From: Oceanobacillus caeni | GTDB taxonomy: Bacteria; Bacillota; Bacilli; Bacillales; Amphibacillaceae | Direction of reading: 5' to 3' | Assembly: GCF_019037185.1 (NCBI RefSeq) | Contig: NZ_JAHHXM010000003.1 | Span: 124,001-188,000 of the forward strand | Length of the DNA: 64,000 nucleotides | Shown here: one piece after another, positions 1 to 64,000 of the stretch | Position numbering within the stretch: the stretch's first letter is position 1 | How the letters are laid out: each line of letters starts with the position of its first letter | Position numbers and translations under genes: made by a program | Notes under the pieces: generated by a model | The model's input: only the letters and a program-made list of their open reading frames with translations | The model's database searches: none | What the model was told of the DNA's origin: nothing

Positions 1-1102
1 TGGAAATGATAGATTGTGCTATAGGATTGGGCACTACCTCTAGTAAGTCTTCCAAGCTTGCGTAATGAATAACATTCATTTCTGTGCCAAACCGGTCTAA
101 TAATTTTTTAAACGTTTTTGGACCTAACTTTGGAAGATATTCAAGAGGCACTTGATATAAATATGGTGGTCGTTCTCTATTAGATTTTTCAACATTTGTT
201 AATTCTTGAATTCTGTCAGAAACCCCTTTAATAATTTTCTTTGACTGACAATTCGGGCATATGGTACTATCGGGGGTTAGCTCTGTAAAACAATTATTAC
301 AAACTGTCATATGGTATTTACCAAGTCTTGGATTCATCCCGAAATTTCGTTGGATTTTCCGACCATTCACTTCATGCAACGCCCAATAAAACTCTTTAAA
401 AGTAGCATTTTCCATTACGATTTCTTGGTATTCTCTAGCTATTTTCGGAAGAGAATGAGCATCTGAGTTTGTTACAAACGTATAGGAATGAAGCTCTTCT
501 ATATGATCCGCCATATAAGTATCCGAACTTAATCCTAACTCAATTCCATCAATTAAATCCGGATCGAATACCTCTGTTAAAGATTGATTTACCCCTTTCC
601 CATAAAGACTCTTAAAAGGGGTAAAGACATGTGCTGGAATAAATATCCCTTCTAGTTCTTTTACTTTATATTGAAGTTCTTTAGCCGTTCCATAATATCT
701 TTGAGAACTTAACGTGATGTTTTTCATCTTAGTTGTTAGCCACTCAGAGAAAATAGAGATATTTTCTAAATTCGGGAAAAAACATAATACATGAATGGGT
801 CCCTTACAGTTTTCATCATAAATTTCAATCTCAGATCCCATTAATAAGGTTACTTCTTCAAAACGGATTCCACCGTCTTCAAGTTCTCTTGCTTTTCCTT
901 CATTAATCAATCCTTTAATTTCCTGCTGTACATTAGGGGCATGACAATCAATTACCCCAACAAGATCTATCCCTTTATTTCTACTAGATTCTTCCAAAAT
1001 ATTACTCAAGGTTAAGCTTTTTGCCCCTGTAATTTTTACCGGTTTATTGTACATATCCCTTCCAATATGAATATGCAAATCTGCAAAATAGGAATTCAAC
1101 AT
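1..1102 (-). CDS. EndoQ/TIGR00375-type PHP-domain nuclease, C-terminus cut by window edge
   Basis: I translated this frame from the ATG at 1102; it stays open to base 1, so about 367 residues are present and the C-terminus is missing. The N-terminus carries a PHP-type metal motif (FADLHIHIGR). Around residues 264-283 two Cys pairs (CNNC and CPNC) form a zinc ribbon, followed by a basic, helix-hairpin-helix-like segment (YLPKLGPKTFKKLL). PHP domain, zinc ribbon and C-terminal DNA-binding helices is the layout of endonuclease Q, which nicks DNA 5' of deaminated bases such as uracil and hypoxanthine. In Bacillus the relative next to nudF is called yqxK. The ATG lies directly beside the nudF stop codon. 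The family call is from recognised architecture; the substrate is inferred from the family. Confidence 0.75.
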   Translation of the reverse strand, partial: MLNSYFADLHIHIGRDMYNKPVKITGAKSLTLSNILEESSRNKGIDLVGVIDCHAPNVQQEIKGLINEGKARELEDGGIRFEEVTLLMGSEIEIYDENCKGPIHVLCFFPNLENISIFSEWLTTKMKNITLSSQRYYGTAKELQYKVKELEGIFIPAHVFTPFKSLYGKGVNQSLTEVFDPDLIDGIELGLSSDTYMADHIEELHSYTFVTNSDAHSLPKIAREYQEIVMENATFKEFYWALHEVNGRKIQRNFGMNPRLGKYHMTVCNNCFTELTPDSTICPNCQSKKIIKGVSDRIQELTNVEKSNRERPPYLYQVPLEYLPKLGPKTFKKLLDRFGTEMNVIHYASLEDLLEVVPNPIAQSIIS

Positions 1103-1103
1103 G

Positions 1104-1649
1104 TTACCTTCTTTCTAATGCATGTAAATATAAAACTGCATATGCTGTTTTGGCATCGTGAATTTTCTCTTCTTCCACATATTGTTTCGCTTCGTCTAAA
1201 GTTAATTCCACTAACTCTACGAATTCATCTTCATCAGCTGCTCTTGGGTTTTCAATTTTTTCAATATCATTTGTAATATAGATGTGAAGTAATTCATCAG
1301 CAAATCCTGGTGAGGAGTAAAAGGAAGTTACAAAGGATAAACTATTGGTAGAGTAACCAGTCTCTTCTTCTAATTCTCTGATTGCCGCAATCATTGGATT
1401 CTCACCAGGTTCCAATTTACCTGCTGGAATTTCTATAAGGGACCTTTCAAGTGGTTTGCGATATTGTTCCACAAACACTATCTTATTTTCTTTCGTGATA
1501 GCAATTACCGCAACCGCTCCAGGATGTTTAACTATTTCACGCTGAGATGTTTTACCATTTGGTAATTGAACTTCATCTACTTGTAATTGAACTATCTTTC
1601 CATCAAAAATCTTTTCTGACCTTATTGTTTTCTCTTCAAACTTTTTCAT
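1104..1649 (-). CDS. nudF: ADP-ribose pyrophosphatase (Nudix hydrolase)
   Basis: A 181-residue Nudix hydrolase that splits ADP-ribose into AMP and ribose 5-phosphate. The Nudix box is complete: a Gly, then GENPMIAAI leading into RELEEETGY, which fits G-x5-E-x7-RE-U-x-EE-x-G-U. Length and N-terminal layout match B. subtilis NudF (YqkG). An AGGAG motif lies about seven bases before the ATG. Its stop codon abuts the start of the downstream PHP nuclease, so the two are very probably cotranscribed. It reads away from the aldo/keto reductase gene at 1799. Confidence 0.93.
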   Translation of the reverse strand: MKKFEEKTIRSEKIFDGKIVQLQVDEVQLPNGKTSQREIVKHPGAVAVIAITKENKIVFVEQYRKPLERSLIEIPAGKLEPGENPMIAAIRELEEETGYSTNSLSFVTSFYSSPGFADELLHIYITNDIEKIENPRAADEDEFVELVELTLDEAKQYVEEEKIHDAKTAYAVLYLHALERR

Positions 1650-1798
1650 ACGTTTTCTCCTATCAATTCATCTTTTCTTCTATTTTAGCATACCCACTCC
1701 TTATACTAAATTTTATTATCTGACCTAATTTCAATTTCCTTTCTTCCTTTAACTAAATATATTAAGATAAGATTAGTTGGTTACTTTGGAGGGATTAG

Positions 1799-2719
1799 AT
1801 GAAGAAGAGTCAATTAGGTAAATCAGATTTATTTATTTCAGAATTAACCCTAGGTGGTATGTCACTTGGAACAGATATAAACGAAGCAAAACAAATCATT
1901 GATTTGGCTATTGATAAAGGAATTAACCACATCGATACAGCTGATTTATACGACTTCGGATTAAACGAAGAAATAATTGGTGAAATTATTCATGATAAAA
2001 GGGAAAACATTATTCTAACAACAAAAGTAGGAAATCATTTTAATAAAGAAACGAAGGATTGGTTTTGGGATCCATCCAAAGACTATATTTTAAGAGAAGT
2101 AAAAGAAAGCTTAAAAAGATTAAAAACAGATTACATCGATTTTTATATGTTACACGGCGGCACCTTGGAAGATCCCATTTCCGAGACGATTGAAGCATTT
2201 GAACAATTAAAACAAGAAGGAATTATTCGAGCATATGGTATCTCTTCTATTCGACCTAACGTTATCCGCGAATTCGTTAAACATTCTTCAATTGATGCAG
2301 TAATGATGCAATATAACTTACTCGATCGTAGACCAGAAGAAGAGACTTTGGAATTATTACAAAGAAATCAAATAAGTGTACTGGCAAGGGGCCCGCTTGC
2401 TAAGGGTATGTTAAGTAATCGATCAACCGAGCAAATAAATAAAAAAGGAAATAAAGGATATCTGGATTACTCTTATGAAGAACTACTGAACATATCTGAA
2501 AAACTAACAAAATTATTTGGTAAACAATACAGTATTCATGAATTAGCTTTAAAATATGTTTTAAAACACCCTGCAGTAACATCCACGGTATTTGGTGCAA
2601 GTTCCATTAATCAAATAAATGAAAACACTAATATTAATTTAGAGAGCGAATTACCTAACGAAGTCTATAATGAATTGAAAACTATCACCAAACCTATTAA
2701 GTATAAAGACCATCGTTAA
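1799..2719 (+). CDS. yqkF: Aldo/keto reductase
   Basis: A 306-residue cytosolic NADPH-dependent aldo/keto reductase with a TIM-barrel fold. The catalytic tetrad can be placed at Asp46, Tyr51 (ADLYDFG), Lys76 (TTKVG) and His119 (MLHGG). The C-terminal half has the cofactor-binding segment GASSINQI. A GGAGGG ribosome binding site lies just before the ATG. Position beside nudF matches B. subtilis yqkF. The physiological carbonyl substrate cannot be deduced from the sequence. The gene ends at a terminator it shares with the convergent yqkB. Confidence 0.9.
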   Translation: MKKSQLGKSDLFISELTLGGMSLGTDINEAKQIIDLAIDKGINHIDTADLYDFGLNEEIIGEIIHDKRENIILTTKVGNHFNKETKDWFWDPSKDYILREVKESLKRLKTDYIDFYMLHGGTLEDPISETIEAFEQLKQEGIIRAYGISSIRPNVIREFVKHSSIDAVMMQYNLLDRRPEEETLELLQRNQISVLARGPLAKGMLSNRSTEQINKKGNKGYLDYSYEELLNISEKLTKLFGKQYSIHELALKYVLKHPAVTSTVFGASSINQINENTNINLESELPNEVYNELKTITKPIKYKDHR

Positions 2720-2805
2720 ATTTAGAAAACTTGCTGTTCGCTATTTAAACTGGACGAATACCTTACTTAAGCAGAAAGAAAAACTTATTTTTCCTTCAAA
2801 ATGAT

Positions 2806-2840
2806 AAATAGGTTGCTACTTATTCGTAGCCAACCTATTT
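2806..2840. terminator. Bidirectional terminator between yqkF and yqkB
   Basis: AAATAGGTTGCTAC at 2806-2819 pairs with GTAGCCAACCTATTT at 2826-2840 with one bulged base and a six-base loop. The right arm overlaps the yqkB TAG stop. Its place between two convergent genes suits a terminator serving both, although the T-runs are short. Confidence 0.65.
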
Positions 2841-3170
2841 ATTTATCCCATCTAAACAAACAGTTTGAGGTGAAATAAAAGCATTTAATGTCTCTCCTTG
2901 GCTAAGTAATTGGAAAAATCCATTACGATAATCCAATTTTAACTTTTTATTAAAGAACACAGCTTGTTGCTTTGGGACAAATGTCGACATATCATCATTT
3001 GTAACTATATCGTAATAATCTTTTTTTTCGTTCGTTAAGCGAATGGTTGGAACACCATTTACACCACATCCACAATCATCACGATCATACAAAAGTAGTA
3101 AATATTTCCGGTTATCGATATTTAATTCATGTAACTTGCTTAACGATTGTTTTGTAATTTCTAGTTTCAT
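2835..3170 (-). CDS. yqkB: HesB-like iron-sulfur cluster biosynthesis family protein YqkB
   Basis: A 111-residue protein of the HesB/IscA-like family as seen in B. subtilis YqkB. It has a Cys pair in DCGCGVNG near residue 34 and a late Cys (QTVCLDG) near residue 105. The length fits the family. An AAGGTGG motif precedes the ATG. Related proteins act in iron-sulfur cluster assembly, but this subfamily lacks the canonical C-terminal CGCG of IscA, so a cluster-carrier role is inference. An R1 repeat starts about 40 bases upstream of its start codon. Confidence 0.8.
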   Translation of the reverse strand: MKLEITKQSLSKLHELNIDNRKYLLLLYDRDDCGCGVNGVPTIRLTNEKKDYYDIVTNDDMSTFVPKQQAVFFNKKLKLDYRNGFFQLLSQGETLNAFISPQTVCLDGINK

Positions 3171-3212
3171 TATTTATCCCACCTTCCTAATTACTATATC
3201 ACTTTTTGTCTT

Positions 3213-3350
3213 ACCTAAACAATGCAGTAAGACTTCTGCCTTAAGCTTCTAGGGAACAAAGAAGGTAAATGGAAGATCAACTGCCCGTAAAGGTTTGACT
3301 AACCATCAGTGGGAGATGATGGAACCCCCCACAAATGGAAGTCTTCTTTA
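3213..3350 (+). repeat. Dispersed structured repeat R1, copy A
   Basis: This is one of four long copies of a 138-155 bp element (others at 9192, 26391 and 54153). Landmarks in order are ACCTAAAC, GCAGTAAGAC, AAGCTTCTAGGGAACAAAGAAGGTA, AACTGCCC, GACTAACCATCAGTGGG, and the end GGAAGTCTTCTTTAT. This copy is the most degraded: it lacks the ATAAGTGC segment, and its terminal hairpin is imperfect. It lies between yqkB and the divergent phosphodiesterase gene and gives that gene a spurious in-frame upstream extension. Confidence 0.8.
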
Positions 3351-3436
3351 TAATTAAAGTAATTATTTGGTCCGCTTTTCATGCATGCTTCATAAAATGT
3401 AGAATAAATAAACGAATTAAGAGGGGTTCGAAAATA

Positions 3437-4171
3437 ATGACAAATATCTACGCACATAGAGGGGCAAGCAAATATGCTCCAGAAAATACATTACCAGCCT
3501 TTGAATTAGCATATGAAATGAAAGCGGATGGAATAGAAACAGATGTTCAACTTACAAAAGATGAAATTCCGATTCTAATTCATGATGAGAACGTAAAAAG
3601 AACTACAAATGGAATAGGTTTTGTGAAAGATTTTACATTTGCAGAAATCCAAGAACTTGATGCAGGTTCATGGTTTTCAAAAAAATATACTGGTACGCCA
3701 ATCATGTCCTTAGAGGAATTTTTAAATTGGATAAAATTTAAGCCGTTATACTTAAATATCGAGTTGAAAAATAATAAAATAGATTATGAGTATATAGAAT
3801 CCATCGTTTTTGAAATGGTTCAAGAACATCAGTTGCTAGACCGTACTACTATTTCCACTTTCAACTCAGAAAGTATAAAGCGAATGAGAGAAATCAATCA
3901 AATGGTAGAAGTTGCCTACTTGACCTCTAAGCAAAACAATAAACTCGTAACTTATGCTAAAGATTTAGGTGCGAATGCAATACATGTTAACTACAGATTG
4001 TTAAATGACAGACTTATGAATGAATGTTTAAGAAATGATATGAAGATTCGTGTATACACGATTAATAGGTATCCTTCCATGAAACAATGTTTTCATTTAG
4101 GTTGCAACGGTATCTTTACAGATGTACCCGATAAAGCATTGTCTTATCGAATAAAAACTTTAGGAGGATGA
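3437..4171 (+). CDS. Glycerophosphodiester phosphodiesterase
   Basis: A 244-residue cytosolic GDPD-type phosphodiesterase, which hydrolyses glycerophosphodiesters to glycerol 3-phosphate and an alcohol. The family signature is clear at the N-terminus: AHRGASKYAPENT with the catalytic His, then GIETDVQLTKD with the metal-binding Glu and Asp, and LIHDE with the second His. There is no signal peptide, unlike secreted GlpQ, so it resembles YqiK/UgpQ. The frame opens 34 codons earlier at 3335, but that part comes from the R1 repeat. The ATG at 3437 behind GAGGGG aligns with the family N-terminus. The namA RBS overlaps its last codons, so the two form an operon. Confidence 0.88.
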   Translation: MTNIYAHRGASKYAPENTLPAFELAYEMKADGIETDVQLTKDEIPILIHDENVKRTTNGIGFVKDFTFAEIQELDAGSWFSKKYTGTPIMSLEEFLNWIKFKPLYLNIELKNNKIDYEYIESIVFEMVQEHQLLDRTTISTFNSESIKRMREINQMVEVAYLTSKQNNKLVTYAKDLGANAIHVNYRLLNDRLMNECLRNDMKIRVYTINRYPSMKQCFHLGCNGIFTDVPDKALSYRIKTLGG

Positions 4172-4174
4172 AAA

Positions 4175-5194
4175 ATGCCTAAATTATTTTCCCCAATTCA
4201 AATAAAGAATGTAACACTAAAAAACAGAATCGTTATGTCACCAATGTGTATGTACTCTTCCGTTAATAAAGACGGAATGCTGACCCCGTTCCACTATACC
4301 CACTATGTTTCTAGAGCTGTTGGGCAAGTCGGATTAATTATGATTGAAGCTACTGGTGTTCTTCCGGAGGGCCGTATCAGCGAACAAGATTTAGGGATAT
4401 GGTCTGATGAACATATCGAAGGATTTAAACAATTAAATGAACAAATCCATAGCTATGGGGCAAAAGCTGGAATTCAATTAGCACATGCAGGGAGAAAATC
4501 AGAGGTGAATTCTTTACCTATTTATGCTCCTTCGCCAATTTCGTTTAGTGAGAATTATAAAGAACCTCTAGAAATGACGAAAGAAGATATTAAGCATACT
4601 ATTCAGGCTTTCCAGCAAGCAGCTAAGCGCGCGAAAGAGGCAAATTTTGATATTATCGAAATACATGGAGCTCATGGTTACTTAGTTAATGAGTTTTTAT
4701 CTCCGTTAACAAACAAACGAACAGATGAGTATGGTGTAAATAAAGAAGGACGATTTTTATTTTTACAAGAAATCATTCAAGCTGTAAAGTCAGAATGGGA
4801 TGGGCCGTTATTCGTCCGGGTTTCCACTGATGAATATGACGAGCAAGGAAATTCTTTGGAAGATATTCTTTATTTTACAAACAGGTTAAAAGAATTAGGT
4901 GTAGACCTAATCGATTGTAGTTCAGGCGGGGTTGTTCCTAATCGTGTACCAACTTTCCCAGGATATCAAGTAAGACGAGCAGAAATAATTAAACATGAGA
5001 TAGACATTGCAACCGGGGCTGTCGGTCTAATTACATCGGGTTTACAAGCAGAGGAAATACTGCAAAATAATAGATCTGATTTAATTTTTATTGGACGAGC
5101 ACTCTTGCGTAATCCTTATTGGGCAAAAGCTTGCGCGGATGAATTAAAAACAAATTTGGAAGCTCCAGTTCCATATGAACGTGGTTGGAAATAA
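4175..5194 (+). CDS. namA: NADPH dehydrogenase NamA, old yellow enzyme family
   Basis: A 339-residue FMN-dependent ene-reductase very close to B. subtilis YqjM (338 aa). His164, His167 and Tyr169 (IHGAHGYL) occupy the known YqjM positions for substrate binding. Cys25 and Tyr27 (MCMYSS) match the redox-tuning Cys and active-site Tyr of the thermophilic-like OYE class. The C-terminal YERGW carries the arginine finger that reaches into the neighbouring subunit. The enzyme reduces activated C=C bonds and nitro compounds. The start lies three bases after the upstream stop with AGGAGG inside the preceding gene. Confidence 0.95.
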
Positions 5195-5202
5195 AATGAA
5201 AC

Positions 5203-5329
5203 TCATTAAGTGGGGATTTCTTTCATCCCCACTTAATGTTAGTTGAACGTATAGGGCGCAACCTGGCTTCCCGCCCCTCTTAGATACCTTGGTTAAACTC
5301 GACTTCTTGAAGCGGAGTCTTACGACGCA
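5203..5329 (-). repeat. Divergent R1-like structured element E
   Basis: Read on the minus strand it has the same order of landmarks as R1: GTAAGACTCC, a TCAAG segment, AAGGT, TTGCGCCC, then ATACGTTCAACTAA directly before a perfect hairpin (CATTAAGTGGGGA paired with TCCCCACTTAATG). Most bases differ from R1, yet hairpin positions and the ACTAA block are kept. It lies between namA and rnz and may serve as the namA terminator. Relation to R1 is inferred from manual alignment. Confidence 0.5.
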
Positions 5330-5422
5330 CAAGATATGCTAGTACCAACATTGTAATAAGACGCCTGAGTTTTTAGTCGGCCAGTAAGTTAAGACGTGAT
5401 AAAGTTGGAGGAAGATTAGAAA

Positions 5423-6343
5423 ATGGAATTAATTTTTCTTGGGACAGGTGCAGGTGTCCCTTCAAAAGAACGAAATGTAACTAGTATCGTATTATCATTA
5501 CTACAAGAGATTAATAGCGTGTGGTTGTTTGATTGTGGAGAAGCAACCCAGCATCAGATTTTACATACATCTATTAAACCTAGGAAAATAAATAAAATTT
5601 TCATTACACATTTACATGGGGACCATATCTTTGGATTACCCGGCCTATTAAGTAGTCGATCTTTTCAGGGAGGTAATACAGAATTAACGATATTCGGCCC
5701 CAGTGGAATTAAAAAATATGTAGAAACCAGTCTTAAAGTAAGTTCATCCCACCTTACCTACCCTATTACTTTTGTAGAAGTAAACGAAGGTGTAGTAATG
5801 GAAGATAATGAATTTAAAGTTTTGGCAAAAAAGCTGGATCATGGAATCGACAGTTATGGTTATCGAATTGTTGAAAAAGATAAACCCGGGGAATTACTCG
5901 TTAATAAGTTAAAGGACATCGGAATAATGCCGGGTCCGATTTATAAACAGATAAAAAATAATCCTCAGGTCAAACTAGAAGATGGAACAGTGATAAATCG
6001 TTCTGATTTCATTGGTCCTGCTAAAAGTGGTAGAGTTGTAAGCATTCTAGGCGATACCCGTTATCGAGAAGAACATATAGAATTTGTAAAATATTCCAAC
6101 GTCATGGTCCATGAAGCTACTTTCGATCAAGAAAAATCTGCCCTTGCCCATGAATACTACCACTCAACAACTAAACAGGCTGCAACACTGGCAAAACAAG
6201 GTAAAGTAAAGAATCTAATTCTCACCCATATTTCATCACGCTATCAAAAAGAAGATGATACTTATCTTTTGAATGAAGCAAAAGAAATTTTTCCAGATAC
6301 CAAGATAGCAATCGATTTTAAAAAGATAACAATCGATTATTAA
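5423..6343 (+). CDS. rnz: Ribonuclease Z (tRNA 3' endonuclease)
   Basis: A 306-residue metallo-beta-lactamase-fold nuclease that removes 3' trailers from tRNA precursors lacking an encoded CCA. The zinc motif [10 protein letters not shown] places His63, His65, Asp67 and His68. Later ligands are visible in [14 protein letters not shown] and LTHISSRY. Length equals B. subtilis RNase Z (YqjK, 307 aa). GGAGGA lies before the ATG. It is followed after 15 bases by the aldehyde dehydrogenase gene, probably in the same transcript. Confidence 0.95.
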
Positions 6344-6358
6344 AAGAGGAGTATTTTT

Positions 6359-7720
6359 ATGGAAACAACCGAGAAGTTAATCATATCCAATGCGAGAACC
6401 TACTTTCTAAACGGAAATACCGTAACATATGAGTTTCGAAAAAAACAATTAGGAAACTTAAAGCAAATGCTCAAAAATAATGAAGAAAATATCTTTCAGG
6501 CATTAAAAAAGGATTTAAATAAATCAAAACATGAAGCTTTAGTTACTGAGTTAGGGTTTCTCTATTCCGAAATTGATTTTGCTATAAAAAATCTTAGAAA
6601 CTGGATGGAGCCAAAAAAGGTATCGAGCCCTATTACCCATAAAGGTTCTTCAAGCTATATCATGAATCAACCTTATGGCGTTGCATTAATTATTTCACCT
6701 TGGAATTATCCTTTGCAATTGGCTTTGGCTCCAGCAATAGGCGCCATTGCAGCTGGAAACTGTGTCATTATAAAACCTTCAGAATTGGCTGCAGAGACCT
6801 CCTCTTTAATTGCGACTATGGTAGAAGAGTACTTTGATAGTTCATTTTTCACTGTTATCGAAGGGGGAAAAGAAGAAGTTGAAGAATTATTAAAACATCG
6901 ATTGGATTATATCTTCTTCACAGGAAGTTCTAAAGTTGGAAGAATCATAATGAAAGCAGCAAGTGAACATCTAACGCCAATTACACTTGAATTAGGTGGG
7001 AAAAGTCCTGCAATTGTAGATGAAGATGCAAATGTAGTTTTAGCAGCAAAAAGAATTGTTTGGGGGAAATTTACGAATGCTGGTCAAACTTGTGTTGCAC
7101 CTGACTATGTCTATGTACATGAGAAAGTAAAATTTAAATTTTTAAAAGCTGCCAAAAGATACATCCGTGCTTTTTATAGTAAAAGTAATGAATACACTAA
7201 AATCATTAACGAGAAAAACTTTGATCGCTTAGTTTCATTCTTAACAAATGGAGATATCATTCATGGTGGAAATTATGATAGAGATGCACTCATGATAGAA
7301 CCAACTATTTTAGATAAAATCACATGGAACGATCCTGTCATGCAAGAGGAAATATTTGGTCCTATTTTACCTGTATTAACTTTTTCAAATTTAGATGATC
7401 CTTTATACCAAATTAAAACAAAAGAAAGTCCTTTGGCATTATATTATTTCGGTGAAGACAATCAAACACAACAACAGGTGATTGAATATGTTCCATTTGG
7501 CGGTGGTTCGATTAATGATACACTCTATCATCTAGCGAACCCGCATCTACCATTTGGCGGTGTAGGAACTAGTGGAATGGGCACTTATCACGGTAAATAC
7601 AGCTTTGAAACGTTCTCCCACCAAAAAAGTATACTAAAACAAACAACTAAATTTGATTTACCATTCCGTTATCCAAAAGGAAAGATATCTAATTCTGTTG
7701 TAAAAAAATTAACACATTAA
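6359..7720 (+). CDS. Aldehyde dehydrogenase, class 3/YwdH type
   Basis: A 453-residue NAD(P)-dependent aldehyde dehydrogenase. The active site is complete: Asn in PWNYP, general base Glu211 in LELGGK and nucleophile Cys245 in NAGQTCVAP. The nucleotide-binding segment FTGSSKVG is present. The length and the short N-terminus match class 3 enzymes such as YwdH (about 456 aa), which oxidise medium- and long-chain or aromatic aldehydes. GAGGAG precedes the ATG. An R4 repeat lies downstream, between this gene and convergent dinB. Confidence 0.9.
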   Translation: METTEKLIISNARTYFLNGNTVTYEFRKKQLGNLKQMLKNNEENIFQALKKDLNKSKHEALVTELGFLYSEIDFAIKNLRNWMEPKKVSSPITHKGSSSYIMNQPYGVALIISPWNYPLQLALAPAIGAIAAGNCVIIKPSELAAETSSLIATMVEEYFDSSFFTVIEGGKEEVEELLKHRLDYIFFTGSSKVGRIIMKAASEHLTPITLELGGKSPAIVDEDANVVLAAKRIVWGKFTNAGQTCVAPDYVYVHEKVKFKFLKAAKRYIRAFYSKSNEYTKIINEKNFDRLVSFLTNGDIIHGGNYDRDALMIEPTILDKITWNDPVMQEEIFGPILPVLTFSNLDDPLYQIKTKESPLALYYFGEDNQTQQQVIEYVPFGGGSINDTLYHLANPHLPFGGVGTSGMGTYHGKYSFETFSHQKSILKQTTKFDLPFRYPKGKISNSVVKKLTH

Positions 7721-7784
7721 AAGCATAAAAAACTAAGGTATTAGCAATGGATATGCCAAATACTTAATTGCACTTGATTTTAGA

Positions 7785-7876
7785 GGTTGGGACATAACGA
7801 AATGTTTAACTCAAAAAGACGAACAATCCCACAGAATTTCGGATTTTCTTTTTATAAAACATATTTGTCCCAACCC
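7785..7876. repeat. Palindromic repeat R4 (GGTTGGGACA family)
   Basis: A 92-bp element bounded by GGTTGGGACATA and TTTGTCCCAACC, which are inverted copies of each other. The interior is AT-rich with short internal complementarity (CGAAAT and ATTTCG). Elements beginning with GGTTGGGACA are widespread between convergent genes in Bacillaceae and Staphylococcaceae. It lies between aldehyde dehydrogenase and dinB and can fold into a long hairpin on either strand, so it may act as a bidirectional terminator. Confidence 0.7.
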
Positions 7877-7899
7877 CACTCTAATGTTAACTTTTTCAA

Positions 7900-9156
7900 T
7901 TATTTTTTATAGTCGTCTAGAAAGTCTTTCTGAAAACTTGTTCGTGGCTGTTGCTGATCAACCTCCTTGAAGTTATCATTTAAACTTTTAAAAACATTTT
8001 CTCCGTATTTTTCTGTTAATTGATGAATGGTAGACATGAGCTTTTCTTTATTTGCTTCATTTTCATATGTAAATAAGTCTAATTGCTTACCTATATTACG
8101 TTTATTTTCTACATCTTGCACGGTAATTCCAATAAGTCGTATCGGCTCCTGATTCCAATGTTCTTCCAATAACTCATTAGCTAAGAATAAAATATCAAAT
8201 TTTGAATCGATATAATTTTGTAATTTCTTACTCCTAGTTATCGTTTTGCGATCGTGGTAGCGAATCATGAGTTGAACGGTTTTCCCAGCTGCATTCTTTC
8301 TCTTCATTCTCTTTTCTACGTTATCTGCCAGATCATTCATCAATTTGTTTATTTCTTTTATATCCGTAGTGTCATGTGGTAATGTTTGTGAATTACCTAT
8401 ACTTTTGAAATCATATATTGCATCCGGGTCAACTGGCCTTGGATCGATACCATTTGCTCTATTTTTTAACCTTTCCCCGTTTATACCGAAAAATTGTTTT
8501 AACTCATATGTGTCTTTTTTTGCTAAATCACCAATTGTTTTAATTCCTATCGATTGCAATTTTTCTGCAGTTTTTTCACCAACACCATACATCTCTTGAA
8601 CAGGTAAAGGCCATAATGTTTTATCTAATTCTCTTTTCCTTAATACTGTAATCCCTAAAGGTTTTTTCATATCGGAAGCCATTTTTGCAAGAAATTTATT
8701 TGGTGCAATTCCAATACTAGATGGTAAGTCAAGCTCTTTTAAAATTCTTTGTTGTAAATTTTGTGCTAATTCTAATGGCGTTCCTTTCCATGTCGTATTT
8801 GTAACATCCATATATCCTTCATCAATGGAAACAGGTTGCACATATGGAGTAATATCAGAAAGTATTTTAAATAATTCTTTGGATGCATTTCGATATCTAT
8901 CAAAATTTGGTTTCATGACAATTAGTTCAGGACAAAGTTTTTTCGCCTGCCATACATTCATCGTCGTTTTTACTCCTTTTGCCCTTGCTTCATAGCTACT
9001 CGTTACGATAATCCCTTTTCTTTCCTCTGGGTTTCCCGCAATAGCAAGTGGCTTCCCTTTTAATTTCGGGTTAAAAGCCATTTCCACAGATGCATAAAAG
9101 CAGTTCATATCGATATGAAATATTATTCTTCTTTTACTCTGTTTCGGAATTGACAT
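7900..9156 (-). CDS. dinB: DNA polymerase IV (Y-family translesion polymerase)
   Basis: A 418-residue Y-family polymerase. The catalytic motifs are FHIDMNCFYASVE at the N-terminus and VSIDEGYMDVT. The helix-hairpin-helix thumb and the little-finger domain follow. It is the orthologue of B. subtilis YqjH/PolY1 (414 aa). The frame extends to a GTG at 9195, but that codon lacks an RBS and lies in R1 copy B. The ATG at 9156 has AAGGA about ten bases upstream and matches the family N-terminus. It replicates past damaged template bases with low fidelity. Confidence 0.95.
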   Translation of the reverse strand: MSIPKQSKRRIIFHIDMNCFYASVEMAFNPKLKGKPLAIAGNPEERKGIIVTSSYEARAKGVKTTMNVWQAKKLCPELIVMKPNFDRYRNASKELFKILSDITPYVQPVSIDEGYMDVTNTTWKGTPLELAQNLQQRILKELDLPSSIGIAPNKFLAKMASDMKKPLGITVLRKRELDKTLWPLPVQEMYGVGEKTAEKLQSIGIKTIGDLAKKDTYELKQFFGINGERLKNRANGIDPRPVDPDAIYDFKSIGNSQTLPHDTTDIKEINKLMNDLADNVEKRMKRKNAAGKTVQLMIRYHDRKTITRSKKLQNYIDSKFDILFLANELLEEHWNQEPIRLIGITVQDVENKRNIGKQLDLFTYENEANKEKLMSTIHQLTEKYGENVFKSLNDNFKEVDQQQPRTSFQKDFLDDYKK

Positions 9157-9191
9157 AGTTATAACATCCTTATCTTCTTGTTCCCTTTTAT

Positions 9192-9343
9192 CCACCTAAA
9201 CGGACAGTACGACTCAGATCTAAAAGCTTCGTGAGAACAAAGAAGGTAGGTGGGAGTCTGGCTGCCCATAAAGGTCCGATAAGTGCGACTAACCATCAGT
9301 GGGGATGAAGGTATCCTGCCCACTGATGGAAGTCTTCTTTATT
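9192..9343 (+). repeat. Dispersed structured repeat R1, copy B
   Basis: A 152-bp copy beginning CCACCTAAACGG and ending GGAAGTCTTCTTTATT. It has the full core: GTCCGATAAGTGCGACTAA followed by the terminal hairpin CCATCAGTGGG/CCCACTGATGG. It lies directly upstream of dinB and downstream of yqjE. No open reading frame is conserved among copies. Confidence 0.85.
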
Positions 9344-9413
9344 ATAACATAACCCAAAATGTTAAATGGTTCGTTAACAATGGTGGATTAACCCAAATAT
9401 ATGTTTACTAAAA

Positions 9414-9451
9414 AAGAAGCTTCGAAAGATTAATCTTTCGAAACTTCTTTT
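9414..9451 (-). terminator. Rho-independent terminator of yqjE
   Basis: On the minus strand AAGTTTCGAAAGAT is followed by ATCTTTCGAAGCTT and a run of Ts. The stem is about 16 bp with one mismatch and overlaps the last codons of yqjE. Confidence 0.85.
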
Positions 9452-10560
9452 ATAATAGCTACTACGAATTCCGTGATTTTCACCAAGTTTTCTACAGCAA
9501 TACGTTCGTTGGTTGTATGAATTTCTTCATATCCAACAGCAAGGTTTACTGTGGGGATTCCGAAACCAGAAATGATATTCGCATCACTACCTCCACCACT
9601 TGTGAGTAATCGACTATGACGACCAATTGTTTTAGCAGCATTTCTTGCAACTTCTACTACTTCATCGCCTGCTCCTTGGCTAAATCCAGGATACATGACT
9701 TGAATTTCTACATCTGCTGAACCGCCATATTGTTCTGCCGTTTTCTCAAACACTTCTTTCATCTTAGCAACTTGTTTCTCCATTTTTTCTGGTTTTAACG
9801 ATCTAGCTTCTGCTAAGATTTCTACATGATCCACAACAATATTCGTTTGTTTTCCACCTTCAAATCTTCCAATATTAGCAGTAGTTTCCTCATCAATACG
9901 TCCTAGTGGCATTTTGGAAATCGCTTTTGCAGCGAGAGTTATAGCGGAAATGCCTTTTTCTGGTTCTACTCCTGCATGAGCGGTTTTCCCTTTAATTATC
10001 GTATAAATTTTTGCTTGTGTGGGAGCAGCTACTATAATGTCACCAATATCTCCATTACTATCTAAAGCATAACCGAATTTAGCTTTAATTAAGTTTTTGT
10101 CGATAGCCTTCGCTCCTACTAATCCTGATTCCTCGCCGACTGTAATAATAAACTGGATATCCCCATGTGAAACATTATTTTCCTTTAGGAGCTTAATGGA
10201 TTCTATGATTGCAGCTAATCCGGCTTTATCATCTGCACCTAGTATGGTGGCGCCATCTGAAACAATATATCCATCTTTAATGGATGGCTTTATGTTCGCA
10301 CCTGGTACAACCGTATCCATATGAGAAGTGAAATAAATTGGATCTACTCCTTGCTTATTTCCTTCTAACGTACAAATTAAATTACCAGCTCCATGCCCGG
10401 TAATTTCTTTACTATTATCCTCATATACATCTACACCTAATTCAGTTAGCTTTTTCTTAAGTACTTCGGCTATCTTTTCTTCATTTTTCGTTTCGGAATC
10501 TACCTGTACTAATTCAAAAAATTCATTAACTAATCGTTTTTCGTTTACCATTATTGTCAT
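9430..10560 (-). CDS. yqjE: M20/M25/M40 family metallopeptidase, tripeptidase T-like
   Basis: A 376-residue zinc peptidase close to B. subtilis YqjE and related to peptidase T. The dinuclear metal site is complete: His and Asp in TSHMDTV, the bridging Asp in GADDKAGL, the catalytic Glu pair in GEESGLVG, Asp in ALDSNGD and the last His in EEIHTTNE. There is no signal peptide. AGGAGG lies eight bases before the ATG at 10560. It probably releases amino acids from small peptides; the substrate is inferred from the family. An R2 repeat separates it from pccB. Confidence 0.9.
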   Translation of the reverse strand: MTIMVNEKRLVNEFFELVQVDSETKNEEKIAEVLKKKLTELGVDVYEDNSKEITGHGAGNLICTLEGNKQGVDPIYFTSHMDTVVPGANIKPSIKDGYIVSDGATILGADDKAGLAAIIESIKLLKENNVSHGDIQFIITVGEESGLVGAKAIDKNLIKAKFGYALDSNGDIGDIIVAAPTQAKIYTIIKGKTAHAGVEPEKGISAITLAAKAISKMPLGRIDEETTANIGRFEGGKQTNIVVDHVEILAEARSLKPEKMEKQVAKMKEVFEKTAEQYGGSADVEIQVMYPGFSQGAGDEVVEVARNAAKTIGRHSRLLTSGGGSDANIISGFGIPTVNLAVGYEEIHTTNERIAVENLVKITEFVVAIIKEVSKD

Positions 10561-10657
10561 ACCTATAACCTCCTAATTATTAGGTTACTACAATTATAAA
10601 AAGAAATGAAAAGATATCTCCAAAAATGGATATCTTTTCAAATAAGTTATAAGAGGT

Positions 10658-10826
10658 TGTTCAAGAAGTCCGGTGAAAATGATACTTCGAATTTCGCATG
10701 AACGCTCGCTTTTGCGTTACTAACGTGTTAATTGCATACGTTCTAGTATTGGGAGTATCGCCGCTTCGAACTTCCGACGCACAGGAAACGAATTTAAGGA
10801 AGGCCGACTCGGTCCTTTTTGAACAT
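10658..10826 (-). repeat. MITE-like repeat R2, copy a
   Basis: A 169-bp element with inverted ends: TGTTCAAGAAGTCCGG on the left and CGGTCCTTTTTGAACA on the right. Read on the minus strand, its interior shares long blocks with copy c at 63500 (GTCGGCCTTCCTTAAATTCG, then TTCGAAGCGGCGATACT, then ACGTATGCAATTAACAC). It has no ORF and is more GC-rich than its surroundings. It fills the gap between pccB and yqjE. Confidence 0.8.
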
Positions 10827-10829
10827 GCA

Positions 10830-12380
10830 CTATAACGGAATATTTCCGTGTTTTTTGTTTGGTCTTTCTTCCTGTTTGTTTTTCAGCATTTCTAATGCTT
10901 GAATTAATTTAATTCTTGTTTCTCGAGGATCTATTACGTCGTCAATCATTCCAAGACCCGCAGCAACATAAGGGTTTGCAAACTTTTCCCTATATGTATC
11001 TATTTTTTCCTGTCTGACTTTTTCTGGTTCTTCACTCTCAGCAATTTCTTTAGCAAAAATAATATTTGCTGCTCCTTCTGGCCCCATAACTGCAACTTCA
11101 GCGTTTGGCCAAGCAAAGACAAGATCAGCACCAATGGACTTACTATTTAAGGCTACGTACGCACCGCCATATGCTTTACGTGTAATAACCGTGATTTTTG
11201 GAACGGTTGCTTCAGAATATGCATAAAGAATTTTTGCGCCATGACGGATAATTCCACCATGTTCTTGTTTTACGCCAGGGAAGAAACCAGTTACATCTTC
11301 AAACGTGATCAATGGGATATTAAATGAGTCACAAAATCGAATAAATCTTGCCGCCTTATCACTTGAATCTATATCAAGCCCACCAGCTAAATATTTTGGT
11401 TGATTACATACTAATCCAACTATTTCACCTTTGATTCGTGCAAAACCAACCACAATATTTTTAGCAAAATCCTGTTGTACTTCTAAAAAGCTATCCCCAT
11501 CTACCACTTGGTCAATTACTTTTTTTACATCATAAGGCCTAAGCGCACTATATGGAACAATATCTGTTAAATCCGGTCTTAATTCTTCATCGATTTGTTC
11601 ATATTGTTTCTTTTCAGGTTTTTCCTTGTAATTAGCTGGGAGATAGTCAATCAATTTTCTAACTAAGTCCAATGCTTCTTCCTCTGATGATGCCTTAAAA
11701 TGTGCATTTCCACTTTTCGCATTATGGACGAACGCACCACCTAAATCTTCTGAGGAAATTTTCTCTCCTGTTACTGTTTCAATAACCTTTGGTCCTGTGA
11801 TAAACATTTGTGATGTTTTTTCTACCATAATGACAAAGTCGGTTATAGCGGGGGAATATACAGCACCGCCAGCACTTGGCCCCATGATCACAGAAATTTG
11901 TGGGATAACACCAGAATATATTGAATTTCTATAAAATATTTGACCATATCCATCAAGTGATGAAACACCTTCTTGAATACGCGCTCCACCAGAATCGTTA
12001 AGTCCAATAAAAGGTACACCATTTTTGGCGGCTAAGTCCATTGCTGCAGCTATTTTTTTACCATGCATTTCTCCTAATGCTCCACCATAAACGGTGAAAT
12101 CTTGGGCAAATAAATAAACAGGTTTTCCATTTACTTTACCGTATCCAGTAACTACACCTTCACCTTTAGCAGAGTTATTATTCATTCCAAAATCAGAAGC
12201 ACGTGTTTCAATGAATGGATATAGCTCAACAAATGTGCCATCATCAAGTAAGTACGTAATCCTTTCTCTAGCAGTCATTTTTCCCTTGGCGTGTTGTTTT
12301 TCAATTCGTTCATCTCCACCACCAAGCTCTACTTGCCTACGTTTGTCATATAATTCATTAATTTTATCGTAAATATCCAT
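10830..12380 (-). CDS. pccB: Acyl-CoA carboxylase/methylmalonyl-CoA carboxyltransferase beta subunit
   Basis: A 516-residue carboxyltransferase (B. subtilis YqjD type). It has the two crotonase-like halves, with oxyanion-loop glycines in NDSGGARIQEG and GPSAGGAVYSP in the N-half and RKAYGGAYVALNSK in the C-half, and the typical tail KKHGNIPL. It moves carboxyl between biotin and propionyl-CoA. It overlaps the upstream mutase/epimerase gene by one base (TAATG), so they are translationally coupled and probably act in one propionyl-CoA/methylmalonyl-CoA pathway. No dedicated biotin carboxylase or carrier lies beside it. Confidence 0.9.
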   Translation of the reverse strand: MDIYDKINELYDKRRQVELGGGDERIEKQHAKGKMTARERITYLLDDGTFVELYPFIETRASDFGMNNNSAKGEGVVTGYGKVNGKPVYLFAQDFTVYGGALGEMHGKKIAAAMDLAAKNGVPFIGLNDSGGARIQEGVSSLDGYGQIFYRNSIYSGVIPQISVIMGPSAGGAVYSPAITDFVIMVEKTSQMFITGPKVIETVTGEKISSEDLGGAFVHNAKSGNAHFKASSEEEALDLVRKLIDYLPANYKEKPEKKQYEQIDEELRPDLTDIVPYSALRPYDVKKVIDQVVDGDSFLEVQQDFAKNIVVGFARIKGEIVGLVCNQPKYLAGGLDIDSSDKAARFIRFCDSFNIPLITFEDVTGFFPGVKQEHGGIIRHGAKILYAYSEATVPKITVITRKAYGGAYVALNSKSIGADLVFAWPNAEVAVMGPEGAANIIFAKEIAESEEPEKVRQEKIDTYREKFANPYVAAGLGMIDDVIDPRETRIKLIQALEMLKNKQEERPNKKHGNIPL

Positions 12381-13207
12381 TAGGCCTCACTCCCCTCCGG
12401 ATATTGACATAATTCATAAAGTACCTTACTTGCCGCATTCGGATGAATGAAAGCAATTTGACTGTTATGTGCACCTAATTTTGCCTCTTCATTTATTAAA
12501 GCTACTCCATTCGCCTTAAGTTGTTCTAGACGAGCATGTATGTCATCTACTTCTAAAGCGATATGATGTAGTCCTTCTCCCTTTTTATCAAGGAATTTAC
12601 GTATAGGAGATTCTTCATTAAGGGGTTCTAATAACTCAAAACGAGTTTCACCTATTTTAATAAACGCTACCTTAACCCCTTCACTTTGAACTTCTTCTAC
12701 ACCTTCTAATTGTAGCCCAAGGGAATCTAGATAGAAGGTTGACGCCTGTTCAATGCTCTCAACTGCTATTCCAATATGGGCGATCTTTTTAGGTGCCGTA
12801 ACTGGCGTAGTCTGTGGATCTACTAATTCTTTTATGTAATTAGCTAGCAAATCTGTAGATGAACCACTAGTAAAAATACGTTTTACACCCTTTTCTAAAA
12901 GATAAGGAATGTCAACGCTAGGTATTACTCCTCCCCCTACGACAGGAATATCCCCAGCACCTCTCTTCTCTAATTCTTCTACCACCTTTGGAAATAAAGT
13001 TCTATGCGCCCCAGAAAGAGAAGATAAACCCACTACATCGACATCTTCTTGAATTGCTGCTTGAGCAATTTGTAAAGGTGACTGTCTAAGTCCTGTATAA
13101 ATAACTTCCATCCCATGATCCCTTAAAGCTTGAGAGATCACTAATGCCCCACGATCATGACCATCAAGCCCCGGCTTTGCAACTAGTACACGTATTTTTT
13201 TCCCCAT
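12380..13207 (-). CDS. Methylmalonyl-CoA mutase B12-binding subunit fused to methylmalonyl-CoA epimerase
   Basis: A 275-residue two-domain protein. Residues 1 to about 135 form a cobalamin-binding Rossmann domain with the DGHDRG motif (lower axial His), the SLSGAH turn and the GGG loop, as in the small domain of methylmalonyl-CoA mutase. Residues from about 142 form a vicinal-oxygen-chelate domain starting [11 protein letters not shown], with later ligands in [14 protein letters not shown] and LYELCQ, which is methylmalonyl-CoA epimerase. Start choice: ATG at 13207 behind AAGGGGG; the upstream frame to 13288 overlaps the mutase gene. The fusion joins two consecutive steps of the pathway. Bacillus genomes I know keep these as separate genes. 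Confidence 0.87.
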
Positions 13208-13223
13208 TTGTTTGTCCCCCTTA

Positions 13224-14876
13224 TTAAACTCCCTGATATTCACCGAACTCTTCGCGTAATACGTTACAAATTTCTCCAACAGAAGCATATACTCTTACTG
13301 CATCCAAAATAAAAGGTAATAAATTTGCACGTTCATTTTTAGCGTTTTCGCTTAGTGCGGCTAGAGCACTTGCAACCTTTTCGTTATCTCTTTTCTCTTT
13401 AATCCTTGTCAATGATTTAATTTGGCCTTTTTCTAATGCCTCATCCACTTTCATGAGGTCTGGTTCAACTTCCTCATCTAATGTAAATTTATTTAATCCA
13501 ACTATAATTTCTTCTTCTTTTTCGATATTTTTTTGAATCTCATAAGCATTATGGTGAATTTCTCTTTGCATATACCCTTCTTCTACTGCCTGTACGGCCC
13601 CGCCTATTTCTTTTATTCTATCTAAATAGTTATTAACTTTTTTCTCTATTTCATCGGTTAAATTTTCAACATAATAGGATCCAGCTAATGGATCAATCGT
13701 ATCAGCTACACCGCTTTCATAAGCAATAATCTGCTGCGTTCGTAATGCAATTCTAGCAGAATCTTCTGTCGGTAATGATAGCGCCTCATCTCGAGAATTT
13801 GTATGCAAGCTTTGCGTTCCACCCAACACCGCTGACAGCGCTTGCATTGCTACCCTTACGATATTATTATCAGGTTGCTGTGCAGTTAATGTCGAACCAC
13901 CTGTTTGAGTGTGGAATCTTAATTTCCAACTTTTTGGATCTTTTGCCTGATAATGTTCTTTCATTATCTTTGCCCAAATTCTTCTAGCAGCACGGAACTT
14001 AGCTACTTCTTCAAAAAAATTATTATGTGCATTAAAGAAGAATGCTAATCGTGGTGCAAAGTCATCTACTTTTAATCCAGATTCAATTGCAGCATCTACA
14101 TAAGCCATACCGTTAGCAATGGTGAACGCTACTTCTTGAACTGCATTGGATCCAGCTTCTCTAATATGATATCCAGAGATACTAATCGTATTGAATTTCG
14201 GCACATATTGGTTACAGAATTCAAAAATATTCGTAATTAATCGCATAGAAGGCTTTGGAGGGAAAATGTATGTTCCTCTAGCGATATATTCTTTTAAGAT
14301 ATCATTTTGAATCGTCCCAGTAATTTTCTCAAATGGTACTCCTTGCTTTTCCCCTACAGCAAGATACATACACAATAAAATAGATGCAGGCGCATTAATT
14401 GTCATGGATGTACTTACCTTGTCTAATGGAATTCCATCTAATAATTTTTCCATATCTTCTAATGTATCAATAGCAACCCCGACTTTACCAACTTCTCCCT
14501 CAGACATGACATCATCAGAGTCATAGCCTATTTGTGTTGGTAAATCAAATGCAACGGATAGACCAGTCTGCCCCTGTTCAAGCAAGTAACGAAAACGTTT
14601 ATTTGTTTCTTCAGCTGAACCGAATCCTGCATATTGTCGCATCGTCCAAAATCTACTACGGTACATCGTTGGCTGAATTCCTCTTGTGTACGGAAATTCT
14701 CCTGGATATCCTAATTCCTTATTTACTTCTTCTCCCTTTGGTTGATATAGTCGATCTACCTTTATATTTGAAGAAGTTGTAAAGGTTTCTTTTCTTTCTG
14801 GAAAACGTGAAGTAGCCTTTGATACGGCTTTCTCCCATCTTTCTTTTGCATTTAAGTCTTTGGAATCTAACTCCAT
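13224..14876 (-). CDS. mcmA: Methylmalonyl-CoA mutase catalytic (large) subunit
   Basis: A 550-residue TIM-barrel catalytic chain without a B12-binding domain. Family motifs include the substrate channel [37 protein letters not shown] and the conserved [15 protein letters not shown]. It needs the B12-binding subunit encoded 16 bases downstream to form a two-subunit, archaeal-like mutase that interconverts R-methylmalonyl-CoA and succinyl-CoA. Start choice: ATG at 14876 with GGGGGT seven bases upstream, rather than the ATG at 14891 that contains the RBS. The usual reactivation GTPase MeaB is not in this cluster. Confidence 0.93.
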
Positions 14877-14922
14877 ATGCAATACCCCCATTTGTAATTT
14901 ATGAAATTATAACCATATAGTC

Positions 14923-14937
14923 TATTTTCAGATATTT
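14923..14937. promoter_or_regulatory. Possible CodY box upstream of the mutase operon
   Basis: TATTTTCAGATATTT differs at three of fifteen positions from the CodY consensus AATTTTCWGAAAATT. It overlaps the promoter area of mcmA; a TATAAT -10 lies 15-20 bases further downstream. CodY control would make sense for a pathway fed by isoleucine and valine. This is a weak match. Confidence 0.22.
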
Positions 14938-15034
14938 TTTGGAATATGTCTACCAAAATCTTTTACACTTGTCCAATTGTTTATTTCACGTTAGAATATT
15001 TATAGTCAGTTTAAATGAAAAGGAGGATTTGGAC

Positions 15035-15175
15035 TTGGCAACAAACATAAAAAATAGTACTTCTCGGGGAAAATCGAAACGTCAAAGACGGCAAAAAATT
15101 ATTGTTTATATTATGATTATTGCTATGGTGTTATCTAGTATAACTGCAGGATTAGCATACTTTATAAATTTCTAA
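15035..15175 (+). CDS. Prli42-like small membrane protein
   Basis: A 46-residue protein starting at TTG behind a strong AGGAGG (15021). It has a very basic head (GKSKRQRRQK) and one membrane helix (IIVYIMIIAMVLSSITAGLA), ending in FINF. The basic head followed by VVYLM-type helix resembles Prli42, the miniprotein that anchors the stressosome to the membrane in Listeria and Bacillus. An alternative ATG start at 14939 has no RBS. The name is by pattern memory; a generic small membrane protein remains possible. Confidence 0.6.
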   Translation: MATNIKNSTSRGKSKRQRRQKIIVYIMIIAMVLSSITAGLAYFINF

Positions 15176-15210
15176 ACCGGCCAAAGAGAATTGAGTCGGT
15201 TTTTTATGAT

Positions 15211-15243
15211 AAAAGAGGCCGCCTTATATAAGAACAGCCTCTT
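15211..15243 (-). terminator. Rho-independent terminator of brxB
   Basis: On the minus strand AAGAGGC and GCCTCTT form the base of a hairpin followed by TTTT. It lies eight bases after the brxB stop codon. Confidence 0.75.
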
Positions 15244-15251
15244 GTTGAAAA

Positions 15252-15683
15252 TTACACTTCTTCACAATATTCGTCAAATAATTGTTGGAGTTTATTTGTT
15301 ACCTCCATTGGACTGTGTCCTTCAATATCATGACGTTCTACCATTTTTAAAATCTTTCCGTCTTTTAATAAAGCAAATGATGGAGAAGATGGTGGATAGC
15401 CTTCAAAGTACTCTCTTGCCTTTTCTGTTGCCTCAGGGTCCTGACCGGCAAAGACGGTTACTAAGTGATCCGGTCTTTTATCATAATGAATTGCATTTCT
15501 TGCTGCAGGACGAGCTACCCCTCCAGCACAACCACAAGTAGAATTAATCATCACTAGGGTTGTTCCTTCTTTCGTTAGTGAAGCGTCCACTTCTTCAGGA
15601 GTTTTTAATTCTTGATAGCCTGCTTCAATTATATCTTCACGCGCTGCATTAACTACGTCATTCATAAATAGATTAAAATCCAT
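15252..15683 (-). CDS. brxB: Bacilliredoxin BrxB (YqiW)
   Basis: A 143-residue DUF1094 bacilliredoxin. The active site is the CGC motif in NSTCGCAGG, placed after the first thioredoxin-like strand. The length equals B. subtilis YqiW (145 aa). Bacilliredoxins remove bacillithiol from S-bacillithiolated proteins after oxidative stress. It stands alone between the BCKDH operon and the small membrane protein gene, with its own terminator. Confidence 0.93.
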
Positions 15684-15791
15684 ATCGTATCCTACTCCTT
15701 TATAATAAAGTGTTTCATATATTTAGATTACCAACTTTGAAGTGTAATTTCAATGAATTAAGACTTTAAAGGAGGGAATATTAAATAGCGC

Positions 15792-17033
15792 CTAATATAT
15801 ATTGATATTATCTTCGTTCATATTTTCCAGTCGTTCCTTTATAAAAGCTAGAAATCTTCCACAAACAAGTCCATCGAGAATACGGTGGTCAAGCGATAAA
15901 CATAAATTAACGATATCACGTGCTGCGAACATATTATTTATAATCACTGGACGCTTCACAATAGATTCTACTTGCAGGATAGCAGCTTGTGGATGATTGA
16001 TAATCCCCATTGAATGAATAGAACCGAAAATTCCTGTATTGTTAATAGTAAAAGTTCCACCTTCCAAATCTTTTACAGACAAACTATGATTTCTAGCTTT
16101 TGTTGCCAAATCATGAATATCTTTAGCTATTCCTTTAATACTCTTTTCATCTGCATTCTTTATTACAGGAACAAATAATTGATCCTCCACGGCTACTGCT
16201 ATAGAAAGATTTATATCTTTCCTTTGGATGATTTTATCATTTTGCCATGTACTATTAACTTGTGGGAATTTTTTTAAAGCTTCTGATACTGCCTTAACAA
16301 AAAATGGAAAATAGGTTAGTTTAAATCCTTCTTTATCTTGAAAATCCCCTTTAATTTTATTTCGATAACTAACTAATTCCGTTACATCTACTTCAATGGT
16401 CATCCACGCATGTGGTATTTCATGTTTTGAACGTACCATGTTTTGCGCTATAGTTTTTCTAATTCCTGTTACCGGAATCTCTATGTCACCTTCATTTATC
16501 TTTAAATTAGTTGAAGTATTTAATAGTGCTGAAGTAATAGTGGATTTTGGCTGGGATACATGACCCATTTGTGGAAGGCCCCCGTTTTGAATAACTTTCT
16601 CGACATCTTTTCGAGTAATTCTTCCACCTTTTCCTGATCCAGTAATCTGTTCTAAATCAATATCATTTTCCTGGGCAAGTCGTAATACTGCTGGGGAATA
16701 TCTCTTTTTCATAGATTCTTGATTAGATTCATTCTTAATTTCAGGGATTTCCTCTTCAGCTATAGCCTGTTGAGTTGATTTTTTATTCATTTCTTCTACT
16801 TCAATCGTACACATTACTTCGCCAACAGCAATGGTTTCTCCCTCTTTTACAACTAGTTCTTTAATTTCACCTGTAAAAGAAGAAGGAACCTCCGCATTTA
16901 CTTTATCCGTAAGCACTTCAGCAATTGGATCATACTTATTTACTTCTTCTCCAACTTTAACTAACCAATTACTAACCGTACCTTCCGTAACACTTTCACC
17001 TAATTGTGGCATCGTTATTTTTTCTAAAGCCAT
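15792..17033 (-). CDS. bkdB: Branched-chain alpha-keto acid dehydrogenase E2 (lipoamide acyltransferase)
   Basis: A 413-residue E2 subunit. The N-terminal lipoyl domain has its lipoylated Lys in VLTDKVNAE. A peripheral-subunit-binding domain starts at SPAVLRLAQEN. The C-terminal acyltransferase core carries LSLDHRILDG with the catalytic His and Asp. Start choice: ATG at 17033 behind GGAGGAG, because the upstream frame to 17084 overlaps bkdAB. It is the last gene of the bcd-lpdV-bkdAA-bkdAB-bkdB operon and forms the core of the complex that makes branched acyl-CoAs. Confidence 0.94.
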   Translation of the reverse strand: MALEKITMPQLGESVTEGTVSNWLVKVGEEVNKYDPIAEVLTDKVNAEVPSSFTGEIKELVVKEGETIAVGEVMCTIEVEEMNKKSTQQAIAEEEIPEIKNESNQESMKKRYSPAVLRLAQENDIDLEQITGSGKGGRITRKDVEKVIQNGGLPQMGHVSQPKSTITSALLNTSTNLKINEGDIEIPVTGIRKTIAQNMVRSKHEIPHAWMTIEVDVTELVSYRNKIKGDFQDKEGFKLTYFPFFVKAVSEALKKFPQVNSTWQNDKIIQRKDINLSIAVAVEDQLFVPVIKNADEKSIKGIAKDIHDLATKARNHSLSVKDLEGGTFTINNTGIFGSIHSMGIINHPQAAILQVESIVKRPVIINNMFAARDIVNLCLSLDHRILDGLVCGRFLAFIKERLENMNEDNINIY

Positions 17034-17049
17034 TATTACACTCCTCCAC

Positions 17050-18033
17050 TCAAAACTCGGCCAACTCACGCATAGCCTTTTCACATTTATCTGGATTTAC
17101 CATAAAATATTTTTCCATAGTTGGAGCATATGGCATTGCTGGTACATCTGGTCCTGCTAGCCGCATTATTGGAGCATCAAGATCGAATAAACAATTTTCG
17201 GCAATGATTGCAGCTACTTCTCCTATAATGCTACCTTCCAAATTATCTTCCGTTATTAAGAGAACTTTTCCTGTTTTACTAGCTGCTTTAATAATGGACT
17301 CCTTATCTAAAGGATAGACCGTACGTAAATCAAGAATATGGGTACTTATTCCTTCTTCTGCAAGCTTTTCTGCAGCTTGCAGGGCAAAATGGACACATAA
17401 TCCATAGGTTATGACTGTAATATCCGTACCTTCACGTTTGATATCAGCTTTTCCAATTGGAAGTACATAATCATCATCCGGTACTTCTTCTTTTAACAAA
17501 CGATATGCACGTTTATGTTCAAAAAATAAGACAGGATCATTATCACGAATAGCCGCTTTTAATAATCCTTTTGCATCATAAGGACCAGATGGCATGACAA
17601 TCTTCAAGCCTGGTTGATTTGCAAATATAGCTTCCACCGATTGGGAATGATAAAGTGCCCCATGAACTCCACCACCATACGGTGCTCGTATCGTTATTGG
17701 TACACTCCAATCATTATTCGAACGATATCTCGTTTTAGCAGCTTCTGAAATAATTTGATTTACTGCTGGTAAAATAAAATCCGCAAACTGCATTTCAGCT
17801 ACCGGACGCATCCCATACATTGCCGCACCAATACCGACCCCAGCTATTGCTGATTCTGCTAAGGGGGTATCTAACACACGATACTCACCAAACTCATCAT
17901 AGAGCCCATCAGTTGCTCGGAAAACACCACCTTTTTTCCCAACATCCTCACCTAGAATAAAGACCTTATCATCACGTAACATTTCTTCTCTTAAAGCTAA
18001 AGTTATAGCTTGGATATAAGACATTATTGGCAT
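17050..18033 (-). CDS. bkdAB: Branched-chain alpha-keto acid dehydrogenase E1 beta
   Basis: A 327-residue E1 beta subunit with the transketolase-like pyrimidine-binding half (GEDVGKKGGVFRAT) and the C-terminal transketolase domain (LDLRTVYPLD). GGAGGGGG lies before the ATG at 18033, and bkdAA ends 12 bases upstream. With the alpha subunit it decarboxylates the keto acids of valine, leucine and isoleucine. Confidence 0.94.
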   Translation of the reverse strand: MPIMSYIQAITLALREEMLRDDKVFILGEDVGKKGGVFRATDGLYDEFGEYRVLDTPLAESAIAGVGIGAAMYGMRPVAEMQFADFILPAVNQIISEAAKTRYRSNNDWSVPITIRAPYGGGVHGALYHSQSVEAIFANQPGLKIVMPSGPYDAKGLLKAAIRDNDPVLFFEHKRAYRLLKEEVPDDDYVLPIGKADIKREGTDITVITYGLCVHFALQAAEKLAEEGISTHILDLRTVYPLDKESIIKAASKTGKVLLITEDNLEGSIIGEVAAIIAENCLFDLDAPIMRLAGPDVPAMPYAPTMEKYFMVNPDKCEKAMRELAEF

Positions 18034-18045
18034 GTTTTCCCCCTC

Positions 18046-19032
18046 CTAGTCCTCATAAACGTATTTGAGAGTATCTTCAGGCATCGAATACGGCGCTTCT
18101 TCTGCATAATCAGTAGCTTCATTAACGATCGAGTTAATTTCTGCTGTCATCTTTTTTTCTAACTCTACCGTTAAAATCTTTTCTTCCCGAAGATAATTAG
18201 CAAATAGTACAATTGCATCTTGTTTCTTCGCCTGCTCTATTTCTTCCTTCTCTCTGTAATTATCATCATCATCACTAGAATGTGCTGTAAAGCGGTACGA
18301 TACTGCCTCAATTAATGTACCGCCTTCTCCAGCTATTGCCCTTGCTCTAGCATCTCTAACAGCTTCATATACAGCAAGTGGATCATTACCATCTACAGTG
18401 ATACCTTCCATTCCATAACTGACAGACCTTACTGATACATTTTTACTTGCTATTTGTTTATGGAGAGGAACCGAAATAGCGTATTGATTATTTTCTACCA
18501 TTGTAATAACTGGGAGTTTATGAACACCAGCGAAATTTAATCCCTCATGAAAATCACCTTGGTTTGAGGAGCCTTCTCCTAAAGTAACAAATGAAACAAA
18601 ATCTTTCTTTTCCATTTTTGCCGCTAAAGCAAATCCTACTGCATGAGGAACTTGGGTCGTTACTGGTGAGGATCCGGTAATAATTCTGTTTTTCTTTTGT
18701 CCAAAATGACCAGGCATCTGTCTTCCACCAGAATTCGGGTCTTCTGCTTTCGCGAATGCGAATAACATGATATCCCTTACTGTCATGCCAAACGATAACA
18801 CAATCCCTAGATCCCGGTAATATGGAGCAACATAATCTTTTTCCTTATTCAAGGCAAAAGAAGCCCCAACTTGAGCTGCTTCTTGTCCTTGGCAGGAAAT
18901 GGTAAATGGGATCTTTCCCGATCGATTTAATAACCACATTCTTTCATCAACTTTCCTTGCAAGTAACATCGATTTATAAATATCTAGAACTTCTTGATCT
19001 GACAATCCTAACTTAGTATGTCGGTTCGCCAT
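18046..19032 (-). CDS. bkdAA: Branched-chain alpha-keto acid dehydrogenase E1 alpha
   Basis: A 328-residue E1 alpha subunit. The thiamine diphosphate motif begins at GEGSSNQGDFHEGLN and closes with the Asn pair in VENNQYAIS. The phosphorylation-loop-like RFTAHSSDDDD follows. Start choice: ATG at 19032 with GGGGGG eight bases upstream; a TTG immediately before it is unlikely to be used. The gene is spaced by 49 bases from lpdV. Confidence 0.94.
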   Translation of the reverse strand: MANRHTKLGLSDQEVLDIYKSMLLARKVDERMWLLNRSGKIPFTISCQGQEAAQVGASFALNKEKDYVAPYYRDLGIVLSFGMTVRDIMLFAFAKAEDPNSGGRQMPGHFGQKKNRIITGSSPVTTQVPHAVGFALAAKMEKKDFVSFVTLGEGSSNQGDFHEGLNFAGVHKLPVITMVENNQYAISVPLHKQIASKNVSVRSVSYGMEGITVDGNDPLAVYEAVRDARARAIAGEGGTLIEAVSYRFTAHSSDDDDNYREKEEIEQAKKQDAIVLFANYLREEKILTVELEKKMTAEINSIVNEATDYAEEAPYSMPEDTLKYVYED

Positions 19033-19081
19033 CAAAATGTCCCCCCGTTTCTATTACAACTTACGCCAACATTCATGTACC

Positions 19082-20503
19082 CTAACTATGAATTTGAAAA
19101 CCATCTACAGCTAATGCTGCTTCACCAATTACCTCAGACAAAGTAGGATGCGGGTGTATCGTTTGACCGATTTCCCACGCGGTTGCATCTAGTATTTTAG
19201 CTAAGCTAGCTTCTGAAATTAAATCTGTCACATGTGGACCCACTAAATGAATACCTAATATATCATTTGTTTCTTTATCTGAGATAATTTTGGTAAATCC
19301 ATCTGTATCACCATAAACAAGTGCCTTACCAACCGCTGAGAACGGGAATTTTCCAACTTTAATATCAAAACCTTTATCTCTAGCTTCCCTTTCTGTCAGT
19401 CCAATACTAGCCACTTCTGGGTTTGAATATACACAGGAAGGAACTTGTTCATAGTTAATTGGTAAAGGTTGTTTATTAGCAATATGATCGATAGCAACGA
19501 TTCCTTCATGAGATGCTACATGCGCTAATTGCAATCCACCAATAACATCGCCAATTGCATATATATGAGATTCTTCCGTTTGATAAAATTTATTCGTTTG
19601 GATATAACTATTTTCAATAGCTATTCCCGTGTTTTCTAAACCAATATTTTTAATATTTGCTGTTCTACCTACAGAAACTAATATTTTTTCAGCTTCTAAT
19701 GAAATTTTTTCCCCATTTTGTTCTGCCATAATCTTGATGTCTTTATTTTTTTCTAATGTTTCTGGAAGTATTTTCGTTTCTTTTAAAATAGTAACACCTT
19801 TTTTACTTAACCTTTTTTCTACTTCTTTAGCAATTTCGTCATCTTCATTTGGTAAAATACGATCTAAATATTCCACCAATGTAACATGAACATTAAAATC
19901 ACTTAACATAGAAGCCCATTCCACACCTATGACACCTGCACCAACAATAATGATCGACTTCGGTAATTGATCCATTGATAATATTTCATCTGAATTAAGA
20001 ACCTGATCCCCATCATTATTTAGTCCCGGTAACATCTTCGGTTTCGATCCTGTTGCAATAATGACATACTTTGGTATAAGAATCGTATTTTCCGAACCAT
20101 CTTTATATTCAATAGAAATAGTTCCTGGTAAGGGTGAAAAAATACTTGGTCCTAAGATTCGACCAAAACCATGATAGACATCTATTTTATTTTTTTTCAT
20201 TAAACTTTTTACACCAGTGTGTAACTTATCAATAATAGAGCTCTTTCTCTCTTGAACCTTCCAAAAACTAAAAGTAGTATTCTCCGTTTCGATTCCAAAC
20301 TCACTAGCTCTTTTAGTCTGCTGATAAACTTCTGCACTTCTTAATAATGCTTTTGTAGGAATACAACCACGGTGTAAACATGTACCACCAAGTTTTTCTC
20401 TTTCAACAATGGCCACCTTCATCCCAAGTTGACTCGCCCTGATTGCTGCAACATATCCTCCGGTGCCGCCACCAAGAATAACAACATCATATTCGTTAGA
20501 CAT
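19082..20503 (-). CDS. lpdV: Dihydrolipoyl dehydrogenase of the BCKDH complex (E3)
   Basis: A 473-residue flavoprotein disulfide reductase. Motifs are the FAD-binding VILGGGTGGY, the redox disulfide GGTCLHRGCIPTK, the NAD-binding GAGVIGVEWASML, the second FAD motif YAIGDVIGG and the catalytic HPHPTLSE. It reoxidises dihydrolipoamide on BkdB. Its place between bcd and bkdAA marks it as the complex-specific LpdV rather than PdhD. An R3 repeat separates it from bcd. Confidence 0.94.
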   Translation of the reverse strand: MSNEYDVVILGGGTGGYVAAIRASQLGMKVAIVEREKLGGTCLHRGCIPTKALLRSAEVYQQTKRASEFGIETENTTFSFWKVQERKSSIIDKLHTGVKSLMKKNKIDVYHGFGRILGPSIFSPLPGTISIEYKDGSENTILIPKYVIIATGSKPKMLPGLNNDGDQVLNSDEILSMDQLPKSIIIVGAGVIGVEWASMLSDFNVHVTLVEYLDRILPNEDDEIAKEVEKRLSKKGVTILKETKILPETLEKNKDIKIMAEQNGEKISLEAEKILVSVGRTANIKNIGLENTGIAIENSYIQTNKFYQTEESHIYAIGDVIGGLQLAHVASHEGIVAIDHIANKQPLPINYEQVPSCVYSNPEVASIGLTEREARDKGFDIKVGKFPFSAVGKALVYGDTDGFTKIISDKETNDILGIHLVGPHVTDLISEASLAKILDATAWEIGQTIHPHPTLSEVIGEAALAVDGFQIHS

Positions 20504-20520
20504 CCTATCAACCCTTTCGA

Positions 20521-20602
20521 AAACTTGGCGTTCGCTATTAGCTTAGCGTACGCCTTAGTTACACTTATACGGGATAAGAAAGCTTTTATTTTCTTATCTG
20601 CC
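20521..20602 (-). repeat. Structured repeat R3, copy b
   Basis: It starts AAACTTGGCGTTCGCTA on the plus strand. In the minus orientation it reads as a first hairpin (GATAAGAAA/TTTCTTATC), then CGTATAAGTGTAACTAA, then a hairpin GGCGTACGCTA/TAGCGAACGCC and AAGTTT. The ATAAGTG-N2-ACTAA core is shared with R1. It sits between bcd and lpdV inside the operon. Confidence 0.65.
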
Positions 20603-20609
20603 AAAAATC

Positions 20610-21707
20610 TTACTTTCTCCTACTTAAAGCGTGGTGTCCATTGGTTAAAAATTGATTTCTTGAAGCGCGAACGGATGCAATTCTTTCTTCTGCCATACGA
20701 TCCGCTGCTACATATGTAGGGATGTCTGATTTCTTGGATATTTCAAAAATACGGTTAATGTTATGGTAAATGATTTCAACCTTTTTCATTACTCGATTTC
20801 GATTATATCCATTTAATTCATCTGCTACGTTAATGACACCGCCAGCATTAATAATATAATCAGGAGCATAAACGATTCCTTTTTCATGTAACATATCGCC
20901 ATGCTTTGGTAATTTTAATTGATTATTGGCAGAACCTGCGATGACTTTAGCTTTTATTCGATGAATCGTTTCATCGTTAATCGTTGCACCTAATGCACAA
21001 GGAGCATAAATATCACAATCGACATCATAAATATCGTCTGGATCTATCGCTGTTGCTTTAAATGCTTCAGCAGCGCGTTTTACTGCTTGTTCATTGATAT
21101 CTGTAACAATTATTTTTGCCCCTTCTTTATAAAGATGTTCACATAAAGAGTAAGCAACATTACCAACACCTTGAACAGCCACTGTTTTACCTTCTAATGA
21201 ATCACTTCCAAATGCTTCCTTTGCTGCAGCTTTCATCCCCATATATACACCATAGGCAGTTACTGGTGATGGGTTACCGGATGAACCGAATTCTGGTGAA
21301 ATTCCTGTTACATAATCTGTTTCTAAATGAATAAGGTCCATATCTTCAACAGTTGTACCTACATCCTCTGCTGTGATGTAACGTCCATTTAAACTTTGAA
21401 TGTAACGGCCAAATGCACGAAATAGCTCTGGATTTTTATCTTTTCTAGGATCACCAATTATAACTGTTTTACCACCGCCTAAATCTAAACCCGCAGCAGC
21501 GTTTTTGTATGTCATACCTTTCGCAAGTCTTAATGCATCCTCTACTGCAGCCTCTTCTGTGGCGTAAGTCCACATACGTGTACCGCCTAATGCAGGTCCA
21601 AGCGTTGTATCATGTAAAGCAATAATTGCCTTTAAACCTGAATTTTTATCTTGGCAAAATAAAACCTGTTCATAATCATATTTTTCCATTTCAACGAATA
21701 TTGACAT
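20610..21707 (-). CDS. bcd: Leucine dehydrogenase
   Basis: A 365-residue NAD-dependent amino acid dehydrogenase. The catalytic Lys lies in [10 protein letters not shown] and the dinucleotide-binding glycines in [10 protein letters not shown]. Blocks such as [12 protein letters not shown] and [12 protein letters not shown] are nearly identical to B. cereus leucine dehydrogenase. It deaminates leucine, isoleucine and valine to the keto acids used by the BCKDH complex encoded downstream. B. subtilis has ptb and buk around bcd; here they are missing. A TATAAT-like -10 is visible about 110 bases upstream, and no sigma-54 (GG-N10-GC) promoter was found. Confidence 0.95.
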
Positions 21708-21895
21708 AAGTAATCACTCCAATTAACTTTGGTAATTTTAGCCAAATGGCTGTAAATAGTATTGGCTATTTATGCCCTATTGTATTAAATTGTTTAAATA
21801 TCTGCAGATTTATTAATTATATCATTAAAAGTTAATTTATTATTAATAAAACGATAAAAAAATTAGATTATTTAGTTATAATAGACTTTTATACA

Positions 21896-22023
21896 TGTTC
21901 AAAAAGGAGGATGAAAAGGGCCAAGGTCGGCTAAATGCGCAACGTCTTATCGTTTTCAAAGACGTGACTGAACTTAGTCGAAGGTCCTTAGTACCGAAGT
22001 GTCATTTTCACTAAACTTTTTGA
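21896..22023 (+). repeat. MITE-like repeat R2, copy b (short)
   Basis: A 128-bp element with ends TGTTCAAAAAGGAGG and AAACTTTTTGA. Its block AGGTCGGCTAAATGCGCAACGTCT matches copy c (63500) at AGGTCGGCTAAGATCGTAAAGTCT. It is internally deleted relative to the other copies. Together with the bcd promoter area it fills the 403-base gap between bcd and yqzF; I see nothing else there. Confidence 0.65.
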
Positions 22024-22110
22024 TTTATCACCCTTTTTAACTTGTCGATTACAACTTTATTGAGCATGTCTGCTATACTATATATGAAATAATATAGAGG
22101 GGTAAAATAT

Positions 22111-22350
22111 ATGAGAATTTTAGCGCTATTATTGCTTTTAGCTCCCGGATTAGTATCTGTTTTTGGAATTAAATTAATGAGAGATTCCATTTTTGCAGAA
22201 TACTATCCTTTCTTGCTAAACGCTGGGTTTCAATTTTTTATTGGATTTATACTTTTTGTATTAGGTTTTGCTTTTATAGGAGGATTTATTATTTATCGAG
22301 ACAAAAAAAACAAATATCGTGCAATTCCCGACGAGAAAAAAAGTGAATAA
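22111..22350 (+). CDS. yqzF: DUF2627 membrane protein YqzF
   Basis: A 79-residue protein with two predicted membrane helices (residues about 3-22 and 38-62) and a charged cytoplasmic tail (YRDKKNKYRAIPDEKK). The PGLVSVFGIKLMRD and GGFIIYRDKK blocks match the DUF2627 family, whose B. subtilis member YqzF also lies near the bkd genes. GAGGGG precedes the ATG. The function is unknown. Confidence 0.85.
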   Translation: MRILALLLLLAPGLVSVFGIKLMRDSIFAEYYPFLLNAGFQFFIGFILFVLGFAFIGGFIIYRDKKNKYRAIPDEKKSE

Positions 22351-22438
22351 AAATATATCTATTTTTTAATTTTCTATTAGATTAATAAAAAAATTGTGTT
22401 ATTATATAGAATAATCAACCAGATCAGGGGGATAAAGT

Positions 22439-23785
22439 ATGAAAGTAGCAAAATTCGGAGGTAGCTCCGTAGCAAACGCAACTCAAATCAAAAAGGTTGC
22501 CGAAATCATTAAAAGCGATCCGGAGAGAAAATTTATTGTTGTTTCTGCTCCAGGTAAACGCGATAGTAACGATTTCAAAATGACAGATATGCTTATCAAT
22601 ATGGGAACTGCCTATATCAATGATGAAAATTATGAAGATTACTATTCCATCGTTTTAAAACGATTTAAGGATATTATTGATGAATTAAATCTTTCCTCAT
22701 CATTACTTGAAGAAATTGAAAGGTCCATTAAACAAACACTCTCCGAAAATGTTTCTAATGATGTGAAAATGGATTCTGTTAAAGCGATTGGTGAAAATAA
22801 TAACGCAAAGATTATAAGTGCTTATTTATCTGATATTGGATTAACGGCAAATTACATGAACCCGAAACAAGCCGGTATTATCGTAAGTGATGAACCTGGA
22901 AATGCACAAATATTACCTGAGAGCTTTCCGAAAATGTATTCATTGCGAGAACAGGAAGGTATCATCGTTATACCGGGATTTTTTGGTTATACCAATAAAG
23001 GAAAACTCGTTACTTTCTCAAGAGGGGGATCCGATATTACAGGATCGATTGTAGCAGCTGGAGTACAGGCTAGTCTATACGAAAACTTTACAGATGTGAA
23101 TTCTGTTTATACAGTCAATCCAAATATTGTTGATAACCCGAAAGAAATTACAGAATTAACTTATAAGGAAATGCGAGAATTGTCTTATGCCGGATTTTCT
23201 GTTTTCCATGATGAAGCATTGATTCCAGCTATTAAAGCTAAAATTCCTGTTTGTATTAAGAATACAAATAATCCAGATGCAAAAGGCACATTAATTCTAG
23301 CCGAAAGAGAAGTAAATGATAAATGTGTATCGGGTATTGCTAGTGATACTGGATTCTGTAGCCTTTACGTAAGCAAGTATCTAATGAACAGAGAAATTGG
23401 TTTTGGTCGTAAGCTTTTACATATTCTAGAGGACGAAGGTATATCATTTGAACACGCGCCATCTGGAATTGATGATATGTCCGTTATCATAAGAGAACAC
23501 CGATTAACTCCTGAAAAAGAAGAGCTAGTTATAAAGCGTATTAATGATGAACTTCATCCTGATACAGTTAGTCTTCAAAGAGGTATCGCAGTAGTAATGA
23601 TTGTCGGTGAAGGGTTAGTTAAAACAGTCGGCGTCGCTCATCGCGCAACTTCTGCATTCTATAATGCAAATGTTAATATTGAGATGATCAACCAAGGTTC
23701 TTCAGAAGTTTCCATGATGTTTGGTATTCAAGCAGTTGACATGGATAAAGCTATTCGTTCTTTATACCAAGCATTCTTTGAGTAA
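22439..23785 (+). CDS. thrD: Aspartate kinase (aspartokinase III type)
   Basis: A 448-residue aspartokinase close to B. subtilis YclM/ThrD. The catalytic domain has KFGGSSVA at the N-terminus and FSRGGSDITGS. Two C-terminal ACT regions follow, ending in NIEMINQGSSEVSMMFG. It phosphorylates aspartate at the entry to lysine, threonine, methionine and ectoine synthesis. A GGGGG motif lies seven bases before the ATG. Close promoter-like hexamers (TTGTGT and TATAGAAT) lie just upstream, and the short leader has no room for a lysine riboswitch. Ectoine supply in a halophile is possible but only inference. Confidence 0.92.
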   Translation: MKVAKFGGSSVANATQIKKVAEIIKSDPERKFIVVSAPGKRDSNDFKMTDMLINMGTAYINDENYEDYYSIVLKRFKDIIDELNLSSSLLEEIERSIKQTLSENVSNDVKMDSVKAIGENNNAKIISAYLSDIGLTANYMNPKQAGIIVSDEPGNAQILPESFPKMYSLREQEGIIVIPGFFGYTNKGKLVTFSRGGSDITGSIVAAGVQASLYENFTDVNSVYTVNPNIVDNPKEITELTYKEMRELSYAGFSVFHDEALIPAIKAKIPVCIKNTNNPDAKGTLILAEREVNDKCVSGIASDTGFCSLYVSKYLMNREIGFGRKLLHILEDEGISFEHAPSGIDDMSVIIREHRLTPEKEELVIKRINDELHPDTVSLQRGIAVVMIVGEGLVKTVGVAHRATSAFYNANVNIEMINQGSSEVSMMFGIQAVDMDKAIRSLYQAFFE

Positions 23786-23843
23786 TAAAATGTTGTTCCC
23801 ATAATAGTTTGGGTAACATGTACAGTGATTTTTTATTTTGTAA

Positions 23844-23878
23844 GGCATTCGCCAAATTTAAGCGAATGCCAATTTTTT
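23844..23878. terminator. Bidirectional terminator between thrD and spo0A
   Basis: GGCATTCGC (23844-23852) and GCGAATGCC (23862-23870) form a perfect 9-bp stem, followed by TTTTTT on the plus strand. A-rich sequence on the left gives Ts for the minus transcript. Confidence 0.88.
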
Positions 23879-23888
23879 ATTTATTTTA

Positions 23889-24662
23889 TTAGCTGGCCTT
23901 ATGCTCTAAACGTAAACGATCGGCTACCATAGCAATAAACTCGGAATTAGTCGGTTTTGCTTTAGAGATATTGATGGTATATCCAAATAGTTTGGAAATG
24001 GAGTCAATATTCCCTCTGCTCCATGCCACCTCAATTGCATGTCGAATCGCTCTTTCAACTCTTGAAGAAGTTGTATTAAATTTCTTAGCTATAGCTGGAT
24101 ATAATACTTTGGTAATCGAACCAAGTAGTTCAATATCATTATAAACCATTGTAATGGCCTCACGAAGGTACATATAGCCTTTAATGTGTGCAGGCACGCC
24201 TATTTCATGGATAATATTTGTAATACTTGCTTCTAAATCATGTTTCTTCTCTTTCTTTATTGATGTTTTTACATTTGATTGTATAATTTGTTTACCCTCA
24301 ACCTGTCTAATTTGATCAGCCAAGTGATCGAGATCAAATGGTTTTAAAATAAAATAAGATGCTCCTAAATCAACGGCTTTTTTCATCACTTCCTCTTGAC
24401 CAAAAGCTGTCAACATAATTACGTTAGACTTCAATCCTCTTTCTCTTATTGTATTTAAAACCGCTAAGCCATCAATATGCGGCATAATAATATCTAACAC
24501 TAATACATCTGGTTCAATTTCGTCTAAAAGATTTAAACAATCCTTTCCATTATGTGCAGTTCCAATTATTTCAATATCATCTTGTGCATCAAAATAATCT
24601 TCCATCATTTGTATTAATTCTCTATTATCATCTACTAATCCCACTTTTATCTTTTTCAACAA
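23889..24662 (-). CDS. spo0A: Sporulation master response regulator Spo0A
   Basis: A 257-residue response regulator. The receiver domain has the acidic pair Asp11/Asp12, the phosphoacceptor Asp57 (VLVLDIIMP), the switch Thr in MLTAFG and Lys in FILKPFD. The C-terminal Spo0A DNA-binding domain ends [16 protein letters not shown], the region that contacts sigma-A. It receives phosphate through the phosphorelay and controls entry into sporulation. A sigma-H promoter and paired 0A boxes lie upstream. Confidence 0.97.
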
Positions 24663-24708
24663 AAGCTCCTCCTTTAATATATGTACGAATACTTTTCCTT
24701 TTTATGAT

Positions 24709-24735
24709 ATTCTACAAAAGATCTAAATATCCTTT
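24709..24735 (-). promoter_or_regulatory. Sigma-H promoter of spo0A
   Basis: On the minus strand AAAGGATAT (24735-24727) matches the -35 consensus RnAGGAwWW. After an 11-base spacer, GTAGAAT (24715-24709) matches the -10 consensus RnnGAAT. It lies 47 bases upstream of the spo0A start codon, as the Ps promoter does in B. subtilis. Confidence 0.8.
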
Positions 24736-24798
24736 TATTTATTTAAAAAGTTTCTGTTTTATTACTTTTCCTCAATATTTCTTTGTTTTTCTCTCTTT

Positions 24799-24817
24799 TA
24801 CGACATTAAATGTCGAA
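24799..24817. promoter_or_regulatory. Paired 0A boxes upstream of spo0A
   Basis: TTACGACA and TGTCGAA flank a three-base centre as an inverted pair; the second is a perfect 0A-box core TGTCGAA. They lie about 65 bases upstream of the sigma-H -35 and suit Spo0A autoregulation. Confidence 0.6.
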
Positions 24818-24831
24818 AAATATTCAACATA

Positions 24832-24870
24832 AAAAGTGATTTGTTATGAACGTCATAACAAATCACTTTT
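24832..24870 (-). terminator. Terminator of spoIVB
   Basis: AAAAGTGATTTGTTATGA and its exact reverse complement are separated by three bases, a perfect 18-bp stem. It overlaps the region upstream of the spo0A control sites, so it also insulates spo0A from spoIVB transcription. Confidence 0.85.
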
Positions 24871-24872
24871 CT

Positions 24873-26168
24873 TTAACTAGCCTCTTTTTTATTATCGTAT
24901 ATATCTATACCCGCATCTTGCAACATCCATTCTATATGGACACCGTAACCACTAGTTGGATCATTTACAAAAACATGGGTAACTGCACCGATAACTTTTC
25001 CATCTTGAATAATTGGACTACCACTCATTCCTTGAACAATTCCGCCTGTTTTTTCTAACAGTTTTTCATCTGTTATTTGGATAACCATGCCTTTTGTAGC
25101 AGGGTATTTTTGAGGTACACTGCTAATAATTTCAATATCATACTCTTCTACCTTTTCTCCATCGACTACTGTTAAAATCTTCGCTGGTCCTTCTTTTACT
25201 TCATGTGATAAAGCTATTGGCATTGGTTTATCGTATTTACCATTTTTTATATCTTCATTTAATTTACCAAAAATACCAAAAGGACTATTTTTAGTAATGT
25301 TCCCAATGACATTTTGGTTAGATGAAAATTTTGCTTGTTTTTCTCCGGGAATTCCGTTATTTCCTTTTTCGATGGAGGTAACTGACGATCGAACAATGGT
25401 TCCATCATTAATTTCTACTGGTTTTTTTGTATCCATATCTGAAATAATATGGCCTAAAGCACCGTATTTCTTAGATTGTGGCTCAAAAAAAGTCATTGTT
25501 CCAATACCAGCGGCTGAATCCCTTATATACAATCCAATTTTATATTCATTTTCTTTATCATCAAGAATTGGCTCTAGTTTCGTTTCAATAAATTCTTTAC
25601 CCCTTTTTACTGTAATATTTAAATCTTTATTCTTTTCCCCTGCTTCGACTACATAATCTTTAATTTCATTCATCTCTTTAATTGGATTATCATTAATTTT
25701 AACAATAACATCACCAACATTTATCTCTGCTTCTTCCCCTGGTGAAACTGTTTTGTCTTTTGTATTGACGAGATGATGTCCAACTACTAAAACTCCGCGT
25801 GTTTGTAATTGTACACCTATCGATTGACCTCCAGGTATGACTTGTATATCCTCTAATACCGAAAGGTTCACTTTTTTAATCGGGAAACCATTCACTTCAT
25901 AAACTAATTCACTTGATCCAGAGTCACCAGCATAGAACATGGAATTATCAATTGCTTCAACATGATCACTATTTGCGGATACCGTTACGTTTTCTCCAAC
26001 CTGTGGTAATTCAATTGGATTTTCATTATTTAAAGTTACTACTTCACTAGGAATTGAAAAATATTTGTTTATAGGGGTTATGAAAGGAAATGTAACAAAA
26101 ACCAAAAGGAGTATAACACCTATCAATTGCCTTACTGTATTTAATTTAGGTATTTTCATTTGGTTCAC
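24873..26168 (-). CDS. spoIVB: SpoIVB serine peptidase (sigma-K checkpoint signal)
   Basis: A 431-residue S50 serine peptidase. A single membrane helix (residues about 11-30) leads into the space between mother cell and forespore. A PDZ domain (about 120-200) precedes the catalytic part with His in [10 protein letters not shown] and Ser in [11 protein letters not shown]. The protein is made in the forespore, cleaves SpoIVFA and so allows SpoIVFB to process pro-sigma-K. AAGGAG precedes the ATG. spoIVB upstream of spo0A is the standard order. No clear sigma-G promoter was fixed by eye. Confidence 0.95.
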
Positions 26169-26390
26169 TCTCCTTAACTCTAACCACCCAGACCATTACT
26201 TCTTTTCAATTTATATCTGTATATTTAATTTGACCCTATGACGTCGGTTTTAAACTGGAGAAACTTAAGAAAAGATGTCTATCTTTACCTTAAAAAAATG
26301 TATAAAAAGGAGTATAAGTCTTTCATGCAAGGTTTTAGTATAAATTTCCTTGGTTATTTATTCATATTTAGGATTTAATTATGATGAGGT

Positions 26391-26542
26391 AATAAAGAAG
26401 ACTTCCGTCAGCGGGGGTTTTCTTTCTCCCCCACTGATGGTTAGTCACACTTATCGGACTTTTCCGGGCAGTTGATCTTCCACCTACCTTCTTTGTTCCC
26501 TAGAAGCTTGTGTGGGAATCTTACTGCCCATTTAGGTGGGAC
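26391..26542 (-). repeat. Dispersed structured repeat R1, copy C
   Basis: Read on the minus strand it starts CCCACCTAAATGGGCAGTAAG and ends GGAAGTCTTCTTTATT. GGGCAGT and AACTGCCC can close a long first stem, GATAAGTGTGACTAA follows, and CCATCAGTGGGGG pairs with CCCCCGCTGACGG. The base changes in the terminal stem keep most pairs. It occupies the 440-base gap between spoIVB and recN, which otherwise holds only the recN terminator. Confidence 0.85.
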
Positions 26543-26562
26543 AAAATTAATTGATATAAAAT

Positions 26563-26596
26563 AAAAAAGCCAGATGATTTAGTTTCTGACTTTTAT
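26563..26596 (-). terminator. Terminator of recN
   Basis: On the minus strand AAAGTCAGA and TCTGGCTTT form a stem with one G-U pair followed by TTTTTT, just after the recN stop codon. Confidence 0.75.
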
Positions 26597-26607
26597 TGGA
26601 TAAATAT

Positions 26608-28317
26608 TCAACTAATTGTTTGTTTAAAATTGGATGCTAAGTCCAATAATTCCTTTGCATGCTCTTTCGCTGTATCCGTTAGCTTTGTTCCGGTTATCAT
26701 TCTGCTTAATTCATTAATTTGTTCATCCATAGTTAGTTCTTTAACTGTCGAAACCGTTCGATTGTATTTTTCTTCTTTCTTAATAAACTTATGTGTATCA
26801 GCCATTGCAGCAACTTGTGGTAAATGTGTAATGCAAAGAACTTGAGAGTCATGTGATATTTGATGAATTTTCTCAGCCATCGCTTGCGCAACTCTGCCAC
26901 TAACTCCTGTATCAACTTCATCAAAAATAACACTAGTCACCCCTTGATGCTTTGCAAATAATTTTTTAAGGACTAACATAATTCGGGATAATTCGCCACC
27001 AGAAGCCACTTTGTTCAACACCTTTAAAGGTTCTCCAGGGTTAGTTGAAATTAAAAACTGTATTTTATCAAAGCCATTTTTATGTAACTTCGGATTTTGA
27101 TTCTGATCTTCGTCTAAACTAAAAGCAATGGAAAAAGAAGCCTTTTCTAAATATAAATCTTTAAATTCACTTTCTACCGCTTTTGTTAATTGATCGGCTA
27201 ATTTTTTTCGAATATCATGTAATTGCTTCGCCTCTAATAATGCATCCTTTTCCAGTTCTTCAATTTGCATTAACAAGGAAGTAAGATGTGTATCTTTATT
27301 TGTTAATTCCTCAATTTCTTCCTCGACCTTCGCAAGATACTCTATGACTTCATTTACACTTCCACCATACTTCTTTTTTAATCGGTTTATTTCATTTAAC
27401 CTTGATTCAATTTCATTTAATCTTTCTGGATTGAATTGTAAAGAATCTAATCTATTTCTTAATTCATAAGCAAAATCTTCCAAGGTATAATAATGATTAG
27501 CAAGCTTCTCGGAATTTTCTTGAATAAAAGGATCGACTTTAAGATTTTCTTCCATGGAAACAAGTGCTTTGTTTAACCAGTCTAGCGCCCTTCCCTCACC
27601 GTACAAAGCATTATAAGCATTCGTTAATGACGAATAAATTTTCTCAAAATTAACTAGGCTATTGCGTTCCTCTTCTAATTCATGATCCTCATTCGGTACT
27701 AAATTCGCTTGTTCAATTTCATTTTTTTGAAATTCCAAAAGATCGAGACGATGAGCCATTTCTTGTTCATTTTCATTTAATTGTTTGTATCTATTTTTCA
27801 AAGTTGTTAGCCGTTCAAACAGTATCGTGTATTCTTCCTTTGCTTTCTTAATCAAATTTGGTTCATACATATCAAGAAAATCCAAATGGTTATCGGCGTC
27901 CATTAACACCTGAGTCTCGTGTTGACTGTGTATATCAATTAACTTTTGACCAAATTCTTTTAAAATCGCAAGGGTCACTAACTTACTATTTACACGGCAA
28001 ATACTTTTACCAGAAGCTGTAATTGTTCTTTCTAAAACAATTTGCCCATCTTGTATATCGACACCAAATTGTTTCGCAACGTCATAAATTGGATGGGCAT
28101 GATTATCAATAATAAATAACCCTTCTATTTCACTTTTTTTTGAACCGTGCCTAACAAACTCAACAGAACCTCGACCACCAGCTAATAACTGGATTGCATC
28201 AATAATAATGGATTTTCCTGCTCCAGTCTCTCCGGTTAATACGGTTAAACCTTCCGTAAAGGTAATAGAAATTTCTTCTATAATTGCAAAGTCACGTATT
28301 GATAACTCTGTTAACAA
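26608..28317 (-). CDS. recN: DNA repair protein RecN
   Basis: A 569-residue SMC-like ATPase for double-strand break repair. Walker A is GETGAGKSIIIDA. A long coiled coil runs from about residue 150 to 370. The C-terminal half has the ABC signature ASGGELSRIMLVLK and Walker B VIFDEVDTGVSG, then the switch His in ITHLPQVAAMAD. Start is TTG at 28317 behind GGGGTGA. It ends the leftward run from ispA through OLE, oapA, yqxC and argR. Confidence 0.96.
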   Translation of the reverse strand: MLTELSIRDFAIIEEISITFTEGLTVLTGETGAGKSIIIDAIQLLAGGRGSVEFVRHGSKKSEIEGLFIIDNHAHPIYDVAKQFGVDIQDGQIVLERTITASGKSICRVNSKLVTLAILKEFGQKLIDIHSQHETQVLMDADNHLDFLDMYEPNLIKKAKEEYTILFERLTTLKNRYKQLNENEQEMAHRLDLLEFQKNEIEQANLVPNEDHELEEERNSLVNFEKIYSSLTNAYNALYGEGRALDWLNKALVSMEENLKVDPFIQENSEKLANHYYTLEDFAYELRNRLDSLQFNPERLNEIESRLNEINRLKKKYGGSVNEVIEYLAKVEEEIEELTNKDTHLTSLLMQIEELEKDALLEAKQLHDIRKKLADQLTKAVESEFKDLYLEKASFSIAFSLDEDQNQNPKLHKNGFDKIQFLISTNPGEPLKVLNKVASGGELSRIMLVLKKLFAKHQGVTSVIFDEVDTGVSGRVAQAMAEKIHQISHDSQVLCITHLPQVAAMADTHKFIKKEEKYNRTVSTVKELTMDEQINELSRMITGTKLTDTAKEHAKELLDLASNFKQTIS

Positions 28318-28338
28318 ACAAAATCACCCCATAATGCT

Positions 28339-28788
28339 TTAAAGCATATTAATTAATCGATTTTTAATTTCCTCAGACTCTGCTTCTGTCCTACAAATAA
28401 TTAAACATGTATCGTCTCCACAAATGGTACCCATTATTTCGTCCCAATCCAAATTATCAACTAAAACACCAATGGAGTGGGCGTTTCCTGGCAATGTTTT
28501 TAATACAATAAAATGACTTGCAGAATCAATTTTAACGAAAACATCAATAATCATTCTTTTTAATTTTTCAAGTGGGTTATACCTTTGATCTGCAGGAAGG
28601 CTGTAGGCGTATCTCCCGTTACTTGTTGGGACTTTCACGAGTTGCAATTCCTTGATATCTCTAGAAACTGTAGCCTGAGTCACATTAAAATCTAGAGCTT
28701 TTAACCGATCAACTAAATCATCTTGTGTCTCAATTTCATTCTCTGTTATTAATTCTCGAATTTTTAAATGCCGTTGAATTTTACTCAT
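28339..28788 (-). CDS. argR: Arginine repressor ArgR/AhrC
   Basis: A 149-residue transcription regulator. The winged-helix N-terminus has [16 protein letters not shown]. The C-terminal arginine-sensing hexamerisation domain has [30 protein letters not shown]. It represses arginine synthesis and activates catabolism. AAGGAG lies upstream of the ATG. The position between yqxC and recN is conserved in Bacilli. Confidence 0.96.
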
Positions 28789-28820
28789 TAACTACTTCTC
28801 CTTATTTCATGAAAATACCA

Positions 28821-29633
28821 TTACTTTTTATATAGTGCTATATGGGCTTCTTCCACAATTTCTTCAATATTAAGAGAGGATATCTGAGAATTATTTTTCT
28901 TCCAACCTAGATGAGCGAGAAATTCGATATTCCCTTCTCCACCTGTAATTGGAGAAAAAGTTACATTCATTAATTCGTAGCCTTCATTTTGGGCAAATTC
29001 CGTAATGTTCTTGATCACCTCATAATGAACGGATTTATCACGAACAATTCCTTTTGCACCAACCTGCTCTCTTTTGGCCTCAAACTGAGGTTTAATTAAG
29101 GCAACGACATTACTGTTTTCTTCTAATAACCCTTTAAGTACTGGAAGTATTTGTCTAAGTGAAATAAATGACACATCAATGGATGCTAAGTTAGGCTTTC
29201 CTTTATCTAGCATTTCTGACGTAACGTAACGAAAATTTGTCCTCTCCATTACAACCACACGTTTATCATTTCTAATTTTCCAGTCTAATTGGTTATATCC
29301 AACATCTATTGCATAACTTAATAATGCGCCATTTTGTAAAGCACAATCCGTAAAACCGCCAGTTGAAGATCCGATATCAATTAAAATCTTTCCTTCAGCT
29401 GAAATTTGGAAATAAGTTAAAGCCTTTTCTAATTTCAATCCACCACGACTAACATATGGAATTTGTTTTTCTTTAATAAATAAGGGAACATCTTCTTTTA
29501 TCAGCATACCGGGTTTATCGAGACGGTTTGGACCAGAAAAAACTAAACCAGCCATAATGATACGTTTAGCCTTATCCGTGCTTTCCACTAATTGCTTTTC
29601 CACTAATAATTCGTCGAGTCTTTTTTTACCCAT
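28821..29633 (-). CDS. yqxC: TlyA-family rRNA 2'-O-methyltransferase/hemolysin-like protein YqxC
   Basis: A 270-residue protein with an N-terminal S4 RNA-binding domain (KKRLDELLVEKQLVEST) and a FtsJ-type methyltransferase domain. The SAM-binding motif is LIDIGSSTGGFTD, and the catalytic Lys is in VALIKPQFEA. TlyA proteins methylate the 2'-OH of 16S and 23S rRNA cytidines in other bacteria; activity here is inferred. It begins 12 bases after oapA ends, so they share a transcript. Confidence 0.9.
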   Translation of the reverse strand: MGKKRLDELLVEKQLVESTDKAKRIIMAGLVFSGPNRLDKPGMLIKEDVPLFIKEKQIPYVSRGGLKLEKALTYFQISAEGKILIDIGSSTGGFTDCALQNGALLSYAIDVGYNQLDWKIRNDKRVVVMERTNFRYVTSEMLDKGKPNLASIDVSFISLRQILPVLKGLLEENSNVVALIKPQFEAKREQVGAKGIVRDKSVHYEVIKNITEFAQNEGYELMNVTFSPITGGEGNIEFLAHLGWKKNNSQISSLNIEEIVEEAHIALYKK

Positions 29634-29645
29634 TCGTACACCCTT

Positions 29646-30227
29646 TTATCTTTTATTTTTTGGCAATACTTTTATTTTTAATTTATTTTCAATAAAAAAT
29701 ATAATTTTTCCAACTATAAATATAATTTGTGTTGAACCGTTTATTGCCACTGTTTTTCCTAGAGCTTTTCCTCCAACGGTTACGGCAGCAACTAAGCTAG
29801 TTAATAAAGTTGACAAAGCTAATTGGCTAGGTGAACCGTCTGTTTGATTCAGCAAGGAAGCGATTTGTAACACTACTATTGCTGACGCAGTACCACTAAC
29901 AATTCCCGAAATATCACCAATCACATCATTACAAAAGCTTGCAAATCGATCTGCATTTCTTACTAAATAAACAGCTTCTTTAGAACCGGGCACCTTCTCT
30001 GCAGCCATTGCATGAAACGGTCGTTCATCAGCAGCTGTTGCAGCTATACCAAACATATCAAAAATGACACCAATAAGAATAATGATCAAAACGATAAATA
30101 TACCAGTGAACCATGCAACTTCGCTGAGAATAGACGAAGATACAACGGAAAAAATTGCCGCTAACACAAAAGTGATAACGGCAATAGTCAAACTAAATTT
30201 AATTGAACGTTTTATTTGTGATTTCAT
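29646..30227 (-). CDS. oapA: OLE-associated membrane protein OapA
   Basis: A 193-residue integral membrane protein with about four or five hydrophobic segments (near 10-32, 39-60, 100-125, 138-152 and 165-180). Between the second and third lies a conserved-looking cytosolic block, FDMFGIAATAADERPFHAMA. The C-terminus is strongly basic (ENKLKIKVLPKNKR). The pattern and position directly downstream of the OLE RNA identify it as OapA, which binds OLE RNA and takes it to the membrane. GGGG lies six bases before the ATG. The identification rests on recognised context and layout. Confidence 0.88.
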   Translation of the reverse strand: MKSQIKRSIKFSLTIAVITFVLAAIFSVVSSSILSEVAWFTGIFIVLIIILIGVIFDMFGIAATAADERPFHAMAAEKVPGSKEAVYLVRNADRFASFCNDVIGDISGIVSGTASAIVVLQIASLLNQTDGSPSQLALSTLLTSLVAAVTVGGKALGKTVAINGSTQIIFIVGKIIFFIENKLKIKVLPKNKR

Positions 30228-30233
30228 TTCTTT

Positions 30234-30864
30234 CCCCTAATTAAAATATATGTAGCTGGAATGGTCTCTTAAAAGGTTAAGACTACGGCTTAGGTCCAGT
30301 AGGTTTTCCCAAGCAGATACCTCACGTCACCGTGAAAAGGCGGTTCCCCTTTAAATCCACCTTAGCCTTGTCACCAAAAACTAGACTGGATTACCACTTA
30401 GTCCGCACTATAATCCCTTCTAAAAGTCATTCGAACAGTCTAGGAGATTTCCTCTAACAGTCTTTGACCTATCCCTAGTCTCTTTTGCAGTACTGATTTC
30501 ATAGACATTCGTATTAAACCTAGTGGCCACCTAGCTTTAATACGGATTAACCTAATCCCCTCAGTACCACTCAAGACAGGCTACGCTGCACATTAGGTAT
30601 TTATAACCGTGTATTGCAGGTTCATACCCCATTCCATCATCATAACTAGGCTTAGTTATCACAACAGAGATGGGCCTCCGCGGAAATCGGGTCAACGCCC
30701 ACATGCCTTTGTGGATCGCCCAAAATCCTTAACTCCCAGCACCGACCCAAGGCTGGGCGCCTCAAGCCGACACAAGGAACTTCATCGATGTGCCCTTTGG
30801 CGAATTTTTAGGCCCGCCTTCAGAACAGGAGGACTGACTAGAATACTGCACCATCCCAATTATA
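30234..30864 (-). ncRNA. ole: OLE RNA (ornate, large, extremophilic)
   Basis: A roughly 630-nt non-coding stretch, more GC-rich and far more structured than its surroundings, fills the gap between ispA and oapA. That is the known place of OLE RNA, which is about 600 nt and sits beside oapA in the ispA-recN region of extremophilic Gram-positives. Hairpins visible on the minus strand include GCGCCCAGCC/GGTGCTGGG (30759-30730), ATAACTAAGCCTAGTTAT (30661-30644) and GTATTAAAGCTAGG/CTAGGTTTAATAC (30542-30510). There is no coding potential. The 5' end is set by a promoter at 30871-30899; the 3' end just before the oapA RBS is approximate. OLE forms a membrane RNP with OapA and helps tolerance to cold, short alcohols and other stresses. 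Confidence 0.9.
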
Positions 30865-30870
30865 TTTTAT

Positions 30871-30899
30871 ATTATAACAGGAAAGTATCTTTTTTTCTA
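30871..30899 (-). promoter_or_regulatory. Extended -10 promoter for OLE RNA
   Basis: On the minus strand TGTTATAAT (30879-30871) is a perfect extended -10 element. A weak -35 (TAGAAA, 30899-30894) lies 17 bases upstream. The predicted start is near 30864, right where the structured region begins. This would let OLE be transcribed independently of the upstream ispA operon. Confidence 0.7.
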
Positions 30900-30910
30900 T
30901 ATTGATTATC

Positions 30911-31795
30911 TTAGTGATCACGATTGCTAAAGTAATCAGTTAACTCTTTTAATACTGAACTTTTAGCTTCTGCTTTTTCTAGTTCCTGGTATGCTTTTTC
31001 AACATACTCATTCTTTTTATCCATTGCACCATCCAAACCAAGTAATTTTGGATAAGTACTTTTATCATTACCTTCATCACTACCCACAGGCTTGCCAAGT
31101 TTTTCTTGATCACCGGTTACATCTAGTATGTCATCTTGAACTTGAAAAATTAATCCCAAATAATAAGCAAAATGTTTTAAATGTTGTAATTGAGTTTGTG
31201 ACGCACCACCAAGAAATGCGCCAGCATACATCGCAAACTCCAATAACTTTCCAGTTTTTAATGCATGAATATTTTCCAATTCTTCCACAGTTACTTGACG
31301 CGTCTCCGCTTCCATATCTAAGAATTGTCCCGCAACCATTCCTTTTGGGCCACTTGTAGCTGAAAGCATTTTAATTATTTCTACTTTCTGATTATCATTT
31401 AATAAAGAATCCCCGGCAATTAATTCAAAACTATAGGTTAACAAGGCATCTCCAGCTAAAATTGCTGTAGCCTCATCAAATACCTTATGGTTCGTAGGTT
31501 TTCCTCTACGATAGTCATCATCATCCATTGCTGGTAAATCATCGTGTATGAGTGAATAAGTATGTATCATTTCTAATGCAATACATGAACTTATCGCATA
31601 ATTAAAATCATCAGCAAAAGATTCAAAACTAGCTATTAATAAAATCGGTCTTAATCTTTTTCCGCCTGCTTCCACCGAATATAACATAGATTGTTTTAGC
31701 TGTTCGGGGATTGAAAGGTTTTCTATATGATGAACCAATTTTTTATCTACTATCTTTCTGTATCGATTAATATAGTCATTTATTTTTTCTGACAC
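30911..31795 (-). CDS. ispA: Polyprenyl/farnesyl diphosphate synthase
   Basis: A 294-residue trans-prenyltransferase (B. subtilis YqiD). The first Asp-rich motif is HDDLPAMDDDDYRRG and the second is QVQDDILD; GGKRLRP binds diphosphate. It condenses IPP with allylic diphosphates to farnesyl diphosphate. It starts at GTG (31795) behind GGAGGA, overlapping the end of the xseB transcript region by close spacing. The dxs gene that commonly follows ispA in Bacilli is replaced here by OLE RNA and oapA. Confidence 0.94.
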   Translation of the reverse strand: MSEKINDYINRYRKIVDKKLVHHIENLSIPEQLKQSMLYSVEAGGKRLRPILLIASFESFADDFNYAISSCIALEMIHTYSLIHDDLPAMDDDDYRRGKPTNHKVFDEATAILAGDALLTYSFELIAGDSLLNDNQKVEIIKMLSATSGPKGMVAGQFLDMEAETRQVTVEELENIHALKTGKLLEFAMYAGAFLGGASQTQLQHLKHFAYYLGLIFQVQDDILDVTGDQEKLGKPVGSDEGNDKSTYPKLLGLDGAMDKKNEYVEKAYQELEKAEAKSSVLKELTDYFSNRDH

Positions 31796-31797
31796 GC

Positions 31798-32028
31798 TTA
31801 TTCTTCCTCCTGTACTTCAAACAGTTCGAATTCCCCTTGTTCATTCATAATTTGTGTCATTTTCTCCTGGACATTATTTAATTTATCATTACAAATTTTA
31901 GAAAGGTTCATTCCTTCCTGATAATAGGTGATTGCTTTTTCTAAAGGAACATCACCCTCTTCTAGCTTTTGTACAATTTGTTCTAATTTACTCATCGCTT
32001 CTTCAAAAGTAAGTTCTTCTTTACTCAT
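31798..32028 (-). CDS. xseB: Exodeoxyribonuclease VII small subunit
   Basis: A 76-residue helical protein with the family signature [25 protein letters not shown] split over the N-terminal helix and a conserved ALxYYQEGM-type segment ([11 protein letters not shown]). It binds the large subunit XseA, whose gene overlaps it by eight bases, to degrade single-stranded DNA. GGAGG lies before the ATG. Confidence 0.94.
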
Positions 32029-33370
32029 TTATATCCTCCTCTAATTGGAGTACCTGACAATTAATCCTTCCATCACTTAATCGAACTTGGATTTTTTTAT
32101 CTTTTTGTACTTGTTTAATCGTCTTTATTAATGCTCCATTTTCTGTATAAGGCAAGGCAAAACCCCTTTTCATAATTTGTAAAGGGTTTAATAATGTCAA
32201 TTTTTCAACTGTATTGGTCCATTTATTTGTTTTATTTTCAAAATTCCTTACCATATAATCATTTTGAAGCCTTACATATTCTAATAATTTTTTCTTCGTT
32301 TGCTCTATCTGTTTTTTAGGATGTTGAACTTCCAGTCGTCTGATTACATGATGAAGTTCTTGTTTTTTATTTTCCTGTTTTCTAATCATTGCCCTTTGTA
32401 GTCTTTCCATTAACGCATCTAAATCCTGATCTTTTTGTTTGATTAATTGTTCCGGATAACGAAAGGCATATGACTTAATTAATCGATTTAAATGATTTTT
32501 ATGATTTAAGATTTCTTTAGACAATTCTCTATTCAGAGCCTGCTTTAACATCAAAAGCTTTTCTTTTAAATCTGCCACTGATTGTACAGCAATTTCTGCA
32601 GCACCAGTGGGGGTAGGAGCCCTTAAATCAGCAACAAAATCACTTATTGTGACATCGGTCTCGTGTCCCACAGCAGAGATAATTGGAATCTTAGAACGAT
32701 AGATAGCCTCTGCAACTATCTCCTCATTAAAACTCCACAATTCCTCAATAGAACCTCCACCTCTACCAACTATTAACGTATCAAAGCCACCAATTTCATT
32801 AGCTTTTTCAATAGCAAGTTTGATAGAGTAAGGAGAATTTGGACCTTGTACTAATACAGGTATAACCGTTATTTTTACTATGGGATATCTTCTTCTTAAC
32901 GTTGTAATAATATCCCTGATTGCAGCACCAGTTGGAGAGGTAATCACCCCGATGTGTTCTGGGTAAAGAGGAATATTTTTCTTAATGGAAGGATCAAAAT
33001 ATCCCTTCTTTTGAAGTTTCTCCTTTAATTGTTCGAACGCTAAATATAATGATCCAATTCCATCCGGCTCCATTTGATTTATATATAGCTGATATTGTCC
33101 ATAAGCTTCATATACGCTTATTTCGCCTTTTATTAATACATTCATTCCATTTTCTGGTTTAAATTTTAAAAAACGATTATTTCCGGCAAACATTACTGCC
33201 TGTATTTTTGTTTGGCTATCCTTTATCGTCATATACATATGCCCACGGGAGTGTTGTTTAAAATTAGAAATTTCACCTTTTATTAAAATTTGCTTTAGAT
33301 GAGGATCTGTATCCATTTTTCGCTTAATATACTTTGTTACAGCAGTAACTGTTAAATATTTGTCAATCAA
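32021..33370 (-). CDS. xseA: Exodeoxyribonuclease VII large subunit
   Basis: A 449-residue nuclease. It has an N-terminal OB-fold (residues 1-100), the catalytic domain with [27 protein letters not shown] and [28 protein letters not shown], and a long coiled-coil C-terminal half. The start is TTG (33370), whose bases overlap the folD TGA stop as TTGA, so it is translationally coupled to folD. Confidence 0.95.
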
Positions 33371-34221
33371 CGATTTTCCAATCCTTTAGCCGCTTTAACT
33401 GTATTTTTTAACAGCATCGCAATAGTCATGGGTCCTACTCCCTTAGGAACAGGTGTAATGTAAGAGGCTTTTTCTACAGCACTGTTAAAATCCACATCGC
33501 CAGTTAGTTTACCTGTTTCTAAACGGTTAATTCCTACATCAATAACAACTGCGCCTTCTTTGATATCATCAGCTGTAATGGCGTTTGGTCTTCCAATTGC
33601 TACGATTAAAATATCCGCTTTAGATGTTAATTCCCTTAAATTTGCTGTGCGTGAGTGACAATATGTAACAGTTGCATTTTCGTTTAACAGTAATTGTCCT
33701 ACAGGCTTACCTACAATATTACTTCTTCCGATGATTACTGCATGTTTACCTTCTATATTGATATTTCTTGATTTTAACATCGTAATAATTCCATACGGAG
33801 TACACGGTAGAAAAGTATCCTCACCAAGCATCATCTTTCCAACATTAATTGGATGGAATCCGTCGACATCTTTATTAGGATTTATCGTATCAATCACTTT
33901 TTGTTCACTAATATGTTTAGGTAGAGGCAATTGTACTAAAATTCCATTTACCACACTGTCTTCATTTAATTTATGTATTTGATCCAATAACTCTTCTTCT
34001 GAAGTAGTTGCTGGTAATTCAATAACTGAGGAAGAAATCCCAACTTCCGCTGCTGCTTTTTCTTTTCCTTTCACATAAGATCTAGATGCAGGATTATCTC
34101 CAACTAATACTACCGTTAAATGCGGATTAATTCCTTTTTGTTTCAATTCTGTAACTTCATCTTTCAAACTCATTCTAAGTTCTTGCGCTAAATCTTTACC
34201 GTTAATAATTTCTGCTACCAT
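33367..34221 (-). CDS. folD: Methylenetetrahydrofolate dehydrogenase/cyclohydrolase FolD
   Basis: A 284-residue bifunctional one-carbon enzyme. Motifs are the catalytic Lys region [23 protein letters not shown], the NADP-binding [17 protein letters not shown] and the C-terminal [15 protein letters not shown]. It interconverts 5,10-methylene-, methenyl- and 10-formyl-THF for purine and formyl-Met synthesis. AGGGGA precedes the ATG. It links functionally with the glycine cleavage genes at 51-55 kb, which make methylene-THF. Confidence 0.96.
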
Positions 34222-34239
34222 AGTGTATGCTTCCCCTTT

Positions 34240-34620
34240 TTAAGATATAATTTTGGATAATACAGCATTCACAAATTTCCCCGACTTTTCATCACCAAAT
34301 TTATTTGCCAATTCGATTGCCTCATTTATAGAAACACTATTTGGGATATCATCAAGAAATTTAATTTCAAAAGTCGCTATACGCAAAATACTTCGCTCAA
34401 CAGATGCAATACGGTTTAACGTCCATTTTTCTAAGTGATCGGAAATAATGGAATCAATTTCTTGTTGATGATCAGTTACTCCGTGAACAAGTGATTCAAG
34501 GAATAAATCTTTTTCATTATTATCTACGACCGACCCAATCGCTGCTTCTATTTCCATCTCATTTAAATCCATTTGGAACAAGATTTGAAATGCTTTTATC
34601 CTTGCTGTATGTCGATTCAT
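34240..34620 (-). CDS. nusB: Transcription antitermination factor NusB
   Basis: A 126-residue all-helical protein with the family N-terminus NRHTARIKAFQILFQMDLN and the C-terminal SVSINEAIELANKFGDEKSGKFVNAVLSKI pattern. It binds boxA RNA with NusE to prevent premature termination in rRNA operons. AGGAG lies before the ATG. It is followed by folD after 18 bases. Confidence 0.95.
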   Translation of the reverse strand: MNRHTARIKAFQILFQMDLNEMEIEAAIGSVVDNNEKDLFLESLVHGVTDHQQEIDSIISDHLEKWTLNRIASVERSILRIATFEIKFLDDIPNSVSINEAIELANKFGDEKSGKFVNAVLSKIIS

Positions 34621-34712
34621 CAGCTTAACTCCTTTACTTTCATCTCTACAAATAATAACACGATAATCTATCCAAAGCTAGAATTCTGTAGAAAGCGACA
34701 ATATTAAAACAA

Positions 34713-34740
34713 AAAATGAAGGTCAATGGACCTTCATTTT
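34713..34740 (-). terminator. Terminator of the acc-yqhY operon
   Basis: AAAATGAAGGTC and GACCTTCATTTT form a perfect 12-bp stem around a four-base loop, with a T-run on the minus strand. The stem overlaps the yqhY stop codon and separates accBC-yqhY from nusB. Confidence 0.9.
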
Positions 34741-35131
34741 AATCTTGCTCATTATCTTCATTTCCATCCATGTTTATACCAACAACATGAACATTTATTT
34801 CATCCAATTCTAAAGATGTCATGTATTTTAATGATTCACGTATATTTGTTTGAATTTTTTGGGCTACCTTTGGAATGGAAACTCCAAAATTCAAAATAAC
34901 ATACAGGTCAATAGAAATTCCATTCTCCGTTAGTTCGACCTTTACACCTTTACTATGGGTTCTTTTACCTAAACGCTCAACAACACCTGAAGCAAAGTTT
35001 CCCCTCATTGCAAACAATTCATCTACTTCTGTAGCAGCAATCCCTGCAATGACTTCTATTACTTCTGGAGCAATCTCAATCTTCCCTAATGTTGAATCCT
35101 CATTAACATGTAATAATGGCTGTTCACTCAT
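34739..35131 (-). CDS. yqhY: Asp23/Gls24 family envelope stress protein YqhY
   Basis: A 130-residue Asp23/Gls24-family protein with the core IAPEVIEVIAGIAATEV and the C-terminal VPKVAQKIQTNIRESLKYMT-like segment. In B. subtilis, YqhY is encoded with accB and accC and is thought to tune acetyl-CoA carboxylase. The same order is kept here, 33 bases after accC. AGGAG lies before the ATG. The role is family knowledge, not visible in the sequence. Confidence 0.92.
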   Translation of the reverse strand: MSEQPLLHVNEDSTLGKIEIAPEVIEVIAGIAATEVDELFAMRGNFASGVVERLGKRTHSKGVKVELTENGISIDLYVILNFGVSIPKVAQKIQTNIRESLKYMTSLELDEINVHVVGINMDGNEDNEQD

Positions 35132-35164
35132 GATATCACTCCTAATTCGTATGTAAATACGACC

Positions 35165-36523
35165 CTATTTTTCTTTTTGAAGAATCGGGTTTTCTTCTAA
35201 GAAATTAGTATTGAAATCTCCCTTAACAAAGACCTCATTTTCCATAATTAAACTATGGAACGGAATGGTAGTATGAATACCTTCAACAACAAATTCATCT
35301 AATGCACGCTTCATACGTTTAATTGCTTCTTCACGTGTTGGGGCATACGCAATTAATTTCGCAATCATTGAATCATAGTAAGGTGGAATTTGGTATCCTG
35401 TATATGCTGCTGAGTCCACTCGAACACCTAAACCACCTGGTGCCAAATACATATTGATGTTACCAGCTGATGGCATAAAGTTTCTAAATGGATCCTCGGC
35501 ATTTATTCTACATTCAATAGCATGTCCATTTAACTTAATATCCTCTTGTGAAATACTAAGTTTCTCGTTATCTGCTACTTTGATTTGTTCTTTAATCAAA
35601 TCTACTCCGGTTACCATTTCAGTTACGGGATGTTCTACTTGTATTCTTGTATTCATTTCCATAAAGTAGAACTCATTCGATTTTCTATCAAAAATGTATT
35701 CAATGGTTCCAGCACCAACGTAGTTTACTGCTTTGGCAGCTTTCACTGATGCTTCACCCATTTTTTGTCTGATTTCGGGGGTAAGTGCTGGTGATGGACT
35801 TTCTTCCACCAATTTTTGAAGCCTACGTTGGATAGAACAGTCCCTCTCCCCTAAATGCACGACATTACCATGTTTATCAGCCAATACTTGTATTTCTATA
35901 TGCCTGAAATCTTCAATAAACTTTTCTAAATAAACTCCAGGGTTACCAAAAGCTCGTTCTGCTTCTTTTTGGGTTACCCGAATACCTTTTATTAAATCTT
36001 CTTCAGATCTTGCAACACGGATTCCTTTTCCACCGCCACCGGCTGTTGCTTTTATAATTACAGGAAACCCAATTTTATTAGCAATTTCTAATGCTTCTTC
36101 TTCACTTTCTATTATGCCGTCAGAACCAGGTACGATTGGTACATTTGCTTTCTTCATTGTATCTCTGGCGATATCTTTTATACCCATTTTTTGGATGGCT
36201 TCTGCTGAAGGACCAATAAATTCAATGTTGCAATCTGCACAAATCTCGGCAAAGTCCGCATTTTCTGCTAGAAATCCATATCCCGGATGAACGGCATCCA
36301 CTTCTGTAAGAGTAGCAACACTCATAATATTTGTAAAGTTAAGGTAGCTGTCCTTACTTAATTTCGGACCGATGCAATATGCTTCATCGGCTAACTGTAC
36401 ATGTAATGCTTCTTTATCCGCTTCTGAATATACAGCAACTGTTTTGATCCCTAATTCTTTACATGCACGGATTATCCGAACTGCAATTTCTCCCCTATTC
36501 GCAATTAGCAGTTTTTTTATCAA
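35165..36523 (-). CDS. accC: Acetyl-CoA carboxylase biotin carboxylase subunit
   Basis: A 452-residue ATP-grasp enzyme that carboxylates the biotin on AccB in the first step of fatty acid synthesis. Motifs include the N-terminal [16 protein letters not shown], the ATP-binding glycine loop [27 protein letters not shown] and the bicarbonate site. The start is TTG (36523) with GGGG nine bases upstream. It lies 13 bases after accB. It could also serve the PccB-type carboxyltransferase at 10.8 kb, which has no own biotin carboxylase here. Confidence 0.96.
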
Positions 36524-36536
36524 TTATTCCAACCCC

Positions 36537-37049
36537 TTACTTTGTCTTCACTTTAAATAATGGTTGTCCATATTCTACTAGTTCACCATTTTCTACTAGT
36601 ACTTCCACTATTTCTCCATCGACTTCTGCTTCAATCTCATTAAATAACTTCATTGCCTCAACAATACATACAATTGTATCTTTCTGAACAGTACTTCCTT
36701 TAGAGACATAAGCATCACTATCTGGGGAAGAAGAGGCATAGAATGTACCTACCATTGGTGATACAATTTCATAATTAGCATCTGAAGAAGAATCTGCTTG
36801 TGACTCTTCATTATCTTGAACAGCTTCAACCTTTGCTGGTTCTTCCTTAACAGTAGTTACTTTTGGTTCTTCGTTTAACACTGTTACTGTTTCTTTAGGA
36901 GCCTCTGCAACAATATGTTGTTCTCCAACCAAATCATTTCCGGATTTTTTCATTGTTACACTTGTACCGTCATTTTCATACGTAAATTCACTTATATCAG
37001 ACTTATCAATAAGCTTTATTAATTCTCTAATTTCTTGTATTTTTAACAT
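36537..37049 (-). CDS. accB: Acetyl-CoA carboxylase biotin carboxyl carrier protein
   Basis: A 170-residue BCCP. The C-terminal biotinyl domain has [15 protein letters not shown] with the biotinylated Lys. The middle (residues about 40-85) is a Glu/Pro/Ser-rich linker. Start choice: ATG at 37049 with GGGG eight bases upstream; the GTG at 37058 is part of the RBS region. It is the first gene of accB-accC-yqhY. Confidence 0.95.
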
Positions 37050-37103
37050 GTATAGCACCCCTTTTGAAAAAAATTTACTATTAGGTCTTAGAGCTTCCTT
37101 ATC

Positions 37104-37133
37104 ATTTTACTATTACTTTATAAAATACATCAA
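37104..37133 (-). promoter_or_regulatory. Candidate sigma-A promoter of accBC
   Basis: TTGATG (37133-37128) and TAAAAT (37109-37104) are spaced by 18 bases on the minus strand, about 55 bases before the accB start. No other promoter-like pair as good was seen in the 240-base gap between spoIIIAH and accB. Confidence 0.5.
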
Positions 37134-37248
37134 GGATTAAACCTTTCTATAAAATAAATAATATTCTAAATTATTATATCAATCTTCTTTCATAAACTCT
37201 ACCATTATATGAAAAACTACGATATTTCGTATCTACTCAATGAACCAA

Positions 37249-37282
37249 AAATCAGATGCCTTGTCTAAAGAGCATCTGATTT
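37249..37282 (-). terminator. Terminator of the spoIIIA operon
   Basis: AAATCAGATGC and GCATCTGATTT form an 11-bp perfect stem followed by Ts on the minus strand, just after the spoIIIAH stop. Confidence 0.88.
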
Positions 37283-37288
37283 CTATGT

Positions 37289-37957
37289 TTATTCTTTATC
37301 CGATTGTTCAGTTGATTCCTTAGATGTCTCTTTAGTTGAACTCTCCGTTGACTCCTTAGTTGATTCTTTTGATGTTTCTTCACTTGACTCCTTAGATAAT
37401 TCTTGATCTGATGGTTGAGTAATAACATCTACAGGAATTTCACCGAACTCATCATAAACCATTCTCATAATATGATTTGCTTCTGTTCCAGATAGTTGTT
37501 CGTCCGCTTGAACATGAACATGTACTTTATCATTTTCGGAACGTACTAAAACATCTTGATACTCTTCAGAAGCTAAAATGGTCTCTTCTAAAATTTTCTC
37601 TTTTTTCGAAGTGTTTTCTAACTGATCGATTTCCCTTAATGCTTCATCTTTCTCCTCTACACTTGCGGAACCTGATGCAACAACATCTTCAAGTCTTGAT
37701 TTAGACATACTTCTTTCATCTTGCAATTCCATGCGAATGTTAGTAAAAAGTTCATTGTTATCTATGTTCGTCATTTCATCTACTTCTGTACCTTCGCCTT
37801 GAGCGGTTGTTACATCCTCTGTAGCCTGTTCAGCGGATTCTTTCCCATTATCAATATATGCCAAATCATCGTTATTCGGTGAAATTAAATAGTACACACT
37901 TAAAACAATCATTAAACTTAACATCGTTAATAACCAAACTGTTTGTTTTTTTAACAT
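37289..37957 (-). CDS. spoIIIAH: Stage III sporulation protein AH
   Basis: A 222-residue mother-cell membrane protein. One helix (residues about 8-26) anchors it; the intermembrane domain has a YscJ/FliF-like fold (about 80-180, ending GEIPVDVITQPS) that pairs with forespore SpoIIQ to form the feeding-tube channel. Unusually, about 35 residues at the C-terminus are almost only Ser, Thr, Lys and Glu, with repeated KEST units. AGGGGAGG precedes the ATG. It is the last gene of the sigma-E operon. Confidence 0.93.
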   Translation of the reverse strand: MLKKQTVWLLTMLSLMIVLSVYYLISPNNDDLAYIDNGKESAEQATEDVTTAQGEGTEVDEMTNIDNNELFTNIRMELQDERSMSKSRLEDVVASGSASVEEKDEALREIDQLENTSKKEKILEETILASEEYQDVLVRSENDKVHVHVQADEQLSGTEANHIMRMVYDEFGEIPVDVITQPSDQELSKESSEETSKESTKESTESSTKETSKESTEQSDKE

Positions 37958-37971
37958 AATTCTTCCTCCCC

Positions 37972-38610
37972 TTAATTCGTTTTCGGCATTACTGAAACCT
38001 TATGTGTTGGCACATCAAGTACTCTTGAAACTGCTTCAACAATCCATTTTTTTACAGTCGCATGATCAGCCCCCTTTGCTACTACAAATACACCACTTAC
38101 TTCTGGTTTTTCTGTCTTAACTAGTAAAGGAACTTCTCTATCTCCCTGACGAACGAATACAATCTGGGTTTCTTCTGTCTGATCTTCAACTTTCCTTAAT
38201 CCACCATTTTTATCTGTCTCATCCGTAGTTTGTTGCCCTTTGATTATATTTTTTTCAAAAACTTGGACATTTGAAGAGGCTAGATTAACCATAACTTCTG
38301 CATCAGAAACACCTTTTATTTTATTTAGCATTTCTTCTAAATCCTCTTTAAAGCTTTTTTCTAATTCTTGAACATCAGAAGTTCGATCATTACCTTCCGA
38401 ATTGGATACCTCTACATTTTTTTGCTGAGGCTGTTGTCCTATCGATTTATCCATTTCTGTTTCTTCACTTGATGTTGTCAAAATATTATTTAAAAATATA
38501 AGAAGTATACCAATCAAACCTAGAATAATAATATATCCTAATTTATTTGATACTTTTTTACTTCCATCTCCACTCTTTGGCTGGAAAAATTTCTCGAAGA
38601 ATTTTTTCAA
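37972..38610 (-). CDS. spoIIIAG: Stage III sporulation protein AG
   Basis: A 212-residue single-pass membrane protein (helix near residues 25-43) with an intermembrane domain. In B. subtilis its domain forms a 30-fold ring in the mother cell/forespore channel. The segment IKGVSDAEVMVNLASSNVQVFEKN and the C-terminal VSRVLDVPTHKVSVMPK are family features. The start is TTG (38610) behind GGAGG, overlapping the end of spoIIIAF by four bases. Confidence 0.92.
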   Translation of the reverse strand: MKKFFEKFFQPKSGDGSKKVSNKLGYIIILGLIGILLIFLNNILTTSSEETEMDKSIGQQPQQKNVEVSNSEGNDRTSDVQELEKSFKEDLEEMLNKIKGVSDAEVMVNLASSNVQVFEKNIIKGQQTTDETDKNGGLRKVEDQTEETQIVFVRQGDREVPLLVKTEKPEVSGVFVVAKGADHATVKKWIVEAVSRVLDVPTHKVSVMPKTN

Positions 38611-39230
38611 GATGCGCCTCCCTCCCAGTAGATTGTTATCTCTTTGTCAGTAAGTTCCCAAACCTTTTTTAATAATTGTTTAATTTCCTCATCATGCCTG
38701 TCCATGTCTTTTTTCTCTACTACATGATCTGTATTAATTACAACATTTTCAACTGTGTTCTGTTCTCCCTCCTCTTCCACTAAATCTTTTACATAAACAA
38801 TGACTTCTTCAAGATCCTCGTAAGAATAACTATCATTAGAATTAAATTTAAATTCAATGTTCGTTATTTCCTGTTGATACTTTTCTTTCATAGGATCCTC
38901 AGCAATTTCTATTAGTTGGACAGCCATTTGTTCTAAAATATATGCATCTTGTGTGGATTGTATCTCTTTTTTTTGAAATTCTATTAAATTTTTTACAGAT
39001 TCACTATCTTCACCAACATCATTAACTTGTTGAAATGACTTATTTAATGCGGTTTCCATGTCGATATTCAAAACATAAAATATTGGTTTTAATAAAATTA
39101 AAATAAGAATTAAACCGACTACTAATTTGATATACTTATTCATCGATGAGGTTGGGATTAATAAATCAATAATGGTAGCAAGAACTATAAATAATATAAT
39201 TTGCGTAACCCAGTTTATTACTATATCCAT
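38607..39230 (-). CDS. spoIIIAF: Stage III sporulation protein AF
   Basis: A 207-residue protein with two N-terminal membrane helices (residues about 5-24 and 33-52) and a soluble C-terminal domain that ends in the family signature WELTDKEITIYWEGG. It is part of the SpoIIIA channel assembly between mother cell and forespore. It overlaps spoIIIAG by four bases. Confidence 0.92.
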   Translation of the reverse strand: MDIVINWVTQIILFIVLATIIDLLIPTSSMNKYIKLVVGLILILILLKPIFYVLNIDMETALNKSFQQVNDVGEDSESVKNLIEFQKKEIQSTQDAYILEQMAVQLIEIAEDPMKEKYQQEITNIEFKFNSNDSYSYEDLEEVIVYVKDLVEEEGEQNTVENVVINTDHVVEKKDMDRHDEEIKQLLKKVWELTDKEITIYWEGGAS

Positions 39231-39241
39231 CTCTACTACCC

Positions 39242-40423
39242 CTATCGGATTAACATAGTAAGATTGCTAGCAACAACGATAATAACGATTGCTAAAAAAA
39301 ACATAATAGATATTGAAAGCAGACAAGCAAGGACAAATAGGATATAATTGCTAATCGTATTTAAAGTAGTTATGACTGGTCCATCCCCTATCGGTTGTAA
39401 AACTGCTGCAGCTATTTTATAAATAATTGCAATGGCAGCAACTTTTAAAGCAGGAAATAACACAATAAATAATACGATAATTAATCCAACGATCCCCACT
39501 GCATTTTTTAATAACAAAGAAGCACTTAAGATTGTGTCTGTTGCATCAGTAAATGTTCGACCAACTACTGGTATAAAATTACCAGTCACAAATTTTGCAG
39601 TCTTCATTGCAACACCATCTTGTATGGCACTCGCTGTTCCTTGTACGGATATAACTCCTAAAAAGATTGTTAAAAATATACCTAATACTCCCATACTGAC
39701 TGTCTTAAATAAATTTGCTAAATGACTTACTTTATAATTATCACTTATGTTATTTACAATGGTGAGGATTGCCGATAAAAATAGTAAAGGTAAAATGAAA
39801 GAAGACACTAATATACTGCTAACATTGATGAGAAAAATAATAATAGGGTGAAAGAAAGATACTGAGATGATATTTCCAAATGTGGCCATTAATCCCAATA
39901 TGAGAGGTAATAGCCCAATCATAAAACTACTCATCATACCTATCGCATCTTCCACGTAAGAAACAGCTACATAGAAGCTATTTAATGCTAAAAAGATTAG
40001 AACAATATATACTACAAAATATGCTATTTTACTTACAGCTGAACTTTCGAAGGCTGTGTGCATGGTCTGCAATAATATAGAAAATAAAGTAAGCAATAGC
40101 AACGTACCGAGTAGTTTACCGTTTAGAATAATTTCATAAAACAAATATTTGATTAATCCTAATAAAACTCCTTTAATCGAAAGCGAGTCTTGATTCTTGA
40201 TAAATTCATATACGGTTGTTTTTTCGAGTTCTGGCACATATGTACCGTATTCTTGAACTAATTGATCCCAGTAATTTTCAACACCCTCTAAAGAGATTTC
40301 ATTTAATAAAGCATTGCTAACATCCATTTGTTGCGTTTCTGCATGAACAGGTACTTGTCCAATGAAGAGAAAAATAATAGTGAATAGGCCAAATAGGGTT
40401 GCAATATAAATTTTAAATTTCAT
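39242..40423 (-). CDS. spoIIIAE: Stage III sporulation protein AE
   Basis: A 393-residue polytopic membrane protein with a cleavable signal-like N-terminus (residues 1-28, ending VHAE) and about seven further helices. The conserved GNFIPVVGRTFTDATDTILSAS splits into the typical central motif. It belongs to the SpoIIIA complex needed for sigma-G activity in the forespore. An R3 repeat separates it from spoIIIAD upstream. Confidence 0.94.
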   Translation of the reverse strand: MKFKIYIATLFGLFTIIFLFIGQVPVHAETQQMDVSNALLNEISLEGVENYWDQLVQEYGTYVPELEKTTVYEFIKNQDSLSIKGVLLGLIKYLFYEIILNGKLLGTLLLLTLFSILLQTMHTAFESSAVSKIAYFVVYIVLIFLALNSFYVAVSYVEDAIGMMSSFMIGLLPLILGLMATFGNIISVSFFHPIIIFLINVSSILVSSFILPLLFLSAILTIVNNISDNYKVSHLANLFKTVSMGVLGIFLTIFLGVISVQGTASAIQDGVAMKTAKFVTGNFIPVVGRTFTDATDTILSASLLLKNAVGIVGLIIVLFIVLFPALKVAAIAIIYKIAAAVLQPIGDGPVITTLNTISNYILFVLACLLSISIMFFLAIVIIVVASNLTMLIR

Positions 40424-40444
40424 TCACTATACATTCCCCCTTCT

Positions 40445-40531
40445 AAACTTGGCGTTCACTAAGCTTTAGCAAATACCTTAGTATTACTAATTCATATCTT
40501 TACGGTGAGGCGATTTCTTCAGAGCCCCAGG
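40445..40531 (-). repeat. Structured repeat R3, copy c, inside the spoIIIA operon
   Basis: It starts AAACTTGGCGTTCACTAAGC and ends CAGAGCCCCAGG on the plus strand. On the minus strand GGGGC and GCCTC close a first hairpin, a degenerate ATAAGTG/ACTAA core follows (ATTAGTAATACTAAGG), and the last hairpin is GGTATTTGCTA/TAGTGAACGCC. It fills the 123-base gap between spoIIIAD and spoIIIAE. The other spoIIIA genes overlap or lie within 17 bases of each other. Confidence 0.65.
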
Positions 40532-40546
40532 TCTTCAAAGCAGTTT

Positions 40547-40939
40547 CTACACAGAAGGTAAAAAGTTCAAAATGGCTTCTACAACTGCTGTAATGATTGG
40601 AACTGCAAGTAAAATGATAAAAACCTTCCCTGCCAATTCAATGTTTTTGGCAACGGCACTTAACCCCGCTTCTTTCGTTAGATTAGCTCCGAGTTCTGCA
40701 ATGTACGCTATACCGATAATTTTCAATATCGTTTCCATATACAAACCATCGATATTCGCATTTCTTCCGAGATTTTGGATTAATTCAAATATAATTAAAA
40801 TCTGTTGTATTATCGCAAAAAAGATGATAATTCCAGTTATCAAAATAATAAAAAATGCAAAAGAACTATTTGTATCTTTTAAGATGAGATATAAAATACT
40901 AGCAACAACCCCGAGAAGCACAATTTGTAATATATCCAT
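40547..40939 (-). CDS. spoIIIAD: Stage III sporulation protein AD
   Basis: A 130-residue membrane protein with four hydrophobic segments and the family motif IIGIAYIAELGANLTKEAGLS. It is a component of the SpoIIIA channel complex. GGAGC precedes the ATG; spoIIIAC lies 12 bases upstream. Confidence 0.93.
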   Translation of the reverse strand: MDILQIVLLGVVASILYLILKDTNSSFAFFIILITGIIIFFAIIQQILIIFELIQNLGRNANIDGLYMETILKIIGIAYIAELGANLTKEAGLSAVAKNIELAGKVFIILLAVPIITAVVEAILNFLPSV

Positions 40940-40951
40940 GATTACATGCTC

Positions 40952-41152
40952 CTAGAAAAGAAATACCGATTTTATTTGGTTAAATAAATCGGAAAGTCCA
41001 TTAATCACAATAACAAGAACAATGATAAATCCTATTAACGTTGCAAACTGTGCAATTTCTTCTTTCCCCATTTGTTTTAAAATTGTATGTATTAGTGCAA
41101 CAATGATTCCAATTCCTGCGATTTGAAATAAGATTTGTGCATCTGCAAACAT
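40952..41152 (-). CDS. spoIIIAC: Stage III sporulation protein AC
   Basis: A 66-residue protein with two membrane helices and the signature IHTILKQMGKEEIAQFATLIGF. Length matches B. subtilis SpoIIIAC (68 aa). AAGGAG precedes the ATG. Confidence 0.93.
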   Translation of the reverse strand: MFADAQILFQIAGIGIIVALIHTILKQMGKEEIAQFATLIGFIIVLVIVINGLSDLFNQIKSVFLF

Positions 41153-41169
41153 GGATTGACTCCTTTCCG

Positions 41170-41682
41170 TTAAATCAGCAATAATACAATAAATAAACCA
41201 GCTAAAAATCCTAAACTTTTGGCCATTTTACTGTATTTATATTGCTCCTCTCTAGCATCTTCAAGTTCTCGTTCTAAATGGGATAGTGTTAATTGAATAT
41301 GCTTTTGTTGTTGATAAAAATCATGCTGCCCTATAGTTCTTCCAAACTGGTATAAGATTTCTTTTTCATTAATAGCTAGGCTTGAATTATTGATAAGTGC
41401 ATCCACTTTCTCTTTCCAGATTATATAGAAATCTATATTTTTATCTTGTAAACTCAGACCTATTTCTTCAAAAAAGAATCTTGTAGGTTCTGGAATTTGT
41501 CTCGATATATTTAAAAAGGCCTCTTTGAGTGGTAATTGACTATAAACAATTTCTGCTTCTAAAATTTGTAATGCATTTTTTAGTTGTCTTATTTGTTTTG
41601 GCCGATTAGATAATCGGTTACTCCAATCAAATCCTAACCATGTCGTTGTACTGATCAATAAAAGGGCACCAATCCAATTCAT
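41170..41682 (-). CDS. spoIIIAB: Stage III sporulation protein AB
   Basis: A 170-residue protein with N- and C-terminal membrane helices and a helical soluble core resembling GspF-type secretion proteins. Family blocks are IRQLKNALQILEAEIVYSQL and YSKMAKSLGFLAGL. It overlaps spoIIIAA by four bases. Confidence 0.92.
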   Translation of the reverse strand: MNWIGALLLISTTTWLGFDWSNRLSNRPKQIRQLKNALQILEAEIVYSQLPLKEAFLNISRQIPEPTRFFFEEIGLSLQDKNIDFYIIWKEKVDALINNSSLAINEKEILYQFGRTIGQHDFYQQQKHIQLTLSHLERELEDAREEQYKYSKMAKSLGFLAGLFIVLLLI

Positions 41683-42605
41683 GTAATAACAAACCTCGTT
41701 TTCTGTAAAATTTCCTTTTCATTTTGGTCATAAACCTTTTTCAAAACAGATGGTTGTCCCGTTTTTTCTAAAAAGAGAAATCTTTCGAAAACCTTATGTT
41801 GAAATAGAATGTCTAGAGAAGGTCGTTTTTTTAATTCAATTAAACTTTGACCATGTATTGTACAAATAACTGTTACCCCTGTATTAATTGCTTCTATTAA
41901 CGCGTTTATATCATCTGCACTACCAATTTCATCTACCACTAATACATCAGGTGACATCGAACGAATCATCATCATCATACCTTCCGCTTTCGGACATGCA
42001 TCCATTACATCTGTTCTAGTCCCAAGATCAAGTTGTGGAATACCATTGATTGAAGCAGCAATTTCTGATCTTTCATCGATGACACCAACTTTTTGTGCTG
42101 GAACTTTTCCCCACCCTGATGAAATTAACCTAGTAGTATCACGAATAAGTGTTGTTTTACCGGTTTGCGGTGCACCTACAAGTAATGTGTTTAAATATTT
42201 TTCTTTAAAAATGTAAGGAATAATTGCATTAGCAACCCCAATTTTTTGCTTTGCTATTCGAATATTAAAAAAGGTGATGTATTGTAGCGCTTTTACAGCA
42301 CCACCAATCGTATTGACTCTTCCGGCAATTCCTACGCGATGCCCTCCTTCAATAGTGATATATCCTTCACGTAATTCATCGGTCATACGATATAATGAAA
42401 ATTCACTAAGCTGGTTTACTATATACACTCCATCGTGCTTACTTGGTTTCACATGAGTAATCCATTCTATTTGCCTATCAAAAATAAATTCAATTGGTTG
42501 AAACAATCGTATTCGAATTTCTTGAAGAAAGTCCCAGCGATTCCCAATTTTCGTCTCAATAACTTGTCTCATTTCATTTGGAAATAATCGTAAAATTTCT
42601 TCCAT
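41679..42605 (-). CDS. spoIIIAA: Stage III sporulation protein AA (ATPase)
   Basis: A 308-residue secretion-type ATPase. Walker A is VGAPQTGKTTLIRD, and Walker B is SPDVLVVDEIGS. It is thought to power the SpoIIIA-SpoIIQ feeding tube. It is the first gene of the operon, behind a sigma-E promoter. Compared with B. subtilis, yqhV is absent between this gene and efp. Confidence 0.94.
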   Translation of the reverse strand: MEEILRLFPNEMRQVIETKIGNRWDFLQEIRIRLFQPIEFIFDRQIEWITHVKPSKHDGVYIVNQLSEFSLYRMTDELREGYITIEGGHRVGIAGRVNTIGGAVKALQYITFFNIRIAKQKIGVANAIIPYIFKEKYLNTLLVGAPQTGKTTLIRDTTRLISSGWGKVPAQKVGVIDERSEIAASINGIPQLDLGTRTDVMDACPKAEGMMMMIRSMSPDVLVVDEIGSADDINALIEAINTGVTVICTIHGQSLIELKKRPSLDILFQHKVFERFLFLEKTGQPSVLKKVYDQNEKEILQKTRFVIT

Positions 42606-42639
42606 TTTGGACCCTCTCTTTTTTGTAGGTATATAATAA

Positions 42640-42667
42640 AATGTATGTTTACAACATTGAATTATGA
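42640..42667 (-). promoter_or_regulatory. Sigma-E promoter of the spoIIIA operon
   Basis: TCATAAT (42667-42661) fits the -35 consensus kmATATT with one mismatch. After 13 bases CATACATT (42647-42640) is a perfect -10. It lies 35 bases upstream of the spoIIIAA start codon. Confidence 0.8.
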
Positions 42668-42681
42668 CTAATTTTCTCTAT

Positions 42682-42770
42682 TAGCAAAAGCGCAAGCGCC
42701 CGTTTAGCGACGTACGAAGGTGAAGGAAGTCTCGCTACGGCTTTAGCGCTGGAGCTAGACGTGGCCTTCC
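42682..42770. repeat. Bacillaceae GCGCAAGCGCC-type intergenic repeat
   Basis: The segment contains AAAGCGCAAGCGCCCGTTTAG, then TTAGCGCTGGAGCTAGACGTG. Repeats with GCGCAAGCGCC followed by GCGCTGGAGCTAGAC are very common in Bacillaceae genomes. It is markedly GC-rich for this window and lies upstream of the spoIIIAA promoter. Confidence 0.7.
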
Positions 42771-42820
42771 CTATGATAAGATTTAATAAGCTAAATTTTT
42801 ATATTTTCATTAATCTATTA

Positions 42821-42853
42821 AAAAAAGCCTTAGCATCTGCTAAGACTTTTTTC
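42821..42853 (-). terminator. Terminator downstream of efp
   Basis: CTTAGCA and TGCTAAG form a tight hairpin; on the minus strand GTCTTAGCAGATGCTAAGGC is followed by TTTTTTT. Confidence 0.8.
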
Positions 42854-42871
42854 GATAGGTAGTATACAGAA

Positions 42872-42919
42872 GACTAACCATCAGTGGGGATTTTCCTTCT
42901 ATCCCACTGATGGTTAGTC
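42872..42919 (-). repeat. R1-derived terminal hairpin (solo)
   Basis: GACTAACCATCAGTGGGGA pairs with TCCCACTGATGGTTAGTC as a nearly perfect 18-bp stem. The right arm and the following GCACTT equal the core/hairpin junction of R1. Only this end of R1 is present. It is downstream of efp and could act in termination or mRNA 3'-end protection. Confidence 0.7.
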
Positions 42920-42935
42920 GCACTTAAAAACTTTA

Positions 42936-43499
42936 TTAATGGTTTGCTCTAGAAACATATTTTCCGTCAGAAGTATTTATAACTAGGATATCTCCTTTAT
43001 TTACAAAGAATGGTACTTGAACCACTAGACCTGTTTCTACTGTTGCAGGTTTGGAACCACCACTAGCTGTATCACCTTTAATACCTGGTTCTGTTTCGAT
43101 TACTTCTAACTCTACGTTATTAGGTAAGTCAACACCAAGGATTTCACCTTCATAACTGATGACGTTCACTTCCATGTTTTCTTTTATAAATTTTAATTGA
43201 GATTCTATTTGTTCTGAAGGAATCTCTATTTGCTCATAAGTATTCGTATTCATAAAAGCATGGGTATTTCCACTTGCATAAAGATATTGCATTTTATTGT
43301 TATCAATATGTGCTGTATCTACCTTTTCCCCACCGCGGAATGTTTTTTCCTGGATGTTTCCATTTCTTAAGTTACGTAATTTTGAACGTACAAAAGCTGC
43401 ACCTTTACCCGGTTTAACATGTTGGAATTCGATAACTTGTAATATATCTCCATCTACTTTAATTGTTAGGCCTGTTTTAAATTCGTTTACTGAAATCAT
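42936..43499 (-). CDS. efp: Elongation factor P
   Basis: A 187-residue translation factor that rescues ribosomes stalled at polyproline. Domain I ends the modification loop KPGKGAAF with Lys32 at the tip, the residue that carries 5-aminopentanol in B. subtilis. The signature near the C-terminus is present ([21 protein letters not shown] region). GGAGG precedes the ATG. It lies 23 bases after pepQ. Confidence 0.96.
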
Positions 43500-43522
43500 T
43501 ATGTTTTCCTCCGTTTCAAATA

Positions 43523-44584
43523 CTAAAGTTGTATTAATTCCTTAGGTGCAAACGTCAAACGTTCATTGCCGTTTTCGGTAATGATGATATCATCTTCAAT
43601 TCGACACCCACCGATATTAGCGAGATAAATACCTGGCTCTATCGTTACTACCATTCCAGGCTCAAGAACTTTGTCAGACCGTTTGGATAAGGTTGGTCCT
43701 TCATGGACTTCAAGGCCAATACCGTGCCCTGTCGAATGACCGAAATATTTTCCATATCCTTTTTCTTCGATATAATTTCTAGTTAAGTCGTCTGCTTCTT
43801 TTCCAGTCATACCCGGTTTTGTTCCTTTTACACCTTCTAAGTTTGCTTCTAAAACTGTATGATAGATATCATTCAATTGGTCAGAGATTTCACCAACAGC
43901 TACTGTTCTTGTAATGTCTGAGCAGTAACCCTCATAGATGGCGCCATAATCTAATGTTACCAATTCTCCAGATTGGATTTCCTTATTTGAAGCTACACCA
44001 TGCGGAAGGGCAGAACGATAACCAGAAGCTACAATGGTGTCGAAACTCGAAGCCGTAGCACCTTGTTTTCTCATGAAAAATTCAAGTTCATTCGATACAT
44101 CTATTTCTTTCACACCAGGCTTAATGTAAGCCTGTATGTGTTCAAAAGCATCATCGGCAATTTTAGCTGCTTTCTTTAATATTTCTAGTTCTTCTGGTGT
44201 TTTAATTAGACGAATTTCCTCAATGATTCCACTTACCGGTACGAGTTCCACTTCTAAGATCTTACTATATAATTCATATTCTCCAAAAGTTACATGATCT
44301 TTTTCGAATCCAAGCCTTCTTATATTCATTTCTTTTAATTGAGTTTTTAACTCTTGTTCAATTTGTGTTTTATGCTCGATAATTTGAAACTCTTTTGCTT
44401 GTTCATTCGCTTGTTCTGTGTATCTAAAATCCGTAATAAAACGAGAATCACTTTCCGAAATAATTGCAACCCCAGCCGTACCCGTGAAGCCTGTTATATA
44501 TCGTCTGTTATAAGGACTGGTTACAAGTATTCCATCTAATTTATTTTGATTTAAAGCTTTTCTTAATTTGGATAACCTTTCCAT
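43523..44584 (-). CDS. yqhT: Xaa-Pro dipeptidase/aminopeptidase, M24 family
   Basis: A 353-residue M24 metallopeptidase. Metal ligands are seen in [19 protein letters not shown] (two Asp), [14 protein letters not shown] (His), VTIEPGIY (Glu) and RIEDDI (Glu). An N-terminal creatinase-like domain occupies residues 1-125. It removes residues before proline in small peptides. Coupling with efp, which helps make Pro-rich proteins, is a conserved order in Bacilli. GGGTGGGGG lies close to the ATG. Confidence 0.94.
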
Positions 44585-44713
44585 GCCCCCACCCTTTCCT
44601 AATGAAAATCATCGTTCATGAGATTACTGTTAAAATTTAACTATTTTTTAGTTTATCATAAAAATATTCATTTGAATAATGCTTTCCTTATAAAAACAAC
44701 TTTAAAAACTTTT

Positions 44714-45208
44714 CTACAATTGTTCTACTTGGGTATCGTGATAATCATAAGAAATAGAATATCCAATAAAAGTGCCATACAAGATAAATAAACATAAAGA
44801 TGTTACAATAGAATTAGTATTCAATTCAACTAGTTTTGGAATATTTGTATAGATGGGTTGTAATAAATAAAATACAATACCCCATAGGATAATTCCATAT
44901 ACAACACTGATCCACATCGTCTTCACTTTTTTTAATAAACCATAGTAAATTATTGCCGTGACAATGGATAAAAGTCCTATTATAATAATGGAAACAAGAT
45001 CACCTAACCAACTGTCAGTCCAATCCGTTTTCAACCAGGATCTTAAAACAAATGATTTAGGTGAAACTTCCACAAAATTAAAATAATATAAAAATATAGC
45101 AATCGTACTCCATAGAATACCCCCGATAAAACCGGTTAATAATGATCTACTCAATAGAGACATTGTATTCTCAGGTTTATTATGTTCTAATTGCTTATTC
45201 TCACTCAT
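44714..45208 (-). CDS. yqhR: YqhR-family membrane protein
   Basis: A 164-residue protein with four membrane helices (near residues 28-48, 75-96, 105-125 and 133-155). The TGFIGGILWSTIAIFLYYFNF block matches YqhR. Start choice: ATG at 45208 behind GAGGTG; the frame extends to 45256 without an RBS. Function is unknown. The neighbour yqhQ (DUF1385) of B. subtilis is missing here. Confidence 0.82.
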   Translation of the reverse strand: MSENKQLEHNKPENTMSLLSRSLLTGFIGGILWSTIAIFLYYFNFVEVSPKSFVLRSWLKTDWTDSWLGDLVSIIIIGLLSIVTAIIYYGLLKKVKTMWISVVYGIILWGIVFYLLQPIYTNIPKLVELNTNSIVTSLCLFILYGTFIGYSISYDYHDTQVEQL

Positions 45209-45507
45209 ATGAATCACCTCACAAGTATTATTACCAAATACATAAAAACCAATCATATAGACTGGTATAAATAACTAGTTATGTTCTTAAGTATTTAGTA
45301 AAATGAAATTAAACAAAGTCAAGTTTCTGCATATAATATAAGAAATTAATTATTATTGTAACAACTTGATATTTTATAATGAATATTTTTAAAAAAACAG
45401 GGGAAAATTAGTAATAAAGGATGATTTGATCAAAGTTTACATATCCTAGAATTATATCAACTGTTTTCTTTCGAATGGTTCTACACTCGCTTTCCAAAAT
45501 ATATTAG

Positions 45508-45593
45508 AAAACTTGGGGTCGCCTTTAGGTGATTGCCTTAGTTGCACTTATATAAATCTTCACGGTGGGCCGAGTAATCGGAGCCCCAGACAG
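45508..45593 (-). repeat. Structured repeat R3, copy d
   Basis: It starts AAACTTGGGGTCGCCTTTAGG on the plus strand and ends GGAGCCCCAGAC. On the minus strand the order is GGGGCTCCGA/TCGGCCC hairpin, CACCGTGAAGAT, ATATAAGTGCAACTAA, then hairpin GGCAATCACCT/AGGCGACCCC. The final stem sequence differs from copies b and c but pairing is kept. It lies between yqhR and yqhP; the rest of this 440-base gap shows nothing recognisable. Confidence 0.65.
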
Positions 45594-45652
45594 GAAAGAT
45601 TTTTATACTTTCCTACCTGCTAATAGGTTCGAATAAAAAAGGAGGAGATTCT

Positions 45653-46039
45653 GTGGTTCGGAATAAATGGTCAATACTGTTTTATGTAATTATTGGGTTA
45701 GGGGTTATTGGCATAGTTTCTCAACTTTTCACACAGCCAGGTAAGTTTGTAATGAGTATTTTAACAACTATTTTCTTTGGTTTAGTTATATTTGCATTGA
45801 TTTATTTCGTTTTTCTTAGAAAGAAGGCTCCTTCTAATGAAATGAAGAAATATAAAAAAGCTGTTCGCCAATCAAAAGCAAAATACAAAAGTGACAACGT
45901 AAGAGCAACTCATGCCGCGAAATTAACTTCCAAAAAGCAACCAAATCCTATTAAGAAAAACCGAAGCAGACGTTCAGCGGGACATCTAAAAGTTATTGAT
46001 GGAAACAAAACAAAAAGAAAAGACCGTGCTTCCTTTTAG
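45653..46039 (+). CDS. yqhP: SA1362/YqhP-family membrane protein
   Basis: A 128-residue protein with two membrane helices (residues about 7-25 and 35-54) and a very basic cytosolic tail rich in Lys and Arg (YKKAVRQSKAKYKSD, then NPIKKNRSRRSAGHLKV). The start is GTG with AGGAGG eight bases upstream. Layout and position beside yqhO match YqhP/SA1362. The function is unknown. Confidence 0.78.
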   Translation: MVRNKWSILFYVIIGLGVIGIVSQLFTQPGKFVMSILTTIFFGLVIFALIYFVFLRKKAPSNEMKKYKKAVRQSKAKYKSDNVRATHAAKLTSKKQPNPIKKNRSRRSAGHLKVIDGNKTKRKDRASF

Positions 46040-46053
46040 AAGTTCGGTCTTTT
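46017..46053. terminator. Terminator between yqhP and yqhO
   Basis: AAAGACCG and CGGTCTTT form an 8-9 bp stem; the plus strand continues TTTTG and the minus strand has Ts from the A-rich left side. The left arm overlaps the last codons of yqhP. Confidence 0.75.
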
Positions 46054-46055
46054 GT

Positions 46056-46949
46056 CTATTTAGGCCAATGTTTTAAAAATTCATCGGTATAGGTTTTACC
46101 GATATCGAATAATTCTTGTTTTACTTTTATATCAATATGAAAATTCACTGTATCTACACCCTCTACTGGTATAAAAATAATATTATTTTTCTCTGATTTT
46201 GAAATATATCTTGCATCATGCGCCTGTTTCATCGTAGCGAATAGAGCTGTAAACATATCAAAAGCATTACTAATTTGCCTTGGAGTATTTTCCTTTTCAA
46301 CGGAACCTGTAAACTTAATTCCTAGTACTGGTCTCGTGTCCCTTTGTTCACCGTCATTAAATAACCACATTGGAAAATTACTTAATAAGCCTCCATCCAC
46401 AATAATACTTTTCTTATCTGTTTTTCCTGGCATTTTCTTCGGCATAAAAAAATAAGGAAACCCAGCGCTCATCCTTACTGCTGTTGAAACCGGAAAATGC
46501 TTAGGATGTATTCCGTAAATACGTTCTAAATCATCTGGTATAATAACTAGTTTTCCTAGGGACAAGTCACTTACGACAACTTTTAAATATCCTTCCTTAA
46601 TATCATTAAACGTATAGATATTTTTTTGGGCTAATGTTTGGTATAACCAATCTTCTAATTTTTTTCCTTTATTAAGACCTAATTGGAAATATAAAAACAA
46701 CCATTTACTCATTGGGATATATTTGGTTAGAGCGGGGGGATCTAAAAATTTTTTTAAATCAAGCTCTTGGGTTAATTGAATGATTTCATCTATTTTGTAA
46801 TCTGAGGCGATAAGGGATGCCACAATTGCTCCTGCAGATGTTCCAGCAACACGTTCTAAATCAAATTCACTTTCCTCTAAGCTTTTTAATACGCCAGCAA
46901 ATGCAAAAGCTTTAACTCCACCACCAGAAAAAACAGCATCAATTTTCAT
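46056..46949 (-). CDS. yqhO: Patatin-like phospholipase family protein YqhO
   Basis: A 297-residue patatin-fold lipid acyl hydrolase. The oxyanion loop is FSGGGVKAFAFAG, the nucleophile elbow is VAGTSAGAI (GxSxG), and the catalytic Asp lies in VDGGLLSNFP. No signal peptide. The lipid substrate is not deducible. AAGGAG lies before the ATG. Confidence 0.92.
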   Translation of the reverse strand: MKIDAVFSGGGVKAFAFAGVLKSLEESEFDLERVAGTSAGAIVASLIASDYKIDEIIQLTQELDLKKFLDPPALTKYIPMSKWLFLYFQLGLNKGKKLEDWLYQTLAQKNIYTFNDIKEGYLKVVVSDLSLGKLVIIPDDLERIYGIHPKHFPVSTAVRMSAGFPYFFMPKKMPGKTDKKSIIVDGGLLSNFPMWLFNDGEQRDTRPVLGIKFTGSVEKENTPRQISNAFDMFTALFATMKQAHDARYISKSEKNNIIFIPVEGVDTVNFHIDIKVKQELFDIGKTYTDEFLKHWPK

Positions 46950-47067
46950 CCGTTCGCTCCTTATGCTTGTTTTCTAATACATAGAAAGGACGCATAAAAC
47001 TTTATGCTACTTTTATTCTTAATCAAGAGCAAAAACTTTTAGAACCATATCTACAATTTTCTTTATT

Positions 47068-47484
47068 TTATTCCGTTTCATTTTGCACTTTTCTAAGTTC
47101 GTTCACTCTTACATCGTTTGACTTAAAATAACGGACTAAGTCACCAATACGATCAATGGAATTCCAACTTAAATGATGTTCAATACCTTCAACATCGTTA
47201 TAAATATTTTCTTTGTCTACTCCAATTATTTCAAGAAAATCTTCTAGTAGTTCATGTCGATATACTAGACGCTCACCAATTTTTTTTCCTTTTGGGGTAA
47301 GTACAAACCCACGATACTTTTCGTAATCTAAATAGTTATCTTTGTCTAATTTCTGTACCATTTTTGTAACAGATGAAGGGTGAACAGATAATTTCTCTGC
47401 AATATCAGAAACACGAACAAAACCTTTCTTTTCCATTAGATTATAAATAATTTCTATGTAATCTTCCATACTAGGAGTTGGCAT
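47068..47484 (-). CDS. mntR: Manganese transport regulator MntR
   Basis: A 138-residue DtxR-family Mn(II) sensor. The winged helix has [21 protein letters not shown]. Metal ligands are in [17 protein letters not shown] (N-terminal Asp/Glu) and [12 protein letters not shown] and IEHHLSW in the dimerisation domain. It represses Mn uptake genes. Length equals B. subtilis MntR (142 aa). GAGGGAA precedes the ATG. Confidence 0.95.
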
Positions 47485-47615
47485 GCTATTCCCTCGCTTT
47501 TTTTAAGTTCAGGCAAAATTGTTTACTGTAAATAAGAATACATGAAATAAATATGTTAAACAAGCTTTTACTATTTGTGAATAAGTTTTATTTACTACAA
47601 TATCATACCACAGAA

Positions 47616-47643
47616 AAGGGATTAGCTAATTAGCTAATCCCTT
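47616..47643 (-). terminator. Terminator of nrdJ
   Basis: AAGGGATTAGCTAA is followed directly by its reverse complement TTAGCTAATCCCTT, a perfect 28-base palindrome, with T-rich sequence on the minus strand just after the nrdJ stop. Confidence 0.85.
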
Positions 47644-47650
47644 ATAATTC

Positions 47651-48769
47651 TTAAAGCCCACATTTTAATTGTGCACCACAACTTGTACATGTGTTACAAC
47701 CGCCTATATCTTCAACAGTTCCTTCACGACATACTGGACAAGTATTTCCTACTTCAGATCCAATCGTTACGCTTGTTTTTTCCAATTCTTGAACGGTGTC
47801 AACAAGTACAACTTTCGGTTTCTTATCTTCTTCAAATAGTTCTGTTTGTTCAAATGAATTTTCTTCTGCTTTTAAGGTTAATACTTGGCTGTCACGGCTT
47901 CCATCTACATATACCGTACCGCCTTTTGCACCGCCTCTATACAATCTTTCGTATACACTTTCTACTTGTTCAACAGTATATCCTCTTGGAGCATTTACTG
48001 TTTTAGAGATGGAACTATCTACCCAACGCTGAATTACACATTGTGTATCAGCATGTTCTTCAGGTGATAAATCCATAGCAGTTACAAACCATTCTGGTAG
48101 TTCATTTGAATCTACTTCAGGATGCTGATCTAAATATTCTTGGACAATATCTGCTTTTACCTCAATAAACTTACCAAGTCGTCCACTTCTAAAGTAAGAA
48201 AATGAGTAGTAAGGCTCAAGTCCAGTTGACACACCAACCATTGTTCCAGTACTTCCAGTTGGCGCAACGGTAAGTAAGTGAGAGTTACGAATTCCATATT
48301 TTAAGATGTCATCACGAATATCCTTAGGCATTCTCTTCATATAACCTGTATTGATAAACGCTTGACGTAATTGTTTGGTTTCCTCTTCTGTTTTACCTAC
48401 TAAGAATGGGAAGCTTCCTTTTTCTTTAGCTAATTCAACAGAAGTTCTATATGCTGTTACAGCAATTGTTTCAAAGACTTTATCAACTAATTTATTACCT
48501 TCCTCAGAACCATATGCAGATTCACAGTAAATTAATAAATCGTGAAGCCCCATAACACCTAAACCAATTCGACGTTCCCCTAATGCTTGTTTTTCATTTT
48601 CTTTTAAGAAGTATGGAGTAGCGTCAATAACGTTATCTTGCATACGCACACCCGTTTTAACCGTTTGTGCTAGTTTTTCAAAGTTTACTGTTTTCGTATC
48701 TTTATTTGCCATCTCTGCAAGGTTTACAGCAGCTAAATTACAAACAGAATATGGTGCAAGAGGTTGTTC
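47651..48769 (-). CDS. nrdJ: Class II ribonucleotide reductase NrdJ, exon 2 (C-terminal 372 residues)
   Basis: This is the second exon of the B12-dependent ribonucleotide reductase. The first codon after splicing is GAA (Glu481), giving EQPLAPYSVCNLAAVNLAEM, which continues the NPCG end of exon 1. Further motifs are RIGLGVMGLHDLL and the phosphate-binding TVAPTGSTGTMVG. The C-terminus carries a CPVC/CNTC/SCG zinc-ribbon-like region and the final redox pair near LKCGL. The frame also has a TTG three bases earlier, but that lies in the intron. It reduces NTPs to dNTPs using adenosylcobalamin and needs no oxygen. Confidence 0.93.
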   Translation of the reverse strand, partial: EQPLAPYSVCNLAAVNLAEMANKDTKTVNFEKLAQTVKTGVRMQDNVIDATPYFLKENEKQALGERRIGLGVMGLHDLLIYCESAYGSEEGNKLVDKVFETIAVTAYRTSVELAKEKGSFPFLVGKTEEETKQLRQAFINTGYMKRMPKDIRDDILKYGIRNSHLLTVAPTGSTGTMVGVSTGLEPYYSFSYFRSGRLGKFIEVKADIVQEYLDQHPEVDSNELPEWFVTAMDLSPEEHADTQCVIQRWVDSSISKTVNAPRGYTVEQVESVYERLYRGGAKGGTVYVDGSRDSQVLTLKAEENSFEQTELFEEDKKPKVVLVDTVQELEKTSVTIGSEVGNTCPVCREGTVEDIGGCNTCTSCGAQLKCGL

Positions 48770-49075
48770 CAATTTTGTTATCCTATCGGTTTTTTATCCA
48801 ATAGTTCTTACAGTTGAGTTCCTGCAAGTTCAGCATACATTTTCATTACACAGGAATATCCTCGGTTCATGATATCTTCTTCCCTTAAAATTATCTTGAT
48901 AAGGTGTGTGTAATGTTGCGGTCTCGTGGATGGATTATATTCTCAGATGAGGTTCACCATCTATGCGTTGCCCCTGACTAGAGCTTTACTTCTAGCCTTC
49001 GGTTCGGATTAGCATTCTCAGCCTTCCCGCTTTATCCCGCAATTTTTTACGTGAGGCAAACTATGCTATTTTTTC
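48770..49075 (-). other. Group I intron (ORF-less, 306 nt) in nrdJ
   Basis: Removing exactly these bases joins GGT to GAA and restores the conserved NPCGEQPLAPY sequence in frame. The internal guide GTTTGCCTCACG (49061-49050) pairs with both exons: GCCTCACG with CGTGTGGT of exon 1 (one mismatch, with the U-G pair at the splice site, P1) and GTTT with GAAC of exon 2 (P10). The last intron base is G. Inside are a P6-like hairpin (CTAGA/TCTAG), a P8-like hairpin (AGATG/CATCT) and GAGAATATAATCC, which resembles the S element. It encodes no endonuclease. I could not assign every core helix, P7 in particular, by eye. Confidence 0.88.
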
Positions 49076-50515
49076 ACCACACGGATTTGTTGCAACTACT
49101 TGTTGTCCATAACTTTTCGCATTTGTCATTTCGTTTGCATTGTCAATAAAGAAAATACCTGGTTCTGCTGAATAGGTTGCACAAATATTAATTAACTTCC
49201 ACAATTCTTTTGCTTTAATATGACGGTATATACGAATTCCATAACCCATTTCTTCCCATTGACGAACATCGCCAACTTCATGCCATTTTTCGTTATAAGC
49301 CTTCATTTCTTCTTCCGTGTAATTCTCAACGTCTGGGAAACGAAGCTCATAATAATCATCATTTTCAACGGCATCCATAAATTCTTTTGTAATACAAACA
49401 GAAATATTAGCTCCTGTTAAAAATTCTGGATTGTGAACAGAGTACGTACCGCCTGTTCTTAATTTTTCTTCTGCTTCACGAAATACAGCATCTGAAAAAC
49501 CACCCTGACCAGGAATGTTTTTGTAGTTAAGAATTCCTTGATAAAGATCTTCTTCTGTCTCTGTAAGTGGAATAAATTTCAATTTTTCTTCTGCTATTTT
49601 TTTTATTTGTTCATCTTCTGTATTTTCAATTAAATACCTAAGAATTCTAGGGTTTTGCATTTTAGAAATAATAAATTCAATAATATCAGGATGAGAATCT
49701 ACCAACATTATCATTTGTGCCCCTCTGCGCGATCCACCCTGTTCTACCAAATGTGTAAGCTTGGCAATATCATCTAACCATGAAACGGAGCCAGAAGATT
49801 TCCCATTTACTCCCCTTGCCAGTGTGTTTCTCGGTCTTAAAGTAGAACCGTTTGTTCCTACTCCTCCACCTCTACTCATGATTTCCATTACTTTTTTGCG
49901 GTGATCAGAAATGCCTTCACGTGAATCTCTTACATAAGGCATAACATAACAGTTGAAGTAAGTTACTTCCGTTTCGGATCCAGCACCATATAACACCCTG
50001 CCAGCTGGAATAAAATTCAAGCTAGATAGTTCCTCATAATACTTTTGGAACCATTCTTTCCTTTTATCCTCAGATATTTCGACAGAAGATAAACCTGTCG
50101 CATTTCTCATAGCAATTTGTTCATAATAAACTTCTAAAGGCTTATCTATCGTATCTAGTGAACGTTTAACAACACCTGTTTTCATCTCTTTTTCATCATC
50201 TAAAACAGAAACATATTCCGGTTCAACCTTCACCTCAGCTGTTTTGCTTTTCCAATCAATGGACTCGATAAAACCTAAACCTCTAGCCGGGAATTTAGGG
50301 TCCGCTTTGACCGTTAGCACAACAAAGTCCCCAACTTTTAGTGTTTTCTTCGTTGTATCTTTATATGAATAACGGTCTAACATTACTAAACGGGAAACAC
50401 CTTTGTGAGTAAGTTTCATATCTTTTGTTATTGGATGTACAGCACTAAACTGTTCTATGTCTTTGTTAAGCGATTCTATGTTTATTCGATTCTTTCCCTC
50501 GACAAAAGTAGTCAT
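49076..50515 (-). CDS. nrdJ: Class II ribonucleotide reductase NrdJ, exon 1 (N-terminal 480 residues)
   Basis: First exon of the adenosylcobalamin-dependent ribonucleotide reductase; the mature protein would have 852 residues. It has no ATP-cone; residues 1-110 are a family-specific beta-rich part (KVGDFVVLTVKADPKFPARG). The catalytic barrel has YFNCYVMP with the first redox Cys, MSRGGGVGTNGSTLRP and QGGSRRGAQM. It ends VVATNPCG, where Asn477 and Cys479 are the active-site residues; the partner Glu481 is in exon 2. Unspliced RNA would read on as KIA and stop. GGGAGA precedes the ATG. Two NrdR boxes lie upstream. Confidence 0.94.
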
Positions 50516-50597
50516 TGAATCTTCTCCCTTAAAAAAATTATACTACCAAGAAGGTAGTTTTTTATGATACTATTACAATACCATTGAAATGATATTA

Positions 50598-50645
50598 ATA
50601 CAATATATCGTACTTAATCCAAAAAACTAACACAATATATTGTAT
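50598..50645. promoter_or_regulatory. Tandem NrdR boxes upstream of nrdJ
   Basis: ATACAATATATCGTAC (50598-50613) and ACACAATATATTGTAT (50630-50645) both match the NrdR consensus acaCwATATATwGtgt. Their starts are 32 bases apart, about three helical turns, which is the usual spacing. NrdR with dATP or ATP bound would repress nrdJ. The rest of the 387-base gap to yqhL is AT-rich, with nothing else recognised. Confidence 0.85.
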
Positions 50646-50902
50646 TTTGTAGTAAATATGTACTTTTTGTCAACTTAGAAAAACTATGAAATTTGTTAAA
50701 AAATAGAGAAAAACAATATAATTGGAAGGAAAAGTCAAAGGAATAAACTTTTTTCCTATTTGCTTTTATATATTCTATTTAAAACACTCACCCACCTATT
50801 TTTAATAGGCATTACAAATAGACATCATATAAAAAACTTTAAAAAATAGCAAATTAAACATATAATAAATACTATACATTCGAGAATAAACGGGGGAAAA
50901 AA

Positions 50903-51274
50903 ATGAAATTATTAATTATTGCTTTATTAGTTATTCTTGCGTTTGGAATTTTTCGCTTTTACAGACAACGATCTTATCTAAAAACCTTAACAGAGGAAGA
51001 ATTTATTAAAGGGTATCGTAAGGCTCAACTAATAGATGTACGTGAACCTCAAGAATTTGATCGTGGTCATATTCTAGGAGCAAGAAATATTCCAGTTACA
51101 CAATTGAAACAACGATTAATTGAATTAAGAAAAGATAAACCAGTCTATCTTTATTGCCAAAGTGGTTCAAGATCCGCCAGAGCAGCACAAATCCTCCACA
51201 AAAAAGGCTATGAGGATATTTCCCAGCTTAAAGGCGGATTTAAAAAATGGACTGGAAAAATAAAAACCAAATAG
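50903..51274 (+). CDS. yqhL: Membrane-anchored rhodanese-like protein YqhL
   Basis: A 123-residue protein with an N-terminal membrane helix (residues 1-18) and a single rhodanese domain. LIDVREPQEFDRGHILGARNIP gives the typical CH2A region split over two turns, and the active-site loop is YCQSGSRSARA with the catalytic Cys. It probably carries sulfane sulfur; the acceptor is unknown. CGGGGG lies before the ATG. It converges with gcvPB. Confidence 0.9.
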   Translation: MKLLIIALLVILAFGIFRFYRQRSYLKTLTEEEFIKGYRKAQLIDVREPQEFDRGHILGARNIPVTQLKQRLIELRKDKPVYLYCQSGSRSARAAQILHKKGYEDISQLKGGFKKWTGKIKTK

Positions 51275-51288
51275 TAAATACCATGAAA

Positions 51289-51321
51289 AAGAGGACAAAG
51301 ATTCCAAACCTTTGTCCTCTT
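51289..51321. terminator. Bidirectional terminator between yqhL and gcvPB
   Basis: AAGAGGACAAAG and CTTTGTCCTCTT form a perfect 12-bp stem with a nine-base loop. The minus strand continues TTTTTC and the plus strand TGTTTATG. Confidence 0.88.
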
Positions 51322-51328
51322 GTTTATG

Positions 51329-52789
51329 TTAATCCCAATCATATCTTAATATTGGTTTTCGTGCAGCAGTAGTTTCATCCACTCGTTTTACTACTGTATG
51401 ATGAGGTGCTTCCAGTACTATATTAGGTGTTTCTTCTACTTCTTTGGCAATTGACAACATTGTATCAATAAATTGATCCAATGTTTCTTTCGATTCTGTT
51501 TCGGTAGGCTCAATCATCATTGCCTCTTCTATTATTAATGGAAAATATATTGTAGGTGGATGGTAACCAAAATCTAAGAGCCGCTTCGCTATATCTAAAG
51601 TCCGTACCCCTAATTTCTTTTGTTTTATACCTGATAAGACAAATTCATGCTTGCAATGTCTGTCAAATGGTAGTTCAAAAGCCTTTTTTAATTTCCTCAT
51701 CATATAATTAGCATTTATCACTGCATATTCACTAACTTTCTTTAATCCTTCCGCTCCCATTGTTCTAATGTACGTGTATGCCCGAAGATTAATTCCAAAA
51801 TTACCATAATATGACTTAACCTTTCCAATTGATTTCGGTCGATTATAGTCAAAAACAAAATCATTTCCTTCTTTTCTTAATACAGGTTTTGGTAAAAACG
51901 GCTCTAACTCTTTTGAAACACCCACTGGCCCTGATCCAGGTCCACCCCCACCGTGAGGTCCTGTAAACGTTTTATGAAGATTTAAGTGAACCGCATCAAA
52001 TCCCATATCTCCCGGTCTAGTATAACCCATAATGGCATTCAAATTGGCACCGTCATAATATAGTTTTCCACCGGCATCGTGAATAATTTCGGCTATTTCT
52101 ATAATTTCAGTTTCAAATAATCCTAATGTGTTAGGATTTGTCAACATTAAAGCAGCTGTATCATCTCCAACTACTTGTTTTAAGTGCTCTAAATCAACTA
52201 ACCCCTCTTCATTAGATTGAACGGTTATTACTTCTAAACCTGCCACTGTTACCGATGCCGGATTTGTTCCATGGGCTGAATCAGGAATAATAACTTTTGT
52301 CCGACCGTAATCCCCGTTTTGTTCATGGTATGCTTTTATCATCATTAAAGCAGTCCACTCTCCATGAGCTCCAGCTGCCGATTGTAAAGTGAACTCATAC
52401 ATACCTGTGATTTCTTTTAAAGCATATTGTAAATCGTACATGATTTCCAATGCCCCTTGAACAGTTTCCAATAATTGATAGGGATGAAGATATGAAAAAC
52501 CATCCAGCTTTGCAATTTCTTCATTTATTTTCGGATTATATTTCATCGTACATGATCCAAGGGGATAAAATCCCGAATCCACTCCATAATTACGTGTAGA
52601 TAAACCAGTATAGTGTCGAATTAATTCTAATTCATTGACCTCTGGAAGTTCAGCTAATTCTTTTCGAATATAAACAGGATTGATATCGCCTTCTATTTCC
52701 GTTTCTGGTACATCTAATTCTGGGAGACTACAACCAGTTCTTCCCTCCTGACTCCTTTCAAAAATTAATGGGTAATCTTTATTAACCAT
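51329..52789 (-). CDS. gcvPB: Glycine dehydrogenase (decarboxylating) subunit 2
   Basis: A 486-residue subunit of the glycine cleavage P-protein. The pyridoxal phosphate Lys lies in [28 protein letters not shown] and [11 protein letters not shown] are further family motifs. With GcvPA it decarboxylates glycine and passes the aminomethyl group to H-protein. Start choice: ATG at 52789 behind GGGGG; it overlaps gcvPA by eight bases. The gcvH gene is not in this window. Confidence 0.95.
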
Positions 52790-54131
52790 TGATATCCCCC
52801 AATTCTTTTGTAAATTGATCAATTTCTTCTTTTGTGCGAGTCTCTGTAATGGCAATCAACATATGATTTGGATAATCTGGATATTCATCCGACAAATCGT
52901 ATCCACCAATTATTCCTTTTTGTAAAAGAATCCGGTTTACACATTTAACAGATTTTTTAAGTTGTATTACTATTTCATTGAAGAAAGGTGTTTTAAAAAC
53001 TACTTCTATATTGTTATTTTCGAGTTGCTGCAGCATATATCTTCCTTTTTGAATATTTAGCTTTGCCATTTTATATAAACCGTGTTTCCCCAAGGAGCTT
53101 AGTGCAACAGAACTAGCTAAAGCATTTAACGCCTGATTAGAACAAATGTTGGAAGTTGCTTTTTCTCTGCGAATGTGTTGCTCCCTTGCTTGTAAAGTTA
53201 AAACAAAACCTCTTACCCCGTTCTCATCTTTCGTTTGTCCTACAAGACGACCGGGAATTTTTCTCATTAGTTTCTTAGTTGTAGCAAAATATCCGCAATG
53301 CGGTCCACCATATTGTGATTTTATACCTAATACTTGCATGTCTCCGACTACCATATCTGCCCCAAATTCACTAGGAGGAGTGAAGTAACCTAATGCAAGG
53401 GGATTACTTGAAACAATGAACATAATGTCTTTTTCTTTCTTGATTACCTTATTGATTTCCGCTAAAGGTTCTATTTGTCCAAAAAAGTTTGGATATTGAA
53501 TGACAACACTTGCCGTTTCAGGATCAACCATCTTTTCTAACTCTTGAAGATTTGTCCTCCCCTGTTTCTCCTCAATCTCGATAATTTCTAAGTTATGACC
53601 TTTTGCATAGGCTTTGATAATCTCCCTTGACTCTGGATGAACTAATTGGGAAACAAGGATTTTCTTTTTCTTCGTATGTGCTGCACTTAAATTAACTGCT
53701 TCTGCAAGAGCTGTACCACCATCATACATTGATGAGTTAGCAATCGGCATACCTGTAATTTCTGAAACCATCGTTTGAAATTCAAAAATAGCTTGTAACT
53801 CCCCCTGAGAAATTTCGGCTTGATAGGGAGTATAGGCAGTATAGAATTCCGATCTAGATATGACATGATCAACGACAGATGGGATAAAGTGATCATACAC
53901 GCCCGCACCAAGAAATGATACATAATCCTTTAAATTTGCATTTTTTCTAGAAATATCATTTAACTCCTTGATCAATTGATATTCACTTGTTGGTTCTTTT
54001 AAATTTAAAGTCCTGTTTAATCGGATGGATTGGGGTATATCCGAAAATAATTCTTCCGCTGACTGAATCCCTATTGCTTTTAACATTTCATTTTTATCTG
54101 ATTCCGTCATAGGTAAATACCGAAAATTCAT
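52782..54131 (-). CDS. gcvPA: Glycine dehydrogenase (decarboxylating) subunit 1
   Basis: A 449-residue subunit that pairs with GcvPB to form the bacterial-type split P-protein. Family motifs include [36 protein letters not shown] and the C-terminal [19 protein letters not shown]. Start choice: ATG at 54131 with GGAGG six bases upstream, rather than 54170, which lies in the R1 repeat. It is separated from gcvT by R1 copy D, so expression may depend on read-through of a structured element. Confidence 0.95.
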
Positions 54132-54152
54132 TGGAATGCCTCCTTCTCCGTG

Positions 54153-54307
54153 AATAAAGAAGACTTCCATCAGCGGGGATTTCCTTCATCCACCCACTGA
54201 TGGTTAGTCGCACTTATCGGGCTTTTATGGGCAGTTGATCTCCCTCTCACCTTCTTCACTTCCCCGGAAGCTTGAGGTGGGAGTCTTACTGCCCGTTTAG
54301 ATGGGAT
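54153..54307 (-). repeat. Dispersed structured repeat R1, copy D
   Basis: The longest copy (155 bp). On the minus strand it reads CCCATCTAAACGGGCAGTAAGAC, AAGCTTCCGGGGAAGTGAAGA, AACTGCCC, CCGATAAGTGCGACTAA, then the hairpin CCATCAGTGGG/CCCCGCTGATGG and GGAAGTCTTCTTTATT. It lies between gcvT and gcvPA and provides the gcvT stop codon within its first bases. Confidence 0.87.
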
Positions 54308-55406
54308 AAAAAGGTAAAGGGACAACGATTGCATTACATACTCGATTCCGTATTTGAACTTTAACTTCCATCCCAGTAGAAGAATATTGGGAATCAAGTA
54401 AAGCCATGCCGATACTTTTTTTAAGAGTAGGAGAATGTGTTCCAGAAGTTACATAACCAATTATTGAATTGTCTATCAACACGTTACACCCGTGCCGTGG
54501 AATGCCCTTCTCTATCATTTCAATTCCAACTATCTTCCTTTGGGGTCCTTGCATCTTTTGTTCTGTTAAAGTTTTCCTTCCAATAAAATCGACACCTTTA
54601 TCTAGCTTCACTACAAAATTCAAATTTGCTTCCATAGGGGTTATTTCTTTTGATAGCTCCTGACCATAAAGAGGTAATCCTGCCTCTAATCGAAGCGTAT
54701 CTCTTGCTCCTAGACCTATTGGTTGTATCCCTTCTTCCATACCAAGTTGTAAAAGCTTTTTCCAAAGGTTTCTTCCCTCTTGTGGGTGAATATAAATTTC
54801 AAATCCGTCTTCCCCTGTATAACCCGTTCTGGAAATCATTGCTGGTGTTCCCATTCCTAAAAAGTCAATTCCATGCTTACATTCAAAGAAACGTAATTCC
54901 TGAAGGTTCGTTTTGGTTAATTTTTGTAAAATCCGTTCAGCGTTTGGCCCCTGTAAAGCTAATTGAACATAATGATGTGTAACAATTTCAATTTGAACCT
55001 GCTGAAAATCATATTTATTATTTTGATTCAGCCATTTATAATCTTTTATTGTGTTAGCCGCATTAACGACTAATACATATTCAAAATCTGCTACCATGTA
55101 GATAATAAGGTCGTCAACCGTTCCACCATTCTCATAACACATAACCGTATACTGAGCCTTTGATTGTGTTAACTTAGATAGATCATTCGTTGTCATCTGT
55201 TGTAAAAATTCTAAACTCTTGGGACCTGATATTTTTATTTTTCCCATATGAGAAACATCAAATAGTCCCGCTCGTAATCTAGTTGCTTCATGTTCATCGT
55301 TTATAGTCGAAAAACGAACAGGTAATTCCCATCCTTCAAAATCAATTGTCCTAGCTCCATTCTGTTTATATTCTGGGTATATGACCGTTTGTTTTAGCTT
55401 CTCGAT
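54297..55406 (-). CDS. gcvT: Glycine cleavage system T protein (aminomethyltransferase), apparent AUC start
   Basis: T-protein transfers the methylene group from aminomethyl-H-protein to tetrahydrofolate and frees ammonia. Visible motifs are GLFDVSHMGKI, LNFVVKLDKGVDFIGR and RHGCNVL. The first in-frame ATG (55247) is the Met of DVSHMG, far too late. Homology runs upstream through ARTIDFEGWELPVRFSTI to a stop codon just before 55406, with no ATG, GTG or TTG between. The codon after that stop is ATC (55406), with AGGGAG nine bases upstream, giving a 369-residue protein of normal length. I infer AUC initiation. A sequencing error (ATC for ATG) or a damaged gene are the alternatives. The stop codon lies in R1. 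Confidence 0.85.
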   Translation of the reverse strand: MEKLKQTVIYPEYKQNGARTIDFEGWELPVRFSTINDEHEATRLRAGLFDVSHMGKIKISGPKSLEFLQQMTTNDLSKLTQSKAQYTVMCYENGGTVDDLIIYMVADFEYVLVVNAANTIKDYKWLNQNNKYDFQQVQIEIVTHHYVQLALQGPNAERILQKLTKTNLQELRFFECKHGIDFLGMGTPAMISRTGYTGEDGFEIYIHPQEGRNLWKKLLQLGMEEGIQPIGLGARDTLRLEAGLPLYGQELSKEITPMEANLNFVVKLDKGVDFIGRKTLTEQKMQGPQRKIVGIEMIEKGIPRHGCNVLIDNSIIGYVTSGTHSPTLKKSIGMALLDSQYSSTGMEVKVQIRNRVCNAIVVPLPFYPI

Positions 55407-55443
55407 TTAATCTCACTCCCTCATTAAAAATGTTCACTATACC

Positions 55444-55550
55444 AAAAAAGACAGAAATTCCTTAAAAAAGAATATCTGTCCTTTTTACAACACTTCTTGT
55501 TACCAGAATACCTTCATTCTTCGCTATCATGTCCTCATATTAAAAATATT
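55444..55550 (-). promoter_or_regulatory. gcvT leader with terminator hairpin; possible riboswitch-type attenuator
   Basis: On the minus strand AAAAGGACAGATATTC and GGAATTTCTGTC form a hairpin followed by TTTTTT (55482-55444) about 40 bases before the gcvT start, so it lies within the leader RNA. The AAAAGGACAGA lead-in resembles the end of glycine riboswitches before gcvT in Bacillus. About 60 bases upstream carry small hairpins (GAAT/ATTC and AACA/TGTT), but the glycine aptamer core is not clear. Attenuation is likely; the ligand is uncertain. Confidence 0.4.
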
Positions 55551-55651
55551 ATTGGTTATACTAAAATATATGTAAAAACGATTTTTATATTACTTCTTAC
55601 AATTACTTTGAAAACTAAAATTATAAATTCATTAAATAAAAGGAGTATTTT

Positions 55652-57304
55652 ATGGATTCTATTCAAGTTAATAAAGATACAACATTTATAACCGAATTAG
55701 AATCAATTTTGGAAAATGACGGACCATATTCTAGTTGGGAACTTTTTTCTATGGCGTACCATGCTGAGTTAACTACTATTACTCCCGAATTTAAAGGGTT
55801 AAGAGCTTTTGAATATCTACCTCATGTCAAGTTTTTAGATCATCAAGTTGAAGCAGCAGAACAAGTAATTGAAACAATGAATGGAAGAGCGATATTAGCA
55901 GATGAAGTAGGTCTCGGAAAAACGATTGAAGCTGGACTTATTTTAAAAGAATACATGATTCGTGGATTAGTAAAAAATGCACTTATTTTAGTTCCTGCTT
56001 CTTTGGTAAGTCAATGGGTCAAAGAGCTCAATGAAAAATTTTATATTCCAGCTGTAGCACATCGAAAGAATTATAGTTGGGACCAAAATATTATCATATC
56101 CTCACTTGATACAGCAAAACGTTCTCCCCATAGGGAAAAGATTTTAGATATTGATTATGATTTTATTCTAATCGATGAGGCGCATAAACTTAAAAACCAT
56201 AAAACAAAAAACTATGAATTTGTTCGATCGTTAAAAAAGAAATATTGTCTACTATTGACAGCAACCCCAGTTCAAAATCAATTAATAGAAATTTTTAACT
56301 TAATTTCGATTTTAAAACCTGGTCATTTAGGCAATTATGAATCCTTTTTGGAAAACTATGGTAAAGATCGGAATAAAATCAAACAGGATGCTTATTTGAA
56401 ACAACTCATACAAAAAGTAATGATTCGTAATACAAGACAAAATACAACGCTAAGTAGCACGAAAAGAAATATTCAAACCGTTTGGATTGATTTTAAGCAA
56501 GAAGAAAAGGAAGTATATAGCGAACTGGAATCAGCCTTTGCTGGGTTTTCAAGTTTCTCGAAGATTACTTTTCTACGAGAAATTTGCTCATCTCGAGAAG
56601 CTTGTTATCTTTCCTTGAAAAAATTGAATGAAACAAATCCAAACCCCTTCATCGAACAAGTTAATTCGAAAATTGAAAAACTTCCACATCATTCAAAAGC
56701 AGAAAAATTAGTGGAACTAATCAAACAGTTCGGTGATGAAAAGGTTATTGTTTTTACAGAATATCGTGCTAGCCAAATATATCTTCAATGGATTTTGAAG
56801 CAGCATGGAATTACATCAGTTCCTTTCCGAGGTGGATTTAAACGCGGAAAAAAAGATTGGATGAAACAATTATTCCAAGATCATGCACAAGTTCTAATTG
56901 CAACGGAAGCTGGCGGAGAAGGAATTAATTTGCAATTTTGTAATCACTTAATTAATTATGATTTACCTTGGAATCCGATGCGCCTGGAACAACGAATCGG
57001 CCGTATCCATCGTTATGGGCAAGAAAAAGATGTGCAAATTTATAATTTTGCTACGAAAGGTACGATTGAAGAACATATTATGACTTTACTATATGAGAAA
57101 ATTAATTTATTTGAACAAGTAATCGGAAATCTTGATGCCATTTTAGAGGAACTAAATATTTCAAATATGGAATCAGAAATAGAGTCTATCTATAATGAAT
57201 CGTCAACTATTGGTGAAGTAAAAATTAAATTGGATAACCTAACAAGTATCATTAAAAGCTCAATGGAACAATCACAAGAGGGGCAAAATTATGGCTATCA
57301 CTAA
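55652..57304 (+). CDS. yqhH: SNF2-family DEAD/DEAH-box helicase YqhH
   Basis: A 550-residue SWI2/SNF2-type ATPase. Motif I is ADEVGLGKTIEAGL, motif II is LIDEAHKLKN, motif III is LLTATPVQN, motif V is ATEAGGEGINLQFCNHLINYDLPWNP and motif VI is QRIGRIHRYGQ. It resembles RapA/HepA-type remodelers and may act on stalled transcription complexes; this is inference. AAGGAG precedes the ATG. It overlaps yqhG by 14 bases. Confidence 0.92.
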   Translation: MDSIQVNKDTTFITELESILENDGPYSSWELFSMAYHAELTTITPEFKGLRAFEYLPHVKFLDHQVEAAEQVIETMNGRAILADEVGLGKTIEAGLILKEYMIRGLVKNALILVPASLVSQWVKELNEKFYIPAVAHRKNYSWDQNIIISSLDTAKRSPHREKILDIDYDFILIDEAHKLKNHKTKNYEFVRSLKKKYCLLLTATPVQNQLIEIFNLISILKPGHLGNYESFLENYGKDRNKIKQDAYLKQLIQKVMIRNTRQNTTLSSTKRNIQTVWIDFKQEEKEVYSELESAFAGFSSFSKITFLREICSSREACYLSLKKLNETNPNPFIEQVNSKIEKLPHHSKAEKLVELIKQFGDEKVIVFTEYRASQIYLQWILKQHGITSVPFRGGFKRGKKDWMKQLFQDHAQVLIATEAGGEGINLQFCNHLINYDLPWNPMRLEQRIGRIHRYGQEKDVQIYNFATKGTIEEHIMTLLYEKINLFEQVIGNLDAILEELNISNMESEIESIYNESSTIGEVKIKLDNLTSIIKSSMEQSQEGQNYGYH

Positions 57305-58064
57305 TTTAAATCAATTTTTAGAAGATTATTTTGTGTCACATCGATGCCAAATACTAGAAAACAAAGATGGGATTCTAAAAATCCAATTAACAGAAGAAAT
57401 GGATCAAGCGTTAATGAATCGCCCTTTTTATTGGCATTATATAAAAAAAATCGGACAGCAAGGGCAGCCTATGGACCTTACCTTAATCACAAACCCGAAT
57501 AAGAAGAACGAAAAAGGGGAATGGATTCACTTTGGAAGTCCCAGATTACAACAAATTATTAATCACCTTAAAGAAAAGGAAAAATATACAAAGCTTTTTC
57601 AAAAAGTAGTGTCAAACCAAAACACCCCCCTATTCCCTTGGTTAGTAGTAAATTTAAAAATGAGTTATAAGGGAAAGCAGAAAAAAGATGAAATGATTTC
57701 TATTGGTTTACAACTCGTAAACGGAAATATGCGATTAGAGATGATGGACCATCTACAGAAATTACCTTTACAAATGGCTATTTCTGATTATTGTTATACC
57801 ATATCACCAATAATTAAATTACAAAGTGGATTTAAACGAATTGAATCGGTAATATCCTCCTATATCGAAAATCAAACACATGAATGGGCTCTAGAGTCAT
57901 TACAAGAATTAGAAGAAGAAATCAAAACGGTACAACACTTTTATGAAGGTAGGACAGAGGAATTAGAACAAATGGAAAAGGAGATAGAAGAAATTAAAGA
58001 GAGATATCATCCAGTAATTTCCCAAGAAGTTATTAACGGCGGAATATTTTATTTAACGGAATAG
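57291..58064 (+). CDS. yqhG: YqhG family protein
   Basis: A 257-residue soluble protein found beside yqhH in Bacilli. The middle part has VVNLKMSYKGKQKKDEMISIGLQL-like strands, and the C-terminal third (residues about 190-245) is a long acidic coiled coil (EELEQMEKEIEEIKERY). No catalytic motif was seen. GAGGGG lies before the ATG within yqhH. The conserved pair suggests joint function. Confidence 0.88.
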   Translation: MAITNLNQFLEDYFVSHRCQILENKDGILKIQLTEEMDQALMNRPFYWHYIKKIGQQGQPMDLTLITNPNKKNEKGEWIHFGSPRLQQIINHLKEKEKYTKLFQKVVSNQNTPLFPWLVVNLKMSYKGKQKKDEMISIGLQLVNGNMRLEMMDHLQKLPLQMAISDYCYTISPIIKLQSGFKRIESVISSYIENQTHEWALESLQELEEEIKTVQHFYEGRTEELEQMEKEIEEIKERYHPVISQEVINGGIFYLTE

Positions 58065-58101
58065 GTATTAGAAAAATTCCCTTATACAGTGAGCTATCGG
58101 G

Positions 58102-58144
58102 AAAAGGCAGAACAGCTATATGTCATGCTATTCTGCCTTTTTTC
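58102..58144. terminator. Bidirectional terminator between yqhG and yqzE
   Basis: GGCAGAACAGC and GCTATTCTGCC form an 11-bp stem with one mismatch and a ten-base loop, followed by TTTTTT on the plus strand and by TTTTC on the minus strand. The right arm contains the yqzE stop. Confidence 0.85.
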
Positions 58145-58307
58145 TTAACGATTTAATTGCAAATGGCAACACACCAAACCAATGATTGGAAAAGTTGGAA
58201 TTAGTATTTTTACGGTCTAATTTACGCTTTTGTCTTTCTTCGGCTGGTAAATCCAAATAAGAAACAACTTGCTCTGTCACAAATTTAATATAATCATTTC
58301 CTTTCAA
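58128..58307 (-). CDS. yqzE: YqzE family small protein
   Basis: A 59-residue protein I translated by hand. It starts at TTG (58307) with GGAGGTGA seven bases upstream and reads MKGNDYIKFVTEQVVSYLDL, a charged middle (PAEERQKRKLDRK), then NHWFGVLPFAIKSLRKK. The pattern, NDYIKFVTEQ followed by WFGVLPF, matches YqzE. In B. subtilis yqzE sits at the downstream end of comG; here it is upstream of comGA on the other strand. The function is unknown. Confidence 0.82.
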   Translation of the reverse strand: MKGNDYIKFVTEQVVSYLDLPAEERQKRKLDRKNTNSNFSNHWFGVLPFAIKSLRKKAE

Positions 58308-58453
58308 AACTTCACCTCCATATCCTTAGATTTAACTAATCGGTGAAAACCTATTCAAAAAGTTTTTGAAATATTTATTAAAAAAAAGAAGGAATTTGAA
58401 AAATAATGTCGAATAGGACTATTAGCAATTAAATAAAAGGAGATGAAATAAAT

Positions 58454-59479
58454 TTGAGTTCTGCTATAACACTTTCAAGAAACATATTAACAGCGGCAAT
58501 TGAACAACATGCATCTGATATTCATTTTTACCCGTTTAATACGGAAACCGATATTTTTTTCCGGATTAATGGTAAAAGAGTCTTCTATAAAAAGATTTCC
58601 ACGAATCATTATCAACTACTTCTTACCTATTATAAATTTAGCTCCGGAATGGATATTGGTGAAACACGAAAACCACAAAACGGAACAATCCAACATCACG
58701 ATACTTCCATGATATACTCCCTTCGATTTTCAACACTCCCTACCAACCAATTAGAAAGCTTAGCTGTTCGAGTACTCCCACAAAAACAAACACATAGCCT
58801 TAACGAACTTTTCTTATTTCCTAGTCAGTACAAACAAATAAAAAAATGGGTAAAGCGTCGATCAGGCATAATCCTGATTACCGGGCCGACTGGAAGTGGG
58901 AAGACCACAACCTTATATTCTTTAGTTCATTCCCTTCTTCAGGAAGATTCCTATCAAACCATATCATTAGAAGATCCCATCGAAAAAGAAATGCAAGATA
59001 TTATCCAAGTCCAAATCAATGAAAAAGCGGGTATTACTTATCAAACAGGGCTAAAAGCTGCACTTAGGCATGACCCAGATATTCTCATGGTTGGTGAAAT
59101 CCGTGACGAATATACGGCAAAATTTGCTTTTGAAGCTGCTTTAACTGGTCATCTCGTAATGAGCACATTACATGCGAAGAATTCAATCGGTACTATTCAT
59201 CGTTTAAGGGATTTAGACATTAAGGAGATTGACTTACAACACACTCTTATTGCAGTGGCTTCTATCCAATTAGTTCCAATACAAATAAATAAAAAAGTCA
59301 TGAGACGTGCTGCAATTCTAGAAATTTTAGATGGAGAAATACTCGATTATGTGCTAAAAGGAGGTGATGTAAAAAAGATTAAAAACTATCATTCATTTCA
59401 ACACTTAAGAAAGAAGGCGTACGCATATGGATTTATCTCTAAAGAAACTTTATTTGAATTACAGGTTGAGACCGAATAA
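58454..59479 (+). CDS. comGA: Competence pseudopilus assembly ATPase ComGA
   Basis: A 341-residue type II secretion/type IV pilus ATPase. Walker A is ITGPTGSGKTTTLYSL, the Asp box is SLEDPIE, and Walker B is DILMVGEIRD. It drives pseudopilus assembly for DNA uptake. The start is TTG (58454) with AGGAG eleven bases upstream. An A/T-rich palindromic stretch (TCAAAAAGTTTTTGA) lies about 85 bases upstream and could be part of a ComK site, but it does not fit AAAA-N5-TTTT exactly. sinI, sinR and the tapA-sipW-tasA genes found nearby in B. subtilis are absent. Confidence 0.94.
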   Translation: MSSAITLSRNILTAAIEQHASDIHFYPFNTETDIFFRINGKRVFYKKISTNHYQLLLTYYKFSSGMDIGETRKPQNGTIQHHDTSMIYSLRFSTLPTNQLESLAVRVLPQKQTHSLNELFLFPSQYKQIKKWVKRRSGIILITGPTGSGKTTTLYSLVHSLLQEDSYQTISLEDPIEKEMQDIIQVQINEKAGITYQTGLKAALRHDPDILMVGEIRDEYTAKFAFEAALTGHLVMSTLHAKNSIGTIHRLRDLDIKEIDLQHTLIAVASIQLVPIQINKKVMRRAAILEILDGEILDYVLKGGDVKKIKNYHSFQHLRKKAYAYGFISKETLFELQVETE

Positions 59480-60479
59480 TGAACTACAACTTAGATTTCT
59501 AAAACGATTGTCACGCTTATTAAAAAATGGTTATCCAATCTTAACTGCATTAGAAAAGATAAAATGGGACAGTCATCTCTCTACTTATGCAACTAAAATC
59601 ATTGATTCCCTTAAAAACGGGGAAACCATTGATCAAGCTTTCGAAAATGTCCATTTCCATCCGACCATAACATCATATTTATTTTTTGTAAGAGCAAATA
59701 ATGATCTAGAAGGTAACTTAGAAAAAGCAATACAAATGTTTCAGCAACGTATAACGCATACAAAAAAGTTTAAACAAATTATTCGGTATCCATTAATTTT
59801 AATCTTTATCTTTTCTACATTGCTATTCTTTATTAAAGAATCTGTATTACCAACCTTTGTTGAAATTTTTGATAGTAACTACCATTCCAATTCATCTATC
59901 CATTATACAGTCACGTTAATCGATTTTGTCACAACCTTCATCATCATTTCTATTTTAGTGTTCAGTTTCTGTTTTATTTTATGGTATTTTATTCAACAAA
60001 AACTAAGTATACAAAAACAACTAAAAATTTATTTAAAAATCCCATTGTATAGATACTACTTAAAGATACAAACCTCCTATTTTTTTGCTTCTCATTTCTC
60101 TTCCCTTCTTAAAACCGGCATGTCTTTTAAAGAAATTCTACAACATATGGCGAACCAACCAAAACTCCCTATCATTTCTTACTATTCCACATTATTAACC
60201 AATGAATTAAGTCAAGGAATTCATTTAAGTTTTGTTTTGTCTCAATTGCACTTATTAGACAAACACTTGATTTCTATCTTTCAACAAGATACAGATATGG
60301 AAGCATTAGAAATGGATCTTTCTGTGTATGCCGAGCTATTAATGGAAGATATAGAAGCAAAGACATTAAAAATTTTAACATGGGTACAACCTATCTTTTT
60401 AATCATTATTGGAGGGCTTATTATCTTTATTTATATCTCATTAATGTGGCCAATGTTTCAATTAATTAAAACGGTTTAA
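59427..60479 (+). CDS. comGB: Competence membrane platform protein ComGB
   Basis: A 350-residue GspF/PilC-type inner membrane platform protein. It has two repeated cytosolic helical domains and three membrane helices (near residues 120-138, 165-190 and 325-346). It overlaps comGA by 53 bases if the ATG at 59427 is used; GAAGG lies upstream of it. A later TTG inside the overlap is an alternative start. Confidence 0.92.
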   Translation: MDLSLKKLYLNYRLRPNNELQLRFLKRLSRLLKNGYPILTALEKIKWDSHLSTYATKIIDSLKNGETIDQAFENVHFHPTITSYLFFVRANNDLEGNLEKAIQMFQQRITHTKKFKQIIRYPLILIFIFSTLLFFIKESVLPTFVEIFDSNYHSNSSIHYTVTLIDFVTTFIIISILVFSFCFILWYFIQQKLSIQKQLKIYLKIPLYRYYLKIQTSYFFASHFSSLLKTGMSFKEILQHMANQPKLPIISYYSTLLTNELSQGIHLSFVLSQLHLLDKHLISIFQQDTDMEALEMDLSVYAELLMEDIEAKTLKILTWVQPIFLIIIGGLIIFIYISLMWPMFQLIKTV

Positions 60480-60492
60480 GGAGTGGTTTCAA

Positions 60493-60801
60493 ATGTTTAA
60501 TAATAATCGTGGATTTACACTAGTAGAAATGCTAATTGTTTTGTTGATAATTTCTGTGTTGATCATTCTTATCGTTCCCAATTTAGGTGGAAGAAGTGCA
60601 GAAGTAAATGAAAAAGGATGTGACGCTTTAAAATCATTAGTACAAGGACAAGTAGATGCGTACTATCTAGAGAATAATGATTATCCGACTAGTATTAATG
60701 ATTTAAAAAGTAAAGGGTATATAACGAATGATCAAACCAAATGTCCAAACGGAAAAAGTCTAGTATTAGATGGAAATAATAATGTTAAAATCGGTAATTG
60801 A
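60493..60801 (+). CDS. comGC: Major competence pseudopilin ComGC
   Basis: A 102-residue type IV-like pilin. The prepilin peptidase ComC would cut in NRGFTLVEM (before Phe) and methylate the new N-terminus; the hydrophobic helix follows. A Cys pair (KGCDALK and TKCPNGK) may form a disulfide. AAGGAG precedes the ATG. Confidence 0.94.
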   Translation: MFNNNRGFTLVEMLIVLLIISVLIILIVPNLGGRSAEVNEKGCDALKSLVQGQVDAYYLENNDYPTSINDLKSKGYITNDQTKCPNGKSLVLDGNNNVKIGN

Positions 60802-61228
60802 TCAAAAGACTAAAAAGAATGGTTTTACTTTAATCGAGCTTCTTTTTGTGTTAGCAATAGTTTCCATAATGGTTCTAATTAGCCCAATCATCAAGGTACC
60901 TAGCTTAAAAAATATTCAAGATCAACAATTTTTAACGGTTCTTGAATCAGATGTTTTATATTTACAAAATCTTTCAACCACTACGGAAGATTTTGTTCGT
61001 ATTACCTTTTTTAAAGATCATTATAACTTAAGAAAAGGTGAAGAAGTTATATTGAATCGATATTATCCTGAAGGGGTTACTATCGATACTAGGGAAAATA
61101 ATAATATTATTTTTAAAACATCAGGAACGATTGTGAACAGAAAAATAATAGTAATAAGAACAAATCAATCAACTTATCATTTAGTCTTTCCACTAGGAAA
61201 AGGGAGAATGAATATTGTCGAAAATTAA
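60782..61228 (+). CDS. comGD: Minor competence pseudopilin ComGD
   Basis: A 148-residue minor pseudopilin with the cleavage motif KNGFTLIELLFVLAIVSI near residue 13. The rest is a beta-rich GspH-like domain. It overlaps comGC by 20 bases. An ATG four codons earlier (60770) is also possible; neither has a strong RBS, which suits translational coupling to comGC. Confidence 0.88.
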   Translation: MLKSVIDQKTKKNGFTLIELLFVLAIVSIMVLISPIIKVPSLKNIQDQQFLTVLESDVLYLQNLSTTTEDFVRITFFKDHYNLRKGEEVILNRYYPEGVTIDTRENNNIIFKTSGTIVNRKIIVIRTNQSTYHLVFPLGKGRMNIVEN

Positions 61229-61556
61229 CGGATTTACATTAATTGAAATTTTAATCGCAACAGGAATTTTTATGATTTTAGTAATGGTATTTGTGCCAAT
61301 CATTACACAAATTAAAAAAGAAGAAACAGTTCTAAGTGATCGACGGTCGATTGCATACGAATTACATGATGAATTACAGCCCTTTATTTGGAACAATAAA
61401 TCGTTACCAAACACTTTTTCAAAACGAAATTATAATGGAAGAATAGTCCAATACACTTTCACAGAAGAAAATAAGTTCATTAAAGGATGTGCACAATGGG
61501 AAAATGCAAGAAAAACAAATGAAACGTTTTGTTTGGAAGGACTGGCTAAAAAGTGA
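61215..61556 (+). CDS. comGE: Minor competence pseudopilin ComGE
   Basis: A 113-residue minor pseudopilin with the N-terminal motif INGFTLIEILIATGIF. The start is TTG (61215) with GGGAG eight bases upstream, inside the end of comGD. Two Cys residues lie near the C-terminus (KGCAQW and FCLEG). Confidence 0.85.
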   Translation: MSKINGFTLIEILIATGIFMILVMVFVPIITQIKKEETVLSDRRSIAYELHDELQPFIWNNKSLPNTFSKRNYNGRIVQYTFTEENKFIKGCAQWENARKTNETFCLEGLAKK

Positions 61557-62022
61557 AAAAGGATTCTCATATATTTCGATGTTTTTTGCACTAGCTATAG
61601 TAAGTATGACCTTACCGATGTTCGCTTATTTACTTCAATCAACAAGTCACTTATCATCCAATCATAACGAACTATCAACACAACAGTTTTTTCAGTTCAT
61701 AAGAGATGAAGTAATCTCTTCTAATGATATCAAGATAGAAGGAAATAAATTAAAACTAATTCAACATGATTCCGAAATTCTTATTGAACAATACGGTAGC
61801 CTCATCCGCAGGCAAGTTGACAGAAAAGGGCATGAAATATTGTTACAAAATATTGAGAAATTATCAATGGATTCAAATCCCTATGGAATTCGATTAAGGA
61901 TAAGAAATACATTAGGAGAGACTTATGAAAAGGTTATTGTCTTTTACCAGAAACCAAAACGGGTTCATGTTACCTTACGTACTATTTGTGGTAAGTCTAG
62001 TTTTTATAATGATTACATCTAG
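61489..62022 (+). CDS. comGF: Minor competence pseudopilin ComGF
   Basis: A frame of up to 177 residues with a ComGF-like core: SEKGFSYISMFFALAIVSM as the pilin-like helix, then a beta-rich domain (DSEILIEQYGSLIRRQ). It overlaps comGE by 68 bases and comGG by 98. The start is uncertain; an internal ATG at 61519 (MKRFVWKDW) would shorten it by ten residues and sit closer to the cleavage motif. Confidence 0.83.
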   Translation: MHNGKMQEKQMKRFVWKDWLKSEKGFSYISMFFALAIVSMTLPMFAYLLQSTSHLSSNHNELSTQQFFQFIRDEVISSNDIKIEGNKLKLIQHDSEILIEQYGSLIRRQVDRKGHEILLQNIEKLSMDSNPYGIRLRIRNTLGETYEKVIVFYQKPKRVHVTLRTICGKSSFYNDYI

Positions 62023-62311
62023 TATTCTGCTTTATCGCAATGATCTATATCTCACTGACCATTATCTAGAACATATTCGTATCGAAACATTATTTCAAAT
62101 GAGTCAAATGAAATTCAATCAAGAAATATTGTCAACAAATTCGACTATTCCCTCAACTGTTCAATATGATTTCCCTGATGGAAAGGTGATTATTCACATA
62201 ACAGAAGAATCCGAAAACCTATATGATTTTGTATACATCATCACAACTAAAGAATTAGAATTTAAATACACCTTTTCTTATACTGCCAATATAGTAGATA
62301 CTCAATCGTAA
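61925..62311 (+). CDS. comGG: Competence protein ComGG
   Basis: A 128-residue protein with an N-terminal pilin-like helix after NQNGFMLPYVLFVV and a short mixed domain. Position as the seventh gene and length fit ComGG, the least conserved comG product. AGGAGA lies before the ATG in comGF. Confidence 0.83.
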   Translation: MKRLLSFTRNQNGFMLPYVLFVVSLVFIMITSSILLYRNDLYLTDHYLEHIRIETLFQMSQMKFNQEILSTNSTIPSTVQYDFPDGKVIIHITEESENLYDFVYIITTKELEFKYTFSYTANIVDTQS

Positions 62312-62423
62312 AGGACCTTTTTTTCTTTACTTATGTATATTTTATTACATTTTATTTAGTTTACCCATCTATAATAATATTTCAACTATAATAATAGTAT
62401 ATAAAAATTGTGAGGTGTTTAAC

Positions 62424-63116
62424 ATGAACCAAACACTAAAGGTAACAAGTATACTTAGTGATCCGACTCGTTACAATATTTATCAATATATGCTTAAAAA
62501 ACATAAGGAAGTCAACGTTGCGGAAATTGCAGGTGAATTCGATATTCATCCAAATGTGGCCAGACTACACCTTTCGAAATTAGAAGACATTCAATTAGTA
62601 ACATCCTATTCCAAAAAAACTGGAAAAGGTGGTAGACCAAATAAAGTTTATTTCTTATCAAATAAAGTTATTGAATTAAATTTTCCATACCGTGACTATA
62701 AACTCCTCTCCTCCATTCTTATCGATTCTTTAGCAGAAATGGGAGATATCGGTAGAAAAACCTTATATACGATCGGTGAAAAATATGGAAAGAATATTAT
62801 GGATGGTGTTCATGCAAAAAATTTATCTACGGAACAAAAGTTGAACATTCTTGAAGAAGCCTCCACTATGATGGGACTCTATTCCAATTTCTTTTGCAAC
62901 GAAGAAAAGCATACGATAAAATTTCAAGTAAATAACTGCCCTTTTGGAGAATTAGCAGCAAAAAATCAACCTTTAATTTGTGATATGCATTATGCCTTCA
63001 TAAAAGGAATGTTAGAAGTATTATTTACGGAAGTTGAGTTGATAGAGGAAGAAAACATGTTCGCCCATCGTTGTGATAGTTGTTCCTATTCTGCAAATTT
63101 ACTAGCAAATTATTAA
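62424..63116 (+). CDS. HTH transcriptional regulator with C-terminal cysteines (SufR-like)
   Basis: A 230-residue regulator. The N-terminal winged helix is of the ArsR/DeoR type (NVAEIAGEFDIHPNVARLHLSKLED, then a wing with TGKGGRPNKVYFLS). The C-terminal half has a Cys in NNCPFGE, another 14 residues later (LICDMH) and a CDSC pair at HRCDSCSY. This layout resembles SufR-type iron-sulfur sensing repressors, so a cluster or zinc may bind there. Start choice: ATG at 62424 behind GAGGTG. The target genes are unknown. Confidence 0.75.
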   Translation: MNQTLKVTSILSDPTRYNIYQYMLKKHKEVNVAEIAGEFDIHPNVARLHLSKLEDIQLVTSYSKKTGKGGRPNKVYFLSNKVIELNFPYRDYKLLSSILIDSLAEMGDIGRKTLYTIGEKYGKNIMDGVHAKNLSTEQKLNILEEASTMMGLYSNFFCNEEKHTIKFQVNNCPFGELAAKNQPLICDMHYAFIKGMLEVLFTEVELIEEENMFAHRCDSCSYSANLLANY

Positions 63117-63191
63117 CAGATTCATTTACAAGATGGAAAATCTTGTTTATAATATTGTTTGATAACGTTATCTTAAAAGGGGGGAAATCGC

Positions 63192-63434
63192 ATGGATCGT
63201 ATGTTCCGTGTTCTTGCCTTTTGGACAGGTATATTCACAGTCATGTTCTATGTTGGTGATATGGTTGGAACGGCGCTATTATTCCTCGTTCAAACGGTGT
63301 TTTTCCTTACATTGGGTTATTTAAGATTGTCTGAAAGAATGTATATGTACCTATTCGGAGCGTATTGTACCGTATTTATGATTGGCTTTACGTGGTATTC
63401 CGAATTTATACTAGTACCAGGGTTCGGACACTAG
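63192..63434 (+). CDS. yqgY: DUF2626 membrane protein YqgY
   Basis: An 80-residue protein with two or three short membrane segments and the family pattern RVLAFWTGIFTVMFYVGDM and FTWYSEFILVPGFGH. It matches DUF2626/YqgY, which lies next to yqgX in B. subtilis as here. GGGGGG precedes the ATG. The function is unknown. Confidence 0.88.
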   Translation: MDRMFRVLAFWTGIFTVMFYVGDMVGTALLFLVQTVFFLTLGYLRLSERMYMYLFGAYCTVFMIGFTWYSEFILVPGFGH

Positions 63435-63446
63435 AATGAGCGCCAG

Positions 63447-63480
63447 AAAAAATCCTACACTTTATTCGTGTAGGATTTTT
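63447..63480. terminator. Terminator after yqgY
   Basis: AAAATCCTACAC and GTGTAGGATTTT form a perfect 12-bp stem with a seven-base loop, followed by TATTTTT. Confidence 0.9.
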
Positions 63481-63499
63481 ATTTTTCCATTTATGTGCG

Positions 63500-63769
63500 T
63501 GTTCAAAAAGCCGAATAAAAAGAACTGAGGTCGGCTAAGATCGTAAAGTCTATTTTTAGTCGACCTTCCTTTAATTCGTTTCCTTCGCATGGTAGCTCGA
63601 AGCGACGATGCTTCCGGTACTGAAACATATGCAGTTAATACATGAGGAACGGACCTGTACAGGATGTGCTGACTTCTACGTTACCCACAGGACGCAGGCG
63701 GCTTTAGGAAGTTCCGCTAGCACGAACGAAAATATTTGAAATATCACTTTTACCGGACCTTTTAAACAT
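63500..63769 (+). repeat. MITE-like repeat R2, copy c (long)
   Basis: A 270-bp copy with ends TGTTCAAAAAGCCG and CGGACCTTTTAAACA. It contains the blocks shared with copy a (GTCGACCTTCCTTTAATTCG, TCGAAGCGACGATGCTTCCG, CATATGCAGTTAATAC) and the block shared with copy b (AGGTCGGCTAA). An extra 80 or so bases (CTGTACAGGATGTGCTGACT onward) are not in copy a. It fills the gap between yqgY and yqgX. Confidence 0.78.
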
Positions 63770-63774
63770 CCTCT

Positions 63775-64000
63775 TTACACGCGGTATGGAACAAAAGGAT
63801 TATTACTCTTCTCGAATAAAATAGAAGTTTTAGGTCCATGACCTGGATAAACAGTAAAGTCATCAGGAAGGCTATAAAATTTATTTTGAATCGATTGAAT
63901 AAGTTGTGACATGTCCCCTCCTAAAAGATCAGTTCGTCCAACACCACCGTAGAATAACACGTCTCCACCGAAAACCCATTGTTCCTTTTCAAATACAAAA
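63775..64000 (-). CDS. yqgX: MBL-fold metallo-hydrolase YqgX, N-terminus beyond window edge
   Basis: The C-terminal 74 residues of a metallo-beta-lactamase-fold hydrolase of the glyoxalase II-like type. The frame is open to base 64000. Metal-site motifs visible are FGGDVLFYGGVGRTDLLGG (bridging Asp) and VYPGHGPKT (His). It ends NPFVPYRV. Sequence and place next to yqgY match B. subtilis YqgX, a relative of GloC that hydrolyses S-lactoylglutathione-like thioesters. Confidence 0.88.
   Translation of the reverse strand, partial: FVFEKEQWVFGGDVLFYGGVGRTDLLGGDMSQLIQSIQNKFYSLPDDFTVYPGHGPKTSILFEKSNNPFVPYRV

Follow-up and report, generated by a model that had tools for sequence, protein, structure and literature searches.

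Intactness of the ole-oapA cassette in Oceanobacillus caeni and an apparent order in the loss of OLE RNA and its partner genes among related genomes

The window analysed here, a 64,000-nucleotide stretch of the Oceanobacillus caeni genome (contig NZ_JAHHXM010000003.1, positions 124,001 to 188,000), carries the gene row accC-asp23-nusB-folD-xseA-xseB-ispA-OLE-oapA-tlyA-argR-recN, all of it on the minus strand. The gene asp23 was named by Pfam, and ispA, tlyA and argR by NCBIfam; accC, nusB, folD, xseA, xseB and recN were recognised from their sequences and are presumably these genes. The upstream neighbour of the OLE RNA is ispA, encoding farnesyl diphosphate synthase (30911..31795, minus strand; NF045485, 416 bits). 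On its other side, oapA (29646..30227, minus strand), the gene of a 193-residue membrane protein partner, adjoins the ole gene (30245..30870, minus strand), with a spacer of 17 bases containing a ribosome-binding-like AGGGGA between them (30228..30244, minus strand). Downstream, a tlyA-family rRNA methyltransferase gene (28821..29633, minus strand; TIGR00478, 288.7 bits) comes directly after oapA (29633-29646) in the window and likewise in Virgibacillus oceani, with no dxs-like gene between; in B. subtilis, dxs is located near the corresponding place. It is followed by argR/ahrC (28339..28788, minus strand; NF003281, 266 bits), the product of which is reported as binding OLE RNA (PMC10898510). 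At the far end of the window, a Bacillaceae-1 RNA (RF01690) was matched at 63656-63721 on the minus strand with 38.2 bits, barely above the cut-off of 35.

A sequence-only reading of this DNA had proposed an OLE RNA in a structured, GC-richer non-coding stretch between ispA and the 193-codon gene. OLE ranks among the largest bacterial RNAs for which no biochemical role is known. The gap between the two genes, both on the minus strand, spans 30228-30910, and an Infernal search with the Rfam model bore out the identity. RF01071 matched minus-strand positions 30870-30245 (626 nt) over its full length (model 1-616, not cut off) with 504.4 bits and an E value of 5.3e-145, ten times the gathering cut-off of 50, and this was the sole match in the whole genome. 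The GC content of the OLE stretch is 45.5% vs 34.3% for the window, a value equalled in 1 of 1268 overlapping windows of the same length. Its folding energy is -212 kcal/mol, whereas 60 shuffles of the same base composition gave -180 ± 6.5 kcal/mol, a z of about -5; the opposite strand gave -157.5. Both the GC enrichment and the structure thus agreed with the proposal.

The structure was further assessed in an alignment of 52 sequences, namely the window copy, five relatives from its genus, 45 of 80 named loci and a decayed copy from the genus member G078. Out of 156 pairs mapped from the Rfam structure, 111 showed a change on both sides, a number reached by none of 500 shuffles, and the covariation was 0.386 against 0.167 in the shuffles and at most 0.110 when the structure was slid. 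Over all 52 rows, 91.2% of the cells were paired, compared with 78.7% in shuffles and at most 45% after sliding. Helices 12-14, which lie in a poorly aligned part, were weak (52-71% paired). The ends of the RNA pair with each other (GGGAUGGU with ACCAUUCC), and compensatory changes were seen there as well. At the loop that our own mapping places as L9.3, the window RNA carries the palindrome GGCC, which has been reported for the kissing loop L9.3 (PMC12286853). The window RNA is a further member of a known RNA kind, and the proposed identification was correct. As 2,822 OLE matches in Bacillota are already reported (PMC11332333) and OLE was matched in 111 of the family's 159 genomes, the novelty of this copy is lower than first rated.

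The assignment of oapA as the partner gene was also sustained by its position beside OLE and by its sequence. With the window OapA as query, 466 relatives were found in named genomes, and OLE lay upstream in all of the best 80. The multi-pass, basic-tailed character ascribed to the protein agrees with its sequence by eye. Residues 101-105 read DVIGD and so retain a DxxxD pair (101/105), the spacing of which equals that of D100 and D104 in H. halodurans, reported as the residues changed in mutant PM1 (PMC9723947). With the reading frames delimited by us, 77 of the 80 named OapA sequences contain the pattern D-x-I-G-D. By sequence, OapA gave no PDB relative and a weak match to the CNNM domain (16.7 bits, below cut-off).

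OapB and a candidate for OapC have their genes at other sites of the genome. The OapB gene sits between adk and infA (G000:C5:47435-47770), and its product matches PDB 7k9b, 'OLE-associated protein B', with an E value of 5.7e-31. The OapC/YbxF candidate is an 85-residue protein with an L7Ae match of 54 bits, and its neighbours are genes that we recognise as, presumably, rpoC and rpsL. It was assigned by the L7Ae match together with gene position, its place being all that tells it from the YlxQ paralogue.

Two further observations concern oapA in other genomes of the family. In G109 (G109:C1:2176541-2177108), where OLE scores 508 bits, the adjoining oapA seems to be divided between two frames, which would be either a sequencing error or early decay. 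Moreover, a second OapA-like gene of 197-234 codons occurs in a related genus, g38, in loci L196-L200 (genomes G145, G140, G035, G139 and G143); its product has 42-47% identity to OapA and keeps D-V-V-G-D. Broken relatives of this gene are found in L201 and L202. A T-box leader lies near it in three of the five loci, no OLE match was found beside it in the five of seven loci searched (all but L201 and L202), and none of the three proteins scanned showed a fitting Pfam family.

Within the genus, the surrounding gene row is constant and the cassette is not. The order nusB-folD-xseA-xseB-ispA...tlyA-argR-recN was kept in all 28 genomes (the sequence retrieved from G070 and G073 showed no accC or asp23), while OLE and oapA were both intact in six, both missing in 21, and present as adjoining wrecks in G078. 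The distance from ispA to tlyA was accordingly 1273-1478 bp in the six OLE genomes, 1048 bp in G078 and 14-294 bp in the 21 OLE-less genomes. A blastn search of this slot in the OLE-less sisters G069 and G064/G066/G090 detected no OLE traces. The OLE copy of G078 (in the region L041 5797-6760, with oapA) is 394 nt long and scores 133.8 bits; 88 of its 156 pairs are deleted, 21 of the 68 left are non-standard, and 31 of 158 conserved positions depart. The oapA directly after it matches in pieces only, the longest of which contains five stop codons. By its sequence, G078 appears to be a case in which the RNA and its partner were lost together.

In a tree of six flanking proteins (1995 columns; nine outgroups, all chosen among OLE holders), the six OLE genomes and G078 formed one clade with a support of 93. 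G078 stood beside G065 (97), followed by G069 (84) and then G064/G066/G090 (99), and the remaining members of the genus grouped at 71. Counted by hand, losses alone require four events, one of them under way, a number that depends on the branches with support 93, 84 and 71. An early loss of OLE and oapA at the root of the genus, followed by regain in the window's clade and the loss in G078, requires three. Besides this smaller number of changes, the regain reading draws on the tree of ole-oapA DNA, in which the six genus copies group together (100) and the nearest outsider, Oceanobacillus jordanicus, is joined to them with a support of 43 only. However, a regained cassette would have had to land between ispA and tlyA again, G078 shows loss as it happens, and 104 of the 131 family genomes outside the genus hold the cassette. 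Because of the shared slot and the loss seen in progress, we prefer repeated loss of ole-oapA and consider the single loss with later regain to be unlikely.

As the genus is losing OLE, with 21 of 28 members lacking it and one carrying wrecks, the window copy might itself be a decaying, non-functional remnant, and its 504 bits do fall in the lower part of the range of full-length copies across the family (479-548 bits). The details of the locus speak strongly against decay. The window RNA departs at none of the 236 columns whose conservation in the 50 others reaches 97% or more, standard pairs make up 148 of the 156 mapped on it, oapA is open and 93% identical to its nearest relative, and a promoter-like element is kept (as it also is in the G078 wreck). 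The true wreck in G078 is very different, given its 31 of 158 changed positions and 88 of 156 deleted pairs. A remnant is therefore very improbable. The window copy looks intact, and from this intactness we infer a working OLE system in this genome.

A terminator scan of 29500-31900 found no terminator-like site, so that none was seen between OLE and oapA, the start codon of which is 18 nt past the end of the OLE model. Both facts would suit a riboswitch or another structured leader in the oapA mRNA in place of a separate RNA, but this reading is very improbable, for the class is described as an abundant, membrane-bound and 3'-processed RNA (PMC11332333 and PMC12265935). For a separate OLE RNA, the missing terminator and the nearby start codon lead us to expect that the 3' end is made by cutting, and 3'-end processing of the H. 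halodurans OLE has been reported (PMC11332333).

Just upstream of OLE, a consensus scan marked a candidate ole promoter (30871..30899, minus strand), in which TAGAAA and TATAAT are separated by 17 nt and the latter is preceded by TG. The sequence reads TAGAAA-17-TGTTATAAT, with TATAAT at 30871-30876. As the same scan returned 8 sites where shuffles give 7.5, the match in the window alone means little. TGnTATAAT was found in 46 of 87 OLE upstream regions, whereas 200 base-composition shuffles gave 0.64 on average and never more than 4; these regions (the window, six of the genus and 80 named ones) are related sequences and not independent events. When the best -10-like hexamer of each region was chosen by a score that favoured a preceding TG, this TG was present in 79 of the 87 regions, and in 61 the hexamer began 27-31 bases ahead of the first conserved block of OLE. 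The bases around the element vary among the 30 upstream rows listed, and the decayed OLE of G078 still has a promoter-like element. We read the recurrent extended -10 element as a candidate for ole's own promoter. A literature search, mostly of open-access papers, found no report of an ole promoter or of ole-oapA co-decay, either of which may be in print; for OLE RNA and Oceanobacillus together it found a structure-prediction assessment.

Across the family, OLE matched 111 of 159 genomes and OapA matched 111 of 159, and the two lists, compared by eye, comprised the same genomes. In genus g26, 8 of 11 genomes are without OLE. Because the family search ran Infernal with its stricter filters, at the cost of weak matches, decayed OLE copies like that of G078 could be missed elsewhere. 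Rare, apparently defective ole genes in organisms without OapA are mentioned in PMC11332333. We also scanned viral contigs for one exact 19-base conserved OLE block and obtained no match, a weak test of absence.

Where OLE is missing, oapB is often decayed. An OapB match whose frame stays open for 99 residues or more was present in 108 of 110 intact-OLE genomes vs 20 of 48 OLE-less genomes (Fisher p 5.6e-16, not corrected for kinship), and the two intact-OLE genomes without a match, G111 and G146, are both fragmented assemblies. Among the 48 OLE-less genomes, oapB was whole in 20, gave a shortened match in one (G002), was in broken or short pieces in 15 and gave no match in 12. The oapB site was fetched for the 28 genus members and 20 other genomes, covering all 15 with broken pieces. 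In these 15, oapB was shortened or in several pieces at its usual place before infA. Nine genus members gave no match; seven of them had an unrecognisable stretch of similar length (458-469 bp) between adk and infA, and the other two, G070 and G071, had a faint oapB trace. In L168 and related loci, oapB runs some 10 bases into the start of infA, which may be why decayed oapB was not deleted outright.

Each of the genera g1, g2, g3, g13, g21, g26, g30 and g36 has one or more OLE-less members with a broken oapB or none, so the loss of this gene probably happened several times. For oapB, dN/dS was 0.07-0.28 in six pairs (five of OLE genomes, plus G065-G078, of which G078 is decayed) and 0.16-0.69 in seven OLE-less pairs of the genus. 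The OapB distance relative to the flanking proteins averaged 0.475 in 15 OLE pairs vs 0.783 in 36 OLE-less pairs. With small dS and shared branches, these values would at most lean towards relaxed selection on oapB where OLE is gone. As 28 of the 48 OLE-less genomes have no whole oapB, serving OLE is suggested to be the main task of OapB in many lineages. OapB is kept without OLE in nine of the ten genomes of g36, in nine OLE-less genomes of g1 and in one each of g6 and g30. In g36 the gene looks kept, with a dN/dS of 0.06 in the one pair measured, so there OapB must serve something else, which speaks against a blanket claim that it is an OLE-only protein.

OapC was lost less often than OapB, with matches in 144 of the 159 genomes. 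The 15 genomes without a match include three OLE holders (G017, G029 and G111), all fragmented. In one further OLE holder assembled as a single contig, G117, the OapC match covers residues 1-43 only, in an open frame of 52 residues (G117:C1:145504-145632). There are 13 OLE-less genomes in which oapC is missing (12) or broken (G081), and 12 of these 13 also have no whole oapB; the sole exception to this nesting, G116, is an 80% complete assembly. Conversely, oapC is kept in 16 OLE-less genomes that no longer have a whole oapB. The family thus appears to lose OLE along with OapA first, OapB next and OapC last, an order read from a snapshot of related genomes that are not independent events. Such an order would be expected if OLE and OapA are the core and the other two mainly serve it.

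OLE genomes are reported to have typically 'no more than one' MpfA-type protein (PMC11332333). CNNM/MpfA-type proteins were present in all 28 genus genomes. Counted by hand and leaving out OapA's own weak matches and G078 (which has three), the six OLE genomes had 2, 3, 2, 1, 3 and 2, compared with a mean of 2.5 and a range of 2-4 in the 21 OLE-less genomes. OLE holders of the genus thus reach one to three, which is above the reported figure, and one such protein of the window's genome has the full CNNM-CBS-CorC_HlyC make-up. An anticorrelation between MpfA-type proteins and OLE inside the genus was considered and found unsupported on the 28-genome scale (Mann-Whitney p 0.38). Given one to three of these proteins with OLE and two to four without it, their arrival offers no explanation for the loss of OLE. 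A standing overlap that permits loss would fit better than replacement after loss. We entertain, at somewhat less than even confidence, a fixed dismantling order in which OLE goes together with OapA, OapB decays in most lineages and OapC is last, the loss being made bearable by long-present MpfA-type transporters.

Taken as a whole, we regard it as very probable that the window holds an intact ole-oapA cassette whose RNA would be made from its own promoter, cut at its 3' end and held by OapA in a particle with OapB and OapC that has a role under stress; in the family, this system appears to be lost in order. The window itself contributed the sequence, the structure, the partner genes, the synteny and the recurrent promoter-like element. 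Transcription of OLE would most likely begin at its own promoter just upstream, in addition to read-through, and the RNA would then be cut free at its 3' end. OapA may hold it at the membrane, OapB and OapC may act as its RNA-binding partners, and one OLE RNA may pair with a second copy of itself. The particle would help the cell under cold, alcohol, excess Mg2+ and poor carbon sources. Membrane place, processing, dimer and stress role are carried over from published work on the OLE RNAs of H. halodurans and C. acetobutylicum. According to this work (PMC12286853, PMC12265935 and PMC12054373), OLE forms dimers via contacts between loops, OapA anchors it in the membrane, it binds OapB, OapC and bS21, and H. 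halodurans needs it under cold, ethanol, Mg2+ and carbon stress. As the window RNA keeps the conserved blocks, including GGCC, it is taken to work like the published OLE.

The likeness to the Halalkalibacterium halodurans OLE lies in the full Rfam match, the Rfam pairing, the oapA directly downstream and an encoded OapB and OapC candidate; the window copy differs in being known from sequence alone and is likened through the RF01071 model. With the Clostridium acetobutylicum OLE, seen as a dimer by cryo-EM, it shares the kissing-loop palindrome GGCC under our L9.3 mapping, a likeness at the sequence level. As for the MpfA family of CNNM-CBS-CorC_HlyC transporters, the window OapA resembles the CNNM domain weakly and has neither the CBS nor the CorC_HlyC domain, whereas both are present in the two genus MpfA-type proteins scanned.

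The window copy is one more among thousands, and its interest is in the series of losses around it. If the fixed order is true, OapB would be mainly an OLE protein in this family, and the second OapA-like protein of a related genus, which has no OLE beside it, would mark a stage on the way to a version that needs no RNA. The genus forms a natural knock-out set in which the whole particle, the paired wrecks and successive losses of partners occur within a gene row that is kept. It lets one ask what else changes without OLE and which partners exist for OLE. The comparison of sister species suggests that the OLE machine is dismantled stepwise when a lineage gives OLE up.
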